A stretch of DNA of 33,446 nucleotides from Patescibacteria group bacterium (lineage in GTDB: Bacteria > Patescibacteriota > Patescibacteriia > UBA1558 > S5-K13). Numbering within the stretch: the first letter of the stretch is position 1; each line of letters opens with the position of its first letter. Below, piece by piece: positions 1 to 33,446 of the stretch. Below the pieces are notes generated by a model. The model did no database searches. It was given only the letters and a program-made list of their open reading frames with translations, and had not been told where the DNA came from. Made by a program: the position numbers and the translations under genes. Location of the stretch: the NCBI GenBank assembly GCA_028692545.1, contig JAQUXC010000011.1:1-33446 (forward strand), in the 5' to 3' direction.

Positions 1-127
1 ATGTGGCAGAAAATTCTCCTAGCGATCTTGCATCTAATGATGGTTGGTTTTATTATAATAATAATATAATTAGAAAGGATACTCCTGTCCATGTCACAAC
101 TGTAAGTGGAGACCAACACGAAATGCA
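1..127. repeat. 127-bp exact copy of 330-456 at the window edge (probable assembly overlap)
   Basis: Bases 1-127 are identical to 330-456 and diverge from base 128 on. The copy is read in a different frame from the gene it precedes: the frame used by the good protein after base 128 meets a TAG at 71-73, while the frame that matches the internal copy meets a TAG at 141-143. A repeat period of 329 is not divisible by three, so a true tandem duplication would break the gene. An exact 127-base length equals a common maximum k-mer of de Bruijn assemblers, so a contig-end overlap is the simplest reading. Confidence 0.85.
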
Positions 128-2572
128 AAACTTTGTGCTATAGCAGATGATTGGAAAACTCCTGAAGATAGAGTATATTGTGGTGTTTTTGGAGCAGGTG
201 GATGTAATGTTTTGATTTTTGTACCAGCAGGAAGTACTGTTAATACATCATATTATAATCAGCATAATAATATAGCTTCTCAGATTATTTATGGTACAGA
301 ACTAGGAAATTCTTGGCTTGATAGTGGTTATGTGGCAGAAAATTCTCCTAGCGATCTTGCATCTAATGATGGTTGGTTTTATTATAATAATAATATAATT
401 AGAAAGGATACTCCTGTCCATGTCACAACTGTAAGTGGAGACCAACACGAAATGCATGATGTTAATGCAAACAAATTCTCTTTTGAAGATTTTGGTTTTG
501 TAGGTTCAGGAAGTATATTGAATTTTATAGATGTAAACGATTTTAATTTAGCGTCTTTATTTGACTCTCCTAATAATAAGTTAGAAAAATATATTTATGA
601 TGAGGGTGTAAACCTAACAACAGGGGCAGATCAGGGTGAAACGTATTACAATGCAAATACAACAATATTTACTGGAGGGCATTGTGGTGGTTGTGATTAT
701 CCTGACTTTTCTTCTTGTTTAAGTTATGGTAAGCATGAAGTTAAAACAGCTGAATGTAAAATGGGCAGTAATTGTGGTACTCATAGGTGGAGAAATAGGA
801 AAAGATTTTGTAATCCTAGAACTTATAATTATTATGTAAATACACCAAGCCTTTGGAATTGGAGCTATTATTCGGGTGATTGTGTGCCAAATTGTGTATT
901 TTCAATGGTTAATGATGAGACAGTAAATAATGGTTTAGGTTGTTTTAGGTATGGATATTCTGGTTATGATCACTATAAAAATTTAAGAACTTCATATGGT
1001 TCGGGGACCTCATTTGATTTAGCTTTATGTAATTCTACTGCAAGTACAACTTATAACATCATCCAATCACAGGCAGAAGCTGATTGTAATTTTGTAAATT
1101 GTATGGAAAGAACAGGTATTAATCAGGCATCCGATCACTCATGTTCTAGCTATGTTTTTAATGGTACAAACTGTGACTCATATTTATTTACATATGATAT
1201 CAATAATGGAACATTTACTACATTAGGTAGTCAACAGATGGTTCTAGCTAATAATAAATGTATGATAGGTGGATTTATAGATGCTATAAACTACGGTAGT
1301 GGTCCAGTAGCATCTTTTGCAGATCCATCAATATCTGGTTCAACGTGTACTGAAGTAACTGTTTCTACAGGTGTTAATGCCACTTTAACTTCTACCAGTT
1401 GTATATCAGGATCATCTTGTGTTCAGTCGTGTCTTAGCTATTTTGATTTAGAAAATGTTGTTTTCAATGCGAATAATTTCTATTTATCAAAGGTAGAAAA
1501 CCCAGAAACAGGGCCAAATGTTTCTGGTAATTCACCAAGATGTTATATAGATGATAAATGGGTGTGTACTGGAGCAAGAACAAGTGATCCTTCCAGATAT
1601 AGTGTACTTACAGATGTAAGTTATAGCAAAATTTGGCAATCTCCTAATTTTGTAGATATACAAGCACCATTTTCTGCACTATTTAATAATGATGAGGCAA
1701 GTAGACTTGCAATCAAGTTGAATAGTAATCCAGCTTCTTCTTATGATTTTTATTCAAATATTTTAGATACAAATGTAAATAATTTTGTTGCTGCCAAAGC
1801 TCATTTGAATAATATTGTAATAAAAGTTCCAGATGGAAATTTTCAATATAAAAATACTAGCAATGCTTGGTTGTCAGTTGAAGATGCAGTGTCTTTACCT
1901 TCTGTATTAAGTGCTTTGCCAGCATCTGATTATTGGGACCTTACAAACTCTACAAACCCACCTATTATTAAATTTCTTGAATATGATGAGGAAAATAATA
2001 GTATTTTAGAAGGTGATTATGGCATAAGTGTAAATAATATTAATGGGGCTAATATAATTAACAGTGAAGGAAGTCTTTATGCAAGTTTATCTTTTTATGC
2101 ATATACTGGTTCAGGTAGAGAGCCAATACAAGATATAATTATAAATTGGGAAACCGGTGTAGAAACTACAATAGAAGGTCCATTTAAAAATCGTAAACAT
2201 AATTGTGATAGAAGGTGTGGAACTAATTATAATGATGCGTTTGATAGTTCATTGGGTGATGAGTGTTATGATGATTCAACTTGTGGTAGTGGTAATAAGT
2301 GTTTTGGTAGAAGCTGGGGAGATACGCAAAGTGCTTGTATGGAAGATAATAAGGACAAAAAAGAAATAGGATATTTTTCATATAGTTATATATATTCATG
2401 TGATCCATTGAATAACGCATGGTTATCAAATTGCTCACAGTACGGAATACCTGGCGGATGTTGTGTATATACACCAAGCGTTACAGTAAAGGATAATTGG
2501 GGTACGACTGCAACAGGAAATCTTGGTACTTGTGATGTTGGGGATTGTTCTATAATAATTACACCTAGATAG
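128..2572 (+). CDS. Cys-rich secreted or surface protein, 5' end missing
   Basis: The frame is open from base 74, but only sequence after the duplicated edge (base 128) can be trusted. No convincing start is seen; a TTG at 212 is only the first possible codon, so the true N-terminus lies outside. The product (about 800 residues visible) is rich in Cys, Asn, Tyr and Ser, with many CxxC-like pairs, for example near the HCGGCDYPD stretch and in the last 150 residues. It has no obvious membrane segment. Such composition suggests an exported, disulfide-bonded protein. The stop is followed after two bases by the ATG of a VirB6-like gene, so the two are probably cotranscribed and work at the same envelope machine. 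No family was recognised. The end of the protein, with regularly spaced Cys, resembles small Cys-rich modules of adhesins, but this is inference. Confidence 0.7.
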   Translation, partial: KLCAIADDWKTPEDRVYCGVFGAGGCNVLIFVPAGSTVNTSYYNQHNNIASQIIYGTELGNSWLDSGYVAENSPSDLASNDGWFYYNNNIIRKDTPVHVTTVSGDQHEMHDVNANKFSFEDFGFVGSGSILNFIDVNDFNLASLFDSPNNKLEKYIYDEGVNLTTGADQGETYYNANTTIFTGGHCGGCDYPDFSSCLSYGKHEVKTAECKMGSNCGTHRWRNRKRFCNPRTYNYYVNTPSLWNWSYYSGDCVPNCVFSMVNDETVNNGLGCFRYGYSGYDHYKNLRTSYGSGTSFDLALCNSTASTTYNIIQSQAEADCNFVNCMERTGINQASDHSCSSYVFNGTNCDSYLFTYDINNGTFTTLGSQQMVLANNKCMIGGFIDAINYGSGPVASFADPSISGSTCTEVTVSTGVNATLTSTSCISGSSCVQSCLSYFDLENVVFNANNFYLSKVENPETGPNVSGNSPRCYIDDKWVCTGARTSDPSRYSVLTDVSYSKIWQSPNFVDIQAPFSALFNNDEASRLAIKLNSNPASSYDFYSNILDTNVNNFVAAKAHLNNIVIKVPDGNFQYKNTSNAWLSVEDAVSLPSVLSALPASDYWDLTNSTNPPIIKFLEYDEENNSILEGDYGISVNNINGANIINSEGSLYASLSFYAYTGSGREPIQDIIINWETGVETTIEGPFKNRKHNCDRRCGTNYNDAFDSSLGDECYDDSTCGSGNKCFGRSWGDTQSACMEDNKDKKEIGYFSYSYIYSCDPLNNAWLSNCSQYGIPGGCCVYTPSVTVKDNWGTTATGNLGTCDVGDCSIIITPR

Positions 2573-2574
2573 AG

Positions 2575-5500
2575 ATGATAAAACAAACAAAAAAAATATT
2601 TCAGAATTTTTCTAATAAATGGTTTGGTTTTTCAAAAAAAAGAAGAACATTTTTGACTATATCATTTTGTCTTATATTTTTGTTGTTTATTAGTCCATTT
2701 TTTGTAAAGGCAGATAATTTAGGATCTGCTATTGGTCAGATACTTACAAATGTAGTTTTGTTTTTTGTAGATCTTGCGTCAACATTGGTAATATTAGAGA
2801 TGAAGGTTATGGTGTATTTGGCTCAATGGAGAAGTTTCACAAAGGGTGTTTTTGCCGTTGAGGAAGGTTGGAAGATTGTGAGAGATTTATGTAATATGTT
2901 TTTTATACTTATACTTCTTGTAATATCTTTTTCTACTATTTTGAAAATAGAATCATATGCATACAAAAAATGGTTAGCAAAGCTTGTAGTTTTTGCTATC
3001 ATCATAAATTTTTCAAAAACAATTACAGGAATTTTGATAGATTTTTCTCAGGTTATAATGCTTACATTTGTTTCTTCATTTCAGGCTGCTACAGCTGGTA
3101 ATCTAGCTCAAGGTTTGCATTTGGGTGAATTTTTGAAAGCAGATTCTAGTGGAAATATTGCAGAATCAGATTCTTGGACTATGTTTGGAGCGGCTGTTTT
3201 AGCTCTTATTTTGATGGCAATATTTGGAATAGTAATGCTTATAATGATAGTGATGCTTATGGGTAGAATAGTTACTTTATGGGTTTTGACAATATTATCT
3301 CCTATAGCATATTTACTTCAAGCATCTCCAATTGGTACAAAATATGCCAATCAATGGTGGGAAGAATTTAGCAAAAATCTTATAAGTGGGCCAGTACTTG
3401 CGTTCTTTTTGTGGCTCGCTTTATTCACTATACAAAATGCTTCAGACAAACAATTATTAACTACACTAAATGAACAAGGATCCGCAGAAATACCAGATGA
3501 TGATAATAATAAATTAGCAGGACAAGGAGTGGGTGCAGGACCAGGTAGTGCTACAGGAACACAAGTCGGAAAAGCATCTGTATTACTTGATTATATAGTT
3601 GTAATAGCGCTTCTTATAGCTGCAATAAAAGTAGCTCAGTCAATGGGTGTTATGGGATCTCAATTTGCAGGATCAATGATGAGTAATATGAATTCTTTTG
3701 CTGGAAAAGCAGCACGTTTTGCTGTAAAAACACCACTGAAAGGTGCTGCAGGATTAGCTTCATGGGCTGATAGAAAAACTTTAAGTAAATGGGGTGTTGG
3801 ATATCACTCTGCAAAGATGGGTATAGAGGGAATTAAAGCTAGTTTTGCAGATAAAAAAGATCAAGATATGAAAGATATAAGAACTAATGCTGCCTCAAGA
3901 ACTGGTTTATCAGGTGTTCTTTTTGGTGCAGCTCGTGGCAAGGAATGGGGTAATAGATATTTAGCTGGTACTTTGGGGCTAAAGGGTTTGTCAAGCGCTG
4001 TTGGTGATACTTTTCATGGAGCTGGTTATACAAATAAAGAAAGTGATGAATTAGATAAAGCAGGAAAAGAAAAAGAAAGATTAGAAGGATTAAGGGAAAA
4101 TATTGGATCTATGGCCTTTGGTAAAGAAGAGCAAGATAAAATGAGAGAAACAAAGGATGAAGAAATAGAAGAAGAAGAAAAGAAGAAGACTGAATTAATG
4201 GACGGAAAGACAAAAGAGGAATTAGAGGCTAATGTTGAAGAAGCAAAGGCAAAGGCAAAGGCAGCAAAAACAGATGAAGAGAAAAAAAGTGCTGATGATG
4301 AATTAAAAAAAGCACAAGATAAGCTAGATGAATTAGAAGCAATAGAAGATAAAATTAAAAAATTAGCAGAAGAAAAAGAGTCAATAAAATTATTTGATAT
4401 AGAGTCTGATGATTTTGAAGCTTTTTCAAAAATACAACATGAACAAGAAATAAAAAGAATAAATAGTGATCAAACATTAACTAGTAAAGAAAGAAGTGAG
4501 CAAATAAAAGATGCAAAGAGTGATTATGAAATAAGAATGGATAGATTTCATGGATTAAAAGCAAATCAGGAGAAAGAAGAGGAAGATATTACTGTAAAAT
4601 ATAATGCCGCAATGACTGCTGTTGCAGAGAATCCGGGGTTAACTGATGATGAGGCTGAGAGACAAAGAAAAGAATTAGAAGAACAAAAATCTAAAGAGAT
4701 TTCTGATTCTAAGAATAAAGTTGCTAGTTTTGTTATAAAAAAAATGTCGTCTAGCGTAACTTCTGAAAATTTTGTAGAAAATGCTAATGAAGAATATCAA
4801 GAAGAAGATTTGAGAATTCAAAATGATAAAAATTTGTCAGAAAAACAGAAGGATAAAAAGCGTCGTCATTTAGCAGAACATCATAATAGAAAATTAAAAA
4901 GATATAGTGAATTTAAAGATAATCAAGAGGGAGAACAAGAATTAAAAGAGCTTGATATAAACTCTGAATATGATGAAAGAGTTAAAACAGTTGAAAGTGA
5001 TAGGACTCTCTCAGATGATGAACAAAGAGTTAGAATAAATAACTTAAATAGAGAGAGAAGAGATAAAATTGATGAATCAAGAGTTGAATCAAAATTAAAT
5101 ATAGATAATTTTGTAGGTAAAATGTCTGGTGCTATATCTAAAGATGATTATAAAAAATCTATAGACGAACGAATACAAGCAAAAGAATCAGAAATGACAG
5201 AGCATAAAGAAAATATATCAAAATACACCATGGTTAGTACAACCGCAAGATCTGCCCATAGAGAATTGGTAGACAAAAAAGCAAAAGAAATATCTGGATT
5301 ACAGAGTCAGACTGAGCTTATATCTGCATTTAGATCTGCTATGAATGCTGGTGATCAGTATACAGGTTTGGCTGTTGTAGAAAAACTTGCAAAAGATGGT
5401 AATTTGAATGAATTATTGAACGAATTTAATTATGATAGTAATGCTATTGGTCAAACAAAATTTTTCGAGGAAAAATTTGGAGGAGATTTTGGTATGAAAA

Positions 5501-6009
5501 AACAAGAGTATTTAGCAGCACAAAATGATGTAAGTTATGCTGCTGAGAAAGCTGGACACTGGGAACAAGCCAGAACTGTAAAAGTAAGGCCAGATGGAAA
5601 ATTTGAATGTATGGTAAGACAGAATGAAGATGGGTCTTGGGATGATTCAGAACATGCATTTGAATGCTGGGCTGACATTATGAAACTGGATCCACAGGTT
5701 ATAGCTAGAACTTTAAATAGATTGGCTTTTGGGGGCGAAAATGGTAAAACCAAAAAATTTGAGATGAGTGCACTTGGAGGTATGCTTGTAAAATCTCTTG
5801 GTGCTAATAGTGAATTTATAACAAGACATGCACAAAGAATGAATATAAATTTAGCTACAAATTTGGTAAACTCTGATAAGACCAAATCTTTAGCAGGAGA
5901 TAAATTTTATGAGGCGTTATTGAAATTAACAACTCAAACATCTGGAAAGACATTAAGTCCAGAGGATATATATAATGAGGTAATGAAAATATTTAAAAAT
6001 AAAACTTAA
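2575..6009 (+). CDS. VirB6/TrbL-like polytopic membrane protein with long charged C-terminal tail
   Basis: This 1144-residue protein has a basic N-terminus and a hydrophobic segment at about 24-46. Further membrane segments lie near 55-83, 103-123, 134-158, 205-254, 272-292 and 337-354. From about residue 400 it is soluble and extremely rich in Lys and Glu, with predicted coiled coil around 480-900, and it ends in a more globular region. VirB6/TrbL proteins are the polytopic inner-membrane channel components of type IV secretion systems, and forms with long soluble tails are common in CPR genomes. The multi-pass core followed by a Gly/Ala-rich stretch supports the call, but no VirB4 ATPase or other subunit is in the window; they may lie upstream. 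It begins two bases after the preceding stop and precedes an unknown gene by 12 bases. The alternative is an unrelated large membrane protein. Confidence 0.65.
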   Translation: MIKQTKKIFQNFSNKWFGFSKKRRTFLTISFCLIFLLFISPFFVKADNLGSAIGQILTNVVLFFVDLASTLVILEMKVMVYLAQWRSFTKGVFAVEEGWKIVRDLCNMFFILILLVISFSTILKIESYAYKKWLAKLVVFAIIINFSKTITGILIDFSQVIMLTFVSSFQAATAGNLAQGLHLGEFLKADSSGNIAESDSWTMFGAAVLALILMAIFGIVMLIMIVMLMGRIVTLWVLTILSPIAYLLQASPIGTKYANQWWEEFSKNLISGPVLAFFLWLALFTIQNASDKQLLTTLNEQGSAEIPDDDNNKLAGQGVGAGPGSATGTQVGKASVLLDYIVVIALLIAAIKVAQSMGVMGSQFAGSMMSNMNSFAGKAARFAVKTPLKGAAGLASWADRKTLSKWGVGYHSAKMGIEGIKASFADKKDQDMKDIRTNAASRTGLSGVLFGAARGKEWGNRYLAGTLGLKGLSSAVGDTFHGAGYTNKESDELDKAGKEKERLEGLRENIGSMAFGKEEQDKMRETKDEEIEEEEKKKTELMDGKTKEELEANVEEAKAKAKAAKTDEEKKSADDELKKAQDKLDELEAIEDKIKKLAEEKESIKLFDIESDDFEAFSKIQHEQEIKRINSDQTLTSKERSEQIKDAKSDYEIRMDRFHGLKANQEKEEEDITVKYNAAMTAVAENPGLTDDEAERQRKELEEQKSKEISDSKNKVASFVIKKMSSSVTSENFVENANEEYQEEDLRIQNDKNLSEKQKDKKRRHLAEHHNRKLKRYSEFKDNQEGEQELKELDINSEYDERVKTVESDRTLSDDEQRVRINNLNRERRDKIDESRVESKLNIDNFVGKMSGAISKDDYKKSIDERIQAKESEMTEHKENISKYTMVSTTARSAHRELVDKKAKEISGLQSQTELISAFRSAMNAGDQYTGLAVVEKLAKDGNLNELLNEFNYDSNAIGQTKFFEEKFGGDFGMKKQEYLAAQNDVSYAAEKAGHWEQARTVKVRPDGKFECMVRQNEDGSWDDSEHAFECWADIMKLDPQVIARTLNRLAFGGENGKTKKFEMSALGGMLVKSLGANSEFITRHAQRMNINLATNLVNSDKTKSLAGDKFYEALLKLTTQTSGKTLSPEDIYNEVMKIFKNKT

Positions 6010-6021
6010 ATAAAATTAATC

Positions 6022-7374
6022 ATGCAATACGATTTCAACAACAAGAATACAATTCAAAGCTTTAGAAAAGAGCTAGATTCTATAATTGAGTCAGAAGATG
6101 GAATTAGAGGATATAAATTTGCTCTTTATATGCAAAAGATTTTGGATATTCCAGAGATTGGAAATACATTAAGTCAAGAATCACGGGCTCAGTATGATGA
6201 TATGATAATTACCGCTAAATTTCTAGGACTTCATAGACTTAGTGAAGAAGAATTTTTTAAATTATTGGAAGAACATTTCAATAAGATGTTTGATATAAAA
6301 TATTATAATATTTCAAGTAGAGTAGAATATTTTCTTGTGACAAATTTTTATTTTTTACCAGATAGAGATGAATTCAAAATTAAGATTAGAGATTTTTTGT
6401 TGAGCAACAAAATTTTGATATCAAAAGAGAAAATAAAAATAAATGGCGTTTTAGAGGATCAAAGTGTTCAAAATTGGTTAAAAGATTTTAGAAATAAATA
6501 TACTGAAGATGGGTTTTTGGACCCAGTTTCAATTAGTGAATATTTTACTTCAAGTGAAAATTTTAATGCTTTATCTTTAAAAGAAAAAGACGATGTAAAG
6601 TCTATTTTTGATCTTTATTCAATGCTCAAGATGAAGTCATCTGATTTAATAGGAATGGAAGAAGCAATATCTATAGAAACTCCTGATGGAGAATTGGCAG
6701 TACTGAGACATGGAGAAATAGAAAAAATCCCTAGAGAAGTATATAAATTGTATGATGAGATAAAAGATATTATGAATCCAGATATTGAAGTGAGGTCAAA
6801 AAAGGTTTTTGATGTTGATGAAGAATCAAAGTCTTTACCAAAAGAAGAAAAAAATATTGATGAAAAAAAATCTATACAGATATTATTGCAAAAATATAAA
6901 GATTTTGAAGATAAAATGAATCAATTAGATACAAAAAATCTAGAGCAATACAAAAATAATTTAGATTCTCTTTTTGGTGAATTTGAAAATTATTCGAAAG
7001 ATAAAAACAAAATTTTTTCTTTTATATTATTTTTGGTAAAGAATGGTTTGTTTAATCAGTTTTATAAATCAGTACCAGGAGTTGCCGGATTAGAATTTAA
7101 AAAATATTTATCTACAAAATTTTCTGAAAGTATTGTAGAATTTATAGTTGAGCATTATGAAAATCCAGAATCAGTAAGTTTGTTTTTACAATTTTTGTTA
7201 AACAGGTCTGGAATAAATGAAAGAGAATCAGCTTTGTTCGGAATGTATATAGCAAATATTTTCAAGAAAAATAAGCAAGAAAAATATTTTTCTATTGTGT
7301 ATGGTGATTTGAATCTTGAAAGCTTTTTATGGAGAGATGTGGTAGAGGAGGCAGGGATTGTAAAATTTAAATAG
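6022..7374 (+). CDS. hypothetical protein (450 residues)
   Basis: The product is soluble, largely helical and rich in Lys, Glu, Asp and Phe, with no signal peptide, membrane segment or recognised motif. It follows the VirB6-like gene by 12 bases and is the last gene before a strong bidirectional terminator, so it probably belongs to the same transcript. Its start ATG has no Shine-Dalgarno, like most genes here. A cytoplasmic partner of the secretion-type complex is possible from position alone; the sequence itself does not show a function. Confidence 0.75.
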   Translation: MQYDFNNKNTIQSFRKELDSIIESEDGIRGYKFALYMQKILDIPEIGNTLSQESRAQYDDMIITAKFLGLHRLSEEEFFKLLEEHFNKMFDIKYYNISSRVEYFLVTNFYFLPDRDEFKIKIRDFLLSNKILISKEKIKINGVLEDQSVQNWLKDFRNKYTEDGFLDPVSISEYFTSSENFNALSLKEKDDVKSIFDLYSMLKMKSSDLIGMEEAISIETPDGELAVLRHGEIEKIPREVYKLYDEIKDIMNPDIEVRSKKVFDVDEESKSLPKEEKNIDEKKSIQILLQKYKDFEDKMNQLDTKNLEQYKNNLDSLFGEFENYSKDKNKIFSFILFLVKNGLFNQFYKSVPGVAGLEFKKYLSTKFSESIVEFIVEHYENPESVSLFLQFLLNRSGINERESALFGMYIANIFKKNKQEKYFSIVYGDLNLESFLWRDVVEEAGIVKFK

Positions 7375-7381
7375 ATCTTAT

Positions 7382-7426
7382 AAAAAACCACCCCGGGGGT
7401 GTTTACACTCCCGGGGTGGTTTTGGT
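7382..7426. terminator. bidirectional intrinsic terminator
   Basis: A run of A at 7382-7387 precedes a long GC-rich hairpin with arms ACCACCCCGGG and CCCGGGGTGGT. The stem can extend through one G-U pair almost to the loop, and a T run follows at 7420-7423. The A run on one side and T run on the other let it work in both directions, fitting the convergent genes ending at 7374 (plus) and 7440 (minus). Confidence 0.9.
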
Positions 7427-7439
7427 TAGTTTTATGTAT

Positions 7440-7997
7440 TTAAGCTCTTTCTACATATTCTCCTGTTTCTGTATTTATCTTTATAATATCGCCATCTTTT
7501 ATAAATAAAGGGCATTTTATATTTGCACCTGTTTCTATGGTAACTTGTTTTGTAGCAGATCCAGCTGTATCGCCTTTTACTCCAGGTGGAGCAGATATTA
7601 CTTTAAATTCCATTTTTGTAGGTAAACTTACAGACACTGGTTTATCATTGAATTTTAATATTTCTACAATTGTTCCATCTTTTAAATAATCAACTTGTTC
7701 TTTCATGGATTCTATATCAAAGAAGAATTGTTCGAATGTTTCTTGATCCATAAAATAACAATTTTCATTATCTTTGTATAAAAAACTTGCTTTTTCTCTA
7801 GTTAAATTTGCTTCTTCAGCTTTGTCTCCACCACTGAATGTTTTTTCAAGCATATCACCTGTTATAAGATTTTTGAGCTTTGTTTTCAAAACTGCACCAC
7901 TCCTTGCTTGTTTGGAATGTTGAGCAGATATTATTTTATATGGTTGATCCTTAAAAGATATTATTTTGTTTAGTTTTAATTCATTGAATTCTAACAT
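7440..7997 (-). CDS. efp: elongation factor P
   Basis: EF-P binds the ribosome between the P and E sites and relieves stalling at proline stretches. The 185-residue length is normal for the family. The N-terminal KOW-like domain contains TKLKNLITG, and the C-terminal OB domain ends in the typical INTETGEYVERA. The loop that enters the peptidyl-transferase centre reads SKQARSGAV, which places Arg32 where Escherichia coli EF-P has the modified Lys34. This matches the Arg-type EF-P seen in Pseudomonas, which is rhamnosylated by EarP; neither earP nor epmA is in the window. It is transcribed alone, behind a GC-rich leader hairpin, and converges on a bidirectional terminator. Confidence 0.96.
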   Translation of the reverse strand: MLEFNELKLNKIISFKDQPYKIISAQHSKQARSGAVLKTKLKNLITGDMLEKTFSGGDKAEEANLTREKASFLYKDNENCYFMDQETFEQFFFDIESMKEQVDYLKDGTIVEILKFNDKPVSVSLPTKMEFKVISAPPGVKGDTAGSATKQVTIETGANIKCPLFIKDGDIIKINTETGEYVERA

Positions 7998-8015
7998 ATT
8001 TTTTCTTGCTCTGTC

Positions 8016-8040
8016 TGCGGCGTGCCACTATGGCGTGCGA
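8016..8040 (-). promoter_or_regulatory. GC-rich hairpin in the efp leader
   Basis: A GC-rich patch lies 20-45 bases upstream of the efp start in an otherwise A+T-rich gap. It contains GCCA-CTA-TGGC (8024-8034), which can extend through wobble pairs, and a direct repeat of GGCGTGC. It would lie in the efp 5' leader. A regulatory role is inference only. Confidence 0.35.
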
Positions 8041-8067
8041 ATGACAGGATTAATTTTAGACAATTTT

Positions 8068-8097
8068 AAATTCCTGTTTTAGGGACAGGAATTTTTG
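8068..8097. terminator. terminator after rpsR
   Basis: A perfect 10-bp hairpin has arms AAATTCCTGT (8068-8077) and ACAGGAATTT (8085-8094) and a 7-base loop. It lies just after the rpsR stop on the minus strand. The plus-strand side has the better T run, but A/T-rich flanks on both sides let it serve the rpsF-ssb-rpsR transcript. Confidence 0.6.
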
Positions 8098-8107
8098 TGA
8101 GGGTTGT

Positions 8108-8332
8108 TTATGATTTTGTATATGGTAATAAAGCCATAAACCTTGCTCTTTTTATAGCTTGGCTTAATTTTCTTTGGTGTTTTGAGCATACTCCATTTCT
8201 TTTTTTTGGTACTATTTTTGCATAGGAGCTTATGAATTTTTGTAATAATTGAATATCTCTGAAATCGATATAATCTATATCTTTGTGACAGAAATAGCAA
8301 TATTTCTTTTTGTTTATAGTTGTCTTTGTCAT
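8108..8332 (-). CDS. rpsR: ribosomal protein bS18
   Basis: This is a 74-residue component of the small subunit platform, which forms a heterodimer with bS6. The family pattern is clear in YCYFC followed by DFRDIQLLQKFIS, KIVPKKRNGVCSKHQRKLSQAIKRARFMALLPYT. Cys12, Cys15, Cys49 and His52 form a potential zinc site, so this looks like a zinc-binding form of bS18. It is the last gene of rpsF-ssb-rpsR, an order conserved in many bacteria. About 100 bases separate it from ssb, and that gap holds a GC-rich hairpin. Confidence 0.96.
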   Translation of the reverse strand: MTKTTINKKKYCYFCHKDIDYIDFRDIQLLQKFISSYAKIVPKKRNGVCSKHQRKLSQAIKRARFMALLPYTKS

Positions 8333-8377
8333 AGTTTTAAAATTCTAAAATATATAATTATTTTTTATTTTTTTCAT

Positions 8378-8425
8378 TCGTGGCGCCTGTCTTTCTTGTG
8401 GGCAGGAATTCGTCTTCGGAGGATA
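8378..8425 (-). other. GC-rich hairpin between ssb and rpsR
   Basis: This short GC-rich patch sits in an A+T-rich gap. CCTGTC and GGCAGG can pair with one wobble (about 8390-8410). Near the rpsR start the mRNA would carry this hairpin; it could be a processing or attenuation site. It shares a CATTCG-type edge and high GC with the efp leader patch, but the similarity is too short to call them one repeat. Confidence 0.3.
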
Positions 8426-8433
8426 GTTATTTA

Positions 8434-8871
8434 TTAAAATGGTATATCCTCAATATTTATTTCTTCCTCATCGTCTTGTTGACTTTGGTCTTCACTAGTT
8501 TCAGTTTTTGCTTTATTAAAATTATTGGAAGCCCCATCTCCTGATTTATTATCTAACATTATCATATTTTCGGCTATTATTTCAGTTCTATATTTTTTTA
8601 TACCATTTTGGTCTTCCCAATTTCTGGTTTGTAATCTACCTTCTAGATAAATTTTACTACCCTTTTTTAGATATTGAGTAATAATTTCTGCTAGCTTTCT
8701 CCATGCAACTATATTATGAAATTCTGTTTTTTCTTGTTTTTGTCCTTCTTGATCTTTCCATGTCATATTTGTAGCCATAGAAAATGAAACTACTGGTTGT
8801 CCTGATGGAGTTGTACGTGATTCTGGATCAGCTGTTAGTCTTCCTATTATTGTTGCTCTATTTAGATCCAT
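8434..8871 (-). CDS. ssb: single-stranded DNA-binding protein
   Basis: SSB coats single-stranded DNA during replication, repair and recombination. The 145-residue product has the OB-fold domain in roughly residues 1-107, starting MDLNRATIIGRLTADPE, with the conserved KGSKIYLEGRLQTRNW and RTEIIAENMIML. A short acidic tail follows and ends DIEDIPF-like (INIEDIPF), the tip that recruits partner proteins. It lies between rpsF and rpsR in the classic operon order, 54 bases after the rpsF stop. Confidence 0.97.
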   Translation of the reverse strand: MDLNRATIIGRLTADPESRTTPSGQPVVSFSMATNMTWKDQEGQKQEKTEFHNIVAWRKLAEIITQYLKKGSKIYLEGRLQTRNWEDQNGIKKYRTEIIAENMIMLDNKSGDGASNNFNKAKTETSEDQSQQDDEEEINIEDIPF

Positions 8872-8925
8872 ATGTTTTTTGTTCTACTTAGCTATATTAA
8901 CTAAGTTGAAATAGTTAATTATATT

Positions 8926-9510
8926 TTATATTTCTTCGTTGTTTAATATTTCATCAAGTTTTTTGTCTAGCTCATTTTGTTCTACTTTTTCTTCTTCTTT
9001 TGAAACTTTTGGCTCTTCTTTTACTGTTTTTTCAGGTATTATATCTTCCTCTTTTTTAACTTCTTCAATTTCAACTTTTTCAGCCTTTTTTTCTTTTATG
9101 GTTTCTTCCGCTCTAGGTTTAGTATTTCTTATTGTATTAGGCTTTCTGTTTTCTTTATCATTATCATTATTGGTTTTTTCTTCTAAATTTTTTGTAATAT
9201 CTAGACCACCAAGAGAAGCTGATTTTTTTATAGTCAAAAATCTTAATATATTTTGATTTAAAGATATTTCTTTTTCTAGTCCTTTTATAGTTTCTGATCC
9301 ACTATTAAATCTTATAGAATAATATACACCTTTACTCATTTTATCTATAAGATAGGTGAATTTTTTTCTTTCAAGATTTTCTTCTAATGTTATTTCTCCA
9401 TTATTTTTGATAATCAAGTTTTTAACAAAGTTTACTACTTCTGAATGTTCATTTTCAGGTAGATTTGCATTGATAATAAATGTTATTTCGTAGTGCTGTT
9501 TTTGACTCAT
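8926..9510 (-). CDS. rpsF: ribosomal protein bS6 with long charged C-terminal extension
   Basis: The first ~100 residues are a normal bS6 (start MSQKQHYEITFIINANLPE, then FTYLIDKMSKGVYYSIRFNSG and NILRFLTIKK). The family is usually about 95-135 residues, whereas this product has 194. The extra ~90 residues are low-complexity, rich in Lys, Glu, Val and Pro, and likely disordered. bS6 binds bS18 on the subunit platform. It is the first gene of rpsF-ssb-rpsR and has a promoter-like site and a palindrome upstream. No frameshift is apparent; the extension continues in frame to a TAA. Confidence 0.95.
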   Translation of the reverse strand: MSQKQHYEITFIINANLPENEHSEVVNFVKNLIIKNNGEITLEENLERKKFTYLIDKMSKGVYYSIRFNSGSETIKGLEKEISLNQNILRFLTIKKSASLGGLDITKNLEEKTNNDNDKENRKPNTIRNTKPRAEETIKEKKAEKVEIEEVKKEEDIIPEKTVKEEPKVSKEEEKVEQNELDKKLDEILNNEEI

Positions 9511-9539
9511 TTTTTTTATTAATTTAGTATAAAAATTAA

Positions 9540-9556
9540 ATTTACTAATAGTAAAT
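9540..9556. promoter_or_regulatory. 17-bp palindrome in the rpsF leader
   Basis: ATTTACTA-A-TAGTAAAT is a perfect inverted repeat 30-46 bases upstream of the rpsF start. It could be an operator or a leader hairpin. The known bS6:bS18 autoregulatory RNA needs a CCG-containing bulge, which is not seen here. Confidence 0.3.
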
Positions 9557-9565
9557 CTATAAAGA

Positions 9566-9594
9566 AACTTAACATTTATTTTACACTAAGTCAA
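9566..9594 (-). promoter_or_regulatory. candidate promoter for rpsF-ssb-rpsR
   Basis: On the minus strand TTGACT (9589-9594) is followed after 17 bases by TAAGTT (9566-9571). The -35 and spacing are good and the -10 is weak. Confidence 0.4.
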
Positions 9595-9639
9595 TAGTGT
9601 TATTGCATTTGTTGGTTTTTGATAAAACTGCAATCAATC

Positions 9640-9668
9640 TTTCAAATAATATATTTTAATGATATTAT
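9640..9668 (+). promoter_or_regulatory. weak candidate promoter for the 9699-12510 genes
   Basis: TTTCAA (9640-9645), a 17-base spacer and TATTAT (9663-9668) lie about 30 bases before the first gene. A/T-rich sequence makes chance matches likely. Confidence 0.3.
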
Positions 9669-9698
9669 TTAGATATAAATAAATTTATCAATAAATTT

Positions 9699-9977
9699 AT
9701 GATGGTTCAAATTACAGACCAAGTTTTTAAACAAAAATCAATAGAAAATTACCTTTCGGAATTAAATGTTCCGGAACAAAAAAGAGAAAAAGCTCTTATG
9801 TCTATAACTGATATGGTTTATGGTAGAAATCAAAGGATTATAGAGATAGAAAAAGAAGTGGATGAGGAAAAAAGAGAAGAAATCGCCAAGATAATAAATG
9901 AAAAAGACTATCTAATTAAACAAAAATTAGAACAAATCATAGATGGTGTAGAAGAGGATATAAGTTATGACTACTAA
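9699..9977 (+). CDS. small hypothetical protein upstream of gpmI
   Basis: This 92-residue, highly charged, mostly helical protein has no membrane segment or recognised motif. Its last 11 bases overlap the start of gpmI, which implies translational coupling and supports it as a real gene. Two consecutive ATG codons open the frame. Nothing in the sequence reveals a role. Confidence 0.7.
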   Translation: MMVQITDQVFKQKSIENYLSELNVPEQKREKALMSITDMVYGRNQRIIEIEKEVDEEKREEIAKIINEKDYLIKQKLEQIIDGVEEDISYDY

Positions 9978-11544
9978 TCCAGTTGTTTTAATTATTTTGG
10001 ATGGTTGGGGAATTACTCAGCCATCAATTGGTAATGCGATATCATTATCAAAGCTTGATTATTGGAATTTATTAATAAAAAATTATCCAACTTTTTTGTT
10101 GCAAGCATCTGGAGAAGCAGTGGGTCTTCCATATGGAGAGATGGGAAATTCAGAAGTGGGACATCTTACCATAGGTTCTGGTCAAATTGTTTTACAAAGT
10201 TTAAATAGAATAAATAGGGAAGTATTAAATGGTGGTTTTTTTAAAAATGAGATTTTATTAAAGACAATGAGTCATGTAAAAAATAGTAATTCTTCACTTC
10301 ATATAATAGGTATGATAGGTACTGGTGGAGTACATTCACATCAGGCTCATTTAGAAGCTCTTATTAAAATGGCTTCAGATAGTAATTTAGAAAGAGTATA
10401 TCTGCATTTGTTTTTGGATGGTAGAGATACGGCAAAAAATAAAGGTTTAGAATTTATAAGAGAACTGGAGAAGACTATTAGATTGTATAATTGTGGTCAA
10501 ATAACTACTTTGTCTGGAAGATTCTATGGAATGGATAGAAATAATAATTGGAATAGAATAAAGTCAAGTTATGATGCAATATTTCACGCTCAAGCAAAAG
10601 AATATTACAATGATCCTATACTTGCTATTCAGAGTTCTTATGCAAAAAATATATTTGATGAAGAATTTAACCCTGTTGTTATAGGTGACAAAGAATCACC
10701 TATTAAGGTTATGGACAATGATGCAATAATATTTTTTAATTTTAGGGCTGATAGAGCAAGACAACTTACTCAAGCAATGTCATTGGATGATTTTTTAGAA
10801 TTTGACAGAGGTGATAGGCCAAAGAATGTGTTTATAAGCACATTTACAGAGTATAAATCAGATTTTCCTGTAGAAGTTGCTTTTAGAAGAAAGGACATAA
10901 ATGATACATTGTGTGAGGTTATCAGTTCTAATAATTTATCTCAGTTACATATTGCAGAAACAGAAAAATATGCTCACGTTACATTTTTTTTTAATGGATT
11001 AAAAGAAGAAAAATTAAAGGGTGAAAATAGAATACTTATTCCTTCTCCAAATGTTGAAACATATGATATGAAACCAGAGATGTCATCACAGGAAATAACT
11101 CAAAATCTTATAAATAGTATAAATAAGAAAGAATTTGATTTTTCCGTTGTAAATTTTGCAAATGCAGATATGGTAGGACATACTGGAAATTTGAGTGCAG
11201 CAAGACAAGCTGTTTTGGAAATAGATAGAAGTTTGTCAAAAATAATACCAGAAGTACTTAGTCAAAATGGCACTGTGTTTGTAACAGCAGATCATGGTAA
11301 TGTAGAAGAGGTAGTGAATTTAAAGACTGGGGAAATTGACAAAGAACATAGTAATTTTCCCGTTCCTTTTATTACTATAAACAATAAAACACATGGCAAG
11401 GGTTATAATCTTAATAATGATATTTTGTATAAACAAGATATTTCTGGAGTATTATCAGATATAGCCCCAACTGTACTTGCAAGATTCAAATTGCGCCCTA
11501 GTTCCAATATGAAGGGGATAGATTTAGTTAGGGGTATATTATAA
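9967..11544 (+). CDS. gpmI: 2,3-bisphosphoglycerate-independent phosphoglycerate mutase
   Basis: The enzyme interconverts 3- and 2-phosphoglycerate in lower glycolysis and uses two Mn2+ ions. The 525-residue length is normal. LDGWG at 11-15 gives the first metal-binding Asp, and GNSEVGH at 60-66 carries the catalytic Ser62. LFLDGRDT, NFRADRARQ, NFANADMVGHTG and VTADHGN are the other conserved metal and substrate motifs. It overlaps the small upstream gene by 11 bases and is followed 18 bases later by a class I aldolase, so both act in glycolysis or gluconeogenesis from one transcript. Confidence 0.97.
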   Translation: MTTNPVVLIILDGWGITQPSIGNAISLSKLDYWNLLIKNYPTFLLQASGEAVGLPYGEMGNSEVGHLTIGSGQIVLQSLNRINREVLNGGFFKNEILLKTMSHVKNSNSSLHIIGMIGTGGVHSHQAHLEALIKMASDSNLERVYLHLFLDGRDTAKNKGLEFIRELEKTIRLYNCGQITTLSGRFYGMDRNNNWNRIKSSYDAIFHAQAKEYYNDPILAIQSSYAKNIFDEEFNPVVIGDKESPIKVMDNDAIIFFNFRADRARQLTQAMSLDDFLEFDRGDRPKNVFISTFTEYKSDFPVEVAFRRKDINDTLCEVISSNNLSQLHIAETEKYAHVTFFFNGLKEEKLKGENRILIPSPNVETYDMKPEMSSQEITQNLINSINKKEFDFSVVNFANADMVGHTGNLSAARQAVLEIDRSLSKIIPEVLSQNGTVFVTADHGNVEEVVNLKTGEIDKEHSNFPVPFITINNKTHGKGYNLNNDILYKQDISGVLSDIAPTVLARFKLRPSSNMKGIDLVRGIL

Positions 11545-11562
11545 AAAATAACATAACTTTGT

Positions 11563-12510
11563 ATGTACGACAGAGTAAAAAATAAAATGCAAAACAAAAA
11601 TATGAAAAAAAAAGTTTTAAAAAAAATAACAAGTAGAGACGTACTAATACCATTAGATGTTCCTATTTTAAAAAGAAAAGAATATGTTAATAATTATTTA
11701 AAAATAACAAGAAATAGTGGAAGACTTATGCTTTTTGCAGGTGATCAAAAAATAGAGCATTTAAATGATGATTTTTATGGAGAAAATATTAGTGATGAAG
11801 ATGCTAGTCCAGAACACTTATTCAGGATTGCATCAAAGGCAAAAATAGGAGTTTTTGCAACTCAGCTTGGTCTTATAGCAAGATACGGAATGGATTATAA
11901 AAATATTCCTTATCTTGTTAAATTAAATGGTAAGAGTAATCTGGTAAGAAAAGAACAAGAAGATCCAATAAGTAGACAGTTTACAGAGCTAAAAGATGTT
12001 GTAGAATTTAAAAGACAAAACAAATTAAACATTTTGGGTGTTGGTTATACAATATATTTGGGAAGTGAATATGAAGCAGAAATGCTTGTAGAAGCATCTA
12101 GTATTATAAACGATGCCCACCAAGAGGGTCTTGTAGTAGTTTTATGGATTTATCCAAGGGGTAAAGCGATAAAGGTAGAAAAAGATGTTCATCTTATAGC
12201 AGGGGCAACTGGTGTTGCATCATGTCTTGGTGCTGATTTTGTAAAAGTAATATATCCTGATTTAGAAGGAGAGCCAAGCCCTGAAATGATAAAAGAAATA
12301 ATTAGCGCTTCTGGTAGAACAAAGGTTGTTTTTTCTGGGGGTGAGTCTATGAGTAGAGAATTGTTTTTGAAAAGACTTATTTATCAATTGGAAAATGGTG
12401 CTATGGGGGCTGCTATTGGTAGAAATATTCATCAAAAGAGTTTAAAAGATGCAGTGGAAATATGTAATGATGTTTATTCTATTATTGTAGAGGGCAAAAC
12501 CACATTTTAG
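11563..12510 (+). CDS. fbaB: class I fructose-bisphosphate aldolase (FbaB/DeoC type)
   Basis: This is an archaeal/FbaB-type Schiff-base aldolase that cleaves or forms fructose 1,6-bisphosphate. GRLMLFAGDQKIEHLNDDF near residues 53-71 is the N-terminal signature. GADFVKVIYPD supplies the likely Schiff-base Lys (residue 228), and VVFSGGES binds phosphate. Three in-frame ATG codons (11563, 11587, 11602) are possible starts; none has a Shine-Dalgarno, and the family core begins well after them, so the exact N-terminus is open. It follows gpmI by 18 bases. Confidence 0.9.
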   Translation: MYDRVKNKMQNKNMKKKVLKKITSRDVLIPLDVPILKRKEYVNNYLKITRNSGRLMLFAGDQKIEHLNDDFYGENISDEDASPEHLFRIASKAKIGVFATQLGLIARYGMDYKNIPYLVKLNGKSNLVRKEQEDPISRQFTELKDVVEFKRQNKLNILGVGYTIYLGSEYEAEMLVEASSIINDAHQEGLVVVLWIYPRGKAIKVEKDVHLIAGATGVASCLGADFVKVIYPDLEGEPSPEMIKEIISASGRTKVVFSGGESMSRELFLKRLIYQLENGAMGAAIGRNIHQKSLKDAVEICNDVYSIIVEGKTTF

Positions 12511-12511
12511 C

Positions 12512-12554
12512 TTTACATCTTCATGGGGGGGGGTGATAAAATATATTATATAAT
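12512..12554 (+). promoter_or_regulatory. candidate promoter with a G9 tract in its spacer
   Basis: TTTACA (12512-12517) is separated by exactly 17 bases from GATAAA (12535-12540), and nine consecutive G (12525-12533) lie inside the spacer. A perfect TATAAT also occurs at 12549-12554, but without a -35 at normal distance. The site precedes a secreted surface protein gene. Confidence 0.4.
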
Positions 12555-12613
12555 AATATACATCACAATTTATATAAATATTAATAAAATCATTAATTAA
12601 TTTTTAAACATTT

Positions 12614-13666
12614 ATGGTTAAAGCAAAACAATTAATCAAAACAAATATTTCATTTTTTGTATTTATTTTATCTTTTTTATTGGCAAATCAATCATTTGCA
12701 TCTGTTAATTTCGGATCAATAGATAATACAAACAAATATGCATACAATGAAAATACTGGATGGATAAATTTTAAAGATGCAAATAGTGATATCTATATAT
12801 CAGATACACAGCTTACTGGATATGCATATAGTGAAAATACAGGATGGATATCACTAAATTGTTCTAATACTAATACATGTAATGATAATAATTACAAAGT
12901 ATCAAATACAGAAAGTGGAGTATTAGGCGGTTATGCGTATAGTGAAAATGCAGGATGGATAAATTTTACAGGAGTTACAATAAACACAAATGGTGAATTT
13001 ACTGGCTATGCATATGGAGAGAATATTGGATATATATCAATGAATTGTTTAAATACTGATACATGTGATGATAATAATTATAAAGTATCAACTGACTGGA
13101 TTCCAAAATCAGTAAGACCATCATCAGGATCACTGGGTGGAGGATGGAGTAACAATACAAACAATAACAACAATCAGAATAATAATGATAATGAAAATAA
13201 TAACAATGAAGAACAAAATAATAATGATAATGAAGAAAACAATAATAATGAAGAAGATAACACTAACAATAATGAAGTAAATAAGGTATGGAAAACTGGT
13301 AAGTGGGTAAAAACAGAGGATAGTAGTACGGTCTACTTTGTAGATACTGACAATATCAGACATTCATATGTAAATGAAAAAATATGGTATTCGTACTTTA
13401 ATGATGACTTTTCATTTGTTAGTACAATAACTAAAGAAGAACTAGCTACTTATACACTAGGAAAGAATGTTCCATACAATGTAGGAATACTATTTAAAAT
13501 ACCAACTGTTCCAAAAGTATATCTAGTAGGAAGTAACGGAACTATACGATGGATAAAGACAGAAGAAAAAGCAATAGAGTTATATGGAAAAGATTGGAAT
13601 AAGCTAGTTCATGATCTACCAGATGAATTGTTTGGAGATTATACTGAAGGAACATCAATAGAGTAA
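12614..13666 (+). CDS. secreted surface protein with GYAYSENTGW repeats
   Basis: Residues 1-30 are a signal peptide (basic start, hydrophobic core, likely cut after NQSFA). Four repeats follow (about 35-170), each built on (G/K)YAY-x-EN-x-G(W/Y)I; two end in a Cys-containing NC...TC(N/D)DNNYKVS unit. Residues about 180-220 are a low-complexity Asn/Glu linker. The rest resembles tandem surface domains common in CPR proteins, with the pattern VY-LV-GSNGTIRWI-TEE-A and a closing DY-EGTSI. The same type of domain is seen in the L,D-transpeptidase at 21837-23033, suggesting a shared place in the cell envelope. No membrane anchor is visible at the C-terminus. Confidence 0.8.
   Translation: MVKAKQLIKTNISFFVFILSFLLANQSFASVNFGSIDNTNKYAYNENTGWINFKDANSDIYISDTQLTGYAYSENTGWISLNCSNTNTCNDNNYKVSNTESGVLGGYAYSENAGWINFTGVTINTNGEFTGYAYGENIGYISMNCLNTDTCDDNNYKVSTDWIPKSVRPSSGSLGGGWSNNTNNNNNQNNNDNENNNNEEQNNNDNEENNNNEEDNTNNNEVNKVWKTGKWVKTEDSSTVYFVDTDNIRHSYVNEKIWYSYFNDDFSFVSTITKEELATYTLGKNVPYNVGILFKIPTVPKVYLVGSNGTIRWIKTEEKAIELYGKDWNKLVHDLPDELFGDYTEGTSIE
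13149..13283 (+). repeat. low-complexity Asn/Glu codon repeat
   Basis: AAT/AAC/GAA triplet-rich tract encodes the N/E linker of the surface protein. Its repetitive triplets could change length by slippage without breaking the frame. Confidence 0.6.
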
Positions 13667-13714
13667 TCAACAAATAATTAATTAATATATATATAAATAA
13701 ATAATAATAACAAT

Positions 13715-13755
13715 ATGAAACCCATTAGATAGTACAACCTATTTATGGATTTCAA
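13715..13755 (+). promoter_or_regulatory. leader hairpin with mini-ORF MKPIR, copy 1
   Basis: The element opens ATG AAA CCC ATT AGA TAG, a five-codon mini-ORF. It folds as a hairpin: GAAA/TTTC, one mismatch, CCAT/ATGG, a bulged T, then AGATAG/CTATTT around a short loop. A second copy with the same peptide and fold lies at 29865-29902 upstream of trpS. AACCCATTAGATA (13719-13731) is also a perfect inverted complement of 13806-13818 within the following gene. Confidence 0.45.
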
Positions 13756-13792
13756 TTAATAATAACAATAATAAATAACAAAACATAACAAT

Positions 13793-14647
13793 ATGAAAAA
13801 AATCATATCTAATGGGTTGAAAACAAAACAAATATTAAAAAACATTTCATTTGCAGTACTAGTAATGCTTATCACATTTAGTATTACAAAAGCAGGAGAC
13901 CTGTTTCCAGCAGGAACATCAGTATCATCTACATTCTATACATTAGGAGATATTTACACTAAATTAACAGATAACACAAGTAGTGCAGACGAAGGAGATC
14001 ATGATCTTACATCATCAGCCACACCAGCATCTACATTTCACACACTAAAAGAGATATATGAAGCAATACCAGATATTGATTCAAGTAAGATACTATATGG
14101 TACAAGATATATGGGGGTAGGTGGTACTGCATATCCATCACAACCACTAAAAACAGGTCAGACAAAATGTTATGATCCAAGTAGTGCTACGGGAGATGAA
14201 ATTCCTTGTTCTGGCACAGGTCAAGACGGTGAATATCAAATAGGTCAAGCAATGAGCTATACCACAACAACTAATACAGTATTAGATAATTCAACAGGTC
14301 TAATGTGGAAGAAATGCAGTGAAGGATTAAGTGGTAATAATTGTGAAACTGGTACTGCTACAACACATACTTTTGCTCAGGCAATTACTATATGTGAAAA
14401 TGACGAAACTGATGGATATACGGATTGGAGATTACCAAACATAAAAGAATTATTAACATTAGTAGATTTTGGTAAATCAAACCCAGCCATTGATATAACC
14501 GCTTTTCCAGCAACAGTCAGTGAGTACTATTGGTCATCTACTACATATCTTGATAGTCCGCGCATCGCTTGGAGCGTCTATTTCTATGATGGCGGCACCG
14601 GCAACGGCGGTAAGGGTAATGAGGGCTATGTTCGTTGCACCCGATGA
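13793..14647 (+). CDS. secreted DUF1566 (Lcl-type) protein, likely diversity-generating retroelement target
   Basis: A signal peptide covers about residues 1-35 (ends near ITKAG). Two short repeats follow, with the pattern STF-TL-(D/E)IY, near residues 45-90. Residues about 160-284 form a DUF1566/Lcl-type domain: VLDNSTGLMWKKC, FAQAITICEN, DWRLPNIKELLTLVD, YYWSSTTY, and the closing GYVRCTR. DUF1566 domains have a C-type-lectin-like fold that displays variable residues and are known targets of diversity-generating retroelements. The last ~95 bases are far richer in G+C than the rest, with codons that fit NNY substitutions of AAY. It is the only recognised gene in the window ending in TGA. No reverse transcriptase or template repeat is seen in the window. 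A surface-exposed ligand-binding protein is the likely role. Confidence 0.85.
   Translation: MKKIISNGLKTKQILKNISFAVLVMLITFSITKAGDLFPAGTSVSSTFYTLGDIYTKLTDNTSSADEGDHDLTSSATPASTFHTLKEIYEAIPDIDSSKILYGTRYMGVGGTAYPSQPLKTGQTKCYDPSSATGDEIPCSGTGQDGEYQIGQAMSYTTTTNTVLDNSTGLMWKKCSEGLSGNNCETGTATTHTFAQAITICENDETDGYTDWRLPNIKELLTLVDFGKSNPAIDITAFPATVSEYYWSSTTYLDSPRIAWSVYFYDGGTGNGGKGNEGYVRCTR
14552..14647 (+). other. putative DGR variable region
   Basis: From GAT AGT CCG to the stop, the sequence switches to high GC. Codons at the probable display positions are AGT, CGC, ATC, AGC, TAT, GGC, GGC, GGC, GGT and GGT, all with C or T in third place, as expected if AAC or AAT codons in a template were changed at A. 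The end (GGCTATGTTCGTTGCACC) would be the constant initiation-of-homing side. The assignment rests on pattern; no template copy is in the window. Confidence 0.65.
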
Positions 14648-14744
14648 ATCCCGTGAGATAGTCTTATTAATATCGCCATTTTTCGTTTAGATTCATATGG
14701 TATTAAAATATCAATACATCGATAATTCGTGTATCTCACGGGAT
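14648..14744. repeat. 13-bp inverted repeat directly after the variable region
   Basis: ATCCCGTGAGATA (14648-14660) and TATCTCACGGGAT (14732-14744) are perfect inverted copies with a 71-base loop. The first arm begins at the end of the target gene, where retroelement targets often carry hairpin or cruciform DNA, although those usually have short loops. It could also be a terminator-like fold. Confidence 0.5.
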
Positions 14745-14759
14745 GAATTCCCTGAATTT

Positions 14760-14784
14760 TCCCATCCCGCTAAGCGGGATGGGA
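14760..14784. repeat. perfect 11-bp hairpin with TAA loop
   Basis: TCCCATCCCGC and GCGGGATGGGA flank a 3-base loop. No T run follows, so a simple terminator is doubtful. Its position about 115 bases after the target gene and its stem length are reminiscent of the cruciform that aids retrohoming in DGRs. Confidence 0.6.
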
Positions 14785-14812
14785 TTGATTATCTGATTAT
14801 TTGATTATTTTA

Positions 14813-14837
14813 TCCCACCCCCAGGGCGGGTTTTTAT
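14813..14837 (+). terminator. candidate terminator
   Basis: CCCACCC and GGGCGGG pair with one mismatch around a CCA loop and are followed by TTTTTATTT. The promoter of the next gene begins right after it. Confidence 0.5.
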
Positions 14838-14866
14838 TTGACAAAATATAGTTTTGGGTATATACT
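14838..14866 (+). promoter_or_regulatory. strong sigma70-type promoter for DUF5320 gene
   Basis: TTGACA (14838-14843), 17 bases, TATACT (14861-14866). It leaves a leader of roughly 120 bases before the start at 14996, in which CAGC-TTA-GCTG can form a small hairpin. A role in regulation by the leader is not shown. Confidence 0.7.
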
Positions 14867-14995
14867 CATAATATAGCTTAGATTTTTTGAATAGCTATCA
14901 ATAAATTTTAGCTATGTTAATAAATAATCCCGCAAATCGAGTTTAACCAGCTTAGCTGTTTTTAACTTTAAAAAACGGGACAGGAGAAAAAATAT

Positions 14996-15202
14996 ATGCC
15001 AAAATATGATGGAACAGGTCCTATGGGACAAGGTCCTATGACTGGTAGAGGTATGGGAAATTGTAATTCTTTTCGTTCAGGTTTTCCTTGTCGTGGTCTT
15101 AGATTTTTAAACAGACAAAATCCTAAAAATCTAGAAGACTATAGAGATGAATTGAAAGAAGAATTATCTTATGTAGAAAATGAGATAAAGGACTCCAAAT
15201 AA
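14996..15202 (+). CDS. DUF5320-type small protein
   Basis: The 68-residue protein opens with PKYDGTGPMGQGPMTGRGMGNC, the Gly/Met-rich signature of DUF5320, and continues with a second Cys and a helical charged tail. Family members often sit beside iron-sulfur or NifX-like proteins and DUF134 genes; here DUF134 is 100 bases downstream. The function is not known. Unlike most genes here it has a Shine-Dalgarno (AGGAG, 9 bases before ATG) and its own strong promoter and terminator. Confidence 0.88.
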   Translation: MPKYDGTGPMGQGPMTGRGMGNCNSFRSGFPCRGLRFLNRQNPKNLEDYRDELKEELSYVENEIKDSK

Positions 15203-15210
15203 TAGACAAA

Positions 15211-15245
15211 AGGAGAAAAGGGGTTTTTGCCTCTTTTCTTTTTGT
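15211..15245 (+). terminator. intrinsic terminator after DUF5320 gene
   Basis: GAAAAGGGGT and GCCTCTTTTC pair (two wobble pairs) and are followed by a T-rich run. Confidence 0.75.
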
Positions 15246-15300
15246 AAAATTTTTATTATTATACGAATATATATTTATATCTTTTTAATTTACAAATTAT

Positions 15301-15576
15301 ATGTCAAGACCAAGATTATGTAGAAAAGTAAGCACAAAAGCTGTTTCAAAATATTTCAAACCCCAAGGAATTCCTATGAGAAATTTGGATATTGTTTTTT
15401 TGTCTCATGAAGAAATAGAAGCGCTTAATTTGAAAAATATAAAAAATTTGGATCAAATAGAATCAGCAAAAAAAATGAATACATCACAGAGTACATTTCA
15501 AAGAATTTTGTCATCAGCTTACAAAAAAATAAGTGATGCTATGTTAAATGGAAAAGCAATAAAAATTAAAGATTAA
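15301..15576 (+). CDS. DUF134 (UPF0251) helix-turn-helix protein
   Basis: The 91-residue product matches the family from start to end: SRPRLCRK near the N-terminus, YFKPQGIPM, LSHEEIEALNLKN, and the helix-turn-helix QIESAKKMNTSQSTFQRILSSAYKKISDAML, then GKAIKIK. DUF134 proteins are thought to be DNA-binding regulators, often near metal or DUF5320 genes. It is followed after six bases by a ZIP metal transporter, so it may control or share expression with it. The start ATG lies after an A/T-rich gap without Shine-Dalgarno. Confidence 0.88.
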   Translation: MSRPRLCRKVSTKAVSKYFKPQGIPMRNLDIVFLSHEEIEALNLKNIKNLDQIESAKKMNTSQSTFQRILSSAYKKISDAMLNGKAIKIKD

Positions 15577-15582
15577 AAATTT

Positions 15583-16323
15583 ATGAGTACATTTTATCTT
15601 ATATTATTTTCTACACTTTGCGTGAGTATGATTTCTTTATCTGGTGTACTTGTTTTGTTTTTTAAGGAAAATATTTTGCGAAAAATAATTCTTTTTTTGG
15701 TTGCATTTTCTGCAGGAGCACTTATGGGTGGAGCATTATTTCATTTATTACCAGAAGCTATAGAAATAATGGATAATAGTTTTATGGTGTATGTTTGGAT
15801 TATGATAGGATTTTCTACATTTTTCTTTTTGGAGCAATTTATACATTGGCATCATTGTCACAAATTGCCAAGTGAACACAAAGAGCCATTTACGTATTTG
15901 GTGCTTATATCCGACTCTGTTCATAATTTTATAGATGGAACTGTCATAGCCAGTGCATTTATTGTAGATATAAAAGTTGGTATTGCTACTTGGATAGCTG
16001 TAATGTTGCATGAGTTTCCTCAAGAGCTTGGGGATTTTGGGGTACTTATTCATGGTGGTTGGAGTAAAATAAAAGCTTTAATTTTTAATTTCACATCATC
16101 TTTTACAGTTATAATTGGTGCTATGTTTGTATATTTTACTTCTAGTAGTTTGAGCCTTGTGTTTCTGTTGCCATTTGCATCTGGAAGTTTTATCTATATT
16201 GCTGCGTCAGATCTTATCCCAGAGATAAAGCTTCATCCTGATAAAAAAAATAGTATTTTTTATTTTTTATTTTTTGTATTGGGTATATCTTTTACATTAA
16301 TTATAAAACTTATAGATTTTTAA
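15583..16323 (+). CDS. ZIP family metal (zinc) transporter
   Basis: This integral membrane protein of 246 residues has about eight segments. Two metal-site motifs are clear: HNFIDG (114-119) in the fourth segment and HEFPQELGDFG (143-153) in the fifth, both hallmark ZIP sequences. A histidine-bearing stretch, HWHHCHK (88-94), lies in a loop. ZIP proteins move Zn2+ or other divalent metals into the cytoplasm. It follows the DUF134 gene by six bases and ends just before a separate promoter. Confidence 0.93.
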   Translation: MSTFYLILFSTLCVSMISLSGVLVLFFKENILRKIILFLVAFSAGALMGGALFHLLPEAIEIMDNSFMVYVWIMIGFSTFFFLEQFIHWHHCHKLPSEHKEPFTYLVLISDSVHNFIDGTVIASAFIVDIKVGIATWIAVMLHEFPQELGDFGVLIHGGWSKIKALIFNFTSSFTVIIGAMFVYFTSSSLSLVFLLPFASGSFIYIAASDLIPEIKLHPDKKNSIFYFLFFVLGISFTLIIKLIDF

Positions 16324-16328
16324 TTTTG

Positions 16329-16337
16329 TGATATAAT
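16329..16337 (+). promoter_or_regulatory. extended -10 promoter for the 16429-20280 operon
   Basis: TG-A-TATAAT (16329-16337) is a full extended -10 directly after the ZIP stop; no clear -35 precedes it. Confidence 0.55.
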
Positions 16338-16353
16338 TAAATAACATATTACA

Positions 16354-16375
16354 TTCTGTCTACATGTAGTCAGAA
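16354..16375. promoter_or_regulatory. 22-bp near-perfect palindrome, possible operator
   Basis: TTCTGtCTACATGTAGtCAGAA is symmetric except for one mismatched pair. It lies 17-38 bases after the -10 of the preceding promoter, a place for a repressor operator or a leader hairpin. Confidence 0.5.
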
Positions 16376-16428
16376 GTAAACATAATTAATAATATTAATA
16401 ATTCCCCAAAACGGGACAAATAAAAATT

Positions 16429-17115
16429 ATGAGAAAACAAACTGTAAAAAAACAAACAGTATCAGAATCAAGAACATATCTAAAGCCATGGATGCTTATA
16501 GTTTCAGTTCTTGTAGTAGCAGTACTTGTCGGTGCTGTTATATATTCTGGTCAACAAAGTATTGTAAAGGATAAGGATGAAAATTTGAAAAAATCTGAAT
16601 CTAGAATAAAAGATTTATCATCACAGTTAACACAAATGGAAGAATATATAAGAACAAACATGGTACAAAAAGAAGAAGAAAAAAAACCAGAGAATATAGT
16701 TTATACAAATAGTAAAAGTGGATTTTCTATGGAATTTCCTAAAACATGGGGAAATTATATAGCAAAAGATAGACAATTGAAATTTGGTGTGATTGGTTCT
16801 ACTGATTCAGTTGATTTTTATTTTGATGAAAATAGTCCTGTTTTTAATATAGCTATGATTGACAAAAGTATATGGGATTCTGTAAAAGATTTATCTTATT
16901 ATACACCAACAAAGATTCAAGAAAATGATAAATATGTAGTTGCCTATTCTATACCAAAGGGAGTAGATGAAGATTTTATAGCCTCAAAACAAGAAGATAT
17001 AAATATAATTTTAAATAGTTTTACAATTTTAGAACCTAGTAATATAGATACAGATGGTGTAAATCAGCCTGTTTCTAATATTACACCCTCTAATCCAGAA
17101 CCTGTATTAGAATAA
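16429..17115 (+). CDS. membrane-anchored protein with periplasmic-side beta domain
   Basis: The 228-residue product has a short basic N-terminus, one membrane segment at about 22-42, a coiled-coil stretch at 48-80, and a globular domain (about 90-205) starting YTNSKSGFSMEFPKTW, reminiscent of PsbP or DUF1795-type folds. A Pro/Asn-rich tail ends it. The active role is unknown. It heads an operon of redox and membrane proteins with gaps of 8 bases or less, so it may belong to the same envelope process. Confidence 0.7.
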   Translation: MRKQTVKKQTVSESRTYLKPWMLIVSVLVVAVLVGAVIYSGQQSIVKDKDENLKKSESRIKDLSSQLTQMEEYIRTNMVQKEEEKKPENIVYTNSKSGFSMEFPKTWGNYIAKDRQLKFGVIGSTDSVDFYFDENSPVFNIAMIDKSIWDSVKDLSYYTPTKIQENDKYVVAYSIPKGVDEDFIASKQEDINIILNSFTILEPSNIDTDGVNQPVSNITPSNPEPVLE

Positions 17116-17121
17116 AAATTT

Positions 17122-17388
17122 ATGAAAGTTCTAAAAATAGGCGCAGATTGGTGTGCAGAATGTTTGGTGATGAAACCTCGTTGGAAAGAAATAGAGGAAG
17201 AGTTTAATTTTTTAGAAACAGAATATTTTGATTATGATAAAAATAAAGATATAAGAGAAAAATATAATATTAAGCATGTTCCTAGTTTTATATTTTTGGA
17301 TAAAGATGTTAATGAATTTTTGAGAAAAGAAGGTATAGTAGAGAAAAGTGAACTTATAAAAATAATAGTAGAAAATAAAGATAAATAA
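17122..17388 (+). CDS. small thioredoxin-like protein
   Basis: The 88-residue protein has a WCAEC active site (Cys11 and Cys14) immediately after the first strand and the cis-Pro motif HVPSF (Pro54). It lacks a signal peptide and is therefore probably cytoplasmic. It lies six bases after the anchored protein and four bases before a thioredoxin-CcdA fusion. It could supply electrons to that fusion protein from the cytoplasmic side. It is shorter than a normal thioredoxin (~105). Confidence 0.85.
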   Translation: MKVLKIGADWCAECLVMKPRWKEIEEEFNFLETEYFDYDKNKDIREKYNIKHVPSFIFLDKDVNEFLRKEGIVEKSELIKIIVENKDK

Positions 17389-17392
17389 TAAA

Positions 17393-18586
17393 ATGAGTGT
17401 TGTAAAAAATAAAACATTTAAATTTATTTTGTTGGTAGTTTTTTTTGTACTGATACCATTTTTTTCTTTACATGCAAAAGAAATTGAGATAAATTTTTTG
17501 TTTAGTCCTACATGTCATTTTTGTGCTAATGAAAAACCATTTTTATATTCTTTGGAAAATAATAATAAAGATATTATTGTAAACAGTTATGATATAACTG
17601 ATTTAAAAAATGAAAATTTGGTAAAAAATTTATATTTAGAATACAAAGTTCCTTATAATGATTATGGATCCGTACCTATGACATTTATAAAGGATAAATA
17701 TTTTGTAGGTTACAATGAAAAAATAGGAGAAAGTATAAAAAATTATATAAACGATTTAAATAATGAGGTAGATCATGATGTTGGCGTTGGAGATAATAAA
17801 AAAATAGAAATAGAGCGAATTGAAAATTTTAGAAATTTTAAAATTCCTTTTTTTGGAGATATTGATGTAAATAATTTTTCTCCTATGATGCTTAGTATTA
17901 CAGTAGGTGCTTTGGACGGATTCAATGCTTGTGCTATGGTTGCTCTCGGTTTTCTTCTTACAGTTTTAGTGGGAACCGGTAGTAGAAAAAAAGTATTTAT
18001 TATAGGATCTGTATTTATATTAATATCAGGTCTAATGTATTTTCTTTTTATAACAGCCTGGCTTAATCTTTTTATTTTTGTTGGATATATAAAAATTGTA
18101 AATATTATAGTTTCTCTTTTTATAATAATTTTCTCAGTTTTTGTTTTGAAAGATTATTGGACAGGAGTTGTGTGTAAGATGTGTGATGTATCAGAAGGAA
18201 AGAAAGAAAATATTTTTACAAAATTACAAAAAAAATTATTTGTAAGTATAACAAGAATATCTAATTCGGAAATGTCTCTTTTTGCTATGATTTTAGTGGT
18301 ATCTGTTGTTGCTATTGGGGTAAATTTGGTTGAGCTTGTTTGTTCTTTGGGTTTTCCTATGGCTTATACAAAAATATTAACCTCCTACAATCTTTCCAAA
18401 TTTTCTTATTATTTTCATATTTTTATCTATGTTTTGTTCTACATGATAGATGATTTTATAATTTTTTGTTTGGCTATTTTTACATTAAAAATAACAAATA
18501 TTTCACAGAAATATTTAAAATTTGTAAAATTAATAAGTGGATTAGTGCTTTTTGTATTAGGAATTATAATGCTTATAAAAAATTAA
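17393..18586 (+). CDS. thioredoxin domain fused to CcdA/DsbD-like membrane domain
   Basis: Residues 1-28 are a signal or first membrane segment. Residues 30-125 are a thioredoxin-like domain with PTCHFC (Cys41, Cys44), placed outside the membrane. From about 155 a membrane domain follows with CcdA-like features: GALDGFNACAMVALGFLL in the first helix and NLVELVCSLGFPMAYTKIL in a later one, each with a Cys at the expected depth. DsbD and CcdA proteins carry reducing power from cytoplasmic thioredoxin across the membrane. The small thioredoxin-like gene just upstream fits this path. The fused order (thioredoxin first) differs from classical DsbD. Confidence 0.8.
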   Translation: MSVVKNKTFKFILLVVFFVLIPFFSLHAKEIEINFLFSPTCHFCANEKPFLYSLENNNKDIIVNSYDITDLKNENLVKNLYLEYKVPYNDYGSVPMTFIKDKYFVGYNEKIGESIKNYINDLNNEVDHDVGVGDNKKIEIERIENFRNFKIPFFGDIDVNNFSPMMLSITVGALDGFNACAMVALGFLLTVLVGTGSRKKVFIIGSVFILISGLMYFLFITAWLNLFIFVGYIKIVNIIVSLFIIIFSVFVLKDYWTGVVCKMCDVSEGKKENIFTKLQKKLFVSITRISNSEMSLFAMILVVSVVAIGVNLVELVCSLGFPMAYTKILTSYNLSKFSYYFHIFIYVLFYMIDDFIIFCLAIFTLKITNISQKYLKFVKLISGLVLFVLGIIMLIKN

Positions 18587-18589
18587 TTT

Positions 18590-19747
18590 ATGTCTAAAAA
18601 AAATATTCAAAAGTTCTTGTTGTTAGGGATAATTTTTTTATTTCCATTTTTTGTATTCGCTCAAGAAACAGTAAACCCTTACAAAAATTTATCGGAGGAT
18701 GTAAATAATAATGTTGATAGTGTTTTATTTAAGGCGGTAGTTATAGAAATATTGGAAGAAAAAAAAATAGAAGATGTAAATGGAAATATTATAGAACAAC
18801 AAAATTTAAAATTAAAAGGTTTGAATAATGGATATGAAAATAAGGAAGTTGTATATAATGGAATAAGTGATATGCAAGTTTACTCGGTTCAAAAATTTAA
18901 GCTTGGCGACAGGCTTATTGTGAGTGCAGATACAAATACAGATGGAGAAATTGTCTATTATGTTATAGATTATATAAGAAACAATTCTATATATTTATTA
19001 TTTTTTATATTTGTTTTTTGTATTTTGATAATAAATAGATTAAAAGGTTTTAGGGCTATAGTAAGTTTGTTTATAACATTTTTTGTTATATTAAAATTTA
19101 TATTGCCACAAATATTAAATGGCGTTAATCCTATAATAATATCTATTCTCGGGGGATTTTTTATCTTATTAATGATAATATATGTAACAGAAGGTATAAA
19201 TAGAAAAAGTCATCTAGCAATTTTAGGAATATTTATAAGTATGATTATTACAGGTATATTTGCCTTGATATTTTCAAATCTTTTGAGGCTTACTGGTATC
19301 TCGGAGGAAGGAGTTTTTCTTATTGATGCTATGAAGAAATCAATAGATTTCAAGGGCTTGCTTTTTGCTGGTACCATAATAGGAGCTTTGGGAGTATTGG
19401 ATGATATGGTTGTAAGTCAGATATCAGCTGTTGAAGAGATAAAAAAAACAAATTCAAATTTATCTAATTATGAAGTTTTTAAAAGGGCATATAAGATTGG
19501 CGTATCTCATGTTGGTTCTATGACAAATACTTTATTTTTGGCTTATGCAGGATCTTCTCTTACTGTACTTTTGTTGTTTTATGTTGGTACAAAAGGATCT
19601 ATGTTGGATGTTTTAAGTAGTGATTTGGTTGTTGTTGAAATATTTAGAAGTTTAATAGGTGGTATAGGACTTGCATTGTCTATGCCTATTAGTACTTTTT
19701 TAGGAGCTTATTATTTAAAAATTAAAAAATCCAGTTATACTGGATAA
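18590..19747 (+). CDS. YibE/F family membrane protein
   Basis: The 385-residue product has a signal peptide (1-25), an extracytoplasmic beta-rich region (about 30-125) and then about seven or eight membrane segments. GTIIGALGVLDDMVVSQISAV and SHVGSMTNTLFLAYAGSSL are the YibE/F family signatures. The biochemical role of the family is not settled. It starts four bases after the thioredoxin-CcdA gene and is followed eight bases later by a NYN gene, so it belongs to this operon. Confidence 0.88.
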   Translation: MSKKNIQKFLLLGIIFLFPFFVFAQETVNPYKNLSEDVNNNVDSVLFKAVVIEILEEKKIEDVNGNIIEQQNLKLKGLNNGYENKEVVYNGISDMQVYSVQKFKLGDRLIVSADTNTDGEIVYYVIDYIRNNSIYLLFFIFVFCILIINRLKGFRAIVSLFITFFVILKFILPQILNGVNPIIISILGGFFILLMIIYVTEGINRKSHLAILGIFISMIITGIFALIFSNLLRLTGISEEGVFLIDAMKKSIDFKGLLFAGTIIGALGVLDDMVVSQISAVEEIKKTNSNLSNYEVFKRAYKIGVSHVGSMTNTLFLAYAGSSLTVLLLFYVGTKGSMLDVLSSDLVVVEIFRSLIGGIGLALSMPISTFLGAYYLKIKKSSYTG

Positions 19748-19755
19748 ACAATTTT

Positions 19756-20280
19756 ATGCACAAACACAAAGATCAAAGAGTTGGAGTTTTTGTTGATGTA
19801 CAAAATATGTATTACTCTTCAAAAAATCTTTATGGAAAATTTGTAAATTTTAGAGCTATATTAGAACAAGCTGTTTATGATAGAAAACTAATTAGATCAA
19901 CTGCTTATGTTATAGAATCTGGTATTCCAGATCAAAATAGTTTTTTCAAAGCTTTAGAAGAACAAGGATTCAATATAAACTCAAAGCCTTTGCAAATTTT
20001 TGCAGGTGGAAATAAAAAAGGGGATTGGGATGTTGGTATTACAGTAGATGCAATAAAAATGTCCTTACAGCTTGATGTTGTAATTTTGGTTACTGGAGAT
20101 GGTGATTTTGTACCACTTGTAGATTATTTGCAATATCATGGAGTACTTGTTGAAGTAATAGCTTTTGAAGAAACTACATCAGCTCGTCTTATAGAAAAAG
20201 CAGATGACTTTTTCAATATTTCATCTGATACGAAAAAGTTTTTGATATCAGGTACAAAAATTACAAGAAGAAAGAAATAA
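19756..20280 (+). CDS. NYN domain (LabA/DUF88) putative ribonuclease
   Basis: The 174-residue protein is a single NYN (PIN-like) domain. VGVFVDVQNMYYSS (Asp14, Asn17), KGDWDVGITVDAI and LVTGDGDFVPLVDYLQYHG carry the acidic residues that bind metal in this fold, and FFNI near the end is usual for LabA-type proteins. A single-strand RNA nuclease activity is likely from the family but not proven for this member. It is the last gene of the operon; two hairpins with T runs follow. Confidence 0.9.
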   Translation: MHKHKDQRVGVFVDVQNMYYSSKNLYGKFVNFRAILEQAVYDRKLIRSTAYVIESGIPDQNSFFKALEEQGFNINSKPLQIFAGGNKKGDWDVGITVDAIKMSLQLDVVILVTGDGDFVPLVDYLQYHGVLVEVIAFEETTSARLIEKADDFFNISSDTKKFLISGTKITRRKK

Positions 20281-20342
20281 TTATTTTTTAAAGTCGTTTT
20301 ATTTTTAGTTACTTCGACTTATCACGCGTAGCTGGAGTAGAG

Positions 20343-20366
20343 AAATCTAGAAATTAGATTTTTTGA
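20343..20366 (+). terminator. candidate terminator after the NYN gene
   Basis: AAATCT and AGATTT form a short stem followed by a T run. Confidence 0.4.
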
Positions 20367-20384
20367 TACTATTATTTATAATTT

Positions 20385-20428
20385 TAAAGTCACTTTCATT
20401 TTTGATTGAGGTGACTTTATTTGTTTTT
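20385..20428 (+). terminator. candidate terminator, 9-bp stem
   Basis: TAAAGTCAC (20385-20393) and GTGACTTTA (20411-20419) pair perfectly and are followed by a T-rich run. It seals off the operon before the RNA island. Confidence 0.6.
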
Positions 20429-20466
20429 AGTTACAAAAATATCAGGAAAATAGGCCTTTTCTAATG

Positions 20467-20495
20467 TTGACAAAATATACAGAATATGATACTAT
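20467..20495 (+). promoter_or_regulatory. promoter of the non-coding RNA
   Basis: TTGACA (20467-20472), 17 bases, TACTAT (20490-20495). The closing stem of the RNA starts about 35 bases later. Confidence 0.55.
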
Positions 20496-20529
20496 ATTGT
20501 ATAGATTTAGTTCTTTGACAAAGTATATT

Positions 20530-20746
20530 TATAGCAATCAAAATAGTGTGGAGGGAACTATACAGCTGTTTCTACCCCTTAAATGGGGCGGATTTAGCCT
20601 AAGAATAGAGTATATAAAATGACTAATATTTATATTATGTTGACCTAAGTTGCCTTATCAAAGCTCTAAAGCAATGATATATGGCGACAGCGGAAGACAA
20701 TGTCATACTGATATACTCTAATCTCTACACTGCTTTGATTGCTATA
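20530..20746 (+). ncRNA. unidentified structured RNA, about 217 nt
   Basis: The two ends pair over a long stem: 20530-20542 with 20734-20746 (13 perfect pairs), extended by 20545-20554 with 20722-20731. On the 5' side a CCCC-TTAAAT-GGGG hairpin (20575-20588) is inserted. A second stem (20607-20615 with 20711-20719, then ATGAC with GTCAT), a third (20649-20654 with 20683-20688) and a fourth (20656-20660 with 20675-20679) complete a rod. No open frame of note lies in it. The length recalls 6S RNA, but the one-sided insertion and lack of a symmetric bubble argue against. No tmRNA, RNase P or SRP signatures are present. Confidence 0.65.
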
Positions 20747-20790
20747 GAGAAAACAATAAATTATAAATTTATAATTGGTGTTATTAATAA

Positions 20791-20925
20791 GTGCGGATCT
20801 TTAAAACCGTGCCAGTTACAGGCTTTCTAATAAAGAAAAAAGTGTAACGGGAGCTTACATAAAGTGCTTAGTTGTCATCTACTAAGTGGTGAAACAGCTT
20901 GACAGCTGTCCTTTTAGGAGGAAAA
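20791..20925 (+). promoter_or_regulatory. multi-hairpin leader of the zinc-ribbon gene
   Basis: Four successive hairpins precede the gene: GTGCGG/CCGTGC (20791-20812), GTTACA/TGTAAC (20815-20848), CTTAG/CTAAG (20867-20886) and ACAGCT/AGCTGT (20894-20909). They end just before a strong Shine-Dalgarno (AGGAGG, 20916-20921). This density suggests a cis-regulatory leader or a continuation of the RNA element; no known riboswitch was recognised. Confidence 0.5.
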
Positions 20926-21759
20926 ATGTTCGACTCATACAACAATAAGGTAGTAGGAGATGTAATTCCAGATTTTGTGGCAAGTTATTGTCTAGGTAAT
21001 GATCAAAGATGCATCCCAGTATTAATAGTCGAAGTTTTCGACAATCCTATTTCCCTTGGAAATAACGAAGATGGAGAGGAAGAATTCAACCTCGGTGGTT
21101 GGGAATATACTTCAGAAAATGGAAATTTGCAGATTGGTGGTTGTAATGAGCCGATTCCAATGTTTCGTTTACCCGAACAAAGGAATCAGAAAAATGGAGC
21201 AAGGAGATGGTGGTATACCACTTCTTACAAGCCACTACGAGCTATCGTGGTGGAAGAAATACTTCCACAAAGATTTTGTCCTGATTGCGGTGGAGTGTTG
21301 AAATATGATGCGGAAATACAAGTACCGCCACCAGAAGAGTGGTTAAATGGTCCGAGATTTTTCTGCCCTCGGTGCAGGAAAGATTATAAACTGGATGGCT
21401 TCGACTTAGATTTTATGAGTAGAGATTCATATGGACTATCTTATCACGATCCAGCTCCGAATACACCAGATTCTTTGGGTGCTTTATATGGCACCACGGA
21501 TGAAGTGCTTCAGAAGAGAATTTTAGAAGCTGTCCAATTTGGAATTCCAATAAGGATGATTCAGCATAAGCTGAAAAGACGTTTAAAAGAATTCAGGTTT
21601 AATATGGGTGTGCTTATTTTCGGTTCCCCGGGTATAAATGAATATTTTCCAGCAGAATCCTTATGGGAATCTACTTTCATAATAATGGATTATACTGGGA
21701 AGTTTTATTATGCTCTAATGGAGCATGAATACAAATCAAAAATGAGATTAAAAAAGTAG
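20926..21759 (+). CDS. unknown protein with a zinc ribbon, strong Shine-Dalgarno
   Basis: The ATG at 20926 is chosen because AGGAGG lies four bases upstream; a TTG 27 bases earlier is in frame but falls in a hairpin. The 277-residue product has CPDCGG (Cys118, Cys121) and CPRC (Cys147, Cys150), a four-Cys zinc ribbon. The N-terminal part is acidic and beta-rich, the C-terminal part has a basic helical stretch, KLKRRLKEF. No family was recognised. Base composition and codon choice are visibly richer in G+C than neighbours, and the translation signal is unlike theirs; this suggests transfer or a different expression level. It sits after a structured RNA and is followed by two hairpins, so RNA and protein may form one unit. 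An RNA-binding role is speculation. Confidence 0.75.
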   Translation: MFDSYNNKVVGDVIPDFVASYCLGNDQRCIPVLIVEVFDNPISLGNNEDGEEEFNLGGWEYTSENGNLQIGGCNEPIPMFRLPEQRNQKNGARRWWYTTSYKPLRAIVVEEILPQRFCPDCGGVLKYDAEIQVPPPEEWLNGPRFFCPRCRKDYKLDGFDLDFMSRDSYGLSYHDPAPNTPDSLGALYGTTDEVLQKRILEAVQFGIPIRMIQHKLKRRLKEFRFNMGVLIFGSPGINEYFPAESLWESTFIIMDYTGKFYYALMEHEYKSKMRLKK

Positions 21760-21782
21760 GAAATGCCTAATCGGTATTTCCT
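21759..21782. terminator. 9-bp hairpin after the zinc-ribbon gene
   Basis: GGAAATGCC (21759-21767) and GGTATTTCC (21773-21781) pair fully with one wobble pair and begin at the stop codon; no T run follows directly. Confidence 0.45.
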
Positions 21783-21791
21783 AAAGAATAT

Positions 21792-21828
21792 GCGGCGGGG
21801 ATGTAACATTCTCCGTCGTTTTTATTTT
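21792..21828 (+). terminator. intrinsic terminator
   Basis: CGGCGGGGA (21793-21801) and TCTCCGTCG (21810-21818) form a stem with two wobble pairs, followed by TTTTTATTTTT. The convergent L,D-transpeptidase gene ends a few bases later. Confidence 0.8.
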
Positions 21829-21836
21829 TGGAAAAA

Positions 21837-23033
21837 TTACTTTATTACAATTTTTGTTCCAATTTGAGAGAACCAATATAATAATTCCATATTTTCATAT
21901 GATACATTCACACACCCATGACTCATTGGGTGTCCAAAATTATTGTGCCAATAAGCTCCGTGAATATAGAATCTATATTTTCCAGTTGTGAAATGTAAAT
22001 TCCATTTTGTGTTTGGATAATCAAAATTATATCCAGGACCACCATATCTTTTTGAGTCCACTTTGTTTAGAACTTTGAATTCTCCACTTGGTGTTTCCAT
22101 ACCTCTTATACCACTTGATATAGGAAAACTATCTAGCATTGTATTACCAAAATAGTATTTTAAATTTTGAGTTTTTATATCTACTTTTATAAGTTTGTCT
22201 AATTTAGCCTCTGGATTATTGTCTAGTGGATTGTTTCCTGCTTTTACTTCTGTTCCATCTAGATACAAATCTCCATCAGTATCAGCATTCATCAAATTTG
22301 TATTTATTAGTATTTCCCAATAATCATTTAAATAATCTTTGTCAGAATCTACCTCAATCATTTTTTTGTCTTTGTGTCTTGGAGATGTTTTGTCTTTTAC
22401 TTCTTTTCCATCAGGTATTCCATCTCCATCAGTATCAAAATTATTTGGATCAGTGTAATAAATATTTTCTTCTTCAAAATCAGGTAAGTCGTCATTATCA
22501 GCGTCATAATATTTTGTAATTGGATTTACAAATATATTATTCAAATTTTCTATTGAATTAATTGCTTTTCCTTCTTCGCAATGTGACAAGTCATAAGTTA
22601 TTGCATTTTTATAATCAAATCCATTTTTTCTAAAAACTTCATCAGTTGTAAATACTCTTTTTTTGCCATTTTCTATATAATAATATCCTTTTGTTTCAGT
22701 GTGGTTTACAATTGTTCCATTTCTTATATATCCAATGCTTTTATAGTTTCCTGGTTTTAATTTTATACTTCCAGAATATGCATATTTTGACATATCATCG
22801 CTACTAATATTTTCTACACTATTAAAATTTTTGTACCAAGACAAAAATATTTCTTCATTTGGAAAATCATATTTTTTATTATCGATTACAAAAAAAATAG
22901 AGGACAATCCTTCTACTTTTAGTAGTTTTCCATAACTTTTAGCAAATATAATATTTGGAATTATTAAAAGTGTAATTACAAATAAAAATTTTATATAAAT
23001 ATACTTAGTAAATGTCCTTTTGTTTTTAACCAT
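21837..23033 (-). CDS. L,D-transpeptidase (YkuD) with surface and calcium-type repeats
   Basis: The 398-residue product starts with a signal peptide (about 1-31). Residues about 32-165 hold two copies of a surface domain (FFVIDNKKYDFPNEEIF... then YYIENGKKRVFTTDEVF) like that of the protein at 12614-13666. Residues about 170-280 carry thrombospondin type 3-like repeats (DADNDDLPD, DTDGDGIPDGKE, DTDGDLYLDGTE) that probably bind calcium. The YkuD domain (about 285-398) has HGAYWHNNFGHPMSHGCVN with the catalytic Cys374. It cross-links peptidoglycan or attaches proteins to it. Its start overlaps the YgjP-like gene by 43 bases. Confidence 0.92.
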   Translation of the reverse strand: MVKNKRTFTKYIYIKFLFVITLLIIPNIIFAKSYGKLLKVEGLSSIFFVIDNKKYDFPNEEIFLSWYKNFNSVENISSDDMSKYAYSGSIKLKPGNYKSIGYIRNGTIVNHTETKGYYYIENGKKRVFTTDEVFRKNGFDYKNAITYDLSHCEEGKAINSIENLNNIFVNPITKYYDADNDDLPDFEEENIYYTDPNNFDTDGDGIPDGKEVKDKTSPRHKDKKMIEVDSDKDYLNDYWEILINTNLMNADTDGDLYLDGTEVKAGNNPLDNNPEAKLDKLIKVDIKTQNLKYYFGNTMLDSFPISSGIRGMETPSGEFKVLNKVDSKRYGGPGYNFDYPNTKWNLHFTTGKYRFYIHGAYWHNNFGHPMSHGCVNVSYENMELLYWFSQIGTKIVIK

Positions 23034-23536
23034 TTTTCATTTTGTTTATAATTTGGCATTATTTTTTCAACTTCATTCCAAAATTTTTTGGAATGATTTT
23101 TTTCTTTTATATGGCACAGTTCATGAATTACTACATAATCTATTATTTCTATTGGAGCCATAGCTAACCTCATAGAAAGATTTATATTATTTTTGAAACT
23201 ACACGAACCCCATCTATTTTTTGCATTCGTTATTTTTATTTTGTTATACTTTATATTTTCTAATTTAGAGTAATATTTTACCCTTTTGTTTATAATATTT
23301 TCAGCTTTTTGTTTTGTAATTTTTTTGATTTCAGAGCCTTGTAATTTTTTTAAATCATATTTTTTATCAGTTGCTATTTTTTGTTTTTTTGTTATCCAAT
23401 TGTTTTTTTGATTTACAAATTTTTCTATTATATATACTGGAGTAAATAATGGAGCTCTTATAATAAGTTCTGCATCTTTGTTTATTTCTAGTGCAACACT
23501 TTTTCTACGAGAGCGGATTAATTTATAATTTTTCAT
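22991..23536 (-). CDS. YgjP-like zinc metallopeptidase (DUF45)
   Basis: The 181-residue protein has HELCH (138-142) and His148 in NHSKKFW, the zinc site of YgjP/DUF45 proteins. NRWGSCSFKNNINLSMRLAMAP and IDYVVIHELCHIKE are family hallmarks. There is no signal peptide, so it is probably cytoplasmic. The substrates are not known. Its 3' end overlaps the start of the L,D-transpeptidase gene, and it starts two bases after the next upstream gene, so the three genes are one transcript. Confidence 0.93.
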   Translation of the reverse strand: MKNYKLIRSRRKSVALEINKDAELIIRAPLFTPVYIIEKFVNQKNNWITKKQKIATDKKYDLKKLQGSEIKKITKQKAENIINKRVKYYSKLENIKYNKIKITNAKNRWGSCSFKNNINLSMRLAMAPIEIIDYVVIHELCHIKEKNHSKKFWNEVEKIMPNYKQNEKWLKTKGHLLSIFI

Positions 23537-23538
23537 AA

Positions 23539-23937
23539 TTATTTGTTTTTTAGTCGTTTTGATGTGCTACTTATTGCAAATATTCCAAGTATAGATAAAT
23601 ATGTGGCAGTAAATTCCATTGGCATTTTATATTTTTCTGGGTACAGTGTATTTAAAATTATAAATATTATAATTATTATAGTATAAATTGATATAAATAT
23701 TTCTCCCTTGTATTTTGAAATAAAATTTTTATTTTTCCACCTGTTTGTTTCTTTTATCCCTGTAAATATTGATAATATAGAAATGTATACTAGCGTTATA
23801 GTCTCAAGAGAATTTTCACAGTCTAAAATTTTAAAAAAATGTACTATAAATATAACAGCTGTAAAAATTGCCCAAAGATAGGTAATAAATCTCCAAAGTT
23901 TTAAGTTACCTGATACATCTTTTGTATGCTTTTTCAT
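23539..23937 (-). CDS. small four-segment membrane protein, hypothetical
   Basis: The 132-residue product has four hydrophobic segments (about 15-31, 42-58, 75-95 and 102-122) separated by short charged loops, and a basic C-terminus (SKRLKNK). No family was recognised. It heads the transcript that includes the YgjP-like and L,D-transpeptidase genes and is divergent from secG. Confidence 0.75.
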   Translation of the reverse strand: MKKHTKDVSGNLKLWRFITYLWAIFTAVIFIVHFFKILDCENSLETITLVYISILSIFTGIKETNRWKNKNFISKYKGEIFISIYTIIIIIFIILNTLYPEKYKMPMEFTATYLSILGIFAISSTSKRLKNK

Positions 23938-23957
23938 AAATATATAATATCAGTTTT

Positions 23958-23985
23958 TTTATAATCTATAAAGTATAATTGACAA
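23958..23985 (-). promoter_or_regulatory. candidate promoter for 23937-21837 genes
   Basis: On the minus strand TTGTCA (23980-23985) is followed after 16 bases by TATAAA (23958-23963). Its -35 overlaps the -35 of the divergent secG promoter. Confidence 0.4.
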
Positions 23986-24007
23986 GAGTAATGTCTTATG
24001 CTATCAT
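23979..24007 (+). promoter_or_regulatory. sigma70-type promoter for secG
   Basis: TTGACA (23979-23984), 17 bases, TATCAT (24002-24007). Both hexamers are close to consensus. Confidence 0.7.
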
Positions 24008-24051
24008 TTTTATATAAATTTGTCTTTTATTATTTATAAATTTACTTATAT

Positions 24052-24264
24052 ATGAAGTTTTTGGACATAATACAAATAATAGTTTCTGTATTACTTATTG
24101 TATCTATATTATTACAAAACCGTGGTGGAGGCTTATCTTCACTTTTTGGTGGTCAAAGCTCTGTATTTCAAGTAAAAAGAGGTGCTGAAAAATTTATTTT
24201 TATATCAACTATAGTTTTGTCAGTTATGTTTTTTGCTTTGGGTTTAGCCCGTCTTCTTGTATAA
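24052..24264 (+). CDS. secG: preprotein translocase subunit SecG
   Basis: The 70-residue protein has two membrane segments (about 3-21 and 47-67) separated by a Gly-rich loop, LLQNRGGGLSSLFGGQSSVF, which is typical of SecG. It assists SecYE in protein export. A strong promoter lies 45 bases upstream. The peptide-binding protein gene follows 49 bases later, an arrangement often seen in CPR genomes. Confidence 0.95.
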   Translation: MKFLDIIQIIVSVLLIVSILLQNRGGGLSSLFGGQSSVFQVKRGAEKFIFISTIVLSVMFFALGLARLLV

Positions 24265-24301
24265 TATATATTAGACCAATTCTTTAAATATCTAATCAAT
24301 A

Positions 24302-24318
24302 AGCACAATACCTGTGCT
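24302..24318 (+). promoter_or_regulatory. hairpin covering the GTG start of the next gene
   Basis: AGCACA and TGTGCT flank a 5-base loop. The presumed GTG start (24314) is inside the 3' arm, so the hairpin would hide it. Confidence 0.4.
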
Positions 24319-26155
24319 CTTAAATTTTCTTAAAAAAATAAAAGTTTTTTTTAAAGAAAGCCATTTTGTTAAAGATGTCTATTATTTTTTTCGTACATCT
24401 TTCTCATCTGTAAAATCTCAATTAAAATTAGATAATTCTATAAATGAGGATAAAAAACTTGTTTTAGATCATAACAAAAGAAAATTACCGACAATAGAAC
24501 AATTAAAACAAATTAAATATTTTTTATCTTTGAAAGAGAAAAGAATACTTATAATATTTATTTTTTTCGCTATAACATCTTTGTTTATATTTTTAGGTAA
24601 AACTTTTTGGAACTTTTTGATTGAAGTTCCTAGATATGGTGGTGAATATACAGAAGGGGTTGTAGGGTCTATAGCTTATATAAATCCATTACTTTCACAA
24701 ACAAATGATGTAGATAGGGATATAAGTAAATTGGTATTTTCTGGTCTTTTTAGAATGAATAATAATGGAGAGTTAGAAAAAGATCTTATTTCAAATTATA
24801 ATATTAGTGATGATCAAAAAATATATACATTTATATTAAAAGATAATATATATTTTCACGATAATGTAAAACTTACAGTAGAAGATATAGAATTTACCTT
24901 GGCATCTATTCAAGACCAGTCTTTTAATAGTCCATTATACAAAACTTTCAAAGGTATAGTATATGAAAAAGTTTCTGATAATTCATTTAAATTGATTTTG
25001 ACTGAAGCGTTTTCTCCTTTTTTATCAACTCTTACTTTTGGAATATTACCAGCTCATCTTTGGCATAATATTCCAGCTGCAAATTCTGGATTAACTGAAT
25101 TAAATAAAAAACCAATAGGAACTGGTCCATTTCAATATAAATCCTTTAAAAAAGATACTAGTGGCAAAATAATTCAATATACTCTTTATAGATTTGATGA
25201 TTATTATGAAAAAAAACCGTATTTAAAAATAATAAATTTTAGACTATTTGATGATACAGATAGTGCTATTGAATATTTAAAAAGTGGAAAAATAAATGGA
25301 ATAGGATTTTTATCACAGGATAATTTATCAAAAGTGAAAGATTTTAATTCAATAAATATACATACTTTTGATATGCCTAGATATATAGCACTTTTTTTCA
25401 ATCCCAAAAATCAAGAATTATTAAAAGATAAAAATATAAGACAGGCAATGTCTTTGGCTATAAATAAAAAAGAACTAGCTCAAGAAGCTGAAATTTCAGA
25501 AAAAGAAGCTTATGGTCCACTGGACTTTATTATAAATTCAGGAACAGATGAATATGATATTAAGAAGTCTGCTGAATTATTAAAAAATGCAGGATGGTCA
25601 CTAGAAGATGGAACACTTAAAAAAGGAGATAAAAAGTTAGAATTTACAATAACAAGTGTTGATAACGCGGAATATATAAAAATTTTACAATATATAAAAA
25701 GACAATGGGGAAAGATTGGAATAGTGACAAACTTAGAGATTATTCCAAAGGATAAAATAACAAGTCAAATAATAGAATCAAGGAATTATCAAATTTTATT
25801 GTATGGTCAAATTTTATCGTATGATCCTGATCCGTATCCATTTTGGCACTCTTCTCAAATTGTATCTGGTTTGAATCTTAGTATATTTGCAGACAAGGAT
25901 ATAGATAGTATTTTAGAATCTGCAAGAGCCACAACATCATTTGATGAGAGAATAAAAAAATATGAAGAATTTCAAAAAATATTAAAAGATCAGTATATGG
26001 CCATATTTTTATTTAGACCTACTTATAATTATCCTGTTTCAAAAAACATAAAAGGTGTAGATGGAAAAATTGTATATTTGTCATCTGATAGATTTTCAAA
26101 TATATATAATTGGTATATAAAAACCAAAAAAACTTTTAAAATTAAAAATAATTAA
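24314..26155 (+). CDS. peptide ABC transporter substrate-binding protein (SBP_bac_5), membrane anchored
   Basis: The 613-residue protein has a cytoplasmic basic N-terminus of about 75 residues, one membrane segment (76-96) and a large outside domain of the SBP_bac_5 family. Recognisable parts are RYGGEYTEGVVGSIAYINPLLSQ, FHDNVKLTVEDIEFTL, KPIGTGPFQYKSF and the NIRQAMSLAINKKEL stretch. Such proteins bind oligopeptides for an ABC transporter; no permease or ATPase genes are adjacent. The GTG start has no Shine-Dalgarno and sits in a hairpin, but the N-terminal sequence that follows resembles that of CPR homologues. Confidence 0.88.
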   Translation: MLLNFLKKIKVFFKESHFVKDVYYFFRTSFSSVKSQLKLDNSINEDKKLVLDHNKRKLPTIEQLKQIKYFLSLKEKRILIIFIFFAITSLFIFLGKTFWNFLIEVPRYGGEYTEGVVGSIAYINPLLSQTNDVDRDISKLVFSGLFRMNNNGELEKDLISNYNISDDQKIYTFILKDNIYFHDNVKLTVEDIEFTLASIQDQSFNSPLYKTFKGIVYEKVSDNSFKLILTEAFSPFLSTLTFGILPAHLWHNIPAANSGLTELNKKPIGTGPFQYKSFKKDTSGKIIQYTLYRFDDYYEKKPYLKIINFRLFDDTDSAIEYLKSGKINGIGFLSQDNLSKVKDFNSINIHTFDMPRYIALFFNPKNQELLKDKNIRQAMSLAINKKELAQEAEISEKEAYGPLDFIINSGTDEYDIKKSAELLKNAGWSLEDGTLKKGDKKLEFTITSVDNAEYIKILQYIKRQWGKIGIVTNLEIIPKDKITSQIIESRNYQILLYGQILSYDPDPYPFWHSSQIVSGLNLSIFADKDIDSILESARATTSFDERIKKYEEFQKILKDQYMAIFLFRPTYNYPVSKNIKGVDGKIVYLSSDRFSNIYNWYIKTKKTFKIKNN

Positions 26156-26167
26156 TTATTTTTAGAA

Positions 26168-26198
26168 AAGATTTATGATTTCTCTATTAATAAATCTT
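26168..26198 (+). terminator. 9-bp hairpin between the binding protein and RNase J
   Basis: AAGATTTAT (26168-26176) and ATAAATCTT (26190-26198) pair perfectly; a weak T-rich run follows. It may be a terminator. Confidence 0.4.
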
Positions 26199-26223
26199 GT
26201 CGTTTTATTATTAAACTAAAAAA

Positions 26224-26238
26224 TCAAGCCAGGCTTGA
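26224..26238. promoter_or_regulatory. 15-bp palindrome just before the RNase J start
   Basis: TCAAGCC-A-GGCTTGA is perfectly symmetric and ends nine bases before the ATG. It could be an operator; the one-base loop makes an RNA hairpin strained. Confidence 0.35.
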
Positions 26239-26246
26239 AAAAAAAT

Positions 26247-28025
26247 ATGAATGCTAAAAACAAACAAATAAATAAAAGAATAAAATTAAATCCACACAAT
26301 ACAGATAAAAAAAATATTTCAGATCCTGCTTCAGAACATGCAGACTCAGGAAAATTTTCAGAAAAAGAAAAATTAAAAGTTATAGTTTTGGGTGGAAATG
26401 AAGAAGTTGGTAGGAATATGACTATTTTGGAATATGAAAATGATATCATAATTATTGATATGGGAGTTTCTTTTCCAGAAGAAGATATGCCTGGAATAGA
26501 TTTGGTTATTCCAAATATAGAATATTTAAGAGGTAAACAAAACAAAATAAGAGGAGTTGTAGTGACTCATGGACATTTAGATCACATTGGAGCAATTCCA
26601 TATTTAATACCAGAGTTAGGAAATCCTACAATATATTCATCACCACTTGCTCTTGGAATAATTCAAAAAAGAGCAGAGGAATTTGATACATTAGCGCCTT
26701 TGAATCTTAGTGCAATAAATTCAGATGATGTTTTGAAATTAGGTGTCTTTACAGTTACATTTTTCAAAGTAAGTCACAATATTCCTGATTCAATGGGTAT
26801 TATAGTAGATACACCTCTTGGAAAAATAGTTCACAGCGGAGATTTTAAGTTGGATTTTGATGGAGCTGTAGAAGATATTCCAGAAATTTCAAAAATAGCA
26901 AGACTCGGAGAGCAAAATATATTAGCCCTTATGTCTGATTCTACAAATGCACCAAAACCAGGACATCAAGTGAGTGAGTCAGAAATTAAAGGTAATCTTT
27001 TTGATATCATAAGAAATGTAAGAGGAAGGGTAATAATTGGAACATTTTCATCACTTTTAAACAGAGTACAACAAATAATTTTGGCTGCAGAAAAATTGAA
27101 TAAAAAAATTATTATAGAGGGTTATAGTATGAAAACAAATGTTGAGATAGCTCATCAGCTTGGTTATCTGAAATACAAAAAAGATACAATTATTACAGAA
27201 AAACAATTAAGAGAATATCCTGATAATAGAATTGTTGTTTGTTGTACTGGTGCCCAAGGAGAAGATAGGGCTGTCTTAATGCGTATAGTAAACAAAGAAC
27301 ACAAATTTTTATCAATACAAAAAGATGATACGGTAATATTTTCATCTTCTGTAATTCCTGGAAATGAACGTGCCGTACAACGTTTGACAGATAGTCTATA
27401 TAGACAAGGAGCAGATGTTGTCCATTATCAGATGATGGATGTTCATGCTGGTGGTCATGGCAAAAAAGAAGATTTGAAGCTTATGATAAATTTGGTAAAA
27501 CCAAAATATTTTATTCCTATTGAAGGTCATCATTCATTTTTGCATATGCATGCAAAGATAGCGGAAGAAACAGGGGTTGATCCAAAAAATATTTTTATTG
27601 CAGATAATGGTCAGGTAATAGAATTTACAAAGCTTGGCGGAAGACTTACAAATAAAAGAGTTCCAAGTGAATATGTGTTTGTAGACGGACTTGGAGTTGG
27701 AGATATATCAAACATTGTTCTTCGTGATAGAAAACAAATGGCCGAAGATGGAATGATTGTAGCAATTGTTACAATTAGTGCAAAAACAGGGGAATTAGTT
27801 CACTCTCCTGATATTATATCTCGTGGCTTTGTTTATATGAAAGAAAACAAAGAACTTATAGAAAAAACAAGAGACACCGTAAGAAAGCTTACGGCAACAC
27901 ACAATCCAAAAAGCATGGCAAATGACATGTATTTGAAGAATAAAATTAGAAATGAATTGGGAAAGTTTTTGTTTGAACAAACAGAAAGACGTCCAATGAT
28001 ACTTCCTGTTGTGATTGAGGTTTAG
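26247..28025 (+). CDS. rnj: ribonuclease J
   Basis: RNase J is a metallo-beta-lactamase-fold enzyme with 5'-3' exo- and endoribonuclease activity in mRNA decay and rRNA maturation. The ATG at 26247 is preferred over an upstream TTG. From this start the product has 592 residues; HGHLDHIGA begins near 108, and GDFKLDFD, SDSTNA, IVVCCTGAQGE and PIEGHHSFLHMHAKIAEETG give the other metal-binding and beta-CASP motifs. A Lys/Asn-rich leader of about 40 residues precedes the catalytic domain. The downstream gene starts 40 bases after its stop. Confidence 0.95.
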   Translation: MNAKNKQINKRIKLNPHNTDKKNISDPASEHADSGKFSEKEKLKVIVLGGNEEVGRNMTILEYENDIIIIDMGVSFPEEDMPGIDLVIPNIEYLRGKQNKIRGVVVTHGHLDHIGAIPYLIPELGNPTIYSSPLALGIIQKRAEEFDTLAPLNLSAINSDDVLKLGVFTVTFFKVSHNIPDSMGIIVDTPLGKIVHSGDFKLDFDGAVEDIPEISKIARLGEQNILALMSDSTNAPKPGHQVSESEIKGNLFDIIRNVRGRVIIGTFSSLLNRVQQIILAAEKLNKKIIIEGYSMKTNVEIAHQLGYLKYKKDTIITEKQLREYPDNRIVVCCTGAQGEDRAVLMRIVNKEHKFLSIQKDDTVIFSSSVIPGNERAVQRLTDSLYRQGADVVHYQMMDVHAGGHGKKEDLKLMINLVKPKYFIPIEGHHSFLHMHAKIAEETGVDPKNIFIADNGQVIEFTKLGGRLTNKRVPSEYVFVDGLGVGDISNIVLRDRKQMAEDGMIVAIVTISAKTGELVHSPDIISRGFVYMKENKELIEKTRDTVRKLTATHNPKSMANDMYLKNKIRNELGKFLFEQTERRPMILPVVIEV

Positions 28026-28065
28026 CTTTTTGTAATATAATATGATTTAAAGATGGATTAAATAT

Positions 28066-29847
28066 ATGCACAAAGAATCAAAGATTTTAAGAGAATTTTC
28101 AAAAGAAAACTTTCAAGATGAAAGAGATGATTCCGCTAAAAAGATTAGAGAGTATAGATCTAAACATTTTAATGCTATAAGACAAAAAGACGAAAAAATA
28201 CAGTCCTTTTCTAATATAGAAGGGGCTATTTCAGAAAATGAAGGTGTAATATTAGAATTGCTTAAGCAGTTAGATGAACTAGGGAATGAGATTGATAATT
28301 TTTCTAATACTTTTTTAAAAAAAATATTAAATCATCAAAAGGTTAAAAACTTACAAGCAGAACTAGTTTTGGGACAAAAATCTTTAGAAGATTTGCAAAA
28401 AGAAATAAGCGAGTTGAAAGAAGAAAAAAAAGTCAAAGATTCTGAATTAATGGAAATTTATTTATTATCAGATTTAAAAGGTGCTGAAATTATTTCAAAA
28501 AATTTTCATGCAAGAGAATTGGAAAAATGGAAAAATTCTGAATATGATTTTGAAACCTTAGAAAAATATTTTAATGAAGATAATTTGAAAAAATTATCAA
28601 TTGATGATTATGTTATTTTGTTACAAAGATTTCCTTCTAACATGGTAACTCATGTTACAAGACAAGGAATAAGGGATCATACGGGACACATGTTTCACAT
28701 GGCGGGAGTTGGTGAATATTCCGAAGGGTTTATGGAGATTTTAAAAGATGGAAGATTGAGATCGCCACTTGGAGTATACTTATCGCAAGAAAACAAAAAA
28801 CAGGCAATTGAAAATTTTTTACATTTAAATTTATACAGTAGCAAAGAAAAAGCACTAGAAGATTTGAATACAAGATTAGATACAAGATCAATGGAGGCGG
28901 CTGGTAGCTATTCTGATTCAAGTGCCATACATTTTGCAACAGAAGAGGTTGCTGATGTTTATTACGGATCTGAAAAATTTAATGAGATGTTTATATGTTT
29001 TCCATCAGCACTAATAGCAAGTCAATATTATTACAATGGAAATATTATAAGCGGTGGAGGTGGATATTGGAATGATGCTTGGGTTTGGGCAAATGAAGAG
29101 AAAGGGATTGATCTTGAGTCTGGAATAGTTTTTATACCAAAGAATGCAAAAGTTGATAAAAAAACAGGGTCTAGGTATGAATTAGATGAAAATCAAAATC
29201 CAATAGTAAATGAGAACAACATAGAAATGTTGAAAAAAATAATACTTGTTGATGATTTTGAAATTGATAGTATAAATAAAGAATTTGAAGAATATAACAA
29301 ATATGATAATTGTATTAAAGAATCTTTTGAATCTTTTTTACAAAAGAATAAAGATAAGATTAGAAAGATGTTAAATATGGAAGATGAGTGTTTATTAAAT
29401 GCTTTTGCTAGAGATCCCTATATTTTAAAAAGAATAAAAGAAACTCATAATATATATTTGAATTATAACAATAATGCTTATGATAATTATGAAACCAGAA
29501 TGAATTCTGAAATAAGAAAGATTTTGGAGGAAAATGGTTTATATTATAAACATGCTACTGATACAATAAATTCTTGTGATTTTTGGGAGAATTATTTTAA
29601 AGAAAGTAGAATAAAAAAACCAAACAAAATTGTTTATTATGAAGAATCTGACCCAAGTTTAGCTTTATATAATTTTAGAAAGAAGAATGGCCTAAATCAT
29701 AGTTTGATTAGAAATCGAGGTAATAATAATGATATGTTGTCTAGCCGTGAAATATCAAGAAAAGATAATATAGTAATATCAAATATTGACCATTTTAAAG
29801 AATTAGCATTTGAGGTTGTGGATGAGTATTTTGACAGAAAGGTTTAA
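28066..29847 (+). CDS. hypothetical coiled-coil protein (593 residues)
   Basis: Residues about 1-145 are highly charged and form coiled coil. The region about 200-400 looks globular and enzyme-like: HVTRQGIRDHTGHMFHMAGVGEYSEGF, LRSPLGVYLSQEN, SSAIHFATEEVADVYYGS and the Gly-rich NIISGGGGYWNDAWVWANEEKG. The C-terminal part has a single-domain feel (residues 470-593) with a basic segment. No family was recognised and no signal peptide or membrane segment is seen. It lies between RNase J and trpS. Its 3' end carries the likely promoter of trpS. Confidence 0.75.
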   Translation: MHKESKILREFSKENFQDERDDSAKKIREYRSKHFNAIRQKDEKIQSFSNIEGAISENEGVILELLKQLDELGNEIDNFSNTFLKKILNHQKVKNLQAELVLGQKSLEDLQKEISELKEEKKVKDSELMEIYLLSDLKGAEIISKNFHARELEKWKNSEYDFETLEKYFNEDNLKKLSIDDYVILLQRFPSNMVTHVTRQGIRDHTGHMFHMAGVGEYSEGFMEILKDGRLRSPLGVYLSQENKKQAIENFLHLNLYSSKEKALEDLNTRLDTRSMEAAGSYSDSSAIHFATEEVADVYYGSEKFNEMFICFPSALIASQYYYNGNIISGGGGYWNDAWVWANEEKGIDLESGIVFIPKNAKVDKKTGSRYELDENQNPIVNENNIEMLKKIILVDDFEIDSINKEFEEYNKYDNCIKESFESFLQKNKDKIRKMLNMEDECLLNAFARDPYILKRIKETHNIYLNYNNNAYDNYETRMNSEIRKILEENGLYYKHATDTINSCDFWENYFKESRIKKPNKIVYYEESDPSLALYNFRKKNGLNHSLIRNRGNNNDMLSSREISRKDNIVISNIDHFKELAFEVVDEYFDRKV

Positions 29848-29859
29848 TAGAATTAATAT
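29831..29859 (+). promoter_or_regulatory. promoter for trpS
   Basis: TTGACA (29831-29836), 17 bases, TAATAT (29854-29859), inside the end of the upstream gene. A start site near 29866 would place the mini-ORF of the next feature at the 5' end of the transcript. Confidence 0.55.
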
Positions 29860-29864
29860 AAAAA

Positions 29865-29902
29865 TATGAAACCTATTAGATAAATATCTATATGTTTATA
29901 AA
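29865..29902 (+). promoter_or_regulatory. leader hairpin with mini-ORF MKPIR, copy 2
   Basis: ATG AAA CCT ATT AGA TAA again encodes MKPIR. It folds as AAAC/GTTT, one mismatch, TAT/ATA, a bulged T, and AGAT-AAAT-ATCT. Relative to copy 1 at 13715-13755, a C-G pair is replaced by T-A at one step, which keeps the stem. Confidence 0.45.
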
Positions 29903-29927
29903 TATTTAATAATATTTTATTGTAAAT

Positions 29928-31097
29928 ATGATAAATCAAAATAATAAAAAAATACTATTTTCAGGAATTCAACCAACAGGGGAAATTCATATTGGTAATT
30001 ATTTGGGTGCAATAAAAAATTGGGTAGAATTACAAAATAGTGGAAATTATAATTGTATATATTCTATTGTAGATCTTCATGCTATAACAATCGATTATGA
30101 TTCAAAAAAATATCAAGACATAATACTTGATTTGGCAGCAACTTTAATAGCTTGTGGAATTGATCCAAAAAAATCAATATTATTTGTTCAATCAAATGTA
30201 AAAGAACATACAGAGCTTTGTTGGTTGCTAAATACAATTACTCCAGTTGCAGAACTTCAAAGAATGACGCAATTCAAGGATAAATCTGGTATTAATATTT
30301 TAATGCAAAATCGTAATAAATTGATTCATGAAGCGCAGTGTCAATTTGAAGAATTAGATAAAGATGCAATTAAAGACTCTACTAATGTTAAAGTTAATAA
30401 AAACAAATATATTAAACTTTTGGAGGCTATTACAAAAAATTATTTTCAGAAAGATTTAGAAGAAAAAACATTTAATGAATCTAAAATTGGTCTTTTAGAT
30501 TATCCAGTTCTTATGGCTTCTGATATTTTGCTTTATAATGCAGAAGTTGTGCCAGTCGGATATGATCAATCACAACATTTGGAACTTACTAATATGATTC
30601 TTAGAAAATTCAACAATAAATTTGGGGAATATTTCAAAAAAGTAAATCCATATATTACAACCGGTGCAAAGATAATGGCATTAAATGATCCAGAAAAGAA
30701 AATGAGTAAATCAATTTCTGGAAGCTATATTTCACTTTCAGATACGCCTGATGAAATTAGAAAAAAAATATCTCGTGCGGTGACGGATTCAAATCCTAGT
30801 GGTGAAATGTCGCATGGTGTAAAAAATTTGTTTGATTTATTATTATTTTTTGAAGCACGTGATATTCATGACAAATTTTTAAAACAATACAAAAATAAAA
30901 TTATAAAATATTCAGAATTAAAATCAGAATTAGCAGATGTGATTATAAAAAAATTAGAACCAATACAATATAAGAAAAAGGAGCTATTAAAAAATCCAAA
31001 AAAATTAAAAAGCATTTTGGATGATGGTGCAAAACAAGCACAAAAAATTGCAAGTAAAAATATATTAGAGATTAAACGTAAAATGGGGTTAATATAA
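29928..31097 (+). CDS. trpS: tryptophanyl-tRNA synthetase with an insertion
   Basis: The class I enzyme charges tRNA-Trp. FSGIQPTGEIHIGNYLGA holds the HIGH-type motif (21-24), and KKMSKS (258-262) is the second signature. DYPVLMASDILLYNAEVVPVG and HLEL follow family order. The length is 389, against ~330 typical. About 60 extra residues lie between TQFKDKS (to 120) and GLLDYP (from 188), where family members usually have a very short link; the insert is Lys/Asn/Glu-rich and helical. The upstream leader carries a mini-ORF hairpin. htpX starts five bases after its stop. Confidence 0.96.
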   Translation: MINQNNKKILFSGIQPTGEIHIGNYLGAIKNWVELQNSGNYNCIYSIVDLHAITIDYDSKKYQDIILDLAATLIACGIDPKKSILFVQSNVKEHTELCWLLNTITPVAELQRMTQFKDKSGINILMQNRNKLIHEAQCQFEELDKDAIKDSTNVKVNKNKYIKLLEAITKNYFQKDLEEKTFNESKIGLLDYPVLMASDILLYNAEVVPVGYDQSQHLELTNMILRKFNNKFGEYFKKVNPYITTGAKIMALNDPEKKMSKSISGSYISLSDTPDEIRKKISRAVTDSNPSGEMSHGVKNLFDLLLFFEARDIHDKFLKQYKNKIIKYSELKSELADVIIKKLEPIQYKKKELLKNPKKLKSILDDGAKQAQKIASKNILEIKRKMGLI

Positions 31098-31101
31098 AAA
31101 T

Positions 31102-32001
31102 ATGTCACAACTTTATCAGCAGATAGATTCAAACAAAAGAAAAACATATATACTTATGTTTCTTTTTGTAGTTTTTATATGTCTTATTACTTGGATTTTT
31201 TCAAAATCTTTTGGTTGGGGATATGAAGTTGTATTTATAGCTGGATTTTTTTCAATAATAACAAGTTTGTATAGTTATTATGGTGGATATCAAGTAGCGC
31301 TTTCATCAGCCGGAGCAAAAGAAATATCAAATCAAAACAATCCATATTTATATAGAATGGTTGAAAATTTATCTATTACAGCTGGAATAAAAATGCCAAA
31401 AGTTTATATAATTCCTGACAATGCAATAAACGCATTTGCAACAGGTCGTGATCCAGAACATTCTCATATTGCTGTTACGAGCGGTGCAATAGAAAAACTT
31501 GAAAATGAAGAATTGGAAGGAGTGATAGCACATGAAATGAGCCATATAAAAAATTATGATATCCGTCTTATGACTATTGTTATAATTTGCGTTGGAATTA
31601 TTACATTACTTTCACAATTTTTCTTGCGAGGAAGATTATTTTCAAGTAGGGACAATGATAAGGGTTCTGGGCAACTTGGCGCAATACTTGTAATAATTGG
31701 TCTCGTACTTGCAATTTTGTCTCCACTTTTTGCTCAGCTTATACAGCTCGCAGTTTCAAGAAAAAGAGAATATTTAGCTGATGCATCTGGTGCACTTTTG
31801 ACTCGTTATGCTGACGGGCTCGCAAATGCTCTTGAGAAAATAAAACTAGAAGACAGGCAACTTATAAGAACAAACAAGGCAACTGCACATTTGTATATTT
31901 CATCTCCTTTCAAAATTGGAGCAAATGGAATAGGTCGTGCTTTTGCAACTCATCCACCAATAGATGACAGAATAAAAAAATTAAGAGCAATGAGTATTTA
32001 G
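31102..32001 (+). CDS. htpX: HtpX-like membrane zinc metalloprotease
   Basis: The 299-residue M48 protease has membrane segments near 15-33 and 41-60 and a pair at about 157-174 and 190-215. HEMSH (144-148) binds zinc, with the third ligand Glu in SRKREYLADASG, and ATHPPIDDRI near the end is typical. HtpX degrades misfolded membrane proteins. It starts four bases after trpS, so they are cotranscribed, and a bidirectional terminator follows. Confidence 0.95.
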   Translation: MSQLYQQIDSNKRKTYILMFLFVVFICLITWIFSKSFGWGYEVVFIAGFFSIITSLYSYYGGYQVALSSAGAKEISNQNNPYLYRMVENLSITAGIKMPKVYIIPDNAINAFATGRDPEHSHIAVTSGAIEKLENEELEGVIAHEMSHIKNYDIRLMTIVIICVGIITLLSQFFLRGRLFSSRDNDKGSGQLGAILVIIGLVLAILSPLFAQLIQLAVSRKREYLADASGALLTRYADGLANALEKIKLEDRQLIRTNKATAHLYISSPFKIGANGIGRAFATHPPIDDRIKKLRAMSI

Positions 32002-32021
32002 AAAAATTTGAAAATATTTTA

Positions 32022-32058
32022 AAGCCCCTGTATCTAACGATACAGGGGCTTATAGTTT
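32022..32058. terminator. bidirectional terminator between htpX and the HD gene
   Basis: AAGCCCCTGTATC (32022-32034) and GATACAGGGGCTT (32039-32051) pair perfectly with a 4-base loop; A/T-rich tracts lie on both sides. Confidence 0.9.
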
Positions 32059-33255
32059 TTATTTGAGAAATAGTTTCTTGGATATTCCTAGGAATTTATT
32101 TTCCATAGGAAAATTTGATGTGATAATCAGCTCTTGTATTTTTGTAAATACACTAAGCCAAGGAATTGATATGTCGTCTGGAAGCTTCATGAATTTATCT
32201 ACAAGAATTTTTATTTCTAGGTCTCTATTGGACATAGATGTGCTTTTTAGAAGGCTATACAAACCATAACTGTCTAATACATTTTTTCTAGGAAGAGGAT
32301 TGTCTAACATTGCAATAACTTCCCATCCAAGTGTTTTTTGATGTTCTCTAAATGAAACCATAACAGAATTTTGAATATCATTTTTTCCGTATGGTGTGTT
32401 TTCATTTTGAGAATTTAAAAACATTTCAACATGTGTTCTCATAGTAGCTATGGTTTTTTTCTGTTCTTCTATGAGAGCAAATGGATACATGTGTTCTTCC
32501 ATGTTTATTTTGTGGAAAACCCTTTCCCCATTTATAATTGTATAATCCTCTTTGTTTGAGAGGAGTGTACAAAAATGTCTGATGAAAAAATATGGACCTA
32601 TGCAGTCCATACGATCACACCATCGAGACATAAATACTGGCCACATAGGAGACCCATCTTCCCACTCATCTTTATATGGTGAAATGATTCTCTCATCTAC
32701 TTCAAAACTTGTCATATAATTGGTGTGGGCTGCTATGGAATATTCTATAAAAGTCATGAGATATTCTGTGTCGATATTATTAAGTTTAAATCCAAATAAA
32801 TTTAGATATTTTTTTATCAAGAGAGCACCAGCTTCAGCATGCCTTATGAAGTTGTTTTTTTCTTGATACCTAGAAACTGGAGTAAAACCAAATATCTTTT
32901 CAGTTAAATCTTTTTTTTCGAATAGAATTAGTCCACTATCATGTTTAGTTCCACCAAAAAATGATGCAATAAAATCCAAAGGATGAATTATCTTTTTAAG
33001 ATTTTCATCAAATCCTAAAAGCATTGCATTTCTGCAGTCTCTAATTATATGTCCGAGATCATGACCCAGTGGCAGATCTTTTAAATCAAATCCGTCAGTT
33101 TTTAGATTTCTTAAAAAATTTTCCATTATGGAAAATTTTGTTATGGAATTGCAGTAAATTTTTTGAGGTTCAGATATCTGTGTCCTAAGCTCAAGAAGCT
33201 TATCATACAAAGATCTTAGTCTCAAAACTACCAGATATTCCTGTTCTCTGTTCAT
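32059..33255 (-). CDS. HD-domain protein, putative metal-dependent phosphohydrolase
   Basis: The 398-residue protein shows HD-type motifs in order: GHDLGH (64-69), KHDSG (104-108), RHAEAG (139-144), AAHTNY (175-180) and RWCDRMD (211-217). These fit the His/Asp metal site of HD phosphohydrolases. The C-terminal half is helical without a recognised motif. No signal or membrane segment is seen. The start is well supported: GGAGGA lies three bases upstream, an unusually strong Shine-Dalgarno for this window. Composition is somewhat richer in G+C than neighbours. It sits between a terminator and a transposase remnant, which hints at gain by transfer. The substrate (nucleotide or other phosphate ester) is unknown. 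Confidence 0.72.
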   Translation of the reverse strand: MNREQEYLVVLRLRSLYDKLLELRTQISEPQKIYCNSITKFSIMENFLRNLKTDGFDLKDLPLGHDLGHIIRDCRNAMLLGFDENLKKIIHPLDFIASFFGGTKHDSGLILFEKKDLTEKIFGFTPVSRYQEKNNFIRHAEAGALLIKKYLNLFGFKLNNIDTEYLMTFIEYSIAAHTNYMTSFEVDERIISPYKDEWEDGSPMWPVFMSRWCDRMDCIGPYFFIRHFCTLLSNKEDYTIINGERVFHKINMEEHMYPFALIEEQKKTIATMRTHVEMFLNSQNENTPYGKNDIQNSVMVSFREHQKTLGWEVIAMLDNPLPRKNVLDSYGLYSLLKSTSMSNRDLEIKILVDKFMKLPDDISIPWLSVFTKIQELIITSNFPMENKFLGISKKLFLK

Positions 33256-33288
33256 TGTTCCTCCAACAATTATTATTTTTAATAATGT

Positions 33289-33317
33289 ACCTTAACAAAA
33301 TTATGTATTTTGGTCAA
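33289..33317 (-). promoter_or_regulatory. candidate promoter for the HD gene
   Basis: On the minus strand TTGACC (33312-33317) is followed after 17 bases by TAAGGT (33289-33294). The -35 lies just outside the end of the transposase element. Confidence 0.45.
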
Positions 33318-33319
33318 TC

Positions 33320-33446
33320 TGTACAGTTAACAGTCAAGGGTTACACTTTCTAAATACTTTTCATGAGGAGTAAGTCCGTTAAGGGTTAAATGTATTCTTT
33401 TAAAATTGTAATAATTTAGCCATTCATAAGGAGTGTTCCAAATTCT
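33320..33446 (-). mobile_element. end of an insertion sequence
   Basis: The transposase fragment ends at 33327, and TGTACAG at 33320-33326 could start a terminal inverted repeat (TGTACAGTTAAC...). The other end is outside the window, so the boundary is a guess. Confidence 0.5.
33327..33446 (-). CDS. transposase (integrase core, rve type), C-terminal end only
   Basis: Reading in from the window edge, 39 codons and a TAA encode a sequence with WLNYYNFKRIHLTLNGLTP and HEKYLE. This is the characteristic C-terminal part of integrase-core transposases of IS3/IS481-like elements (pattern W-x-YN-x-R-H-x-L-x-TP). The catalytic residues lie outside. The fragment is cut by the window edge, not by a mutation visible here. 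It lies immediately upstream of the HD gene, in the same orientation. Confidence 0.85.
   Translation of the reverse strand, partial: RIWNTPYEWLNYYNFKRIHLTLNGLTPHEKYLESVTLDC

Follow-up and report, generated by a model that had tools for sequence, protein, structure and literature searches.

A C-type-lectin gene in a patescibacterial genome as a probable orphan target of a diversity-generating retroelement

Targets of diversity-generating retroelements (DGRs) that are orphaned, or remote from their reverse transcriptase (RT), are already described in Treponema denticola (PMC4891356), in nanoarchaea (PMC4372165) and in Thiohalocapsa (PMC10907252). The gene discussed here shares features with all three. 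T. denticola carries several dispersed C-type-lectin target genes of the TvpA type per genome, and orphans persist there without an RT; in T. denticola SP32 a remote target corresponds not to the genome's own template but to another DGR type that has been lost. Both situations appear to recur here, whereas two points differ: the lost template of T. denticola is known from sister isolates and none was found here in any genome searched, and the lectin family is FGE-sulfatase there and Lcl_C here (PMC4891356). Similarly, in the partial or fossil DGRs of the DUSEL4 Nanoarchaeota a target gene shows adenine-type variation and has no RT close by; the lineage consists of symbionts with reduced genomes and also has intact DGRs at other loci, as in the present case. 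The authors leave open whether those loci are fossil or remote, and the archaeal targets belong to no recognised family, while here the family and the fold are known and mismatches to a template could be counted (PMC4372165). The genome of Thiohalocapsa PB-PSB1 likewise combines complete loci with degenerate and remote ones; its targets are modular and duplicated, and MITE-like inverted repeats lie at the DGR loci. In several of its remote variable regions (VRs) all non-adenine sites agree with a distant template, so that these are true trans targets; the VR studied here shows no such agreement (PMC10907252). As for the protein family, the preliminary description of this DNA had noted that DUF1566 and C-type-lectin folds are DGR targets; DUF1566 (Lcl_C) is reported to be the Pfam domain found most often in such targets, with the VR at the C-terminus as here; nothing fundamental sets our member apart, save that it has no template and no RT in cis (PMC6642488).

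The window, that is, the whole stretch of 33,446 nucleotides that was analysed, makes up all of contig C11 in a genome of 1.07 Mb that is 99.4% complete and assembled into 23 contigs. CPR bacteria have tiny genomes and are often host-dependent, and their DGR targets are candidate host-contact proteins. Judged from its sequence, the N-terminal hydrophobic segment of the window's target protein looks typical of a signal peptide, and residues 161-284 match Pfam Lcl_C (PF07603, 1.1e-34). Modelled from an alignment with 22 homologues, this domain adopts a confident C-type-lectin fold (pLDDT 94.6), with the C-terminal domain of Legionella Lcl (8q4e, E 6.2e-5) as top PDB match and other C-type lectins next; the full-length model, built on three sequences only, is useless (pLDDT 39). 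By domain match and fold the gene thus encodes a C-type lectin, and the VR lies at its 3' end, a position sought, together with that in Ig-like genes, in a DGR target. The target family occupies four loci in the genome, on contigs C1, C6, C11 and C16, each behind a copy of a partner gene that is full at C1 and in the window and partial at C6 and C16. The closest homologue of the window target found in a scan of genome contigs, at locus L062 of a Paceibacterota genome, is likewise preceded by a partner homologue; the window's partner is 80-83% identical to the C1 paralogue and 46% to that of L062. No RT, Avd or template (TR) is found within the window; the preliminary description had likewise seen no template or RT near the gene. 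The features are listed in Table 1.

Table 1. Features of the target locus in the window (contig C11) and of the complete DGR on contig C1 (locus L016, 6270-9343)
Feature	Contig	Position	Strand	Description
Partner gene	C11	12614-13666	+	350 aa; YAYSENTGWIxF repeats, Asn-rich linker
Target gene	C11	13793-14647	+	284 aa; N-terminal hydrophobic segment, conserved N-terminal half, C-terminal Lcl_C (DUF1566) C-type-lectin domain
DGR-type VR	C11	14523-14644	+	about 40 codons with AAY-derived codon pattern; 5' edge uncertain because no template was found
MITE-like element	C11	14644-14748	.	ATGAAT direct repeats (14644-14649, 14743-14748) around 93 bp
TIRs of the MITE-like element	C11	14650-14660, 14732-14742		CCCGTGAGATA and TATCTCACGGG; TIR 11-13 bp
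Hairpin	C11	14760-14784	+	perfect, 11-bp stem, 3-nt loop, T-rich tail after it; dispersed GCGGGAT palindrome kind
Target	C1	6270-7334
Avd	C1	7421-7783		PHROG 'Avd protein of DGR' 6.3e-20; PF22296 above cut-off
Template (TR)	C1	~7945-8090	+
RT	C1	8093-9343	-	IGNLTSQ and YVDD motifs

The end of the target gene had been described as a DGR-type VR in a C-type-lectin surface protein, placed at 14552-14784. Lectin match, fold and codon composition bear out the nature of the region, and its boundaries are to be shifted: the VR probably starts slightly further upstream and ends at the stop codon, and 14648-14784 is a separate feature. The reported switch to high GC is present, from about 0.35 to 0.54 across 14550-14649, and so are the GYVRCTR protein end and the codons ending in C or T at display positions. 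At the columns where the template reads AAY, every window codon ends in C or T, 11 of 11 against the C1 template and 12 of 12 against that of L062. GC3 is 0.15 in the 200 codons upstream and 0.50 in the VR (last 38-40 codons); the other genes of the window average 16.8% GC3 and 5.5% C-ending codons. Differences between the window and C16 VRs are distributed over the three codon positions as 13/15/6, compared with 16/8/18 in the adjacent upstream part of the Lcl_C domain. The columns and the VR boundary were picked after the alignments had been inspected, so that the following p-values are descriptive: C-ending codons rise from 0.09 in the 200 upstream codons to 0.37 in the VR (p=2.8e-5); glycine is encoded by GGC at five of seven VR codons and at 23 of 485 in the other window genes (p=4.6e-6); the rate of first- and second-position differences from C16 is raised in the VR relative to upstream (p=2e-4) and that of third-position differences is not; and amino-acid differences from C16 fall on 11 of 12 AAY columns and on 8 of 26 other columns of the L062 template (p=0.0005). 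Y-ending codons at AAY columns and a non-synonymous excess at the same columns, the two marks of adenine mutagenesis, thus coincide in this VR, and we consider it highly probable that a DGR wrote it at some time.

It is quite improbable that the gene encodes an ordinary Lcl_C adhesin and never served as a DGR target, its variable end being due to diversifying selection or to import of a GC-rich domain end. Lcl_C proteins with no DGR in reach do have similar WSS...AW.V.F..G...VR ends, L090 even with AWSVYFYDGG, and some show a composition rise; yet the composition switch of the window gene does not extend beyond the VR edge and resembles that of verified targets, both in its own genome and at L062, and both the C/T endings and the amino-acid differences track the AAY columns of two independent templates. 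The comparison with homologues shows how far the composition can be trusted. Verified DGR targets (C1, L062, L064, L076) have a GC3 rise of 0.12-0.35, with the window VR at 0.34, and the rise is about zero in the homologues L078, L079, L083 and L095, which have no template in reach. GC3 also rises at L065, L067, L072 and L077, where the fetched DNA holds no template; either these are targets on short contigs, orphaned or remote, or the composition signal may be less specific than it appears. The GC3 and codon fingerprint is therefore strong and not unique to verified targets, because some template-less Lcl_C homologues show the rise too. With this reservation, the rise in GC3 and in C/T-ending codons may aid in finding bare targets; surveys anchored on the RT state themselves that they miss these (PMC8144416). 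Three Lcl_C genes from other phyla, at L072 7176-7625, L077 1577-2026 and L065 3035-3484, have a strong terminal composition rise and no template in the fetched DNA, and are candidate remote or orphan targets. Directly past the L076 DGR lies a second small Lcl_C gene (7176-7595) with the same composition rise, in which AWSVYFYDGG is the same ten residues as in the window VR.

At L062 the gene order is partner, target, Avd, TR and RT, and its TR and VR differ at no non-adenine position and at 19 adenines within a 70-nt stretch. This homologue has an intact TR and RT, and the protein type of the window is therefore a real DGR target where the cassette is intact. L062 also holds a second RT gene (8014-9069) with an LGNLTSQ motif directly upstream of the partner gene, the DGR's own RT being at 11368-12756. 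The template is open in frame with the RT reading frame over 11368-11650, and the template RNA may overlap it.

Within the window's own genome a complete DGR is found on contig C1, with target, Avd, TR and RT at one locus. Its template differs from its own VR at 17 of 40 adenines and at none of 80 other positions, which puts 17 of 17 differences at template A. The RT stands in inverted orientation, a known cassette pattern (G5, PMC6642488), and the Avd occurs once in the genome. The window gene had been proposed as a remote target served in trans by an RT elsewhere, and a DGR-type RT with its accessory Avd does exist outside the window, on C1. Trans service does not follow from it: the C1 template, the best in the genome for this VR, has 29 of 80 non-adenine mismatches to the window VR and 33 of 80 to the C16 VR, spread along the region. 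An RT elsewhere in a genome is insufficient for calling a trans target; a template match at non-adenine sites is required and is absent here. As source of the window VR, the C1 template is rejected on these 29 mismatches. That the C1 DGR itself treats the window gene as a remote target is barely credible, even if both lie in the same genome and belong to the same protein family and the VR can be aligned with the C1 template codon by codon, for the mismatches run along the VR to its 3' end where the C1 VR has none, and one survey gives about 2.6% non-adenine substitutions in TR-VR pairs having any (PMC6642488). From the alignments, the C1 template appears dedicated to its own adjacent target.

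The remaining loci show other states of the cassette. At C6 the VR is kept, the target is frameshifted, only the first bases of avd follow the target, and TR and RT are absent; this cassette has decayed, with RT and TR visibly lost. The window and C16 carry bare targets of a second type, ending in YVRC and not RVRC. For one target family the genome thus presents a turnover series with one intact cassette, one decaying and two bare targets. In the sister genome G001, which has the second VR type, neither a template nor an RT of the C1 kind (E<=1e-20) was found. At L059 1-130 of G001, the partner gene preceding the sister target is cut by an apparent integrase-type transposase C-terminal end (YNEERLHLGINLKTPSQM).

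It had also been suggested to look through the whole genome for an A-rich copy of the VR beside an RT. The DGR-type RT was found and the matching copy was not: blastn with a reconstructed template returned the two VRs (window and C16) and, weakly, the C1 template only, and degenerate patterns of 108 nt and of the 3' 72 nt (A or the VR base, three mismatches) matched only the two VRs in the genome. IMG/VR contained no close relatives. Another RT on contig C8 was considered as a second DGR RT and set aside; QGVPLIALFTN and GDD replace IGNLTSQ and YVDD, and Avd and VR were not seen adjoining. This locus (L018 323-4440; C8, 1-4.4 kb) has a generic RT model, Cas1_IIIb and UG26 as best PADLOC matches. 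Downstream of the RT come a divergent ABC-transporter-like and a phospholipase-D-like protein, and the group may be an unusual RT operon.

Since the C1 template appears dedicated to its own target and none other was found in the assembly, the most likely reading, which we regard as fairly probable, is that the window gene and the sister gene on C16 are orphan (fossil) targets whose own template is lost or unassembled. An unassembled template is possible because the genome lies in 23 contigs and the C6 and C16 cassettes, two of the four, are at contig ends. The confinement of the composition switch to the VR supports an orphan target; the high GC3 of the VR, undecayed towards the genome's 0.17, hints at recent rewriting and speaks against it. 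Under the orphan interpretation, a DGR RT would have copied a template RNA, misincorporating at its adenines, and the resulting cDNA would have replaced the 3' end of the target gene (mutagenic retrohoming), giving the VR of 13793-14647. Such retrohoming would have introduced variation into the ligand face of this secreted C-type lectin, which is presumably displayed at the surface. The cassette of the window and C16 targets would then have lost its template, and the targets would now be frozen or altered by ordinary mutation alone.

The undecayed composition could instead mean that the VR is still being rewritten, by a second template that sits in a gap of the assembly, on a mobile element or in further strains of the population, with the C1 RT and Avd acting in trans. 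The genome has both proteins, the contig ends at C6 and C16 leave room for such a template, and examples of trans service and of structural variants within populations have been documented elsewhere (PMC10907252). We nevertheless think an active remote target unlikely, though the least unlikely of the alternatives, given a genome 99.4% complete in which blastn and both three-mismatch patterns found no template, and the same VR type in G001 without an RT of the C1 kind. More speculative still, and rather improbable, is that one DGR family has several template lineages, some unlinked to an RT, with one RT and Avd serving dispersed targets that have private templates, or that frozen VRs form a standing adhesin repertoire after the templates were discarded.

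The stretch 14638-14800, which spans the stop codon, folds better than 200 of 200 shuffles (z=-4.5), and Rfam gave no credible match to the structure. As reported, a 13-bp inverted repeat starts at the stop (arms 14648-14660 and 14732-14744, 71 bases between them) and a perfect 11-bp hairpin follows. A MITE-like insertion, with the repeat as its two ends, explains it better than a DGR feature does. The element sits at the same place at C16 and at C6, where it is flanked by ATTAAT on both sides, and is absent at C1; C6 minus the element and one repeat copy aligns gap-free with the C1 junction, which represents the empty site. In the relative G004, elements with CGTGAGATA ends lie at two intergenic loci unrelated to DGRs. 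TIRs, direct repeats, an empty site, copies elsewhere (three here, two related ones in G004) and non-coding content are accordingly all found. On the simplest reading, a MITE-like element would have inserted and then travelled along when the locus was duplicated, and the inverted repeat is probably not a homing hairpin.

Phage-type DGRs have a short hairpin or cruciform 4-34 bp downstream of the VR, and the known phage stems are 7-10 bp long with 4-nt GRNA loops. We judge it improbable that 14648-14744 is such a target-recognition hairpin and not a MITE. The repeat begins directly past the VR at three of the four targets, and BPP-1 does require a hairpin or cruciform downstream of its VR (PMC3240598); but the active C1 target lacks the repeat and its junction matches C6 once the element is removed, the arms are 71 bases apart, and the same ends recur at the non-DGR loci of G004. 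The compact hairpin about 115 bp downstream of the VR is a probable transcription terminator, judging from its stem and T-rich tail, and weaker copies of its GCGGGAT palindrome occur on C4, C19 and C23. The two G004 loci, L103 3280-3386 and L104 310-415, hold intergenic MITE-like elements with GTATACCCCGTGAGATA ends that are related to the window element.
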